DNA from: a virus
Length of the DNA: 38,754 nucleotides
Strand: one strand, 5' to 3'
Virus record (IMG/VR): IMGVR_UViG_3300031772_000109
Span: 1 to 38,754 of that record
This document shows positions 1 through 38,754 of this stretch, piece by piece (position 1 is the stretch's first letter; each line of letters opens with the position of its first letter). The translations under genes were made by a program, and so were the position numbers. The notes under the pieces were generated by a model. That model did not search any database and was not told where the DNA came from. It worked only from the letters and a program-made list of their open reading frames with translations.

Positions 1-127
1 CTTGTCAAGTTTATTATATTTAATTTTATTGACAATCTATTAAGTTTATTGTATCCAATTTTTTAGTTATACACACCATTGAAATATTAATATCAGAATA
101 GCAATTTAAGCCAATAAATACGCCCTC

Positions 128-170
128 TTGACACCCTTAATTATCTATGCTAGTATTAATACTATGATAG
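128..170 (+). promoter_or_regulatory. sigma70-type promoter overlapping a palindromic operator
   Basis: TTGACA at 128-133, a 17-bp spacer and TAGTAT at 151-156 preceded by TGC (extended -10). The -10 is the left half of a perfect 14-bp palindrome, TAGTATTAATACTA (151-164). Outer arms CTAT (145-148) and ATAG (167-170) extend the symmetry. The block TGCTAGTATTAATA recurs at 211-224. The promoter probably drives the small-gene run from 241 onward and would be blocked by a dimeric repressor bound at the palindrome. The binding protein is unknown. Confidence 0.7.
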
Positions 171-189
171 ATAAATAACCGCAAAACAA

Positions 190-228
190 GTTTGCTATGG
201 CAAACAGGCTTGCTAGTATTAATAACTA
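190..228 (+). promoter_or_regulatory. leader hairpin and second copy of the operator-like sequence
   Basis: GTTTGC-TATG-GCAAAC (190-205) is a perfect 6-bp hairpin with a four-base loop. It is followed at 211-224 by TGCTAGTATTAATA, the same 14 bases as at 148-161, here with an imperfect right half (TAGTATTAATA-a-CTA). A weak -35 (TTGCTA, 192-197) lies upstream, so this could be a second promoter or an auxiliary operator. The first gene starts at 241. Confidence 0.4.
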
Positions 229-240
229 ACATTAAACACT

Positions 241-390
241 ATGGACACATTATTAAAAACAATAGCAATTATACTAATAGCAATCGGCTTAATTGCCCTG
301 GCTATCCTTTGGCATCCCTTCATTATCCTTTACCTTCTTGTCGGCGGGGTTATGCTTTATAGATACGCCAATGGCGATGATTTATTTTAA
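241..390 (+). CDS. small two-span membrane protein, unknown
   Basis: 49 residues, MDTLLKTIAIIL... to ...YRYANGDDLF. Nearly all of residues 4-41 is hydrophobic, broken by WHP near residue 24, so two membrane helices with a short turn are likely. It is the first gene after the promoter at 128-156, and the next gene starts 17 bp downstream. No Shine-Dalgarno sequence is visible. No family recognised. Confidence 0.55.
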   Translation: MDTLLKTIAIILIAIGLIALAILWHPFIILYLLVGGVMLYRYANGDDLF

Positions 391-407
391 TTAATAACAA
401 TAAAACC

Positions 408-815
408 ATGAAAAACTATCAAGAAATTATCAAAGAGAATGAATCCGACTTTAACGACGCCGAGCAATTGACCAACTTTTTAGACAATTATGTTGGATTT
501 AACGACAAAAAAGAAACTCCAGAAGACCAATTGGAAGAAGTAAAAGAACAAGAAGACAATATCAACGAATACGCCGACGGTTTAGTCTCTGTTTACTACA
601 ACGATATTGTAAAAGAATGGCAAGAAAACGGCGATTGTCATGAGTTAGCGGATGAGCAGGGAATACTAGGAGACGAAAAAGACCCCTATAAAATAATGCA
701 GGCTGATTTATATTGCTGGTATGGCCAAAACTTGCGGGAAGACTATAACGCCCTGATTGACTTGCTGGACGACCAAGAAGCCGAGACCGAGACACCAGAG
801 ACAATTAAAGAATAA
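408..815 (+). CDS. acidic hypothetical protein (135 aa)
   Basis: A strongly acidic soluble protein with runs of D and E, especially residues 34-55 and the tail after residue 118 (DDQEAETETPETIKE). The middle (about 55-115) has aromatic residues and a WYGQNL stretch, suggesting a small folded domain. Acidic early phage proteins are sometimes DNA mimics that block host enzymes, but nothing here identifies such a role. Second gene of the early run; a strong hairpin follows its stop. Confidence 0.75.
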   Translation: MKNYQEIIKENESDFNDAEQLTNFLDNYVGFNDKKETPEDQLEEVKEQEDNINEYADGLVSVYYNDIVKEWQENGDCHELADEQGILGDEKDPYKIMQADLYCWYGQNLREDYNALIDLLDDQEAETETPETIKE

Positions 816-821
816 ACGCCT

Positions 822-849
822 GGCGGATGATTGGAGACAATCGCCCGCC
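822..849 (+). other. GNRA-capped hairpin after the 408-815 gene
   Basis: Arms 822-833 and 838-849 pair over 12 positions with one mismatch and one G-U pair, closed by the loop GAGA, a GNRA tetraloop. No T tract follows, so it is not an ordinary terminator. It could stabilise or punctuate the early mRNA. Confidence 0.5.
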
Positions 850-908
850 CCCGGTTACACTTTAACAATTAACTAAAATCAATTAATAAATTAATAATAA
901 TAAATTAT

Positions 909-1076
909 ATGATTACGTATGCAAGCGGAAATTATGAAATAGAGTTTAGAGAAAAAGTACTTTTAACACACTTGACCGAAAAAGAAGCTAAGCAAGTTTT
1001 TAAGATTATGAACAAAAACTTTTTGGGCATAAGCAGAATACAGCTTTTGACCGAAGACGGCAAAAAAATTTATTAA
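909..1076 (+). CDS. small hypothetical protein (55 aa)
   Basis: MITYASGNYEIEFREKVLL... ending DGKKIY. The alternating pattern suggests two beta strands, a helix (TEKEAKQVFKIM) and a final strand. It lies between the hairpin at 822-849 and the next small gene and starts after an A/T-rich leader without a Shine-Dalgarno sequence. No family recognised. Confidence 0.55.
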   Translation: MITYASGNYEIEFREKVLLTHLTEKEAKQVFKIMNKNFLGISRIQLLTEDGKKIY

Positions 1077-1093
1077 TTAATTAAAATAAAACT

Positions 1094-1279
1094 ATGAGCA
1101 TCTTAAAATTAATCATTATCACCGCGCTAATTTTAACCGCCGTCTATTTTGTCGGCACGGCAACGGCCAAAACGGCTTTAAACGCGCGCGCCGTCAATTA
1201 TCTTTACGAAATGGACATGCGCCATGAAATAACTTTAAATAGCAAGGCAATCAGCGCCTTGCAGGCTATTAATAAATAA
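1094..1279 (+). CDS. small single-span membrane protein (61 aa)
   Basis: Residues 4-24 are hydrophobic (LKLIIITALILTAVYFVG) and form one helix or an uncleaved signal anchor. The remaining ~35 residues are polar and helical. The leader AATAAAACTATG is shared with neighbouring small genes. Function unknown. Confidence 0.6.
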   Translation: MSILKLIIITALILTAVYFVGTATAKTALNARAVNYLYEMDMRHEITLNSKAISALQAINK

Positions 1280-1290
1280 TAAATAAAACT

Positions 1291-1962
1291 ATGAAACAAA
1301 CAATCTTTAATTTACTACAAACAAGCACGGGAAGCGCGCTTTGTGATAGCGGCGACGCGTACGGCCGTCATTGGGAGCGAAACAAAAAAAAGACGCTCAA
1401 GGACTTTGAAAACGAGCCGAGAGTCGGCTTTGATATACCCGAAACAGACAACGGCCTTGTTGAGAGCAAGGATGTTAGCTTTACAGTCTCGCTTTTTCAT
1501 TATTTAAGCGATAGTTTAATGCTTAATGAAACTTGCAACGACTTCAACGCCTTGCCATGCGATAATTGGGATAGCGATGTTTACGGTATAAGTGAAAAAC
1601 AAAAAGCATGGCTAACAGACCACGGCGCGGAAATTGGCGATGCTTGGAATAGCTACAATGGCGAATCCAATTTATCGCAAACTTTGCAGGGGGCAAACGT
1701 GAAAATAAATGATGATGATTATATCCTTCTGCAAATACATCAGGGCTGTGATGTTAGAGGCGGATATACTGATGCAAAATTATTTAAACTTGAAGCAGAA
1801 TACTTTGATGTTAACCCGATAATTTACGCCAACGCCAAAGACAAAGACGGCAATGATGTGCAACTGGACACGGGATATAATGGCTATTGTTTAACAGGCG
1901 AACAAGGCGACGATATTTTAATCAAGGCTGATAGCCTTCAAGGTGAATATATAATTAATTAA
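1291..1962 (+). CDS. hypothetical phage protein (223 aa)
   Basis: A soluble acidic protein and the largest of the left small-gene run. It has an N-terminal polar region (SGDAYGRHWERNKKK) and a middle segment with DNWDSDVYGI. Its C-terminal half looks strand-rich, with an HQGCDVRGGYTDAKLF motif. Similar unnamed proteins occur in phage and plasmid accessory regions, but no function can be assigned from the sequence. Confidence 0.75.
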   Translation: MKQTIFNLLQTSTGSALCDSGDAYGRHWERNKKKTLKDFENEPRVGFDIPETDNGLVESKDVSFTVSLFHYLSDSLMLNETCNDFNALPCDNWDSDVYGISEKQKAWLTDHGAEIGDAWNSYNGESNLSQTLQGANVKINDDDYILLQIHQGCDVRGGYTDAKLFKLEAEYFDVNPIIYANAKDKDGNDVQLDTGYNGYCLTGEQGDDILIKADSLQGEYIIN

Positions 1963-1975
1963 TTAATAAAACTTT

Positions 1976-2287
1976 ATGAAAAAGACAATTGATTATTATG
2001 GCAATAAAGCCGACTATATACATTTAAAATTTGGCGACGCTAGAAAAAGCTATAATTTTACGTGCGGATTTATAAAAAAATATCCGCTATTCTCTAAGGA
2101 ATATGCAAAATATTTTAGTCAGGAAGCGACCGCGCAATTTAAGAATCCCTTTCAAATTGTCGGTTATGTTTATAAAAATAAAATACCAGTAAATTTTTAT
2201 TTTAACTTTACAGATATACCCGCCGAAAATGAAGCGGAAATAATGGATTATTTAGTCAGAGAAAAAGCGTATATAAATTTAGAATAA
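1976..2287 (+). CDS. hypothetical protein (103 aa)
   Basis: Basic and aromatic-rich (MKKTIDYYGNKADYIH...), with alternating strands and helices and no obvious membrane segment. The leader TTAATTAATAAAACTTTATG is nearly identical to that of the gene at 2308. No family recognised. Confidence 0.65.
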   Translation: MKKTIDYYGNKADYIHLKFGDARKSYNFTCGFIKKYPLFSKEYAKYFSQEATAQFKNPFQIVGYVYKNKIPVNFYFNFTDIPAENEAEIMDYLVREKAYINLE

Positions 2288-2307
2288 TTAATTAATAATA
2301 AAACTTT

Positions 2308-2484
2308 ATGAACAAAACAATAAAGCTTTACTATCACGAAACCGACGGCGGGGCGGAATATTTAACCAACAAATATGTTTTGTGCGGAAAGAATCACCGC
2401 GAAGGCTCTTTTGACGGCGCTAAGTATATCGTCCGCATTGACGGCGATATAACCAAAGACGCGGAATTAAGAATAATTAGTTAA
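2308..2484 (+). CDS. small hypothetical protein (58 aa)
   Basis: MNKTIKLYYHETDGGAEYL... to ...DAELRIIS. It is probably one small beta-rich domain. Its leader repeats the AATAAAACTTTATG motif of the preceding gene. It is the last gene before a structured 131-bp gap. Function unknown. Confidence 0.55.
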   Translation: MNKTIKLYYHETDGGAEYLTNKYVLCGKNHREGSFDGAKYIVRIDGDITKDAELRIIS

Positions 2485-2495
2485 AACCCTCTTAT

Positions 2496-2607
2496 CGCCT
2501 ATTTTTAATTAAATAGGCGCTAAAGAAGGCTTTAAAACGAGCAAGGCGCGATTTAAAACTTCAACTTGATATAACTATCAAGCGACAATCAATTTTATTT
2601 AAGGGGG
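2496..2607 (+). promoter_or_regulatory. structured leader with two hairpins and a strong ribosome-binding site
   Basis: In the gap 2485-2615 there are two perfect hairpins. CGCCTATTT (2496-2504) pairs with AAATAGGCG (2511-2519), and CTTGATA (2565-2571) pairs with TATCAAG (2576-2582) around a four-base loop. AAGGGGG (2601-2607) follows. Its 8-base spacing fits the TTG at 2616 and is too long for the ATG at 2622. A clear Shine-Dalgarno sequence is exceptional in this genome. Confidence 0.5.
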
Positions 2608-2615
2608 TACGAACC

Positions 2616-2909
2616 TTGACAATGAAATACTTTAAAAGCTTAAAGCATTTTGAAAAAAGATTAATGAAAGGTGTTTGCTGGCAAGACTGGATAACTGTTG
2701 CTGGCCGTCAATATAAGATGGTGGAGTACGGCGATTTAATGAACGGCAATTATATGCTTTTTCAGAACAAGCCGACAACCGATATTATAAGAATTGAATA
2801 TCAAGTCCCTTGCTATGCAGACAGAAACGGCGAGAGGGTGCAAACAAAAGAATATCAATTTCATTCTATTGAGCAATACACCGAAGGCGCATTATACCGC
2901 TATAATTAA
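2616..2909 (+). CDS. hypothetical protein with probable TTG start (97 aa)
   Basis: From TTG the protein begins MTMKYFKSLKHFEKRLM; from ATG 2622 it would lose two residues. TTG is preferred because AAGGGGG ends 8 bases before it. The protein is basic at the start and beta-rich later (GRQYKMVEYGDLMNGNYMLF). It is probably soluble, with no recognised family. It follows a structured leader, so it may be regulated separately from the genes to its left. Confidence 0.65.
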   Translation: MTMKYFKSLKHFEKRLMKGVCWQDWITVAGRQYKMVEYGDLMNGNYMLFQNKPTTDIIRIEYQVPCYADRNGERVQTKEYQFHSIEQYTEGALYRYN

Positions 2910-2925
2910 TTAATTTTTAAACTTT

Positions 2926-3087
2926 ATGCTTGCTTATCAAAAAAATACCTTGCTTGCCATGCTATCAACCTTTAAGGCTAAACTATATGATTATGCTAAT
3001 AATGATGTAAACTTTTTACACAATATTGATATAAATATAATTGACCGAAACTTGACCAGCATTGAGAAGCAAATTAAAAAAAATTAA
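2926..3087 (+). CDS. small helical hypothetical protein (53 aa)
   Basis: MLAYQKNTLLAMLSTFKAKL... ending KQIKKN; it is helical with a basic tail. The leader TTTAAACTTTATG belongs to the local motif. A rho-independent terminator follows at 3129, so this is the last gene of the first early unit. Function unknown. Confidence 0.5.
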   Translation: MLAYQKNTLLAMLSTFKAKLYDYANNDVNFLHNIDINIIDRNLTSIEKQIKKN

Positions 3088-3128
3088 CACGGCACAACCC
3101 TTGCAAGCCTTTACCTTGCGAGCATCAG

Positions 3129-3162
3129 ACCGAATCCATAAACCTCCTGGACTCGGTTTTTT
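3129..3162 (+). terminator. rho-independent terminator
   Basis: ACCGAATCC (3129-3137) pairs with GGACTCGGT (3149-3157) with one internal mismatch, followed by a run of six T (3157-3162). It ends the first early transcription unit. Confidence 0.75.
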
Positions 3163-3286
3163 GTTATTATATGGCTATTTTTATAGACGACACGGCTGGA
3201 ATCGCTAAAATTGAGCCTCTACAATGAGCCACAATCAACGGCAAGCCCAGAATCCGATATAATAGCCGTCCATGATATACAGAGCA

Positions 3287-3313
3287 ACCATAACCGCAAA
3301 AGGCGGTTATGGT
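3287..3313. repeat. perfect 11-bp inverted repeat
   Basis: ACCATAACCGC (3287-3297), a five-base spacer and GCGGTTATGGT (3303-3313). No T tract follows on either strand, so it is more likely a cruciform or protein-binding element than a terminator. Confidence 0.7.
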
Positions 3314-3460
3314 AAAAGAGGGGAGACCACCTGATATTTACCCTAATAAACCATTTTCCAATCCGAAAAAAAATACCATGAAAGTTCCTATTACCTCGCG
3401 GGGGAGCGGGAACAAGCGGCGGGGAATCTTTCCGAACTTTTTCCTGCATATTTTCCAGAA

Positions 3461-3496
3461 CCACATCGGCTAAAAAAGCCGATGTGGTGTGGATAA
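3461..3496. repeat. perfect 10-bp inverted repeat abutting a DnaA box
   Basis: CCACATCGGC (3461-3470) and GCCGATGTGG (3478-3487) form a hairpin with a seven-base loop. It is followed immediately by TGTGGATAA (3488-3496), a perfect DnaA box on the reverse strand. Confidence 0.65.
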
Positions 3497-3503
3497 ACTT
3501 TTG

Positions 3504-3530
3504 AAGCCGTTTTGGGAAAGCCGTTTTGGG
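3504..3530. repeat. tandem 13-mer (iteron-like) repeat
   Basis: AAGCCGTTTTGGG occurs twice with a 14-bp period (3504-3516, 3518-3530), just upstream of the promoter. Two copies are few for a true iteron array, but the position beside a DnaA box is suggestive. Confidence 0.55.
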
Positions 3531-3548
3531 GCAATGATTCTGCGGTGT

Positions 3549-3577
3549 TTGACAATATTTTTTAACGGCGGTAGAAT
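3549..3577 (+). promoter_or_regulatory. near-consensus sigma70 promoter
   Basis: TTGACA (3549-3554), exactly 17 bp, then TAGAAT (3572-3577). Transcription should start near 3584 and run through the structured RNA at 3639-3717 into the zinc-ribbon and primase-helicase genes. Confidence 0.75.
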
Positions 3578-3638
3578 ATTATTAGGCCTAATAAATAATG
3601 ACTAATAAATTGTTATGCGTAATTTCATATTAAGAAAC

Positions 3639-3717
3639 GAGCAGAGGAATAAGCACGTCGCAAGGCAGTGCTTTTATTTTGGCAACAAGATAATAGTCGT
3701 TCCTCTGCTCATTTTTT
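3639..3717 (+). ncRNA. structured leader RNA, attenuator or small RNA ending in a T tract
   Basis: GAGCAGAGGAA (3639-3649) pairs perfectly with TTCCTCTGCTC (3700-3710), followed by ATTTTTT. Inside the 50-base loop AAGCAC (3651-3656) pairs with GTGCTT (3668-3673). The unit looks like a rho-independent terminator with an unusually large, structured apical part. With the promoter at 3549 it could yield a free RNA of about 135 nt, or act as an attenuator controlling the genes that start 5 bases later. Confidence 0.55.
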
Positions 3718-3722
3718 AATTT

Positions 3723-3908
3723 ATGAAACTTACTCTTGCCGAAGAAAAACAATATGAAGAAGCCAAGGCGAAAATCGTCGAGGCTTTAAAAATCCGCTCT
3801 CGGACATTTTTAGGGCTGTGCAAGAACGAAAACTGCTTTAATTTAAGGCGGGCTAATTCCGCTTATTGTCAATTTTGCTCTGATGACGGAAGAAGAAAAA
3901 CAACTTGA
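3723..3908 (+). CDS. small zinc-ribbon protein (61 aa)
   Basis: The C-terminal half has CKNENC and CQFC spaced as two cysteine pairs (CX4C and CX2C), a zinc-ribbon pattern. The N-terminal half is helical and charged. The start lies 12 bases after the stem of the upstream RNA with no Shine-Dalgarno sequence, so its translation may depend on that structure. The last 26 bases overlap the primase-helicase gene in another frame. It may assist replication initiation, but that is only context. Confidence 0.6.
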   Translation: MKLTLAEEKQYEEAKAKIVEALKIRSRTFLGLCKNENCFNLRRANSAYCQFCSDDGRRKTT

Positions 3909-5349
3909 AGAGGATGAACGTATCAAGGCGATTCAGACTAATGCCAAAGACCCCGTGATGACGGCTGGATTTCTGCTGCAAGAAAATCCGAACATTATCT
4001 GCTGTCAGGAAGCCCTGTATCAGTATAACGGAAAATGCTATGACCTCCTGACCGACAAGCAACTGGACAGAATTTTTTTGGATTTTACGATTGCTTATGG
4101 CACAACTTTGCTTTTCAAAAATATCAATATCACTTTGCGGGCGTTTGTGGCTCATCCAAACATTCAAAAGGTTAAGAAAATGAACGATTACGCCGACCTG
4201 ATTTGCCTGAACAACGGGATTCTGAACATCCACACCAAGAAATTCATCCCGCACTCGCCGAAATGCTTTTTTGATTCAACCGTTAACGTCGATTACGACG
4301 TTCTCGCCGACAAGTGTCCCGTATTTATCGAGTATCTGAACAATACTTTCAACGGCGACAAGGAAACAATCGTTAATATTATCCGCCTGGGCGGTTATCT
4401 GATTGACACGTCCTGTGCGGCGGAGAAAATGTTTATCTTTGACGGCGAGGGAGCGAATGGCAAGAGCGTTTTAATAAACACCTTTGCTTTATTCTTTTCG
4501 GAAGACCAAATATCGCCGCTATCCTTGGACGCTCTCTCGTCGGATAGTTTTAGCAAGGAGCTTTTGATTAAGAGCAGAATCAACCTGGCAGCCGAACAGA
4601 AAAAATCGTATTTGGAATCGGAAGAGATAAAAAAGATTATCACTGGCGACCGCATGGAAGTCAACCGCAAATATCAGGTTTCGCTGTCGTTTACGCCGAA
4701 AACTAAAATCATCGTCGCTTGCAACGGCTTGCCCAAATTCAACGACACAACCCATGCCATCTATCGCCGTATGACGCTGATAAAATTCCCGAATCAGTAT
4801 CTGACAGAGCAGGAATACAAGGTTGCGATGGAACGCAAACGGAAGAATGTATTTCTTAAAGATAAAAGTTTATTTGAAAAAATCAAGGCGGAGAAATCGG
4901 CGATTTTGAATTTATTTATTGCGGGGCTGGTTGACTTGAGGAAAAGTAATTATGAGTTCACGGGCAGCACGTTGTCGGAAACGTTTATGAATGAATTTAA
5001 ACGGGACTCCGATTCCGTACGGGAATTCTTGGAAGACAACTATGAAGTGTTTGAATCAACTGGCTTGGACGGAACACCGCTTCGTCAAATTTTTGAACAT
5101 TATCGGGAATGGTATCACAACAACGTTCAGGATTCTGGCGTCATAAAATTCCGCATTAACGAGATGGGGCGGCGTATTAAGCAAATTCTTGGCGTCGAAC
5201 CAATCGGACAAAAGTATGTTTGGAATTCAAATACGCAACGGAACGAGAGAGAAACGCTTTACCCGATTCGGGAAATTCAACCGCCGTTACTGGCACAAGA
5301 AGTGCCAGCAAAAGACGCCGAGCAACTTGGAATTAATTTTGATAAATAA
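3883..5349 (+). CDS. phage/plasmid primase-helicase, SF3 (D5/P4 type)
   Basis: A replicative helicase of superfamily 3, expected to open the origin and unwind DNA as a hexamer. A D5_N-type region (about 50-165) contains ICLNNGILNIHT. The Walker A is GEGANGKS (188-195), followed by an acidic Walker B-like stretch (INLAAEQKKSY) and the sensor motif KTKIIVACNGLP. The C-terminus has a winged-helix-like tail. At 488 residues it lacks the N-terminal primase (AEP or TOPRIM) half seen in full P4-like proteins; a degenerate CHC2-like domain is encoded separately just downstream. It lies beside the candidate origin. Confidence 0.9.
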   Translation: MTEEEKQLEEDERIKAIQTNAKDPVMTAGFLLQENPNIICCQEALYQYNGKCYDLLTDKQLDRIFLDFTIAYGTTLLFKNINITLRAFVAHPNIQKVKKMNDYADLICLNNGILNIHTKKFIPHSPKCFFDSTVNVDYDVLADKCPVFIEYLNNTFNGDKETIVNIIRLGGYLIDTSCAAEKMFIFDGEGANGKSVLINTFALFFSEDQISPLSLDALSSDSFSKELLIKSRINLAAEQKKSYLESEEIKKIITGDRMEVNRKYQVSLSFTPKTKIIVACNGLPKFNDTTHAIYRRMTLIKFPNQYLTEQEYKVAMERKRKNVFLKDKSLFEKIKAEKSAILNLFIAGLVDLRKSNYEFTGSTLSETFMNEFKRDSDSVREFLEDNYEVFESTGLDGTPLRQIFEHYREWYHNNVQDSGVIKFRINEMGRRIKQILGVEPIGQKYVWNSNTQRNERETLYPIREIQPPLLAQEVPAKDAEQLGINFDK

Positions 5350-5350
5350 T

Positions 5351-5896
5351 ATGCCTATTTACGAAACAACTGAAGACCGCACGCTCGGCGTCAAACAGCC
5401 GATTGTTCAACATGCCAATCCCGCCGACTATGGCTTGACCGCCAAAAATGTTGCCCTGATGCGGATTGCGTATCTTCAAAAACTTTTAGCACTGGCCGAA
5501 GACGAGTTTACTTACTATAAATCCAAGGTTATTGCTGGAAATATTTTTTTCACTTACGAGGAGCTGAATAAAATATCGGCCAAGGTCAGAAAAATTCAGA
5601 AAAATATTCACTTCCAGAAGAATAGTTTAAATGACGATAACGAAACAGAAACATTCGACCTCGTTCGCTTGAAAGCGATACCGATGGACACGCTCACTGA
5701 AATTCTGCCGTCTGGATTCTTTGTCCGCAATCCATTTCGGAACGAAGGCAGCCCTTCAAACAGTTTGCACTGGTACAAAGCTAAAAATATTTGGACGGAT
5801 TTTGCGACTGCCGAATCTGGGGATAACATCGACTTGATGATGAAGATACACAACTGCGGATTTCGGGACGCCTGTAAAATGCTTAATATTAGCTAA
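5351..5896 (+). CDS. CHC2-like (primase zinc-domain) protein lacking the zinc cysteines
   Basis: 181 residues from the ATG one base after the helicase stop; the frame stays open upstream inside the helicase gene but this start fits better. Residues 1-95 are mostly helical. Residues 124-180 follow the DnaG/CHC2 zinc-finger outline: FFVRNPFRNEGSPS for the usual CPFHxEKTPS, then WTDFATAESGDNIDLMMK for the usual CFGCGxGGDVIxFV, then FRDACKML. The metal ligands are replaced (NPFR for CPFH; none at CxxC). Such a domain may still bind single-stranded DNA or template. It may be an accessory half of a split primase; that role is inferred. Confidence 0.6.
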   Translation: MPIYETTEDRTLGVKQPIVQHANPADYGLTAKNVALMRIAYLQKLLALAEDEFTYYKSKVIAGNIFFTYEELNKISAKVRKIQKNIHFQKNSLNDDNETETFDLVRLKAIPMDTLTEILPSGFFVRNPFRNEGSPSNSLHWYKAKNIWTDFATAESGDNIDLMMKIHNCGFRDACKMLNIS

Positions 5897-5930
5897 GTCC
5901 CAACTGCTTTTCGGCAGTTAGGATACCCCA

Positions 5931-5959
5931 TTGACAATAGATAATATGTATGCTAGTAT
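5931..5959 (+). promoter_or_regulatory. sigma70-type promoter sharing the TGCTAGTATT core
   Basis: TTGACA (5931-5936), a 17-bp spacer and TAGTAT (5954-5959) with the extended -10 TGC. The core TATGCTAGTATT is the same as at 146-157, including the TAGTATT half-site of the palindromic operator there. It lies directly upstream of the HTH gene at 5993. Confidence 0.7.
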
Positions 5960-5992
5960 TCCTAATAGATATTAAAAAATAACAATAAAAAA

Positions 5993-6217
5993 ATGACAAT
6001 CGCAGATTATTTAAAAGAAAAAGAAATCACCCGCCAGGAATTTTGCAACATTACTGGGATTTGTTATTCCCGCATCGGGCAGATTATGAATGAGCCAAGC
6101 CCGAAGATGGACATGCCGACGATGATTAAGATTTGGGAAGGAACAAAAAAGAGATTTGGGACAGGATTCACGCCCTGGCAATTTATTAAGGGCTTGCCAG
6201 AGTTTTATAAAGAATAA
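5993..6217 (+). CDS. small helix-turn-helix DNA-binding regulator
   Basis: 74 residues. Residues 13-40 (ITRQEFCNITGICYSRIGQI) have the spacing of a Cro/XRE-type helix-turn-helix. The rest (IWEGTKKRFGTGFTPWQF) would complete a small DNA-binding domain. It is the first gene behind the promoter at 5931, which shares a half-site with the palindrome at 151-164, so it is a reasonable candidate for the protein controlling both promoters. Binding is not shown. Confidence 0.65.
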   Translation: MTIADYLKEKEITRQEFCNITGICYSRIGQIMNEPSPKMDMPTMIKIWEGTKKRFGTGFTPWQFIKGLPEFYKE

Positions 6218-6221
6218 TTAT

Positions 6222-6428
6222 ATGGACGAATCAAAAAGAATGTGCGAAAAACTTTATCGCCAGTTGAGAATCTACGCCGAGCGAGAAGACAGCAGCCTCT
6301 GTTGTCTTTCGGCCAAGAACGCCCTGGACTTGTTTTGCGATGAGACGGAAAGACGCTTGGCTCAAGAGATTGAAGACGCCGACCAAGAATATAAAAATCA
6401 AGAAATTAATATTTTAAAAAGTAAATAA
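6222..6428 (+). CDS. small helical hypothetical protein (68 aa)
   Basis: The start at ATG 6222 follows the previous stop by 4 bases; the frame is open earlier but overlaps the HTH gene. The protein is charged and helical (MDESKRMCEKLYRQLRIYAE...) with two adjacent cysteines (SSLCCL). Function unknown. Confidence 0.6.
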   Translation: MDESKRMCEKLYRQLRIYAEREDSSLCCLSAKNALDLFCDETERRLAQEIEDADQEYKNQEINILKSK

Positions 6429-6429
6429 T

Positions 6430-6588
6430 ATGAAAGACCAATTTCCAAAAACACTTTACATTGGACAGGACAGAACTGTCGGCATTTATTATGCACAAGA
6501 GGACATTAGGTGCATTTCCGATGGTATCGTTGGGATTTATGAGCTAAAGGAGATGAAACACAAAGTTACAAAGCACGAGCTTAATTAA
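6430..6588 (+). CDS. small hypothetical protein (52 aa)
   Basis: MKDQFPKTLYIGQDRTVGIYY... ending KVTKHELN. It is probably a small beta-rich domain. It starts one base after the stop of the previous gene, so the two are probably co-translated. No family recognised. Confidence 0.55.
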   Translation: MKDQFPKTLYIGQDRTVGIYYAQEDIRCISDGIVGIYELKEMKHKVTKHELN

Positions 6589-6625
6589 TTAAATCCCGTT
6601 TGCCAAACAAACAGGATAAAACAAC

Positions 6626-7114
6626 ATGCCAAAAGAAAACGAACAGTTTAGCGAGAACAACATCCCTAAGAGTAATTGGATGAAGTTCGATGTCGTGGGA
6701 AATTCCATTATTGGAACTTTCCTTTCCAAAGCCATTAAGCCAGCCAACGGCGACTATCCCGCTCAAATGGTTTATACGGTTTTCAACGCCATCATCAATG
6801 ATAAGCAACAGGAGTCAGGCGATGAGTGGAATTTTGGAGCAGCCATTCGGGAAGGCAACGCTAATTTCATCAATAACAAATTCGCCAAGGTTAAGCCTGG
6901 CACACGCATCGGCTTAAAGTTTATGAAAGAAATCCCACCGAAGAAAAAAGGCTTTCACCCTGCCAAGTCTTACATGCCGAATGTCTTTTTAGAAGATGGA
7001 CAGCCGAAAATCGACCCGCTATTTAATCAACTCTATGGCGAGAACTTTAATACCGATGATGCCGTAAAAGCGGAAGACGGTGAATTGTCCGTAGAAAGCG
7101 TTCCCTTCAATTAA
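6626..7114 (+). CDS. probable single-stranded DNA-binding protein (OB-fold type)
   Basis: 162 residues. The core (about 18-130) has the strand pattern and basic/aromatic content of phage OB-fold SSBs: WMKFDVVGNSIIGTFLSKA, YPAQMVYTVFNAI, then KPGTRIGLKFMKEIPP. The tail is acidic and ends in a hydrophobic tip (DGELSVESVPFN), like the SSB C-terminal tip that recruits partners. It lies within the replication genes. No enzymatic motif is visible. The call rests on overall pattern. Confidence 0.55.
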   Translation: MPKENEQFSENNIPKSNWMKFDVVGNSIIGTFLSKAIKPANGDYPAQMVYTVFNAIINDKQQESGDEWNFGAAIREGNANFINNKFAKVKPGTRIGLKFMKEIPPKKKGFHPAKSYMPNVFLEDGQPKIDPLFNQLYGENFNTDDAVKAEDGELSVESVPFN

Positions 7115-7122
7115 ATTAAGAC

Positions 7123-7226
7123 AGCAAGGATTAATTCCTTGCTCGGCGGAAGCGGTAAGCTGCGGCTTACTCCGAATGTTTACTTCATAGTTTTATTCGG
7201 CCGTCGATTAAGGAATTAATAATATG
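7123..7226 (+). promoter_or_regulatory. candidate RNA switch hiding the ribosome-binding site of the 7224 gene
   Basis: State A: ATTAATTCCTT (7130-7140) pairs with AAGGAATTAAT (7210-7220), and CGGCGG (7144-7149) with CCGTCG (7201-7206). This encloses two hairpins, GTAAGC-TGCG-GCTTAC (7155-7170) and CCGAAT/ATTCGG (7172-7200), in a three-way junction. The closing stem contains AAGGA (7210-7214), the Shine-Dalgarno sequence for ATG 7224. State B: AGCAAGGA (7123-7130) pairs with TCCTTGCT (7136-7143), using the same left strand and freeing the site. Mutually exclusive folds with the ribosome site in one of them are the hallmark of riboswitches and thermosensors. Confidence 0.55.
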
Positions 7227-7556
7227 AAAAAGAAAAATAAACTAGCCTATGTTCGGGTAATTGATAAGGTCAGATTGCCAGAAAAATATCATAAAGGAAA
7301 AAAGCTGATGAATGCGGAACGTCAAGAAGTCTGCAAACTTTATGCGACTGGTGATTATACTTACAGAGCCTTAGCGGAATACTTCGGCGTTTCTTATGGC
7401 GTCATTCAGGTTATAATTAATCCGAATGCCAAGAAGTGCCAGGCTGCGGCTGGAAAACGCTGGCGATTGAAAACTGGCTATAAACCAGACACCGATTGTA
7501 TGGAGTTAAGAAGACGCAAAAAAGCAATGATAATGCATGGATTAATAACGATATGA
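7224..7556 (+). CDS. helix-turn-helix protein (110 aa)
   Basis: The middle (ERQEVCKLYATGDYTYRALAEYFGVSYGVIQVII, about 32-65) has the pattern of a resolvase- or sigma-like helix-turn-helix. Flanking regions are strongly basic (KKKNKLAYV at the start, RRRKKAMIMHG at the end), suiting DNA binding. It has a real Shine-Dalgarno sequence (AAGGA) inside the candidate RNA switch. Its TGA stop overlaps the next start as ATGA, so the two are translationally coupled. The target is unknown. Confidence 0.65.
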   Translation: MKKKNKLAYVRVIDKVRLPEKYHKGKKLMNAERQEVCKLYATGDYTYRALAEYFGVSYGVIQVIINPNAKKCQAAAGKRWRLKTGYKPDTDCMELRRRKKAMIMHGLITI

Positions 7557-7780
7557 AAATAACTAAAATCTTTATTCAAAAAAGCAAGACGGTGGAAACC
7601 GCTGGCTTACTCGGCAAGGATGCTTATCGCAAAATCACAATCGGCAGCGAGTGCGAGGTTGCGGACGGAGAAAATGCCGTTGCCGCCAAGGACGAGCTGA
7701 TTGCGTTTGTGGATTTAGCTTTGGCGATTGAGGTGAGCAAGTTTAACGACGAAATCCGCTTAAAAAAGAAGGGAATTTAA
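7553..7780 (+). CDS. small hypothetical protein coupled to the HTH gene (75 aa)
   Basis: ATG 7553 overlaps the TGA of the previous gene (ATGA); the frame is open upstream but the overlap marks the start. The protein looks like a beta-strand domain (MKITKIFIQKSKTVET..., KITIGSECEV) followed by a helix (AAKDELIAFVDLALAIEVSKF). Function unknown. Confidence 0.6.
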   Translation: MKITKIFIQKSKTVETAGLLGKDAYRKITIGSECEVADGENAVAAKDELIAFVDLALAIEVSKFNDEIRLKKKGI

Positions 7781-7784
7781 TTAT

Positions 7785-8342
7785 ATGCCTAGTGGAGTTT
7801 ATATTTTAAAGAACAGAGGAAAATGGAACATAGGAAAGGTGCGGTCAAAAGAGTTCAGAAAAAATGTCGGTAATTTTTGGCGAGGCAAAAAAAAATCAGA
7901 AGACCTTAAAAGAAAGGACAGTGAGGCACACCGAGGGGCTAAACATTATAATTTTGGGAAAAAGCAATCTCCTGAATGGATAGCAATGATTAAAAGTGCA
8001 AATAGTGGCTCAAAAAGCCATCTTTGGAAGGGTGGGATTACACCGCTCTTCAGGAGCGTAAGAAAATGTTTCAAATACCGACAGTGGCGGTCAGACATTT
8101 TTACAAGAGATAACTGGACTTGCGTTGACTGTAACATCAGGGGAGGGGTACTGAAAGCGCATCACCTGAAGACGTTTGCCGCAATCCTCTGGGAATATAA
8201 AATAAAAACACTTGAAGAAGCTCTTCTTTGCGAAGAATTGTGGGATATAAATAATGGAGTCACCCTTTGTCACAAATGTCACTGGGATAGACATAGAAAA
8301 ATGAAATATGAACAAAAAAGACTACTTCTCTCTAAAGAATAA
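7785..8342 (+). CDS. HNH homing-type endonuclease with NUMOD-like N-terminus
   Basis: 185 residues. Residues 1-90 carry short basic segments typical of NUMOD-type DNA-contact repeats. The HNH domain spans about 100-175: CVDC (113-116), the catalytic-site pair HH at 126-127, an N-N pair before the last strand, and CHKC (162-165). It is expected to nick or cut DNA as a free-standing selfish endonuclease. It begins MPSGVY, exactly like the second HNH gene at 10641. It overlaps the exonuclease start by 35 bp and splits no recognisable gene. Confidence 0.85.
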   Translation: MPSGVYILKNRGKWNIGKVRSKEFRKNVGNFWRGKKKSEDLKRKDSEAHRGAKHYNFGKKQSPEWIAMIKSANSGSKSHLWKGGITPLFRSVRKCFKYRQWRSDIFTRDNWTCVDCNIRGGVLKAHHLKTFAAILWEYKIKTLEEALLCEELWDINNGVTLCHKCHWDRHRKMKYEQKRLLLSKE

Positions 8343-9081
8343 ATACATTTCAAGTAGTAAAATAAAAGATTTCCTTAAAAGTAAGGAGTATTTTAAGAAA
8401 CTCCATATAGACGGGACACTGGAGCGATTTGTCACGGATTCATTACTGATTGGGAGTGCGTGCGATTGCTGGCTTACTCGCAGTGAGCGGACATTCCGTA
8501 AAACGTATCATCTTGTCAGTCGCCGAACAAGCGATAGTCCAGATTATGAATTCCAGCTTAACCAGACCATGATGGAGAAGATTGAAGCTATCTGTCACGC
8601 CGTTGTCAGAACCCAGGCGTATAAAGACATTCGCAAGCAGAAATACAAGAGCCAGAAAATACTGATTAAGCCGATGAAAGGTCTTGGGCGTTTTCGCGGA
8701 ATTTGTGGGATACCTGATTGGTATAAAATTAAAGACGACGGCACGTGCGTTATCATAGACTTGAAGACAACTCAAGACGCCAGCCCAAAGAAATACTTTT
8801 TTTTCTGCTCCGAATATAATTATTTTTTGCAAGCAGCCATGTATCGGATTCTGCTGAAGCACAAATATCCGCAGATTCAAACATTCTTGAATCTGCATCT
8901 GGTGGTTGAGAAAGACACCGACGGCATCAATGACGTTTATACTTACGAACTGGCGAATCAGCTTGTCGAAGAGAATATTGCTTTAATCAGTGAACTGATT
9001 AAAGCAATCGCCGCCGAAAAACAATTCCTACCGAAGCCTGCGACGTGGGAAGACAGACTAGTAATCGGAGAAATGCTATGA
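8308..9081 (+). CDS. PD-(D/E)XK exonuclease, RecE/Cas4-like
   Basis: 257 residues. Catalytic core: P136-D137 (GIPDWYKI), then D151-L-K153 (VIIDLKTTQ), then a Q-motif helix (FLQAAMY, 173-179). This order matches phage RecE-type (DUF3799) nucleases. The N-terminus (ISSSKIKDFLKS) also fits that family. It would resect double-stranded ends for recombination beside the SSB-like protein. The start lies inside the HNH gene because no later in-frame ATG keeps the N-terminus. Its TGA stop overlaps the next ATG. Confidence 0.75.
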   Translation: MNKKDYFSLKNKYISSSKIKDFLKSKEYFKKLHIDGTLERFVTDSLLIGSACDCWLTRSERTFRKTYHLVSRRTSDSPDYEFQLNQTMMEKIEAICHAVVRTQAYKDIRKQKYKSQKILIKPMKGLGRFRGICGIPDWYKIKDDGTCVIIDLKTTQDASPKKYFFFCSEYNYFLQAAMYRILLKHKYPQIQTFLNLHLVVEKDTDGINDVYTYELANQLVEENIALISELIKAIAAEKQFLPKPATWEDRLVIGEML

Positions 9082-9206
9082 AAGAAGCCATAATCATCTT
9101 ACTTACAATCTTTATTCTATTCTTGTTTCCAGCACTTTTCTGGCTGGCGATTAAGATTTTTGCTGTTCTGGTTGTGGTTTCGTTGCTATGTGATTTAATA
9201 AATTAA
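9078..9206 (+). CDS. small membrane protein (42 aa)
   Basis: It overlaps the exonuclease stop as ATGA. MKEAIIILLTIFILFLFPALF... is almost wholly hydrophobic to the end, with a proline-phenylalanine break giving one long or two short membrane helices. It looks holin-like in size but lies among replication genes. Function unknown. Confidence 0.5.
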   Translation: MKEAIIILLTIFILFLFPALFWLAIKIFAVLVVVSLLCDLIN

Positions 9207-9216
9207 ATAAAAATAT

Positions 9217-9720
9217 ATGAGAGAAATTAAATTCAGGGCTTGGGACAACAAGAAAAAAGAATGGCTATTAGGATATAATTATAAAAGCCTTGGCGGTTTT
9301 AGTTTATTTGGAGAGTGTATATTGCTTGGAGAGTGGGGACACATTCTTGATGAATTTATTTTAAGAAGAAGCTCTGATGATTTAAAGGTAATGCAATATA
9401 CAGGGCTAAAAGACAAGAACGGTAAGGAAGTTTATGAAGGAGATATTATCAAAAAACAATACAAAGATAAGCCTTATTCGGAGAAAGCAAAAACAAAAGA
9501 AATATTATCAGAAGTTGTTTGGCGAGAAGGATGCAATGTTCAAAATAACGACTTCAATAATAAAACATTGAAAAAAGACCCATCTGCATTTAACGAAGAG
9601 CCTTGTTTCGGTGTTAAAAGAATAACGAAAGAAAATAATTTTTATTGTTGCAATTGGTCTGGTTTTTCAGGGTGCGAAGTAATCGGCAATATTTATGAAA
9701 ATACTGAACTACTTAAATAG
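9217..9720 (+). CDS. YopX-family phage protein
   Basis: 167 residues with the family signature: REIKFRAWD at the start, MQYTGLKDKNGKEVYEGDII in the middle (about 68-87) and EVIGNIYENTELL at the end. YopX proteins are widespread in phages as small beta-barrel-like domains of unknown function. The gene ends in TAG, and a leader shared with the next two genes follows. Confidence 0.85.
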   Translation: MREIKFRAWDNKKKEWLLGYNYKSLGGFSLFGECILLGEWGHILDEFILRRSSDDLKVMQYTGLKDKNGKEVYEGDIIKKQYKDKPYSEKAKTKEILSEVVWREGCNVQNNDFNNKTLKKDPSAFNEEPCFGVKRITKENNFYCCNWSGFSGCEVIGNIYENTELLK

Positions 9721-9736
9721 TTTCCTTTAACCTTGG

Positions 9737-9978
9737 AAGTAAATTATTAACTAATAAAAATGTTTTATGAAACCAAACAAATATGGATGTAAGGTCTCAG
9801 ATGATGTATGCGTAATGCACGATGAACCATTGGTTTGCAAGCACGGATGCACTCACTCTAAATGCAACTGCAAGGAATATGTTGAAAATATGGTTAGCTT
9901 AAATAATGAAAAGGACAAATAGTTCCCAGCATCCTCAAGGTTTAAGTAAATTATTAACTAATAAAAATGTTTTATGAA
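9737..9978 (+). repeat. 35-bp direct repeat covering two gene starts
   Basis: The 35 bases at 9737-9771 are repeated exactly at 9944-9978 (AAGTAAATTATTAACTAATA... through the start codon to ATGAA). Each copy supplies the leader and ATG of a gene (9767 and 9974). The upstream edge TAGTTCCCAGCATCCT at 9920-9935 also recurs at 10309-10324, so a leader cassette has been copied. Confidence 0.8.
9767..9922 (+). CDS. small cysteine-rich protein (51 aa)
   Basis: Cysteines at 8, 14, 24, 28, 33 and 35, with histidines at 18, 26 and 30 (CKHGCTHSKCNCKEY), suggest a small zinc-binding fold. It uses the repeated leader and ends in a TAG that is part of the second repeat block. No family recognised. Confidence 0.55.
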   Translation: MKPNKYGCKVSDDVCVMHDEPLVCKHGCTHSKCNCKEYVENMVSLNNEKDK

Positions 9979-10297
9979 GAAAGTAGATGAAGTAGTGATT
10001 GATGGGGAAAACCTTTTGGTTATAAAGGCTTTAAAGAAAATGGGGTTTAAAACAACAAAGCCTCGGCATAAAAACGCTAATGGCTCTGACTTGTTCGCCA
10101 TTAAGGATAATTATGTGTTATCGGTGGAAGTTAAAAAGGCTACTAAAATAAAAAATGTTTTTAGAACACGAGGAGTGACGAGGACAAATGATGATTTAAT
10201 AGCGATAGTCTTCCCTTTTGATTATGTCTTAATAGAACCAATGCGAGACCATTTAAAATGCTGTAATAAAGGTGGAGATAGATTTTTAAATTATTAG
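9974..10297 (+). CDS. small PD-(D/E)XK-superfamily nuclease-like protein
   Basis: 107 residues. After a helix (ENLLVIKALKKMGF) comes GSD at 37-39 (D39), then VEVKKA with E52-x-K54, the spacing of a PD-(D/E)XK core such as Hjc, Mrr or DUF4365-like enzymes. The tail is short, so it may act as a dimer. It could be a resolvase or repair nuclease. The leader is the copied 35-bp repeat. Confidence 0.55.
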   Translation: MKKVDEVVIDGENLLVIKALKKMGFKTTKPRHKNANGSDLFAIKDNYVLSVEVKKATKIKNVFRTRGVTRTNDDLIAIVFPFDYVLIEPMRDHLKCCNKGGDRFLNY

Positions 10298-10319
10298 CTC
10301 CGGCTAATTAGTTCCCAGC

Positions 10320-10452
10320 ATCCTATCAGGATTGTGGCGGACAACCGCTTTACTATAAATATAGTTAGAAACATCATTGACCTTCTATGAGCTGAGAAGG
10401 TAAAAGGCTCACGGCTATAAGCTGGTGTAACCCCAGCCAATCCTGTTAGGAT
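10320..10452 (+). ncRNA. candidate structured RNA closed by a 14-bp stem
   Basis: ATCCTATCAGGATTG (10320-10334) pairs with CAATCCTGTTAGGAT (10438-10452) over 15 positions with a single T-T mismatch. Inside are GCGG-ACAA-CCGC (10337-10348), ACTAT/ATAGT (10352-10365), ACCTTCT/AGAAGGT (10380-10401) and GCTGG/CCAGC (10421-10437). The loop of the third hairpin contains TGAGC (10388-10392), complementary to GCTCA (10407-10411), allowing an H-type pseudoknot. Each closing strand is also a small palindrome (ATCCT-N3-AGGAT). The element fills the leader of the 53-residue gene at 10475. It matches no RNA class I know. Confidence 0.6.
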
Positions 10453-10474
10453 ATTGAGAATTAAAATATAAATT

Positions 10475-10636
10475 ATGAGAACTAAAAAGCAGATAGAGGA
10501 GTTTGATGGAATGCTGTTAGACCACGAATGGTTTGTCAGGTTTGTTGATGTGACTAAAGGTTTAGACAGAAAGACTAACAAAAGACTTCAAAAAAACCGT
10601 ATCGCTTTCTTAAAATGGTTTACTAAAATCAATTAA
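10475..10636 (+). CDS. small basic hypothetical protein (53 aa)
   Basis: MRTKKQIEEFDGMLLDHEWF... ending RIAFLKWFTKIN; it is helical and basic. It lies between the candidate structured RNA and the second HNH gene. Its 166-base leader is much longer than its neighbours', so the RNA probably acts on it or on the pair. Function unknown. Confidence 0.55.
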   Translation: MRTKKQIEEFDGMLLDHEWFVRFVDVTKGLDRKTNKRLQKNRIAFLKWFTKIN

Positions 10637-10640
10637 ATAT

Positions 10641-11003
10641 ATGCCTTCAGGTGTTTATAATCATAAAAAATCAAGACCTTATTTTAAACATTCCAAGAAG
10701 ACTAAAGAAAAAATAAAAAAATCTCTTTTAGGACATCCTGTTTCCGAGGAGACAATAGAAAAGATGAGCGGTAAAAATAGTCCAAGGTGGAAAGGCGGTG
10801 GCTATAATTATAAACATTATCGAATTATTAAAGAAAAAGGTAGGGCAACAAATTATATTTGTGAGATTTGTGAAAAAAAACAGGCAAAGCATTGGTCAAA
10901 TATTAACCATAAATATAAAAAAAACCCAAACGATTACAGGGCGTTATGTTGTAGTTGTCATAAAAATTGGGATAATAAACTAAGGAATGGTTTAAAAAAT
11001 TAA
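10641..11003 (+). CDS. small HNH endonuclease with NUMOD3-like motifs
   Basis: 120 residues. The N-terminal part has GHPVSEETIEKMSGKNSPRW (31-50), a NUMOD3-type DNA-binding repeat. The HNH part has CEIC (74-77), N-x-H (NINH, H90), and CCSCHKNWDN (103-112). It shares the N-terminus MPSGVY with the gene at 7785. It is probably a free-standing homing endonuclease. Its last bases begin a 36-bp repeat that recurs at 11605. Confidence 0.8.
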   Translation: MPSGVYNHKKSRPYFKHSKKTKEKIKKSLLGHPVSEETIEKMSGKNSPRWKGGGYNYKHYRIIKEKGRATNYICEICEKKQAKHWSNINHKYKKNPNDYRALCCSCHKNWDNKLRNGLKN

Positions 11004-11013
11004 AATAAACTCT

Positions 11014-11340
11014 ATGGACTGGAGAGAAAAACTAAAAAAAGAGCTTATCGGCATTAGAAACGGAGGCTTAATTACACCTGTTATCGCCTTTATCGAAGAA
11101 TTATTGGAAGAAAAAGACTTTATTATTTCAGCATTAGAAAGTTCTGAAGAAACACTGGAAGATGCCAATGAAAAACTTGCCAAAGAACTGAATGCAAAGA
11201 TAAAACTGCCAGAAGAAAGAAAATTATTTAATCAAACCAAACCTTCTGGCGGTTATTTTAAAGAATTAGAAGAATTACACTTTGCTCAAGGTTTCAATCA
11301 GGCGATAGATGAAGTCCGTAAGCTGAATAATATAAAGTAA
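11014..11340 (+). CDS. coiled-coil hypothetical protein (108 aa)
   Basis: MDWREKLKKELIGIRNGG..., then a long acidic helix (FIEELLEEKDFIISALESSEETLEDANEKLAKEL, about 29-62) with heptad-like leucines, then a second helical part. The first 10 bases of coding sequence and its leader are copied at 11605-11640. Function unknown. Confidence 0.65.
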   Translation: MDWREKLKKELIGIRNGGLITPVIAFIEELLEEKDFIISALESSEETLEDANEKLAKELNAKIKLPEERKLFNQTKPSGGYFKELEELHFAQGFNQAIDEVRKLNNIK

Positions 11341-11341
11341 A

Positions 11342-11502
11342 ATGCAAATCGAAGATTTTATCTTTTTTTGTATGGTAGCGATGATGGTATTCTTGTCATT
11401 GCAATCTGTGCTTGTTTTGGTGTCTATCAGCCTTTAACAATCAGCGACATTATAATTGGTTCAGTTATTTTTTCAGCTCTAATCCTTTTTGAAACTGCTT
11501 GA
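11342..11502 (+). CDS. small membrane protein requiring a -1 frameshift at a T7 run
   Basis: ATG 11342 opens MQIEDFIFF and then, unshifted, stops at 11437 after 31 codons. Reading one base back at the seven-T run (11373-11379) gives about 53 residues, continuing LYGSDDGILVIAICACFGVY and ISDIIIGSVIFSALILFETA, two clear membrane helices ending at TGA 11500-11502. The shifted frame has no start of its own. It is either programmed slippage at C-TTT-TTT-T, a homopolymer sequencing error or a broken gene. Confidence 0.4.
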
Positions 11503-11526
11503 CTTTTTTAGTATAAGTGCTATCAT
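11499..11526 (+). promoter_or_regulatory. extended -10 promoter upstream of the methyltransferase cassette
   Basis: TTGACT (11499-11504), a 16-bp spacer, TGC and TATCAT (11521-11526). Same architecture as the promoters at 128 and 5931. It would transcribe two tiny ORFs and the methyltransferase. Confidence 0.55.
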
Positions 11527-11683
11527 TATAATATACATATCAGTCTTAATAAACTAAATAAAAAAAAGTATGGTGACGGTGATTATGATAAAAAGATTTA
11601 TAATTGGTTTAAAAAATTAAAATAAACTCTATGGACTGGAAAGAAAAGTTTAAAGGCGTTTAAATAATATAAAGGAGGGCTAA

Positions 11684-11749
11684 ATGTGCTTAATAGTCTG
11701 CTCTGCTCTTGGAATCATTCGTGGAGTATTAGAAAATAATAATAAATAA
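11684..11749 (+). CDS. 21-residue micro-ORF with a consensus ribosome-binding site
   Basis: MCLIVCSALGIIRGVLENNNK. AAAGGAGGG (11671-11679) ends 4 bases before ATG, the strongest Shine-Dalgarno sequence in this half. It has a short hydrophobic segment with two cysteines. It may be a leader peptide for the methyltransferase or a small membrane peptide. Confidence 0.35.
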   Translation: MCLIVCSALGIIRGVLENNNK

Positions 11750-11751
11750 AT

Positions 11752-11817
11752 ATGAAGAATAAAAACTTAAGCGATGACTATTGTAAATTAGCGAGGGAGA
11801 GGTTAAAAAAATTTTAA
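11752..11817 (+). CDS. 21-residue micro-ORF before the methyltransferase
   Basis: MKNKNLSDDYCKLARERLKKF, starting 2 bases after the previous micro-ORF and ending 1 base before the methyltransferase ATG. AGGGAGAGG near its end could serve the methyltransferase as a distant ribosome-binding site. It could equally be only a leader. Confidence 0.3.
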   Translation: MKNKNLSDDYCKLARERLKKF

Positions 11818-11818
11818 T

Positions 11819-12949
11819 ATGGAAAACAAACAAGAAGTTTTAGGTCAATATTTTACAAAAATTGAAATTGTAAAAAATTTGGTAAATTTAGTTTTATCGT
11901 ACACGCACTACAAAAATAACATAAAAATACTTGAACCATCTTTTGGGACTGGAAATTTTATCAAAGTACTCAAAGAAAATGGATTTTTAAATATCGATGG
12001 GTGTGAAATAGACGAGGAGTTAACCACAGAACCGTCGGATTTTTTCAATATGCCTTTTGGCAAAAAATACGACCTAATTATTGGCAACCCGCCGTTTAGC
12101 AAATACAATTTAAAAGAAAGCTATTTTGACATAAAAAAATATCTCCTGTCGAACGCCTTATCTCCTATTTTCCTAACAAAAAAAGAATTAACGAAGGAGA
12201 AGGAAAAAATTGAGAATATTTTTATACTCAAAAGTTTAAAACATTTAGCGGACAAAGAATCTTCACTTGGTTTTGTTTTGCCAATTTCATTTTTTATAAA
12301 AAATCGAAATAAATCTGTAAAGGATGAGTTATTGAAATATTTTTCAACAATTATTATTTATCAAAATGATAAAGTTTGGTTTGATAAGAATATCCCCTGT
12401 TGTTTTACTGTCTTTACCAATTCAGGAGAGCTAAAAAACAAAATTATTTTGCTATACGAAAATGGTAAGAAAAACGAAGAAGTATTTGATATAAAAAATA
12501 TTCATGAAGAATTAATTCCGCAGGTAGTTTTTCATAAGAATAACGGATATATAAAAAACGACAAGGGAACGCCTTTACTGGAATTTTTTGAAGCAAAGAA
12601 GGTTAACGTCCAAAAATCATACAAAGAAAACAATATCTCGGCAAAAAATATTCTTGAAAAAAATGAAATACCAAAAAATAAACCGATTGAAAATTATAAA
12701 ATTGCCGTAGTGAGGGTTGGCAATTCTAGCGTCGGGAAGTGCGGTCTAATAAACGAGAGGGAAGATATTTTAAATGATATGTTTTACATCTTTGATGTAA
12801 AACATCAATACGCTAAAGACAAACAATTAAAAGAAAATATTTGTCGCCAAATAAATAAAAATATTGATTATTTTAGAAATATAACTTGCCGGGTTGGAAG
12901 TAAATCAATCAAGAGAGAAGATGTATACAACTTTAAAGTTAGCATTTAG
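11819..12949 (+). CDS. N6-adenine DNA methyltransferase
   Basis: 376 residues, class I SAM-dependent. Motif I EPSFGTGNF (39-47), an acidic adenosine-contact strand (GCEIDEEL), and catalytic motif IV GNPPF (89-93) define an adenine-N6 enzyme of the Eco57I/type I-like group. Residues 200-376 are a less conserved recognition region rich in K and N. No restriction partner is adjacent, so it probably protects phage DNA or marks it. It is visibly more AT- and lysine-rich than the helicase genes and is bracketed by repeats, suggesting a later insertion. Confidence 0.88.
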   Translation: MENKQEVLGQYFTKIEIVKNLVNLVLSYTHYKNNIKILEPSFGTGNFIKVLKENGFLNIDGCEIDEELTTEPSDFFNMPFGKKYDLIIGNPPFSKYNLKESYFDIKKYLLSNALSPIFLTKKELTKEKEKIENIFILKSLKHLADKESSLGFVLPISFFIKNRNKSVKDELLKYFSTIIIYQNDKVWFDKNIPCCFTVFTNSGELKNKIILLYENGKKNEEVFDIKNIHEELIPQVVFHKNNGYIKNDKGTPLLEFFEAKKVNVQKSYKENNISAKNILEKNEIPKNKPIENYKIAVVRVGNSSVGKCGLINEREDILNDMFYIFDVKHQYAKDKQLKENICRQINKNIDYFRNITCRVGSKSIKREDVYNFKVSI

Positions 12950-13027
12950 GAGCTTATTTCATTAAAGACTCGTGCCTTGAGGCGGTAAGGCGTTTAAATA
13001 ACATCGTTTAATTAATTTAAATATCAA

Positions 13028-13053
13028 CGCTGTCTGCCAAAAAGCAGATAGTG
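13028..13053 (+). promoter_or_regulatory. leader hairpin upstream of the Myb-like gene
   Basis: CGCTGTCTGC (13028-13037) pairs with GCAGATAGTG (13044-13053) over 10 positions with two G-U pairs and a CAAAAA loop. No T run follows. It ends 13 bases before ATG 13067, so it may influence translation. The rest of 12950-13066 shows nothing but the 15-bp repeat at 12987. Confidence 0.45.
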
Positions 13054-13066
13054 TAAAAATGCTAAC

Positions 13067-13411
13067 ATGAAAATCACTTGTAAAAATGGAACAGTTATTG
13101 AGGGTAACAGTTCCGAAATGAGAGGTCTTGCTCGTTTTTTCTCAACAGGAAAAATGAAAGAGACAGTCGCCTCAACCGAACTTCCACCGAGGAAGTACAA
13201 GAAGCATCAGACTTGGAGACCGTGGACAGGCGAAGAGCTGAACATTATCGCCAACAACCTGGCGCTGAAACAGCGCGAAGTCAGCTCCAAACTTCCGCTT
13301 CGCACCACTGGCGCAGTCGGAAACATTATGTGGGCGATGAAGAATGGTCGCTTGGACAAGGGAAAGCAAAGAACTCTCGACAACTATAAATTAACAGAGC
13401 CACAATTCTAA
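13067..13411 (+). CDS. Myb/SANT-like DNA-binding protein
   Basis: 114 residues. The C-terminal two thirds contains WRPWTGEELNIIANNLALKQ, then SSKLPLRTTGAVGNIMW, the W-x2-WT-x-EE...LP.RT..AV pattern of a Myb/SANT or GcrA-like helix-turn-helix. The N-terminus (MKITCKNGTVIEG) is a short beta segment. Its stop overlaps the next start (TAATG), so it is coupled to the SF2 helicase and may guide it. The pairing suggests a partnership but does not prove one. Confidence 0.6.
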   Translation: MKITCKNGTVIEGNSSEMRGLARFFSTGKMKETVASTELPPRKYKKHQTWRPWTGEELNIIANNLALKQREVSSKLPLRTTGAVGNIMWAMKNGRLDKGKQRTLDNYKLTEPQF

Positions 13412-14595
13412 TGCCATTATACGCACACCAGCAAAAATTGATTGACCTTAACCCAAGTAAGTATTTACTTGCTTGGGGAACAGGAACTGGCAAAACGCTG
13501 GCGGCTATTACTTTGGCTAAGCAAAATAATCAGCGAGCGTTGGTTATCTGCCCTAAGTCTTTAATCGACCAATGGCGCGAACAAGTTCCGGCCGATTGGC
13601 TGGTGCTAAGTAAAGAGCAGTTTAAGAAAAACTATAAAACAATCGGCAGTTACGCCTGCATTATCGCCGATGAATTTCACTATTTCGGCAACTATAAGTC
13701 GCAACTTACCAAGGCGCTTCTGGCGTATATTAAGGCTTACGGCCCGAACTTTATATATGGACTGTCCGCGACCCCGTATATGTCAACTTCCTACAACATC
13801 TTTACTTATGGCTTGATATTCGGGAAGCCGTGGAAATGGTATGACTGGACACTGCGTTATTTTTACCGTGTGAAAATGGGAAGCCGCACAATCAATGTGC
13901 AAAAGGACACGGTAGAGGGCGTGCCGATGGCGCGGAAGATGGCGCGACTGGTAAATATTCTCGGCAACACGGTCGCCTTGGAAGATTGTTTCGATGTTCC
14001 GGCGCAGATATTTGAGGTCGAGTCTTTTGACCTGACCGCTGAACAGAAAAAAGCGATTAAAGACAGTTTTGACCCGCTGCCGATTGTCCGCTTTTCTAAG
14101 GAATCGCAAATTTGCGGGGGAAGTTTACTCGGCGATGCTTATACCGAAAGTCAGTATTTTAAATCAGAGAAATTAAATCGGGTCGTTGACCTGATTGCCG
14201 AACATAAAAAGATTATTGTCGTTTGCCATTATAACAATGAGATTGACGTGATTGCCAGCAAGGTTAAGGATAAAAAAGTTTATATTATAAGAGGCGACGT
14301 CAAGAACCGCTCGGAAGTAGTCAAAGAAGCGGAGGCGGATGATAATTGCGTGGTCTTAGTAAATGCTGCCTGCTCGGAAGGATATGAGCTTCCCAGTTTC
14401 CCGATTATGGTCTTTTACTCGTATGACTGGAGCTTAAAAAATTATATTCAGATGATGGGTCGTATTCAGCGGGCGGGACATATTAAAAAGAACGTTTATC
14501 TTTCCTTGGTAGTGAAAGGAACTGTCGATGAAGATATTTATAAAACAGTTGCTATAAAAAAAGCCGATTTCCAAATCGAGCTTTATAAAAAATAA
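13411..14595 (+). CDS. SF2 (SNF2/DEAD-like) helicase
   Basis: 394 residues with a complete superfamily 2 core: GTGTGKT (23-29), VICPKSLIDQW (motif Ia region), DEFH (87-90; F where DEAH has A), SATPY (about 118-122), and in the second RecA domain VNAACSEGYELP and QMMGRIQRAG (motif VI). Phages use such ATPases for replication, recombination or repair. It is compact, with no extra nuclease or DNA-binding domain, and translationally coupled to the Myb-like protein. Confidence 0.9.
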   Translation: MPLYAHQQKLIDLNPSKYLLAWGTGTGKTLAAITLAKQNNQRALVICPKSLIDQWREQVPADWLVLSKEQFKKNYKTIGSYACIIADEFHYFGNYKSQLTKALLAYIKAYGPNFIYGLSATPYMSTSYNIFTYGLIFGKPWKWYDWTLRYFYRVKMGSRTINVQKDTVEGVPMARKMARLVNILGNTVALEDCFDVPAQIFEVESFDLTAEQKKAIKDSFDPLPIVRFSKESQICGGSLLGDAYTESQYFKSEKLNRVVDLIAEHKKIIVVCHYNNEIDVIASKVKDKKVYIIRGDVKNRSEVVKEAEADDNCVVLVNAACSEGYELPSFPIMVFYSYDWSLKNYIQMMGRIQRAGHIKKNVYLSLVVKGTVDEDIYKTVAIKKADFQIELYKK

Positions 14596-14596
14596 T

Positions 14597-14905
14597 ATGT
14601 TTAATAAAAAATTAAAAGACAAGGTTTACGACCTGGAAATCGCTAATCAGAATATTTTTAGCGAATTAATAAAGCTGAGGTTTCTGGTAGCAGCCAATAA
14701 AAAGGAACTTGAATTTGAAGGAACATTGCTGAATCCAGTCAACACCCTTGAAAGAACTATTTTAATCACTCAGTTATTGGTTGAGTATTTAGGGCTTGAC
14801 CTGAAGGCGGAGTGGGTTGATGACCCCTGCTATCCGAAGGTTGAACAGCCGAAAAAAAGAAACTTTTATTTGGCTAAAAGAAAAAAATATGAAAAGAAAG
14901 GCTAA
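14597..14905 (+). CDS. hypothetical coiled-coil protein (102 aa)
   Basis: It begins one base after the helicase stop. The N-terminal half is helical with heptad character (KDKVYDLEIANQNIFSELIKLRFLVAANKKEL). The C-terminus is basic (KRNFYLAKRKKYEKKG) and overlaps the next gene by 17 bases. Function unknown; it may assist the helicase. Confidence 0.6.
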   Translation: MFNKKLKDKVYDLEIANQNIFSELIKLRFLVAANKKELEFEGTLLNPVNTLERTILITQLLVEYLGLDLKAEWVDDPCYPKVEQPKKRNFYLAKRKKYEKKG

Positions 14906-15107
14906 AAATCTCCTCCAAAAAGAAATATCCGACCTGGCGTCCCGCTGGCAGCCAGTGTTAGGCAACTCCGATGATATTGAGATTATGCGGCTATCGACTA
15001 AGACCGACGCCGACAGCATGGAGCGGGAACTTAAATTATTAATTAAGCGGGTGACGGTGGACAAAGCGATTAGGTTATCCACCGAAGACACAGGTTATCC
15101 ACAATAA
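14889..15107 (+). CDS. small basic helical protein (72 aa) overlapping DnaA-box-like repeats
   Basis: ATG 14889 lies inside the end of the previous gene. The protein is charged and helical (MKRKAKNLLQKEISDLASRW...). Its last codons contain two DnaA-box-like sequences (15075 and 15095). No family recognised. Confidence 0.55.
   Translation: MKRKAKNLLQKEISDLASRWQPVLGNSDDIEIMRLSTKTDADSMERELKLLIKRVTVDKAIRLSTEDTGYPQ
15075..15103. other. pair of DnaA-box-like sequences
   Basis: TTATCCACC (15075-15083) and TTATCCACA (15095-15103, the exact consensus) lie in the same orientation 20 bp apart. They are part of an 11-bp direct repeat (AGGTTATCCAC) and sit at the end of a gene. Chance is possible because they are in coding sequence. 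Confidence 0.4.
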
Positions 15108-15108
15108 T

Positions 15109-15501
15109 ATGAAGGAGAAAGACATGCAAACTCTCTTCGGTCACTGGCTTAAAGCTAACTGGTTTGAGACGTCGGCTTTTGAATTAAAAATCTGTAAAGA
15201 AAAACTGTTCAACTTAAGGAAGATTGAACAGCATCAGCTTGAAAATTTGAATTTAGTCAGGAACGGACTATTTTATTATAAGATTGCCGACGAAGGATTC
15301 GCTCAGAAGCCTTTCGACTGTATTACTCTTTACCAGAGACAGGCTTACGTCGTGGTTTTATTCTATGAACCACGCAAGCCGAAGAGATTTTATATGATAC
15401 CGATTGAAGTGATAAAAGACCTGATTTCGCAAAATATCAAGAGTATTGACGAAAAACGAGCCTTCACAATCGCCGCAGAGAGTGAAATCCTAAAGAATTG
15501 A
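15109..15501 (+). CDS. RecU-like PD-(D/E)XK Holliday-junction resolvase candidate
   Basis: 130 residues from ATG 15109. ATG 15124 is probably the real start, because AAGGAG (15111-15116) is well placed for it, giving 125 residues. FELKICKEKLFNLRKIEQHQLENL matches the E-x-K and I..HQ signature of RecU-type nucleases, followed by GLFYYKI and KPFDCI. The upstream catalytic Asp of RecU is not evident, so the active site may be rearranged or partial. It is the last gene of the rightward half. Confidence 0.5.
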   Translation: MKEKDMQTLFGHWLKANWFETSAFELKICKEKLFNLRKIEQHQLENLNLVRNGLFYYKIADEGFAQKPFDCITLYQRQAYVVVLFYEPRKPKRFYMIPIEVIKDLISQNIKSIDEKRAFTIAAESEILKN

Positions 15502-15515
15502 TATAATACTCATCT

Positions 15516-15545
15516 AAAAAACAGAGGCTTCCGCCCCTGCTTTTT
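15516..15545. terminator. bidirectional terminator between the two halves
   Basis: CAGAGGC (15522-15528) pairs with GCCCCTG (15533-15539) with one mismatch. An A run on the left and a T run on the right (15541-15545) let it act in both directions. It separates the convergent gene sets at 15501 and 15573. Confidence 0.75.
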
Positions 15546-15572
15546 ATTATTTTTCGTACTTGCTAAGGTCAA

Positions 15573-17129
15573 TTACTCCGTCGGTGGCTTAACGCCAGCC
15601 TTCAGATTCAATGCTTCCAATTTTGCCGAAGAACCTGGAATCATTGCTCCACCCAACTTTTCACCAATCATAGCACCGACAACGCCAGCCCCAGGTATCG
15701 GGACGGCACTACCAATAACCGCACCAGCGACAGCCCCAGTCGCTCTTTTCATCATTCCACGAAGAGCCGAGCCTTTCGGAATAATTCTTCCTTCGCTGCG
15801 TTCCAGCCAGTGAATCATCTCGGAGTATTTAGCAACAGCCGCATTTAATTCTTTTATTTTTGCTTCCCCTTTATAGGCGGTCTCAATCATGTCCTTTACT
15901 GTTGCACCCATCGTAGTCGCTATTCTATTTTTCGGAGTCTTAACAGCGAGCGGGTGGTCGAGCTTCCCCATCGCCCAGAATCCAGCCTTATTATTATTAA
16001 AAGTAACAGCATCAATCACTTCTGCTTTTTTAAGTTCAGCGGGGTTATTCTCTCTGGCAAATTTAATCTTTTTCTCTGGCGTTGAGCCTTCCCACGTAAA
16101 GCCTAGATTCTCTTCGGCGTTTCGCACAATCGAGGCGTTAGTCTGTTTTTTTATTTGAGCGACAGCCTCGATAATGGTATCGTCATCTAACTTCGCTTTA
16201 TTTCTTTCTTTAAAATTTTCTATCGCCTTCTTCTGAAAATCAGAATAGTCAAATGTTTTTGGAGTTTTAGTCAGGGCTTCTTGCATCGTAGCAAAGGCGG
16301 CATCACGCTTTGGGACAAGAGCATCAATCGCCTCGCCGTTAGCTAACCGCTCTGTGCCAGAAGCATCTTTGATTGTTTTTGGAACAACGCCAGAATCCCT
16401 CAAATCGGCGATTACAGCTTTTCCGCTTTTCAGCTCATCCCGCATTTCACCCTGTGTCAATTTATAAAATTCGTCGTAAGCCTTTGTTCTGGCGATATTC
16501 AGTTTTATGTCCGCCTTAGTTTTTTGAGCTGCCTTGAATTTACCAGCCTGTTCAACGACTGCTGGTATTAATCCTTTTCCAGCATTAGCCGCCTTTGCCG
16601 CTTCTTCCGCTGCTTTAGCCGACGCTTTCGCCGCTTCCGACATAAACTTCGGAGCGGGAAGGACGGACGCAATATCGAGAACGTCTTGTCCTGCTTGAGC
16701 CAAGTCTGGATGCTGTTTCGCCCAAGCAGAAACTGGTTCTATTATTTTTCCTTGTATTTCGGGATTAGCCACGACAGAAGCACCAAACGCCTTAAAGTCG
16801 GATTTCATTTCGTCTGGCATCACCTGTTTTACTCCCTCGACGATAGCCGAACCGAACGCTCTGGGAGCAATAGCGGCGGCACTAAGAGCCAACTTGCCTA
16901 ATGCCCCCTTATCACCCCTGGCAGTTGCCTCGTCGTATCGTTGTGCAGCACCAGTAAAGCCTTCGTTAATTCCGCTGCCAACTCTCATTGCCCTGTCTTT
17001 TGCTTCCTGCCAGAATCCCTGTTTCGGCTTCGGCTGTTCGGGAACTTTCCCGCCCTCAAAGTCAGCAATCTGCTGGGCGGAAAGATTTTTGCTTCTCAAG
17101 TATTTGAACTGCTCAAATGATAACGCCAT
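15573..17129 (-). CDS. probable DNA-ejection (internal virion) protein with glycine zipper
   Basis: 518 residues, mostly helical and rich in A and K, as in podovirus ejection proteins. Near the C-terminus (about 455-500) is a glycine zipper and membrane-prone segment (AVAGAVIGSAVPIPGAGVVG, then AMIGEKLGG) that could enter the host envelope. It is the last of three consecutive large genes of this character. In T7- and P22-like phages such proteins leave the capsid and form a channel for DNA. The role is inferred from composition, position and the lysozyme-like partner next to it. Confidence 0.5.
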   Translation of the reverse strand: MALSFEQFKYLRSKNLSAQQIADFEGGKVPEQPKPKQGFWQEAKDRAMRVGSGINEGFTGAAQRYDEATARGDKGALGKLALSAAAIAPRAFGSAIVEGVKQVMPDEMKSDFKAFGASVVANPEIQGKIIEPVSAWAKQHPDLAQAGQDVLDIASVLPAPKFMSEAAKASAKAAEEAAKAANAGKGLIPAVVEQAGKFKAAQKTKADIKLNIARTKAYDEFYKLTQGEMRDELKSGKAVIADLRDSGVVPKTIKDASGTERLANGEAIDALVPKRDAAFATMQEALTKTPKTFDYSDFQKKAIENFKERNKAKLDDDTIIEAVAQIKKQTNASIVRNAEENLGFTWEGSTPEKKIKFARENNPAELKKAEVIDAVTFNNNKAGFWAMGKLDHPLAVKTPKNRIATTMGATVKDMIETAYKGEAKIKELNAAVAKYSEMIHWLERSEGRIIPKGSALRGMMKRATGAVAGAVIGSAVPIPGAGVVGAMIGEKLGGAMIPGSSAKLEALNLKAGVKPPTE

Positions 17130-17133
17130 AAAG

Positions 17134-19242
17134 TTATTTTTTATTAGTAATCTTTAAATATTCATCATACGCCTGCTCGTCAGTCAGCCCGTCCTGCGGT
17201 GCTTCGGTTTTTGTTTCAGTTCCGCCATCGTATAGTGAAACCTTTTCATCAAAGTTCTGCAAAGACTTCTCGTCAATCGGCGGTAAGCCGTATGACTCAC
17301 GAATAGCGTTCAACTGTTTAAGCGGAGAATCCTTTAGCTCGGCAGTTTTGACGGCAAAGTTTTCAGCCGAGTCGCCAAGTATCGGGATTATTGGGACTAG
17401 GAATTGCATTTCGGAAGGCGTTACAGCACTGCCAGATAAGTCTTTTCTCATGTTGGCGACAAGCGTTGTAATTTTAGCCTTGACCTGAGCTGCCTCCTTG
17501 CCCTTAAATCTTCCCAGCCAATCAGTAATTGTTCCCTGAAAGTTTCCGATTGGATTCTTACCATCTTTGTCTAACTCTTGCAGCAAGGCGTTTAATTCGT
17601 TCGCCTTTGATACCGTGGCACGAACGGATGCTTCGGAAATATAATTATCTCCTTCTTGCTTCTTCGCCTTTTCGTAAACAAACGATTCAACTTTTCTTAT
17701 TGCCTCTGCTTTTTTGTCGCTGTTAATTAAATTTGCCAAATCACGAGAACCAAATTCTTTAAACGTTTTCCCAGTCTCAAGATTTTGAGAAACAACATTG
17801 CGTAAATTAGTTCCGAATTCCTCGGACTCTTTGTTTATCTTATAATCAATAAACTCGTTTAAGATGGCGTTGTCGTCGGTTATCCCTTGAGCAACCCTTC
17901 TCTTATAAAAATCAATAACCGCTGCCCGCTCGCCTTCAGAAGGATTACCGCCAAAGATTACTTTAACGTTTTTCAGGGCAAAATCCTGAGCCTTGTCGCT
18001 GACATTCCCGCCAACAGCAGTTTCAGAGCGGACTTCTCTGCCTTTAAACTGGTCAGCTACCGCCTCTAAGCCAGCCTGAACAGATGGGAATTTAACATAA
18101 TTTCCGCCCTCAGCTGCTGGTCTTGGCGTTCCCTTCTTAACGTTTGGATGATTTGCTTGATATGAAGGACTCCAGGTTATCCCGCCGAAGTTGTTATTTT
18201 GGATGGCGACATTTGATGCTCCGCCATTCGCTTCTTTTTTAACGAGACCAAGAATTTCTTCGTAACCAACACCGATTTTACCAGCAGCGTTTTTAATGTC
18301 CTGGACGGTTATTTTGCTTCCTGCCATGTTTGTATCGATATATTTTTGCAGTTCCTCGTCATTCTTTATTTTACCGACATTACTAATGGCACTTTGCACC
18401 GAACGGATATAAGCTGTCTGTTCCTCTGGTGTTCCAACAGCATTATAGGTTGACCAGTCGTAAGCATGTCCAGACGGAGACGTGACAACATTTCTATCCT
18501 TCGGCAACCACGCTCCGCCGACATTTTCCATTCCAGCAGCTTCGGCGTCTTTAATATCGCCAATGCCAGGGTGAGCATTTTTATAAGCTTCGAGTGCGAT
18601 ATTGTTTTTATATTGCTGATTTGCCAAATCAATGGCGTTCTTGTGGTCGTTCAAGTCGTCCTGAATCTTTTGCAGTCTGTCCGTCTCGTCCTTAAAAGCG
18701 GTATAAGCATTGTTATAACTTTGCAACGCCGTGTCCGCCATATCCTTATACGTTCCGCTCATCGCCTTAACGTAGTTCACTGAATCAGCATAATCATTTT
18801 TATACTTTTCTGTTTGTGAGGCAATAGAAGCGTTTAACGCCCCCATACCAGTCAGCCCTGCCGCTTCAAAAACAGGCGATGTTCCCAAAGGCTGTTCCAT
18901 TACGCCAGATTTAGTTCTGATAGCGTCCTGAAGAACTCGCAGAGCTTCGTTTGGCTGCGATAGTCCTTCTAATTTAGTTCCAGCCGCCGTAACGCCTTGT
19001 TGCAAGGCGGGCAAATTAGAAGCTGCTGTTGTTTGCGGCAACGGTGCAGCCGTCGGATTGTTTAGCCCCGCACTTCCCATCGAAGCGTCGGCTGCTTTTT
19101 TAAATTCATCTGGCAACCCAGTCGGATATGCCAACGAATGCAAAGCATCCCAATCGGTTGAGCTGGTCGGATTCTTTTTATAAATACCCTGATAAGTTTT
19201 TAAGGCTCTTTGTTCAGCCGCAATGTCTCTTGAAATTGGCAT
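17134..19242 (-). CDS. internal virion protein with lysozyme/transglycosylase-like domain
   Basis: 702 residues. The N-terminal ~300 are helical and low-complexity. Residues about 315-410 form a lysozyme-like fold: YEEILGLVKKEANGG with a candidate catalytic Glu, then NNFGGITWSP and YVKFPSVQAGLEAVADQ, typical of FlgJ/lysozyme-type muramidases. The C-terminal ~290 are helical. This arrangement resembles T7 gp16-like ejection proteins that cut peptidoglycan during DNA entry. Its stop is 4 bases before the next gene. Confidence 0.65.
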   Translation of the reverse strand: MPISRDIAAEQRALKTYQGIYKKNPTSSTDWDALHSLAYPTGLPDEFKKAADASMGSAGLNNPTAAPLPQTTAASNLPALQQGVTAAGTKLEGLSQPNEALRVLQDAIRTKSGVMEQPLGTSPVFEAAGLTGMGALNASIASQTEKYKNDYADSVNYVKAMSGTYKDMADTALQSYNNAYTAFKDETDRLQKIQDDLNDHKNAIDLANQQYKNNIALEAYKNAHPGIGDIKDAEAAGMENVGGAWLPKDRNVVTSPSGHAYDWSTYNAVGTPEEQTAYIRSVQSAISNVGKIKNDEELQKYIDTNMAGSKITVQDIKNAAGKIGVGYEEILGLVKKEANGGASNVAIQNNNFGGITWSPSYQANHPNVKKGTPRPAAEGGNYVKFPSVQAGLEAVADQFKGREVRSETAVGGNVSDKAQDFALKNVKVIFGGNPSEGERAAVIDFYKRRVAQGITDDNAILNEFIDYKINKESEEFGTNLRNVVSQNLETGKTFKEFGSRDLANLINSDKKAEAIRKVESFVYEKAKKQEGDNYISEASVRATVSKANELNALLQELDKDGKNPIGNFQGTITDWLGRFKGKEAAQVKAKITTLVANMRKDLSGSAVTPSEMQFLVPIIPILGDSAENFAVKTAELKDSPLKQLNAIRESYGLPPIDEKSLQNFDEKVSLYDGGTETKTEAPQDGLTDEQAYDEYLKITNKK

Positions 19243-19247
19243 ATTGT

Positions 19248-19322
19248 TTATATTAAATTGTTAAAATAATTTGTCCAAAAATCTTTATGCGTTGCAGATT
19301 GTTTTACACCCTTTGTCGCCAT
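19248..19322 (-). CDS. 24-residue micro-ORF between ejection-protein genes
   Basis: MATKGVKQSATHKDFWTNYF plus NNLI, fitting neatly between the stop at 19329 and the start at 19242. It is aromatic at its C-terminus. No Shine-Dalgarno sequence, like its neighbours. It could be a real small virion protein or a chance ORF. Confidence 0.35.
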   Translation of the reverse strand: MATKGVKQSATHKDFWTNYFNNLI

Positions 19323-19328
19323 ATTTTA

Positions 19329-20483
19329 CTATAAATTTTTACCAGATTCTTGTTTTTGCCGCCATTGGGAAATTATATCAGAAAGTGTAGTTGCAGCTTT
19401 TTGTTCCTTAGCGACTGGTGTTGTAGCGGTTAAATTAACTCCCGCAGGATTATATTGTAAACCAGAGATTCCTCTAAGTGCGTTTGTCCCCAACGCCGTT
19501 TCAGCTGTTCTTCCCAAGCTCTGTTGCTCTTTAGCGTATTTAGCGGCGGTAGAGGTGGAAATTAATCTGTTTGATTGTCCAACAGAACCTTGCATCTGTT
19601 CGGGCGTAATCCCCGCAAAAGGGGTAGCGACTGGTGTTTCGCCAGTTGCTCCATAAGCACCGCCAGTTCCCAATTGTTTGACTCCTTCACCAGAAAATGT
19701 CATACCAGCAGCCTCTAAATTGCCCTGGGACGTTTTTACGGCATTGGCGGCATTAACTCCTTGTGCTTCTAGCTCTGCTTGTCTCGCCGCATTGGATTGG
19801 TCAACTGATGTCTGCAAATCTTTAAGGGCAACGCCCGTCAATTCTTTATAATACGGGTCAATCGTGCCTGTCTTAACTTTGTTAAAAGTATCTATAATTT
19901 CTTTGGTATTAAAATCAGTTGAGTTCGGGTACATCCCGACAACCTGTCTCCAGAGAGCTTTAATGTCAGCTGGCAAATCACTGGCGTCAATCATCGACAT
20001 CGCATCGTCATATCGTTTTTTGTTTTCCGCACCAGCCGCTTTGGAAACATAGCCGTAAGTCTTTTGTTCTTTCTGTAAAAATTGATTAAGAGCATCAGGC
20101 GTTGATTTTGACCAATTCTCCAGTTCAGCTGTTGTAGCCGTTCTGTCAAAATACTTTTGATAGGCATCATTAATCCACTTCTTTTCCGCATCTAAAATAG
20201 GCGAGGCTTCAGTCGCCGCAGGCTTGGTTGTTGTCCAGCCTTGATTTTGCCAATACGATAAGTCGCCAGTCGGGACAGAGTTGCTCGAACCGTCTGTAAA
20301 ATAAATAATTGTTCTTCCACCAGACGATTCTGGCGGAGTAACAGGCGGAGTAACAGGCGGAGTAACAGGCGGAGTAACAGGTGCTTGAGGAAAGTAATCA
20401 CCAACGCTTCCTCCGTTAAAAGGTTTAGAGCCAGTAACTTGGGTGGCAGTGATTTGACCGTTTGGACTTATGTATAAAGCCAT
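19329..20483 (-). CDS. virion protein with PVTP repeats, probable ejection-module member
   Basis: 384 residues. After a short beta segment (ALYISPNGQITATQV) come four PVTP units (about 35-50), a flexible proline-rich linker, then a largely helical, alanine- and glutamine-rich body. It is the first of the three leftward genes next to the lysozyme-like protein. Role in the virion is inferred from position; no family recognised. The gene ends in TAG. Confidence 0.5.
   Translation of the reverse strand: MALYISPNGQITATQVTGSKPFNGGSVGDYFPQAPVTPPVTPPVTPPVTPPESSGGRTIIYFTDGSSNSVPTGDLSYWQNQGWTTTKPAATEASPILDAEKKWINDAYQKYFDRTATTAELENWSKSTPDALNQFLQKEQKTYGYVSKAAGAENKKRYDDAMSMIDASDLPADIKALWRQVVGMYPNSTDFNTKEIIDTFNKVKTGTIDPYYKELTGVALKDLQTSVDQSNAARQAELEAQGVNAANAVKTSQGNLEAAGMTFSGEGVKQLGTGGAYGATGETPVATPFAGITPEQMQGSVGQSNRLISTSTAAKYAKEQQSLGRTAETALGTNALRGISGLQYNPAGVNLTATTPVAKEQKAATTLSDIISQWRQKQESGKNL
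20332..20379. repeat. four tandem 12-bp units inside a gene
   Basis: GGCGGAGTAACA repeated four times, encoding PVTP on the minus strand. A coding microsatellite likely to vary in copy number. Confidence 0.85.
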
Positions 20484-20503
20484 AGTATTTTATATTAAAT
20501 TAA

Positions 20504-22333
20504 TTATTCAACTTCTAGAACAAAATTGATTGTCACTCCGTTTGGCGTTCCCGTTCTTACCCAGCTGATTGTGACATTAGTTCCGTCAGTCGCCGTTACT
20601 GTTCCGACAACTGTTCCGTTGGTATCTTCGTAGTATATTAAGCCTGCGCTTGTTCCGACTAAAGCACCAGTGCTATAACGATAAACACAATAATTTGCCC
20701 CGCCAGCATAGAATCCCGTACTTACTCCTATCGCCGCCGCATTAGAAGCTGAAGATGCCGATACTCTGGTTGGAATCTTCGACATACCATGAGCGTAGTT
20801 TACGCTGGACGAAGCTGTATCAACCACTCTTGCCCCAGTGATTGTTGCGGCTTCTTCAGTCGATGCTCCCGCAGGTATATTATTATCATTGATAGAATTC
20901 GCCCCCTGAATAGAAATCTGTGCAGTCTGAGCGTTGGTGACAATGTTGTTGGCAAAAATATTGTAATCTACAGCCGATGATTCCTCCCTGATTCCGTATT
21001 TCGGGTCGGTTGCTGTTGTGTTATTCACCCGATTATTGCTGACGTTGTTATAAGTCGTCACATAGGTCGTGCCGCCATCAACGAATTGCTCAAGCTGAAT
21101 TTCCGAATAAGTATTGTCTGTTTTCTGCCCGTTATTAATTACTTCGTTCCCGCCAATGCAGTTGTCGTAAGAGCCTTTCAAATAAATGCCGTGTTGTTGA
21201 TTCATGGAGACGAAGTTGCCGTTTATTATATTATTATTTGATTTTCTTATTAAAATTCCGTTAATCGAATTCGAACTGCAATTACAATTTTGTATCTTAT
21301 TTCCAGTCGAAAGAGCATCAATAAGAATCCCCGCATCTCCGTTGTTTGAACAGTTGCTGTTTATAAAATTGTTGTAATTAGCGTAACTATGTTCAATCCC
21401 CGAATACAGATTATAAGCAAAGTTACAGTTTATGAATAAATTATAATCCGAGCTGGTAACGCCCGAGCCTTGCATATATAAACCAGAGCGATTATTAGAA
21501 ATACAATTTACGTTGGAAAAAGTGTTGTTATTAGAAGATATTACTCCTTTTATTACAACGTGAAAATCAGTTCCGCTATCAGCCAGCAGGAATGTGTGCA
21601 GGGTGTCTGTTCCGTCGGTTGTCTTTGTGCCGCCAGTGCAAACGCCGAAGTCTGTCGTCAGATAGCGGATGATTACGATTCCCGAACCACCAGCTCCGCA
21701 GATTCTTGTTCCACCGCCAGCACCACCACCGCCTAAATCATTAGTGCCATTTACGGTTGCGTCTAGTCCACCACCACCGCCACCAGTGCCACCAGTTCCT
21801 CTTGTCCCAACGGTTGAACTGCCACCGCCAGCACCGCCGCCTGCATAAGTAACTGCTGCCCCAGAAATTGAGTTAGCCGTTCCATTACCGCCATTTCCGC
21901 CAGTGGTTGACGCAACGCCAACTTGTCCAGCTTGACCAGCCCCGCCGCCGCCAGTTGTAACTCCAGTTAAAACAGATATTCCGCCATTCCCGCCCTGAGA
22001 ACCTATGCCTGGATTTAATGTAAAAAGGACACTGCTTTGACCGACTCCGCCACCGCAACCGCCATTCCCGCCATGTGTGGTTTCGTTTCCACCACCGCCC
22101 CCGCCATAGACTGTTATCGTATTAAAAATAGAGTCACCACCTGGGTTTCCTCTTCCTACCGCTACCTTCGCTGCTCCGCCAGCTCCAACTGTAACTAAAT
22201 AATTACCAGCAGAAACATTGTGTGCGGCATCATAAACAAAACCGCCGCCGCCTCCGCCGCCGTCACCCCAAGCACCAGTGGAATTTCCACCGCCGCCGCC
22301 TCCCCCAATTGCTAAAACTTTTATTGCTGGCAT
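20504..22333 (-). CDS. tail spike/receptor-binding protein: glycine-rich head plus beta-helix
   Basis: 609 residues. Residues 1-225 are a glycine-rich domain (KVLAIGGGGGGG..., repeated GGGGAGG runs) like the polyglycine adhesin domains of some phage tail tips. Residues about 240-480 have beta-helix turns rich in N (NNFINSNCSNNGDAGILI) like NosD/pectate-lyase spikes. The last ~110 residues form a separate beta domain (GARVVDTASSSVNYAHGMSK). It probably binds or degrades host surface polymers. It starts 4 bp after the 22337 spike, whose beta-helix ends abruptly. Confidence 0.7.
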   Translation of the reverse strand: MPAIKVLAIGGGGGGGNSTGAWGDGGGGGGGFVYDAAHNVSAGNYLVTVGAGGAAKVAVGRGNPGGDSIFNTITVYGGGGGGNETTHGGNGGCGGGVGQSSVLFTLNPGIGSQGGNGGISVLTGVTTGGGGAGQAGQVGVASTTGGNGGNGTANSISGAAVTYAGGGAGGGSSTVGTRGTGGTGGGGGGLDATVNGTNDLGGGGAGGGTRICGAGGSGIVIIRYLTTDFGVCTGGTKTTDGTDTLHTFLLADSGTDFHVVIKGVISSNNNTFSNVNCISNNRSGLYMQGSGVTSSDYNLFINCNFAYNLYSGIEHSYANYNNFINSNCSNNGDAGILIDALSTGNKIQNCNCSSNSINGILIRKSNNNIINGNFVSMNQQHGIYLKGSYDNCIGGNEVINNGQKTDNTYSEIQLEQFVDGGTTYVTTYNNVSNNRVNNTTATDPKYGIREESSAVDYNIFANNIVTNAQTAQISIQGANSINDNNIPAGASTEEAATITGARVVDTASSSVNYAHGMSKIPTRVSASSASNAAAIGVSTGFYAGGANYCVYRYSTGALVGTSAGLIYYEDTNGTVVGTVTATDGTNVTISWVRTGTPNGVTINFVLEVE

Positions 22334-22336
22334 ATA

Positions 22337-23347
22337 TTAAGTGTAGTCAAGAATCGAAATTCCTGTGTAATTATTATCATTTGAATTTATATTATTAAAC
22401 ACGTTGTGGTTCGCTCCGTATAGAAGAATCCCGTTCTGATTATTCCCGTTAGTGTTGATATTACTGAACTGGTTGTAGTCGGAAGCAACGATGTCTATTC
22501 CGTCCAAGCCAGAATTAATTATATCTAAATCGGAAAAGACGGAATTAAACACGTAAGCAAGGCTCAGGCTGGTCGTATAGGTTGCGTCGTTTTCGTTCAT
22601 TATAATATTCTTTACTACTATCCCTAGGCATCCTTGCAGATAAATCGCCTGACTTGCCACCGCCACATCCTGACCCTTAACCGTAAAATTTTCCATTATA
22701 ACGTTAGTTTTAAATGTTCCTGCATAGTATGTTAAACCGCTGGCAGCACTCCCCAAATAGGTGCTAACCAGTTCAAGATGCGTATCATCCGTGACCGTTA
22801 AAACTTCATAATAGTTTCCGCTGAAAACGATATAATCTCCCGCCGCCAGGTTTGACGCCCAAAGCGTTCCCGTTCCCGTGACTATCGCATCGGCAGTTAC
22901 GGCAATCGTTCCCGCCCGATAACTCGTATCACCCAAAACCTTAATGGCATTATCGCCGTTAAGATTTATAATAGTGTTTCGTTTATCTTCACCAATTAAA
23001 TAAATATTAGACTCAAGCACCAAATCGTCGGGTAAAATATACTCACCGTTCTTCAGATAAATTGACCCGCCGCCTGCACGCTTCGCTTCGTTCAGAGCAT
23101 CAAAGACGTTCGTGTGCGTGCCGTCCCCCTTCAAGTCAACGATATAGTCAAAGTCCCTAAAGCTTACTTTGTTTATGCAGATTGAGCGTTCTGGTATTTC
23201 CTGATTTACTTGGCTAAAATTAATGTTCGCTAAAACGCTGGCAGGAATAGGAGTGCGGTTATTATTGACATCAAAGCCCGCCTCAGCCAAGTCTGGGTTT
23301 CTGTTGGTGTTGTTTACAGTATTATTCAATCCTGCTATTCCGCTCAT
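22337..23347 (-). CDS. tail spike with pectate-lyase-like beta-helix
   Basis: 336 residues. The N-terminal ~70 residues may attach to the tail. FRDFDYIVDLKGDGTHTNVF then ALNEAKRAGGGSIYLKNGEY is the standard start of phage pectate-lyase-like spikes. NosD-type coils follow (NQFSNINTNGNNQNGILLYG) and stop at ISILDYT without a capping domain. Its ATG overlaps the stop of the propeller gene (ATGA). It may form one spike with the product of 20504. Confidence 0.75.
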   Translation of the reverse strand: MSGIAGLNNTVNNTNRNPDLAEAGFDVNNNRTPIPASVLANINFSQVNQEIPERSICINKVSFRDFDYIVDLKGDGTHTNVFDALNEAKRAGGGSIYLKNGEYILPDDLVLESNIYLIGEDKRNTIINLNGDNAIKVLGDTSYRAGTIAVTADAIVTGTGTLWASNLAAGDYIVFSGNYYEVLTVTDDTHLELVSTYLGSAASGLTYYAGTFKTNVIMENFTVKGQDVAVASQAIYLQGCLGIVVKNIIMNENDATYTTSLSLAYVFNSVFSDLDIINSGLDGIDIVASDYNQFSNINTNGNNQNGILLYGANHNVFNNINSNDNNYTGISILDYT

Positions 23348-24804
23348 AAAGTTGAGTCTTGCCCCAGTTGAAGCGAGAGACCTAGAATCTCAAACGCTTG
23401 ATTGGGGCTATATTCTTTAAATTCAAATTCAATTAAGTGTCCTGTTAACCTTTTATCAAAACTATTAATTACGCCCGTGAGCTGCCCGATGTCGGTAAAC
23501 GGCATTACCACCTCCTGATTGCGGTCATAGACTCTGAATCGGATAGTTACGCCCTGGGCGTATTGAGCGTAAACCATTATTTTATTGACTGTTTTCTGAA
23601 CGGCGGGGTCACCAAAGTCGAACGCCTTTGTCCGCACGTGAGCAATAATTGGCTTGCCATCATCGGCATAAATAGGCGTAGTATCGGTATATTTAGATTT
23701 AACATGCACCATGCCGTCAGACACTCCGAGATAAAGAAAATCATCAACGCCGTCGGTATAGCGGGCGAGAACGCCAACACCATCGTAAAGCTCCCGCCAT
23801 CGCCACATGCCAGTCGCAAAGGTATAAGTTGCCATACAGTTGGCGTAAGATAAGCCGTTGGCTTCTGTCGCTCCCAAGTAAATTATGTATTCTCCATCCA
23901 CGACTTCGGACGTCCAATTTGTTGCTGTTGAATTCATCAGCAATTCTTTTATGTCGTTGCCAATCGGCGTCGGCTGACCGCCCGTGCTTGTCCAAATATT
24001 GTCTTTATTCGCCCAAATAAGATAAGAGGAAAAAGTATTGATTGTCCGATTATTGATACAGCCAATGTCAAACATGTTCTTGCGACTAGACTGGTCATAA
24101 ACATAGGCAGAGAACTCGGTAAAAACAATTAATCTGTCCCAATTAGAACCCATGCCCGTAATACTTTCAGAATAGTCCACGTCAAAGAAGTCGGAAGCGG
24201 GCGTCCAAGTTATCGCTCCTGCGACAGGAACAGAAGAATAGTAAACCCGATAAGGATAAAGTGTTGAGCCAGAATAGCAATTGGCGACATACAGGCGGTC
24301 ACGATAGCGGGTGATATATTTGCCCTGTGCCATGTTGGTTACATTGGTTGCGGTTGAAAACGTCGTGCCTGTTAGCGATGCAACAGGGAGAAAGACAGAA
24401 TCGGTTGAGTCGTAGCCGACCATAAAGCAATAGCCGATAAAAGTTTCAAAATCAACCCGCGAATCTTCAAAACCGTCCCAAGTCGCCCCGACATTAATAT
24501 CCGTCCATGTGCCTGCGTTGTTATATTTCAGAGTTAAGTTAGTCCCTGCGGCGTTATTAATCGTCGCCAAGACTTTATTGACAGAAGATGATTGGCGAAA
24601 ATGATAAAGCCCTGTCAGTGATTTGCCAGCTTCCAGCGTTGTCCCGACCTTGCTGTAACCCAAGTCTTTGATTATTTTGCCAAGCTTATAAGAAAGATTG
24701 ACGCCGTTACAGATACTGAGCTGATTGTCCGCCATTAAAAGCGGCGACAATTCGGTTGACGGCGGAGTGAGAAAGTTATTTAGATGTCGTTCGTTCATCA
24801 ACAT
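23344..24804 (-). CDS. podovirus-type tail nozzle/stabilisation protein (beta-propeller)
   Basis: 486 residues of repeated beta sheet typical of tail nozzle proteins related to P22 gp10 and T7 gp12. Examples are YRDRLYVANCYSGSTLYPYR, VYYSSVPVAGAITW, FDVDYSESITGMGSNWDRL, IVFTEFSAYVYD and WANKDNIWTSTGGQPTPIG. Such proteins form the distal ring that closes the DNA channel and holds spikes. ATG at 24798 is an alternative start. It is followed directly by the spike gene, fitting this role. Confidence 0.65.
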   Translation of the reverse strand: MLMNERHLNNFLTPPSTELSPLLMADNQLSICNGVNLSYKLGKIIKDLGYSKVGTTLEAGKSLTGLYHFRQSSSVNKVLATINNAAGTNLTLKYNNAGTWTDINVGATWDGFEDSRVDFETFIGYCFMVGYDSTDSVFLPVASLTGTTFSTATNVTNMAQGKYITRYRDRLYVANCYSGSTLYPYRVYYSSVPVAGAITWTPASDFFDVDYSESITGMGSNWDRLIVFTEFSAYVYDQSSRKNMFDIGCINNRTINTFSSYLIWANKDNIWTSTGGQPTPIGNDIKELLMNSTATNWTSEVVDGEYIIYLGATEANGLSYANCMATYTFATGMWRWRELYDGVGVLARYTDGVDDFLYLGVSDGMVHVKSKYTDTTPIYADDGKPIIAHVRTKAFDFGDPAVQKTVNKIMVYAQYAQGVTIRFRVYDRNQEVVMPFTDIGQLTGVINSFDKRLTGHLIEFEFKEYSPNQAFEILGLSLQLGQDSTL

Positions 24805-24809
24805 ATTAT

Positions 24810-26168
24810 CTAAAAGTTATAATAAATCGTATCTTCCAAAATAGGCAACTTGTAAGAGTTAAGACTCCCCTGAATCGAATCGTTAAATTCTTTCATAAAT
24901 ATTCCGAAGTTCTCGAAATTCCGCTTTCGCTTCTCAATTTTGGCGGCGATAAAGGTTTGCATATCATCAGTAAACGGAACTTCTGTCGTGGAAGCGAATT
25001 CAGTGAAGCGGGTAAGCTTTTTAAGATATTCCATCCTAAAACTATAACCATTGTACTCTGTGTCCACTGGACAATTAACAACTATTTTGTTGTCAATCGT
25101 AATCGTATATTTATCTGGCAAGCCTGGATTAATGTTCTGCCAAACGATACTGCCAACGGCGATAATTGCCGTTATGTCAGCGGCAGGTATTCCGCTTAAA
25201 GTATTGGTTGATGTGTCATTAGCGGTATAAACAATGTCCATTCCGTTAATAAAGACCGTGCCAGCTGAAGCGAATTCTGCCGTATTAGTTAAAACAATCG
25301 AAGTCGCTGCTACTCCCGCTTGCGTGGCAACTGTCGTTCTTGAAACATCAGCATATATAACGTCCATCTCGTCATTATCAATAAACTTTAATCTGGCGTT
25401 GCCGAATTTAACGCCCTTTAATCCTTGCACGTTGCCTGGATATTTTAATTCATACGTCAAGCCAGTCAGAGCATAGGTATTTTCATATTGAATGGCAGTA
25501 ATAGAGGAGTCGTCAGGCACTAACTCAAACTTCCAATCATACTTAGTAATTGAGTCCTGACAGTCGTTAGCGTCCTGAAGAAGCTGTTTCTCGCCGCTAT
25601 ATTGCCCGCCAATCTCAACTGAGGCGTCGGCACAGGCTTTTTCCACTATATCCCTAACCGTTGTGCTTCCCAGGCCAGAATAAGACACTCCAGTCGAATA
25701 AGAGCTATAAGTCGTCAAAATAAGGTTGTAAAAACGAACAAAGAAATAACCAGTTGAATTTGTCAAGTCCTGATAATAGCTTTCCTTTCTGTCAGCGTTT
25801 ATCGCTTGAACTGAGCCGAGAACGACTTTAGCACCTGTTAAGGTTGTTGCACGAGAGAACTCCACCTGATTATAATTAATAAGGGTAACTGGCGTATCGG
25901 CGTAATGGTCTCTGGTCGTATTAGTGGCAAGAGTAATTGTTGTGCCAGTCGGTGCGGTAGCGGCATGAAGCTTCACTATTTCCGCCGTTGGGTCGCCAAA
26001 GTTGCCGATTAAAATGTAATTATTAATGGCGAAACCAGAAATACCAGAAACCGAAATCGTTCCCGACGCACTTGGCGAATCAGTAATTAGCCGAGTTGTT
26101 TTCATGCTGTCAGTCAGCGTCAGATTGCTGACCAATAAGTTTGCGTTTTCTATGCGGGTGTTTATCAT
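24810..26168 (-). CDS. virion structural protein, probable tail component (452 aa)
   Basis: Beta-rich protein with two Ig- or barrel-like stretches at the N-terminus (ISVSGISGFAINNYILIGNF) and again near residue 290 (ATSIVLTNTAEFASAGTVF, then INGMDIVY). A middle helical part (VRDIVEKACADASVEIG) is followed by a folded C-terminus. Position just before the nozzle protein suggests a tail or neck part. No exact family recognised. Confidence 0.55.
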   Translation of the reverse strand: MINTRIENANLLVSNLTLTDSMKTTRLITDSPSASGTISVSGISGFAINNYILIGNFGDPTAEIVKLHAATAPTGTTITLATNTTRDHYADTPVTLINYNQVEFSRATTLTGAKVVLGSVQAINADRKESYYQDLTNSTGYFFVRFYNLILTTYSSYSTGVSYSGLGSTTVRDIVEKACADASVEIGGQYSGEKQLLQDANDCQDSITKYDWKFELVPDDSSITAIQYENTYALTGLTYELKYPGNVQGLKGVKFGNARLKFIDNDEMDVIYADVSRTTVATQAGVAATSIVLTNTAEFASAGTVFINGMDIVYTANDTSTNTLSGIPAADITAIIAVGSIVWQNINPGLPDKYTITIDNKIVVNCPVDTEYNGYSFRMEYLKKLTRFTEFASTTEVPFTDDMQTFIAAKIEKRKRNFENFGIFMKEFNDSIQGSLNSYKLPILEDTIYYNF

Positions 26169-26177
26169 ATATTTATA

Positions 26178-27038
26178 TTAAAAATTAAGTCCTTTAGGAA
26201 TTGAGTCAAATAAGTCAGTCTGAACTGTCGCACTCTTGATAGCGTATAAACAAGCTTGAGCCGAGCGTTCTGGCGAGATTTCTCTCATCTTACCGCCGAT
26301 TATGATACCGAATCTTCCTTTGCCAACGCCTTCAAAGACGATTTTGCCTTCATTGTTCTTGATAAATTGTTCATCTGTCATAGATTTTTCTTTTATATTA
26401 AACCCTCGTAAATAAAAAACTTTATCCAAGGCGTATTTCTTTTCTTCCTGCCAATAAGAGTCTGAAATGTTGTAGTACGCTGGTAAACCATCTCCTATTT
26501 CTCCTCGTCCTTCAATCATTACATAATGATTTAAAGTTCCGACTGGATTAAGAATTCCATCGCCGTCTGCAAATCTGACATTCCCAACCGCAGGTGATAT
26601 GGCTATATCCATAGCCATATCCTCAATATCAAACCTTTTAAGAAACTCCGCACCTAAGTCTTTCATCTCCTGCGTGATTGCGTCTTTGCTCATATACTCA
26701 TTCCAACTATTCGCCTTATTCGGATAAAGGCTTTCAGGAATCAGTCCATAGGCCTTGATGCAATTCATTACATTCCAAAAGGTGTTGCCGTAAATCGTGG
26801 TATTGCTCATTGATGCGGTGTAGCGAACAGAGAAGTCAAGATTAGTGTCTTTGTTAAAATATCCATTATCTCTTAACCACTCAAAATTGTTTTTTACAAA
26901 GAGTTTAGTATTCATCAAAGTCTGTATCGCTTTTAGCGTTGCGAAGGTGACGCACGCTTCCGTATCAAACGCATTATTAAAACCTGCGTTAATAAACTGG
27001 ATTTTATTGGGACGAGTAAGATAGGTTTTCCAATCCAT
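26178..27038 (-). CDS. papain-like (C1A-fold) cysteine protease
   Basis: 286 residues. The active-site outline is present: Cys29 in TEACVTFATLKA, YGLIPESLYP (papain's G.L.E..YPY region, about 97-106), His171 in GTLNHYVMI, and ISDSYW (191-196) where papains have NSW, so the usual Asn is Asp193. About 60 residues at the end form an extra domain with IIIGGKMREISPE. It lies between the lysis cluster and tail genes, so it may be a virion protease or a peptide-cutting lysin. Substrate unknown. Confidence 0.7.
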   Translation of the reverse strand: MDWKTYLTRPNKIQFINAGFNNAFDTEACVTFATLKAIQTLMNTKLFVKNNFEWLRDNGYFNKDTNLDFSVRYTASMSNTTIYGNTFWNVMNCIKAYGLIPESLYPNKANSWNEYMSKDAITQEMKDLGAEFLKRFDIEDMAMDIAISPAVGNVRFADGDGILNPVGTLNHYVMIEGRGEIGDGLPAYYNISDSYWQEEKKYALDKVFYLRGFNIKEKSMTDEQFIKNNEGKIVFEGVGKGRFGIIIGGKMREISPERSAQACLYAIKSATVQTDLFDSIPKGLNF

Positions 27039-27040
27039 TT

Positions 27041-27478
27041 TTATAATTTATACAGCTTATTTAAACTATTTCTTAATTGTAGGAAAACATTTTCAATGAA
27101 ATACGCTTCAAACTCAATCTCTTCTGCTCCTATTGTCTTCGCTTCCCATTGAAACTGCTTGTAGTGAATCACCTCGTGAAGAAGAACATCATAAGAACTC
27201 ATCTCGAATCCCCACGTTCTTAACAAAAGAAGAAAATAACATATACCTTCTTTGTTTTTCAAGCAAATCATACACCCAAGACTTGTTTCCTTCAAGATTT
27301 TAAATCCTTTCTCTATTTGAGGTTTAATATCTTTATAATCTTTCTTAAACGACTTGGAAAGTTTAGTCTTATTTATCCACTCCTCAAAGTTCTTAAAAGT
27401 AGCACCGACACAGACAATTATTTCCGAGTTAAATATTGCTATTGGTTCAAGAAATATCTTTTTAGTAGCTCCTGACAT
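27041..27478 (-). CDS. HExxH zinc metalloprotease-like protein
   Basis: 145 residues. LLHEVIHYKQF gives HEVIH at 101-105, and E124 in EIEFEAYFIE is a good third zinc ligand, the arrangement of small gluzincins. The N-terminal 90 residues include a hydrophobic strand region (CYFLLLLRTWGF). The gene overlaps a small membrane gene and sits in the lysis cluster. It could process a virion or lysis protein. Function inferred from the motif alone. Confidence 0.6.
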   Translation of the reverse strand: MSGATKKIFLEPIAIFNSEIIVCVGATFKNFEEWINKTKLSKSFKKDYKDIKPQIEKGFKILKETSLGCMICLKNKEGICYFLLLLRTWGFEMSSYDVLLHEVIHYKQFQWEAKTIGAEEIEFEAYFIENVFLQLRNSLNKLYKL

Positions 27479-27551
27479 TTAAGCAAAAAGTTATAGTAAA
27501 TAAAACTAAGAACATTGTCATCACTAAGATTGCTTTCCAATAAATACTCAT
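27462..27551 (-). CDS. 29-residue membrane peptide in the lysis cluster
   Basis: MSIYWKAILVMTMFLVLFTI and TFCLNVRSY, a single membrane helix. Its ATG overlaps the stop of the XhlA-like gene (ATGA), and its end overlaps the metalloprotease start by 17 bases. The tight overlaps at both ends argue that it is real. Confidence 0.5.
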   Translation of the reverse strand: MSIYWKAILVMTMFLVLFTITFCLNVRSY

Positions 27552-27769
27552 AGCTTATGAGAAGTTAAAATATAAGTAAGAAGCGTTCCGCAAGCAGTTG
27601 CCAGTGTTGAAACGAGCAACATTATGTTCCACGATGGTCTGCCTAACAGCTTGTCCTTAATCTGAACAATGTCCTCAGCCAGCTTAACCAGCAAGGAGTC
27701 GTGACTCTTTAGCATCTGCGTATTGCAGGCTAAATCCACTTTCATATTTTCTAAATCTTTTTCATCCAT
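27548..27769 (-). CDS. XhlA-like holin/hemolysin accessory protein
   Basis: 73 residues: an N-terminal coiled coil (MDEKDLENMKVDLACNTQML to KDKLLG, about 1-43) and one C-terminal membrane helix (NIMLLVSTLATACGTLLTYI), the layout of XhlA and related phage lysis proteins. It overlaps both neighbours. It is expected to act at the cytoplasmic membrane with a holin. Confidence 0.65.
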   Translation of the reverse strand: MDEKDLENMKVDLACNTQMLKSHDSLLVKLAEDIVQIKDKLLGRPSWNIMLLVSTLATACGTLLTYILTSHKL

Positions 27770-27971
27770 ACAGATTGATTATGTAAATAAAGATGAACAC
27801 AACTGCTATTGAACTAAAATACAGGAATACAGTAAGGATTACAGCTAATGCCAAGCAAATAGCCAATTTAATCGTCCATTCAACGCTATCAAAGAAAAGT
27901 CGGTAAAAGTATTCTAAGAACTTTCTGTTCGTATTATTTAGGAGCTTTAACCAAAGCAGACTTAATACCAA
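27762..27971 (-). CDS. small membrane protein, holin candidate, TTG start
   Basis: 69 residues. A polar and aromatic N-terminus is followed by a long hydrophobic stretch (LAICLALAVILTVFLYFSSI, then AVVFIFIYIINLYG), one long or two short helices. The start at 27971 is TTG, since no ATG gives the N-terminus; AAGGA lies about 11 bases upstream. It overlaps the preceding gene by 38 bases and the next by 8. Confidence 0.5.
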   Translation of the reverse strand: MVLSLLWLKLLNNTNRKFLEYFYRLFFDSVEWTIKLAICLALAVILTVFLYFSSIAVVFIFIYIINLYG

Positions 27972-28113
27972 CTAAGGCAAGTCCTTCCATTATTTGCTCG
28001 GCGTTAAAGTCGTTTATACAACCAATGATAATCCAGCATACGCCAGAAATATACAGCTTCTTTCCGTCTAGAAACTTCCAGATTACTAAAGCTAAATTGT
28101 AGATTGTCTTCAT
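27934..28113 (-). CDS. small phage holin-like protein (59 aa)
   Basis: MKTIYNLALVIWKFLDGKKL, YISGVCWIIIGCI, then GLALVGIKSALVKAPK. The FLDGKKxYI opening, one central helix and the closing LALVGIKSA segment resemble a common small holin type in phage lysis cassettes. It is the first gene of the dense lysis cluster. Confidence 0.6.
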   Translation of the reverse strand: MKTIYNLALVIWKFLDGKKLYISGVCWIIIGCINDFNAEQIMEGLALVGIKSALVKAPK

Positions 28114-28129
28114 AATATTTAGGTTAGTT

Positions 28130-28180
28130 TATTAGAATTGAGAGGGGGTTAGCCTCTCTTAGACTAGACCACCCCCTTCC
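28130..28180 (-). other. G/C-rich inverted repeats between the lectin-like and lysis genes
   Basis: GAGAGG and CCTCTC flank GGGTTAG around 28140-28160, and the G run can also pair with CCCCC near 28171-28176, giving alternative hairpins. This lies at the end of the small cysteine gene and could mark the boundary of the lysis transcripts. Confidence 0.35.
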
Positions 28181-28373
28181 TGTGTTTACACTTTTCTCTT
28201 AAAGAACAAATCCCTTGGCAGAAGACACTCCGCAATCTTTGGCTATGTCGCCTGATAAAATCGCTGGCGTGTCTTTGTTTGTCGCTTACTGTATCAGCTT
28301 TTTTAGCCTTTAGGTAATCGCTGATAAGTTTTACCTGATAGGCGTTAAACTCTTTTAAGTTATGACAACACAT
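28164..28373 (-). CDS. small cysteine-rich basic protein (69 aa)
   Basis: MCCHNLKEFNAYQ..., with CC-H at the start and CQGICSLREKCKH at the end, a possible zinc-binding set; the middle is helical and basic. TAAGGAG, overlapping the stop codon of the lectin-like gene, is a strong Shine-Dalgarno sequence 6 bases before its ATG, which supports translation. Function unknown. Confidence 0.55.
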   Translation of the reverse strand: MCCHNLKEFNAYQVKLISDYLKAKKADTVSDKQRHASDFIRRHSQRLRSVFCQGICSLREKCKHRKGVV

Positions 28374-28382
28374 TGAATCTCC

Positions 28383-29594
28383 TTAGGTATTTGTGTTTAC
28401 TGTCTTCACGTTCGCTATTAGATTAGTATTTATGCTTTTTATATTCGCCCTAACATTAGTGTTATATGTTTTAATATTGGATGTAGCTGGGACATAAGCA
28501 ACCATTCCGACAACTGAACAACCCCTGACTGCGACGGCATTGTTTTCCACGTTACCCATTTCCATCGCATCAATTCCTCCAGTTGTCCACGCAGTTGCAG
28601 TCGCTGGGTCAACAAGCGTCAATAATCCTCTTGAACTTGCTGTCGTTGTCCCATTAAAAGTTGCTGTATCAGTCGCTGATGCTCCTGACTTTATTCTTAA
28701 AAAAGTCGCTGAAGTGACAGATGTGTTTTCTCTCGTCAGCGTAACAACTTCTAAGGCTTTAATCGTTCCTGTAATCGATTTAGTCGCACAGGACTGCATA
28801 TCGAAAAGAGCGATATTTGGATTTCCAGTAGTCGGCGATTGAACATACTCGGCAACGGCCGGAGGAAGTTCATTGACTTGAGTATAATCACTTGCCCCAG
28901 TTCCATTAGCCCACGACATTGTTGAGCCATTAGTAATCGGAAGAATTGATTTGACTTCAACATCTCCTGTCTGATAAGCGGCATCGTCTATGACAATATC
29001 ATCATAAAAAAAGTCTACATTTTCCGCTGGGTTTGAACCAATAACATCACCAAAAAATATGCTTCCACAATTTACATTAGTCAAATCAGCATTACCTGAA
29101 AGCTCTGATGTTCCGTTTATCTTTAACTCATAAGCCGATGTCGGAGTTCCAGTCGTTACTTTGGTATCTATCCGATACCAAGTATTTACTGATAAAACTG
29201 TTGCTCCGGGAGAACCGATAATTGTTCCATTTTTATCAAAAACTGATAACTTTCCATTCTTATCCAACTTTACTTTAAACTTTAAATCGGAAGAAGTGTT
29301 ATAAACACTATGAATACAAACAGGATTCGTAGTCGGTTTTACCGCATATCTGAAATAAAACTGACTATAAATAGTTGCGTGATTAAACCCTGTTCCATTT
29401 CCAAGACCAGCAAAAGCATATAAATAAGATTGAAAATAACACGCTTCTGTCGTAACAGGGGTTATTCTTCCTGCATAAGTTCCTGTTCTGACTGTAGTAG
29501 TTGAAATAGTCGCTCCTGCTCCTGTTGAAAGAGCATCACCGATATTAAAAGTGGCGCTTCCAAATTCAAAACCTGTAAAACAAATTAAAGCCAT
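28383..29594 (-). CDS. virion protein with lectin-like (LamG/concanavalin) domain
   Basis: 403 residues. Residues 1-210 look like a beta-sandwich lectin domain: ALICFTGFEFG, YSQFYFRYAV, KFKVKLDKNGKLSVFDKNG, VNTWYRIDTKV, FFYDDIVIDD. The rest is a second beta domain. The last 30 residues are a short repeat (NIKTYNTNVRANIKSINTN, then LIANVKTVNTNT). It probably contacts sugars on the host surface as part of the tail or capsid. Confidence 0.6.
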   Translation of the reverse strand: MALICFTGFEFGSATFNIGDALSTGAGATISTTTVRTGTYAGRITPVTTEACYFQSYLYAFAGLGNGTGFNHATIYSQFYFRYAVKPTTNPVCIHSVYNTSSDLKFKVKLDKNGKLSVFDKNGTIIGSPGATVLSVNTWYRIDTKVTTGTPTSAYELKINGTSELSGNADLTNVNCGSIFFGDVIGSNPAENVDFFYDDIVIDDAAYQTGDVEVKSILPITNGSTMSWANGTGASDYTQVNELPPAVAEYVQSPTTGNPNIALFDMQSCATKSITGTIKALEVVTLTRENTSVTSATFLRIKSGASATDTATFNGTTTASSRGLLTLVDPATATAWTTGGIDAMEMGNVENNAVAVRGCSVVGMVAYVPATSNIKTYNTNVRANIKSINTNLIANVKTVNTNT

Positions 29595-29604
29595 AAAATT
29601 TTTA

Positions 29605-32600
29605 TCAAGCTACGGTTGTTTGTGAATCACTTGACGGGAAGAACGCCAGAGTATCAGCATCTAAACCGAAGCCGACAACTCTAATTACAGCGTCCGCACC
29701 AGTCGGGATTGCTTCCTGAATTGCACCTAGAGTCTCGCCTGCGTATTGAACCGCTCCAACGGTCATATTCCAAGCGTCTATATGAACAAACGAGCCAGGT
29801 AAAGCAACCTTCATCGCCTCACCGTCATTCTTCGCCTCTAATGCTATTCCCATTAAACCAACGCAAGTTGCTATCGCATCAGCATCAACCTCTAACCACT
29901 TACCGCCTGTGCCGAAGAAAACTAAATCACCGACTGCTGAAGAATATCCTGCATTAAACGAATCAGTATAATTCCCTGTGCATTGAGCATTTGTTGTTGG
30001 TAAGGTTAGCTTAACTCCACCTCCTGCTGGTAGTATTATTCCGGCCCCAGTCGCTGCCGTTATTGTATTGTCCGCAACGATAGTATGACTTCCTGTATGT
30101 TCGCCGATATGGTCAGCTAAGGTAGTTGTTGAGTGTATTGTAGTTAAATCACTTTGTCCTGCATTTGTAATTGTGTTATCAAAAACTATTGTATGAGCTC
30201 CAGTCGTTTCTCCAATATGGTCTGCCTTCGCTGTCGTAAATGTTCCTGCTGCTGCCGTTGCTCCACCAATCGTTACCGCATCTGCCGTGCCACCGTTTAT
30301 ATCCGCTGTCGTTAAAACTGCCGAAGCCGAGGTTAAGACTCCAGTTGAAGCGTTGAAGGTTAAGTTGGTATTTGTCTTTAAAGGAAGAGAACCTGAAACA
30401 TCAGTAACGAAAGCTATTGAACAAGAAGTATCGGCGGTTTCCGCTGCTGTTGTAACTGTTCCTGCGTTGCCCGATACAGAAGTTGGGGCTGCCATCATAG
30501 CGTGCTTATGGTCTTGTCTGGTCGCAAACGCCGAAGTTCCTAGTGCCGCCGCATCTCCAAACGCTTGCGTAGAAGGAACTGTGACATCAAATAATGCCTT
30601 ATTCGTGTAAGCCGTTTCTCCGTTGGTAATCCCAACATAATTATAAAGTCCAGAAGCAGGTGCTGTCGCTATTGGAGCTAAACCTGCTACTGAAGTTGAA
30701 GCGGCAGGATAACCAGAACAAGACGAAAGAACTCCCGCTGTTGGAGTGCCAAGAGCAGGCGTAGTAAACGAAGGAGATATAAGAGGTGCTTTTAAAGCAA
30801 GAGCATCAAAGACTGCGTTACCAGAGGGAGCGATTGTTGTGTGTCCGTCAACAATCGAATCTTCAACCTGCGATACTATGTCAGTAGTCATCGCAACTGT
30901 TCCGTCTTTAGCTGGAAGAATATTTGTATAATCTGTCGCACTCGTATTCGCCACACTGATAATATTTCTTCCAGTAGAAGTGCCAATCATTGATATTTTA
31001 TCCTTATCAAATTTCTTCTCTGCCGTGACAGTCTGCACTGTACCTAACAACATATCTCCACCACCAGCAGAAATATCAGAAGTTAAAGCTAGAGTTCCGT
31101 CTTTAGCTTGTAATATTGCAGTATAATTACTGGAAGAAGTATTAGCATTTGAGAGTGTCGTTGTCCCAGTCGAAGTGCCTTTAGTAATAATCGTGTCTTT
31201 GTCAAAAGTCTTAGCACCAGTTATTGTCTCTGCTCCTGCCGTATGAACTAATCCTATATTTGAGTTTGCCGAATTATCTCCCGTATTCGTTCCAGTTACT
31301 GAAGCTGTATCAGCCACAGTTAAAACTTTAGGTGTCGTTCCTGCTGTAATAGTAAAGCCAGTTGTTTGCGGTGCTACTGGATTAGCTACAACAAGCGGAC
31401 TAGCCCCTGTTCCTGTTCCAGTGAGAGTAGCGTCAGTCGCGACTGTTGATAAATAGTTCCCTGAAGGACTGCCAATCTGGCTAAATTTATTTCCAGTTAA
31501 TAAAGTAACAGCTCTTAGTGTCCAATTGGTAGTAAAATCAATTATTATTTTTCCAATACAAATAAGTTCTGGTGCTTGCGTTGTGAGTGTTCCTAAATTA
31601 AGCTCGCTTGGAAGTCTTAAAGCTTCTGTGTTTACAGCAGTAGTTATAGCACCAGCACTTGCGTTTGTAGCTTGAGTAATCCATTGAGGTTGAATAAATA
31701 AATATCTGTATGCTTGCGAGTTAGCCGAAGTTGTAACTGGCAAAGCATAAATCCAAACAGTCGCTGCACTATTGGCTGGCATCAATGTCTGTCCCCAGTT
31801 CGGAGTTGAAAAAGTATTGTAGTAAGGATTGTTGGTGCTTAAAGGAATAATATCAGTTGCATCTAGAGTATAAGCACCGACAGAAGTTCCAGTAAGATTA
31901 TAGATTGTATATGTTTCAGAAGTTAAGGCAGGCAAAGTCGTTGCTAAATCTTCATCTTGAATAATAGTCTGGTCAATGTTTGGTCTTCTATCTGCCGCAG
32001 TAGTAGAACTTAAAGCATAGCTTGCTGCTGGAATCGTTCCACCAGAGCTTTTGTAAGTTCCGATAGTTTCGTGAAATTCTTGGTGGTCTTGCCAAGGCAT
32101 AAAGCCGTGGCTTTCTCTTAAAGCATATTTATTCGCAGTTCCATAATAAACTGAAGCAATTAAAACTTGGTCGAATCCAGAGAAAGCGTCAGTAGTCCAG
32201 ACAAAGTTAGCTCCATCATAAGAAAGAAAATAATTATGGTCGGCAGTGTTAGTGTGTGCTGTCGAAACCCAGCCATTTACAAATGTCGGATTAGCCACTG
32301 AAACATCAACTCCTTGATAATAAGCTACGAAAGCTCCAATAAGAGTTATCTTTTGAGTAGTCGGGTCATAATTTATTGTAGGCTGAACAGAAAAGCCTGT
32401 CGGCTCTTTAGTTAAAGCGTTTTGTGTTGTATTTATGTAAGCAGAATTATCAAAGTTAACGACTGTTCCGTTACCCTTTAAAAAGCCAGTTCCGTTTGTT
32501 GTTGTCGAAGTCGTTATATTATCAAAAGTAATAGAGCGATTAGGAAAGGTGTAAGACTTATTGGCACTTGCCAGTGAAGCCGTATTAAAACTAGCCTGAA

Positions 32601-33105
32601 GATTTGATGTCGGGTCTTGAATATAAACAACGCCGTTAGCTCCTGCACCTGTCTTAGTGCCTGGCACTAACTCAACGTTACCGCCATCATTAGCACCACT
32701 ACCTTTAGCATCACCGCCTTGTATTAAAATGCCAGCACCAGCACCACCAGTCGTAGTCGAACCGCCATCTCCACCAATAATAGCGATTGTTCCGCCAGGT
32801 GCTACGCCAAGCCCATCGCCAGCGGAAATTACAAGATTATCTCCTCCAGTAGCCGCTGTCGTAGCGTCCTTTGTTCCAAAAGTATAAGTTGCTCCGTTGC
32901 CAACGCCAAAATTCAAGTCAGTATTAACCGCCGTTGAAACTAGGTTGGAAAGTGCGGTATTAGCACCTGTACTCGTGTCCGCTTTGTTTACGAAAGCCCC
33001 GCCTACTTTGGCGATATATTCGTTAGCGGCACTGTCAGCCAAAAGATTGAGTTCCTGTACATCCAGTACCTCGCCGTTTGTTAATTGGTCTGCTGTTCGT
33101 GCCAT
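29605..33105 (-). CDS. large tail-fibre-like virion protein (1166 aa)
   Basis: Low-complexity T/A/G-rich fibre with a typical start (TADQLTNGEVLDVQELNLLA). An early glycine-rich part (GGDGGSTTTGGAGAGILIQG) is followed by a globular middle (about 230-560). A two-copy repeat at about 640-750 has the core FDKD.I...GTSTG...S.ANTS..YT.IL.AKDGT. Two DHIGE.TG.HTIV.DNTIT copies follow. The C-terminal ~130 residues (GDLVFFGTGGKWLEVDADAI) form a capping domain. It is expected to be a trimeric fibre that recognises the host. Confidence 0.7.
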   Translation of the reverse strand: MARTADQLTNGEVLDVQELNLLADSAANEYIAKVGGAFVNKADTSTGANTALSNLVSTAVNTDLNFGVGNGATYTFGTKDATTAATGGDNLVISAGDGLGVAPGGTIAIIGGDGGSTTTGGAGAGILIQGGDAKGSGANDGGNVELVPGTKTGAGANGVVYIQDPTSNLQASFNTASLASANKSYTFPNRSITFDNITTSTTTNGTGFLKGNGTVVNFDNSAYINTTQNALTKEPTGFSVQPTINYDPTTQKITLIGAFVAYYQGVDVSVANPTFVNGWVSTAHTNTADHNYFLSYDGANFVWTTDAFSGFDQVLIASVYYGTANKYALRESHGFMPWQDHQEFHETIGTYKSSGGTIPAASYALSSTTAADRRPNIDQTIIQDEDLATTLPALTSETYTIYNLTGTSVGAYTLDATDIIPLSTNNPYYNTFSTPNWGQTLMPANSAATVWIYALPVTTSANSQAYRYLFIQPQWITQATNASAGAITTAVNTEALRLPSELNLGTLTTQAPELICIGKIIIDFTTNWTLRAVTLLTGNKFSQIGSPSGNYLSTVATDATLTGTGTGASPLVVANPVAPQTTGFTITAGTTPKVLTVADTASVTGTNTGDNSANSNIGLVHTAGAETITGAKTFDKDTIITKGTSTGTTTLSNANTSSSNYTAILQAKDGTLALTSDISAGGGDMLLGTVQTVTAEKKFDKDKISMIGTSTGRNIISVANTSATDYTNILPAKDGTVAMTTDIVSQVEDSIVDGHTTIAPSGNAVFDALALKAPLISPSFTTPALGTPTAGVLSSCSGYPAASTSVAGLAPIATAPASGLYNYVGITNGETAYTNKALFDVTVPSTQAFGDAAALGTSAFATRQDHKHAMMAAPTSVSGNAGTVTTAAETADTSCSIAFVTDVSGSLPLKTNTNLTFNASTGVLTSASAVLTTADINGGTADAVTIGGATAAAGTFTTAKADHIGETTGAHTIVFDNTITNAGQSDLTTIHSTTTLADHIGEHTGSHTIVADNTITAATGAGIILPAGGGVKLTLPTTNAQCTGNYTDSFNAGYSSAVGDLVFFGTGGKWLEVDADAIATCVGLMGIALEAKNDGEAMKVALPGSFVHIDAWNMTVGAVQYAGETLGAIQEAIPTGADAVIRVVGFGLDADTLAFFPSSDSQTTVA

Positions 33106-33107
33106 AT

Positions 33108-33749
33108 TTAAAGCTTAATATTTAAACCAAGATTCCGATAATGTATGTTGAGACGTTCCCTGTAAATTCCTAAGCGAACATCCTCTTGCCGATTGTTTAG
33201 TGCCTTTTCGTTTAAAAAAATTTCCTTGTTACGTAATTCTTCCTTTTTAGTTCTGTCTTTCTCGTCTTCTGTTTTTAAAAATTTTTCCTGCTCAGAAATT
33301 TTGACAAGATTCTCATTCATCTTTTCCTGAAGTTTATCAAAAAAGATTTTACCTTCTTTAATATTGTTTTTAACCAGTTCAAGCTTTTTAGTTTCTTCAT
33401 CATATTTTTTTCTTATTTCTAATAATAAAATATTAATGTCTGAAATGTTTTTTTCTATTTTATTTTTTGTGTCTATCAGCTTCGTCTCTTCGTTTTTATA
33501 ATCATTAAATTCTTGTTTATTCCGAGAAATAGTTTCACTCTGTGCCAGTATTTCCATTGCTAAAAAATTATTGTTAGTAACCAGTTCGTTATTTTTTTCC
33601 CGCAAATAAATATTTTTGTCTTCCAGTTTGTTTATCTCTTGCTTAAAATCCGACAGATTGCTTCCAATGCTTTCGCAATTTTCTCGAAGTTCTTTTGTCT
33701 TAGCCTGATATTCCCGCTGTAAGAGAATGTCGTGCAATCTGTTAAACAT
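33108..33749 (-). CDS. long coiled-coil protein (213 aa)
   Basis: Almost the whole length is charged heptad-type coiled coil (KTKELRENCESIGSNLSDFK to KTEDEKDRTKKEELRNKEI), followed by a short basic end (REDVRLGIYRERLNIHYR-like region). It lies between the fibre and the tandem paralogues; the ends are 2-3 bases apart. It may be a rod-shaped connector or fibre chaperone. No family recognised. Confidence 0.65.
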   Translation of the reverse strand: MFNRLHDILLQREYQAKTKELRENCESIGSNLSDFKQEINKLEDKNIYLREKNNELVTNNNFLAMEILAQSETISRNKQEFNDYKNEETKLIDTKNKIEKNISDINILLLEIRKKYDEETKKLELVKNNIKEGKIFFDKLQEKMNENLVKISEQEKFLKTEDEKDRTKKEELRNKEIFLNEKALNNRQEDVRLGIYRERLNIHYRNLGLNIKL

Positions 33750-33751
33750 AT

Positions 33752-34147
33752 TTAAGCGTTATCAACGGCTGTAATTGTTATTGTCACTTTACCAGCAGAG
33801 TATGCCGTAATATTAAAAGTCAACCAGTCAATACCATTGATGTTCGCCTCATACAGCCTGCAAACATCCGTTCCAGTCGTGACGACTCCAGTCGCTCCAC
33901 GCACGGGAGCGGAGCTATCAGCAAGATTCGCTAATTCTATGTAATCCCAGGCGTTAGTCGGCGATTGAGCCGATGCAAATGCCGCCGCATCGTCACCGAT
34001 TGAGCCGACGCATTTTACGGTAGAATTAGAACTATCGCTTGTGGCGATACAGATAACACAATTTCTAAAATCCTTAACGTCAATAAAGTTGCCTATACCA
34101 GTCGCCGCTTTTGCACTCATTATTGTATAAATTTTTCGATTACGCAT
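33752..34147 (-). CDS. small beta-rich virion protein, paralogue of the 34191 gene
   Basis: 131 residues. MRNRKIYTIMSAKAATGIGN, then VKDFRNCVICI, SPTNAWDYIELANL, APVRGATGV, NGIDWLTFNI and a VDNA end. These blocks match the next gene upstream almost one for one. A single beta-sandwich-like domain, possibly a decoration, connector or fibre-base protein. Confidence 0.65.
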   Translation of the reverse strand: MRNRKIYTIMSAKAATGIGNFIDVKDFRNCVICIATSDSSNSTVKCVGSIGDDAAAFASAQSPTNAWDYIELANLADSSAPVRGATGVVTTGTDVCRLYEANINGIDWLTFNITAYSAGKVTITITAVDNA

Positions 34148-34190
34148 AGTTATTTATTTTATTTTATCTGCTAAGGCAGACAAAATTTAA

Positions 34191-34583
34191 TTAAGCATTA
34201 TCGACTAAGGTTGCCGTGATAGTCACCGCACCCGCAGTCCAGTCTAAATTAAACGTTAACCAATCAACGCCATTGACGTTGACTTCATAAGAGTTACAAA
34301 CATCCGCTCCGGTTGAAGAAACGCCAGTCACTCCGCGCACGGGAGACGAACTATTTGATAAATCTGCCAGCTCTAAATAGTCCCAAGCATTAGTTGGTGA
34401 TTGAGTCGCCGCAAAATCTGGGGCGGTGTCGCCGATTGCTCCGACACAATAAGCAGTAAATGTTGATGTGCCGCTGCTAGAGATGGTAACAACGCAATTT
34501 CTGAAATCCCTGACGTCAAGAATATTGCCGATTCCATCCGCTACCGCTGCACTGAAGATTGTATAAATTTTTCGATTACGCAT
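34191..34583 (-). CDS. small beta-rich virion protein, tandem paralogue
   Basis: 130 residues. MRNRKIYTIFSAAVADGIGN and later blocks (VRDFRNCVV, SPTNAWDYLELADL, SPVRGVTGV, NGVDWLTFNL, LVDNA) match the 33752 product along its whole length, so the pair arose by tandem duplication. Differences are spread throughout, so the duplication is old. It follows a strong hairpin (34613-34637). Confidence 0.65.
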   Translation of the reverse strand: MRNRKIYTIFSAAVADGIGNILDVRDFRNCVVTISSSGTSTFTAYCVGAIGDTAPDFAATQSPTNAWDYLELADLSNSSSPVRGVTGVSSTGADVCNSYEVNVNGVDWLTFNLDWTAGAVTITATLVDNA

Positions 34584-34612
34584 ATTAAGTTGTTAGATTA
34601 ATAATCACTACA

Positions 34613-34637
34613 AGAGCGGCAATTTTTTTGCCGCTCT
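34613..34637. other. perfect 10-bp hairpin between virion genes
   Basis: AGAGCGGCAA (34613-34622), a TTTTT loop and TTGCCGCTCT (34628-34637). Flanking ACTAC and GTAGT extend the stem with a small bulge. The T run is in the loop, not after the stem, so it is probably an mRNA processing or stability element rather than a terminator. Confidence 0.6.
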
Positions 34638-34647
34638 AAAGTAGTTA

Positions 34648-34743
34648 TTAAGTTCTTCCTTGGTCAACTATCGGTGTTTCTTCGACCACTGGAGTCTCGA
34701 CAGCTGGTGTCTCAACTTCAGGGTCTAAAATTGTCTCTTCCAT
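34648..34743 (-). CDS. 31-residue acidic peptide with VETP repeats
   Basis: MEETILDPEVETPAVETPVV then EETPIVDQGRT. Repeating (V)ETP units make a flexible acidic chain. It lies between the 34763 gene and the hairpin. The bias in composition suggests a real coding gene, perhaps a linker-like accessory protein. Confidence 0.4.
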   Translation of the reverse strand: MEETILDPEVETPAVETPVVEETPIVDQGRT

Positions 34744-34762
34744 TTTAGTCAGGATTAATTAA

Positions 34763-34933
34763 TTAGACAAATATTTTCTTTATAAACTTTATTTTCTTAA
34801 AGTTTATAGAAAAAAGAAACAAACGTCCGTTTTTGCCAGTGTCGTAATTTCTCGCCTTTAAACAACCAAAGCCAAAAACCGCTCCCTCTAATTCCTGTTT
34901 ATTATATGCCTTCAATTTTTTAAATATCGGCAT
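34763..34933 (-). CDS. small basic hypothetical protein (56 aa)
   Basis: MPIFKKLKAYNKQELEGAVF, then GFGCLKARNYDTGKNGRLFL, ending with a basic, hydrophobic helix (KKIKFIKKIFV). It starts 6 bases after the zinc-motif gene's stop. Function unknown. Confidence 0.45.
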   Translation of the reverse strand: MPIFKKLKAYNKQELEGAVFGFGCLKARNYDTGKNGRLFLFSINFKKIKFIKKIFV

Positions 34934-34939
34934 AAAAGA

Positions 34940-35167
34940 TTATTTATTTTTTACTTTTTCCCAAATAGCCGTAACCTTGCCATGAACATAATCCAATTCT
35001 TCCATGATGGCAGTAATGTCGATGTTCCCAGCTTCAGTAAAACCAACCCCGCCGCAACTCGAACATGGATTCTCTTCTATCTCCTCTTCAGTAACTGGTG
35101 CTACTCCATGAAAAACTCCTGTCGTAAGGCATCGTGGACAATTAATGTAATACTTTGTTTCGCTCAT
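34940..35167 (-). CDS. small zinc-motif protein (DnaJ-type CxxCxGxG)
   Basis: 75 residues with CPRC at 10-13 and CSSCGGVGF at 35-43, the paired CxxC / CxxCGGxG pattern of DnaJ-type zinc ribbons, then a helix (DITAIMEELDYVHGKVTAIW). Similar small proteins occur among phage head genes. It may bind zinc and act as an assembly helper. Confidence 0.65.
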   Translation of the reverse strand: MSETKYYINCPRCLTTGVFHGVAPVTEEEIEENPCSSCGGVGFTEAGNIDITAIMEELDYVHGKVTAIWEKVKNK

Positions 35168-35195
35168 AAATTTTGCATTAGTAAATAATTTGTTC

Positions 35196-35218
35196 CAGGG
35201 GAGATAAAATCTCCCCTG
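35196..35218. other. perfect 10-bp hairpin between virion genes
   Basis: CAGGGGAGAT (35196-35205), AAA loop, ATCTCCCCTG (35209-35218). It shares the GGGGAGA core with the hairpin at 36334. No T run follows on the minus strand. Confidence 0.65.
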
Positions 35219-35231
35219 AGCAAAGTATCTA

Positions 35232-36224
35232 TTAAGAAGTAGTAGCTAATGTTCCGCCGTTCAAACCATTGTAGTTGTTGATAAAGCTGTAAGAACCGCC
35301 ACCGCTTAAATCGGTAGTAGTCGTATTAACAACAGCCATATTGTTTCTTGTCGCACTTCCGCCGCCAATCGTAATGCAGTTCGTAATAGTGCTTGTCGCA
35401 CCACCGCCGCCGTTAGCAGCCATGATGTCGTTATCATTAACCTGTCCTTTGTAGGAAATGTTATAGATAACGCTGGTAATGGTGTTGCCATCGCCAATCA
35501 TGAAATTATTGTGCAGCACTTTCGCCCAAGTATTGCTTGAGCCGATATTAATGACCGAAGAAAATGTCAGGTCAGAAACAGCAGACGCAAAGGTGTTTCT
35601 CTCAAAGCAGAGGAATGAGCTTGAAGACGCTGAAGCATCAATCGAAGGAACGCCATTAGTAGTTGTGGCATACAAGCCAAAGTGATTGTGATGAATGTGT
35701 GTGCAGTCGGCAACGCCACCGCTCATCATAACAAAGCTTTGGTTGTTGTAGTTCTTGCAATAGAAGCCAGCAACTTCGCAGTTTCCGCCAGAAAGGAGAA
35801 TCGCATCGTCATCAGCAACCATGTGCAATTTTACGGCACTGTTGCTGCCAACTTCCTGTTTGTTCGATAAATAATCGAAACCAAGCAGGTGGACGCTTCT
35901 TTTGCTCATCGTCAGTTTTACCGCCAAGTCGTAGTCGTTGTTTGACGGCATGACTAAGACATAATCATTTCTGCCAGCAAGACAAGCATCTAATGCGGCT
36001 TGAATCGCTAAATTATCAGTGTCGGCACTTTTCGTTGTGACATAAACTCGTGGCACTCCATCGCTATCCACTGGAAACTCGTTCATTATATCGGATGTCC
36101 ACGCATCTTCAGCGTGACAAACGAAAAATATTTTTCCCAAAGTAGCAGGAAGCATTCTCGAAATAGCACCATAGCGGCTATTTTGAAATCCGTTTAACAT
36201 AATTGTAAATTCTTCGATAGCCAC
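35232..36224 (-). CDS. beta-helix virion protein (330 aa)
   Basis: Starts with GTG (36224), or ATG 36200 eight codons later. Residues 30-110 are an alpha/beta part (KIFFVCHAEDAWTSDI, NDYVLVMPSNNDYDLAVKLT). The rest has beta-helix coils rich in N and S (CTHIHHNHFGLYATTTNG, FSSVINIGSSNTWAKVLHNN). It directly follows the capsid gene, an unusual place for a spike, so it may decorate the capsid. No exact family recognised. Confidence 0.6.
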   Translation of the reverse strand: MAIEEFTIMLNGFQNSRYGAISRMLPATLGKIFFVCHAEDAWTSDIMNEFPVDSDGVPRVYVTTKSADTDNLAIQAALDACLAGRNDYVLVMPSNNDYDLAVKLTMSKRSVHLLGFDYLSNKQEVGSNSAVKLHMVADDDAILLSGGNCEVAGFYCKNYNNQSFVMMSGGVADCTHIHHNHFGLYATTTNGVPSIDASASSSSFLCFERNTFASAVSDLTFSSVINIGSSNTWAKVLHNNFMIGDGNTITSVIYNISYKGQVNDNDIMAANGGGGATSTITNCITIGGGSATRNNMAVVNTTTTDLSGGGSYSFINNYNGLNGGTLATTS

Positions 36225-36405
36225 CGACCAGCCAGTATCACCTCAAGCGAGGGATTTACCCTATCGTTAAATTATTAAGATTTTTTAAAATTATTTTACC
36301 TAATTAGTAATCTTAATTATTTAAAGTTTTGGCTAGAGGGGAGAGATTACCTCCCCTCTACTTGCGTCTGCCGAACCAAATTTATATCTAATATTAGCCT
36401 AAAAA
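36225..36405 (-). other. 181-bp gap between capsid and beta-helix genes, with a perfect hairpin
   Basis: No gene seen. TAGAGGGGAG (36334-36343), a seven-base loop and CTCCCCTCTA (36351-36360) form a perfect 10-bp stem just downstream of the capsid stop. The rest is A/T-rich. It is a likely transcript boundary or stability element giving high capsid expression. Confidence 0.5.
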
Positions 36406-37413
36406 TCAGGCACTTCCGTCACCCTTCGAAAGTTTCAGCCAGACACCAGATACTGTGCAGATTCCGTAACCACATCTGACCCCAAATTGCCAATCGTCGG
36501 TGCTAAATTCATCTCCGTTATTTCCTTCAGACGGACTTTTCAATCTCGGCTCTTCAGCGACGCCAAGATAAAGAGAAGAATTGGCTGAGGACGCTAAACC
36601 CCAATAATATCTCTTTGTCGAATCTACCGCTCCTGCCGCAGTTGTGGCGACACGAGGAAGAATAACGTGGCGATATTTGGATTTATAAACGTTGACAACA
36701 TTTGAATTCATACCAGTAAGGTCAGCAGTGGATTGCAGATATTCTTTGGCAGTGTTGACAGTGTTCGGGTCGTCAGTTGTCCAGAGGATATCAAATTCCA
36801 TTACCATCTTCTCGCCGAATTGGTTTAAGGTCTCTTCAGCAACCAGTCTCTCCATTCCTTCTAACGCACCTTTGGATAACTTCGGGTTATTAGCAAGAAT
36901 ATTGCGATAAGTTGCGGTTGTTCCTTTCAAATAGTGACCAGTGGAAGCCAAACAAAGAGTATCGCCAGTTGCAATATCAATTGTGTTGGAATCCATATCG
37001 GTATAAGTAGTTGCTGTTGCGAAGGTTAAGCGATGAGACAAATCTAAATCCATTCTGCGTGCAGCTTGAGCGGCATTGCCAGTCAAGCGAGCAACAACTT
37101 CAGGATATTTATTCTGTGTTCTCATTTCATAGGTGATTCCGATGTCCATAGCAACACGTTTTATTGCCATGGTTTTATCGTAGCCTTGTTGCACTTTTGC
37201 TCTCTCAGCTTGAGAACCTTCTCCTTTGGCTTTGGCGTACTCTTCAGAATCTATTTCGCTAAAATTTCTTGTGTTACCGCTGTTTTGAGGTATCGGATAT
37301 TCCTTTACCAAGCCAGAACCTCTCATGACTTGTGCTACGCTAGCATAGGCTTTTAACCAAATTACGCTAGCGAGTTTGACAAAATCATTCAAACTAACTG
37401 TATTAAGTTCCAT
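36406..37413 (-). CDS. major capsid protein (HK97-fold type)
   Basis: 335 residues. The N-terminal helix (LNDFVKLASVIWLKAYASVA) and acidic linker (NFSEIDSEEYAKAKGEGSQA) fit the E-loop region. The middle (MDLDLSHRLTFATATTYTDM) and the P- and A-domain segments (GALEGMERLVAEETLNQFGE, EFDILWTTDDPN) fit phage capsid proteins related to HK97-fold MCPs. No obvious prohead protease domain is present. The assignment rests on general pattern and on the decoration-like gene upstream. Confidence 0.75.
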   Translation of the reverse strand: MELNTVSLNDFVKLASVIWLKAYASVAQVMRGSGLVKEYPIPQNSGNTRNFSEIDSEEYAKAKGEGSQAERAKVQQGYDKTMAIKRVAMDIGITYEMRTQNKYPEVVARLTGNAAQAARRMDLDLSHRLTFATATTYTDMDSNTIDIATGDTLCLASTGHYLKGTTATYRNILANNPKLSKGALEGMERLVAEETLNQFGEKMVMEFDILWTTDDPNTVNTAKEYLQSTADLTGMNSNVVNVYKSKYRHVILPRVATTAAGAVDSTKRYYWGLASSANSSLYLGVAEEPRLKSPSEGNNGDEFSTDDWQFGVRCGYGICTVSGVWLKLSKGDGSA

Positions 37414-37493
37414 TTTGTTATAATATCTCGCTCCTACAACACTGATTGTTTAGGTTGAAGGTTTTTTTAGAAGATATTAATAATTAATTATTT

Positions 37494-37940
37494 TTAAGAA
37501 TTTGCTTTTAATCTGGCATCAGTACCAACGTTCAAGATGAAATGACCCTTGGTTGTGCTAATAAATTTAACGCATTGCACAATGTCGTAATTGGAAGCAC
37601 TCTGGTCAACGCCAGTACCATCGTCAGCAGTGGTCAAGTCAAAATATAAGCCGACAGAAGTTGTTGCCAGTGTGCCAACAGCGACTGGGGCTTCCCAAAT
37701 AACATTCTTTTCCACAGGTACTTCAATCGGAACTAAGCGAGCAACTGCATAATCGGAATCAGCCGTTGTGATTGCCTTTCTGATTACACCAACCATATCG
37801 TAGTTATTGGCAGTATTTGTAGCAGGAATCAAAACTCCGCTAGAATAAGCCATTAATGCACCGTTTGTTACCGCTCCAGCAGAGGCAGCAACAGGAAGAT
37901 ACATTATTTTTGTCTTTCCTTCTTTGCGAATAAACGCCAT
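37494..37940 (-). CDS. capsid decoration-like protein
   Basis: 148 residues from ATG 37940 (MAFIRKEGKTKIMYLPVAA); the open frame runs to 37982 but this start gives a typical N-terminus. IPVEVPVEK-like strands, APVAVGTLATTSVGLYFDLT and STTKGHFILNVG match head decoration or stabilisation proteins found just before capsid genes. It probably sits on the capsid surface. It lies 80 bp upstream of the capsid gene. Confidence 0.65.
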   Translation of the reverse strand: MAFIRKEGKTKIMYLPVAASAGAVTNGALMAYSSGVLIPATNTANNYDMVGVIRKAITTADSDYAVARLVPIEVPVEKNVIWEAPVAVGTLATTSVGLYFDLTTADDGTGVDQSASNYDIVQCVKFISTTKGHFILNVGTDARLKANS

Positions 37941-37973
37941 ATAAGTAAGTTTTAAAACTAATAAATAAGCCCT

Positions 37974-38011
37974 ATTACACAAAAAAACACGATATTTGTG
38001 TAATATTCGTG
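37974..38011 (-). terminator. overlapping inverted repeats acting as minus-strand terminator
   Basis: On the minus strand the arms at 38011-38002 and 37996-37988 (CACGAATATT / AATATCGTG, one bulge) are followed by seven T (37987-37981). A second perfect repeat, ATTACACAAA (37974-37983) with TTTGTGTAAT (37995-38004), overlaps it and would form a competing fold. It may limit read-through from the upstream genes into the decoration and capsid genes. Confidence 0.5.
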
Positions 38012-38051
38012 TTGTTAACGCAGTTTCTCTGCGAAGAAAATATGGCTTTTT

Positions 38052-38156
38052 TTAACGCTGGTATTGCTCCATCGGATAAGTTGTCGATTCCGACCAACCT
38101 GTTGCCAGATTAGCCGAATATTGAAAACCTATGTCTAAAAAAGGCACTATAATCAT
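38052..38156 (-). CDS. 34-residue protein coupled to the upstream gene
   Basis: MIIVPFLDIGFQYSANLATG then WSESTTYPMEQYQR. Its ATG overlaps the previous stop (TAATG), and the amino-acid mix looks like a real folded peptide rather than chance. It ends before the terminator at 37981-38011. Function unknown; a small head-region protein is likely. Confidence 0.5.
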   Translation of the reverse strand: MIIVPFLDIGFQYSANLATGWSESTTYPMEQYQR

Positions 38157-38539
38157 TATACCACCTTATCTTCAATTGGGGAAGATGATGTTTTGATTTT
38201 TGTCAAGAGTCTAAGGTTAATGTCATCCCCGCCAGAGCAGTTAAATGTGCTTCTTAATAACTCTTCCCGCAAATTATGAGCTAAGACCTCTATCGAATTG
38301 GCAATGTTACGACAAAAATAGAAACCCAGGTCATAATAAGCCAACTCTGCCAAGAATTTACGAGCGAACAGGTCGTTGATATTGTCGGTAACATTACCAG
38401 TACCCTTTGTTTCCGACTTGATTAAGTCAAACAACTCTTTATTAATTACAACTGAATTATTGTCATCGACGAACTCGACAGAAAGATTTTTTTCATCCTT
38501 GTCAAGCGTAATCTTAATCTCTTTTGTTCCAATAAACAT
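38156..38539 (-). CDS. hypothetical head-region protein (127 aa)
   Basis: The N-terminal half is beta-rich (FIGTKEIKITLDKDEKNLSV) and the C-terminal half helical (FARKFLAELAYYDLGFYFCR, NSIEVLAHNLREELL). It lies between the truncated gene and the 34-residue gene, in the position of connector or assembly genes upstream of the capsid. No family recognised. Confidence 0.6.
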   Translation of the reverse strand: MFIGTKEIKITLDKDEKNLSVEFVDDNNSVVINKELFDLIKSETKGTGNVTDNINDLFARKFLAELAYYDLGFYFCRNIANSIEVLAHNLREELLRSTFNCSGGDDINLRLLTKIKTSSSPIEDKVV

Positions 38540-38548
38540 ATTGAAATA

Positions 38549-38752
38549 TTAATTAATAAATTGAGAATTTATTTCGTATTCCCTTCCGTCTTCCGTTCTC
38601 ACCTTATAGACAATGGCGTCGGACATTGTTGTTTCCGAAATAACATCTGCTTTGATGTGCGTAAATCGGCGATTAAAAATTACCAAGTCCATTTCCTCAG
38701 ACGTTTTGTCTTCGTAATAAATTTTAATAGTCTGTTTTTCTGACCAAACTCC
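38549..38752 (-). CDS. hypothetical protein, 5' end outside the window
   Basis: 67 residues of the C-terminal part are visible (GVWSEKQTIKIYYEDKTSEE to YEINSQFIN). Mostly beta strands with a charged surface. The reading frame is open to the window edge. It probably belongs to the packaging or head-gene series. No family recognised. Confidence 0.6.
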   Translation of the reverse strand, partial: GVWSEKQTIKIYYEDKTSEEMDLVIFNRRFTHIKADVISETTMSDAIVYKVRTEDGREYEINSQFIN

Positions 38753-38754
38753 AG

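Follow-up and report, generated by a model that had tools for sequence, protein, structure and literature searches.

The window analysed here, a stretch of 38,754 nt, is the record of an unclassified virus. Within it, the gap between two co-directional genes on the + strand (9974-10297 and 10475-10636) is filled by an element of about 157 nt (10308-10464), which an initial annotation had described as a compact multi-helix RNA that might be an inserted or evolved module. We wanted to know whether this element is a genuine structured RNA, whether it has relatives, and what it might do.

The element lies in an accessory region that runs from a nuclease-like gene at 8308 to a helicase gene at 13411, and its core is followed, 190 nt downstream, by the start of an HNH/NUMOD3-like gene. 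The closest syntenic relative covering the element region is IMGVR_UViG_3300005672_000006 (45.7 kb; G001), whose capsid-like protein is 77% identical to that of the window, two other structural proteins 68-69% and the helicase 62%; none of the accessory-region genes finds a match there. A second record of 26 kb is in part 99% identical, but its alignment covers the structural genes only and stops short of the element. Searches with the upstream protein or the HNH protein gave no useful relatives, nor did a capsid search of genome contigs yield any. The features of the locus, with helices as predicted, are the following.

9917..9935, + strand: segment of a sibling leader, identical at 18 of 19 positions to element positions 10306-10324
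9974..10297, + strand: upstream gene, 107 aa, weak similarity (below the cut-off) to Hjc/Mrr-type nucleases
10308..10319, + strand: P1 outer 5' strand, pairs with 10453-10464
10320..10334, + strand: P1 inner 5' strand
10336..10349, + strand: hairpin P2, 5 bp with a 4-nt loop, 1 nt past P1
10352..10365, + strand: hairpin P3, 5 bp, A-U-rich
10380..10401, + strand: hairpin P4, 7 bp, loop holding the pseudoknot 5' half
10388..10393, + strand: pseudoknot 5' half, UGAGCU
10406..10411, + strand: pseudoknot 3' half, GGCUCA, competing with a weak local hairpin (10406-10416)
10421..10437, + strand: hairpin P5, 5 bp, loop UGUAACC (T-loop-like), adjoining P1 without spacer
10438..10452, + strand: P1 inner 3' strand
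10453..10464, + strand: P1 outer 3' strand, its end 10 nt short of the next start codon
10475..10636, + strand: downstream gene, 53 aa, without a confident family or any relative found

As the initial annotation had it, the 15-position inner arms (10320-10334 with 10438-10452) pair with a single mismatch, which lies at U10326/U10446; 103 nt lie between them. The closing stem turned out to be longer than originally described: it continues outward to 10308/10464 with G-U pairs (at 10311 and 10318) and two further mismatches (at 10315 and 10319), giving a wobble-containing helix of 22-27 positions that carries a multi-branched head. Each arm is also a perfect 13-nt palindrome, and the element contains two copies of ATCCTnnnAGGAT. 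All four hairpins noted previously are present in the head, and so is the pseudoknot option, in which the UGAGC(U) loop and the downstream (G)GCUCA can form 6 bp; when only unpaired letters were shuffled, a comparable crossing helix arose in 0.7-1.3% of 2000 trials. The minimum free energy of the core is -45.8 kcal/mol, as against -29.3 ± 3.6 kcal/mol for shuffled sequences (z -4.61), and none of 200 shuffles was as good. According to these predictions, the element is a genuine, strongly folded and unclassified structured phage RNA.

The window contains five inverted repeats of like quality (15 bp, at most one mismatch, spacing of at most 200), whereas about 0.6 are expected, and its other intergenic regions include some that fold equally well or better; the arms are thus beyond chance, yet not unique in the window. 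The grid of our window-wide z scan does not contain the whole element, and that scan therefore ranks its surroundings rather than the element itself. A very stable branched hairpin (3629-3720, z -9.3) ends only a few bases short of the 3723 start, and in G001 a hairpin of unrelated sequence (L029, 16010-16076) precedes the gene homologous to 3723. A 12-bp closing stem at 7130-7219, ending some 4 nt ahead of the 7224 start, encloses two inner hairpins (z -6.2). In another relative, IMGVR_UViG_3300008450_008428, five consecutive noncoding long-stem modules lie between a helicase gene and a RecU-like gene (L004, 11191-11792; z -5.8, -4.8, -1.7, -6.0 and -8.2), two of which hold T-arm-like hairpins (GCAGTTCGATTCTGC and CTACTTTGAATGTAG); none of the modules has a match in Rfam or by phage BLAST. 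As long-stem structures of this kind turn up repeatedly between genes in this phage group, the element is less singular than first thought.

Further structures were noted in passing. The 3629-3720 hairpin has a T run in its 3' arm. In another relative, arms that pair perfectly over 15 bp lie upstream of a primase gene (L031, 783-911), separated by about 100 nt; they share no sequence similarity with the element. Some other relatives contain long, near-perfect palindromes centred on (AT)n, in DNA that is mostly noncoding (L049 10822-11077, L014 5750-5979 and L018 6119-6334); these are possibly origins or cruciforms rather than members of the element's class.

The statement that no known class fits was borne out at Rfam 15: over the window there was no match at the gathering score, a permissive search gave only matches of E 4.4-6.8, which is chance level, and the element had no match in the phage database. 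Several candidate classes were nevertheless compared individually. The closing helix is stacked without spacer on a hairpin of 5 bp with a 7-nt loop, which recalls the acceptor and T arms of tRNA and tmRNA, but the element has no CCA end and its stem is far longer than 7 bp; ARAGORN finds no tRNA or tmRNA in the window or G001, and neither does Rfam. An intrinsic terminator was also rejected, since the arms are followed by ATTGAGAATTAAAA and GCTGGGAACTAA, neither strand having a T run on inspection. HEARO, ROOL, GOLLD and group I introns share the phage context, and the HNH/NUMOD3-like gene is nearby, but the element is far smaller than these RNAs and matches none of them in Rfam.

For the twister-sister ribozyme (RF02681), the best local match covers 17 positions and reaches 8.8 bits (E 2.95), where the threshold is 34 bits. 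The likeness resides in P5 (GCUGGUGUAACCCCAGC), which resembles SL4, including the U and A of a T-loop-type contact. The core nucleotides of the ribozyme are G5, C6, A8, G35, U36 and C62-A63 (numbering of PMC5660989); by inspection, G5/C6 are replaced by A/A and G35/U36 by C/C in the element, whose P5 and P1 are not separated by a 3' cleavage strand. Twister-sister was rejected on the score and on these nucleotides.

A single-sequence covariance model, R1, matched the window alone when run against 23 phage records and, unfiltered, against two relatives, its best weak match sharing the closing stem only. A search for long stems, rather than for sequence, yielded a probable homologue. In G001, a multi-branched RNA on a 22-bp stem (L028, 404-598; -71.8 kcal/mol, z -6.74) lies in the same accessory region between co-directional genes, ending 16 nt before the ATG of an 82-aa gene. 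As R1 missed this element too, its negative results mean little.

A structure-blind sequence alignment sets the stems of the window and L028 elements in one register, including window positions 10313-10319; 93% of the aligned cells are paired, compared with 18-48% when the stems are slid. The 3' arms are identical at 14 of 22 positions at zero shift (16 of 22 if the comparison begins at GCCAA), a level that random segments reach in about 0.1% of cases even with shifts of ±6 allowed, and the maximum among 20 other long-stem modules was 11. In both elements a 5-bp hairpin adjoins the 3' strand of the stem without spacer (GCUGG/CCAGC in the window, GCGAG/CUCGC in L028), and a small hairpin stands closely 3' of the 5' strand. 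A loose descriptor of this arrangement returned about 35 rows over 496 kb, of which only these two elements, with a strong stem in noncoding sequence, convinced us; this is our judgement and not a statistic. The two elements also differ: their unconstrained match has a BLAST E of 0.21, the heads (103 and 151 nt) are unlike in length and in internal hairpins, the L028 arms are not self-complementary, so the palindrome of the window is not kept there, and the flanking genes are unrelated.

Of the 22 aligned stem pairs, 8 are changed on both sides and 10 are unchanged. Two-sided changes had been named as support for the stem, and they are present, but they come from two members only and are partly circular: two unrelated stems laid in register also show such changes, and the covariation counts only if homology is accepted. 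We therefore place the weight on the 3'-arm identity, the shared junction and the shared location. On this basis L028 404-598 is, in our own estimate, quite likely, though not proven, to be a diverged homologue of the window element. Both stems contain G-U pairs, which speaks for an RNA and against a DNA element. Together with the fold statistics, these features support the part of the initial annotation that spoke of an evolved RNA module.

Searches of viral and genome collections with 3'-arm DNA patterns gave no third member. Pattern matches other than that of G001 all failed the complementary-arm test (maximum 30, versus 34 and 45) and serve as a negative control; the one scoring 30 has a z of -1.8 and was taken as chance. 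Local BLAST matches of the L028 element in three other records (G004, G013 and G017) were likewise judged chance, BLAST of either element against phages gave short chance matches only, and no second full copy of the window element was found.

What, then, might the element do? Our leading explanation, a tentative one, is that it is a structured RNA module transcribed inside the phage accessory operon, its double-stranded stem acting as a processing signal. The long helix would be recognised by a double-strand-specific, RNase III-type activity that cuts the polycistronic transcript; the cut would set free or protect a stable RNA, about 100-190 nt long, from the intergenic region and create a 5' end immediately ahead of the following start codon. 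A dsRNA stem of about two helical turns bracketing an RNA, as expected for RNase III-type processing, is found in both phages, and the combination of a two-turn stem, a compact head and an operon without a terminator after it fits a processing signal. In the early region of phage T7, RNase III processing hairpins are long irregular stems between co-directional genes, before the next start codon. The element has this arrangement in common with them, just ahead of its own next start codon; it differs in that its stem encloses a multi-branched head of 103-151 nt with a pseudoknot option. DicF is a short RNA, of about 53 nt. Together with the T7 hairpins, the DicF-type sRNA of the prophage dicB operon (PMC12197685) is the nearest precedent for the mechanism: it is a phage-derived RNA within a polycistronic operon whose ends arise by processing, as we propose for the element.

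If the L028 element is a true homologue, the RNA outlives the exchange of the surrounding genes, which would mark it as a functional unit; that a probable diverged copy adjoins different genes suggests that the element matters in its own right. The recurrence of long-stem intergenic RNAs in this poorly known phage group raises the question whether phages routinely bracket small RNAs with processing stems.

The initial annotation had listed, among other possible roles, riboswitch-like control of the 10475 gene. Here, the element would be a cis-acting leader, riboswitch-like or thermometer-like, that governs how the next gene is translated. The foot of the stem could mask the A/U-rich initiation region until a signal opened it, and in an alternative state the self-complementary arms (ATCCTatcAGGAT and ATCCTgttAGGAT), both perfect palindromes, could fold into two local hairpins. 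The element does stand directly before a start codon in both phages, and in the predicted fold part of the leader is taken up by the outer stem, 10458-10463 being only about 5-12% unpaired. However, the fold is predicted to leave the start codon and the 10 nt ahead of it mostly open, the downstream genes in the window and G001 are unrelated, the G001 arms are not self-complementary, and there is no Rfam aptamer. With unrelated flanking genes and an open start codon, a dedicated switch for the 10475 gene is not our first choice, and we regard a leader of this kind as unlikely.

It is also doubtful that the element is a plain structure for mRNA processing or stability, comparable to a T7 RNase III site, with a functionless released piece and a head that is filler. 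Several unrelated long-stem intergenic structures without common sequence occur in the window and its relatives, and in G001 the hairpin that precedes the homologue of the 3723 gene differs in sequence; the elaborate head, with a pseudoknot option unlikely by chance, and the like hairpin adjoining the stem in the probable homologue speak against it.

Some room is also left, though the case is quite improbable, for an undescribed class of accessory phage RNA acting in trans on the host or its defences. The defining feature of such a class would be a short hairpin stacked immediately on a long closing helix; it would be carried in the variable gene island of this phage group, and it is perhaps related in principle to the tandem modules of L004 11191-11792.

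A DNA-level element, that is, paired operators, a cruciform or the small mobile element with inverted ends suggested originally, is very unlikely. It would account for the two copies of ATCCTnnnAGGAT and for the sibling leader that carries part of the left end, but the G-U pairs of the stem count at the RNA level only, the palindrome is not kept in G001, no target duplication was seen, the complementarity runs past the proposed ends and there is no other full copy. That the element is a chance inverted repeat in an A+T-rich intergenic region is most improbable of all, for although other regions of the window match its folding energy alone, its z of -4.6, the expectation of about 0.6 such repeats per window and a probable homologue in register all oppose it.

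The initial annotation had held that the element is absent from two sibling leaders, which needs correction: the segment at 9917-9935 corresponds to the outer part of the 5' arm, and may be either a truncated copy or an ancestral leader. Other leader segments are repeated before different genes (9737-9771 and 9944-9978, 35 nt identical; 10988-11037 and 11605-11654, 50 nt, 92%), as if recombination between leaders had shuffled gene cassettes. Elsewhere in the window, the adjacent genes 33752-34147 and 34191-34583 both match the same relative gene (71% and 61%) and are probably a tandem duplication. Among the relatives, a DNA methyltransferase ORF at L028 1280-3334 is interrupted by an intein-like insert (LSEDTEILTEKGF ... 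VFITGN), a different frame there holding an HNH-like ORF, and a predicted tmRNA and tRNA-Lys are present in a phage record at L008 15112-15410 and 7492-7586, respectively.
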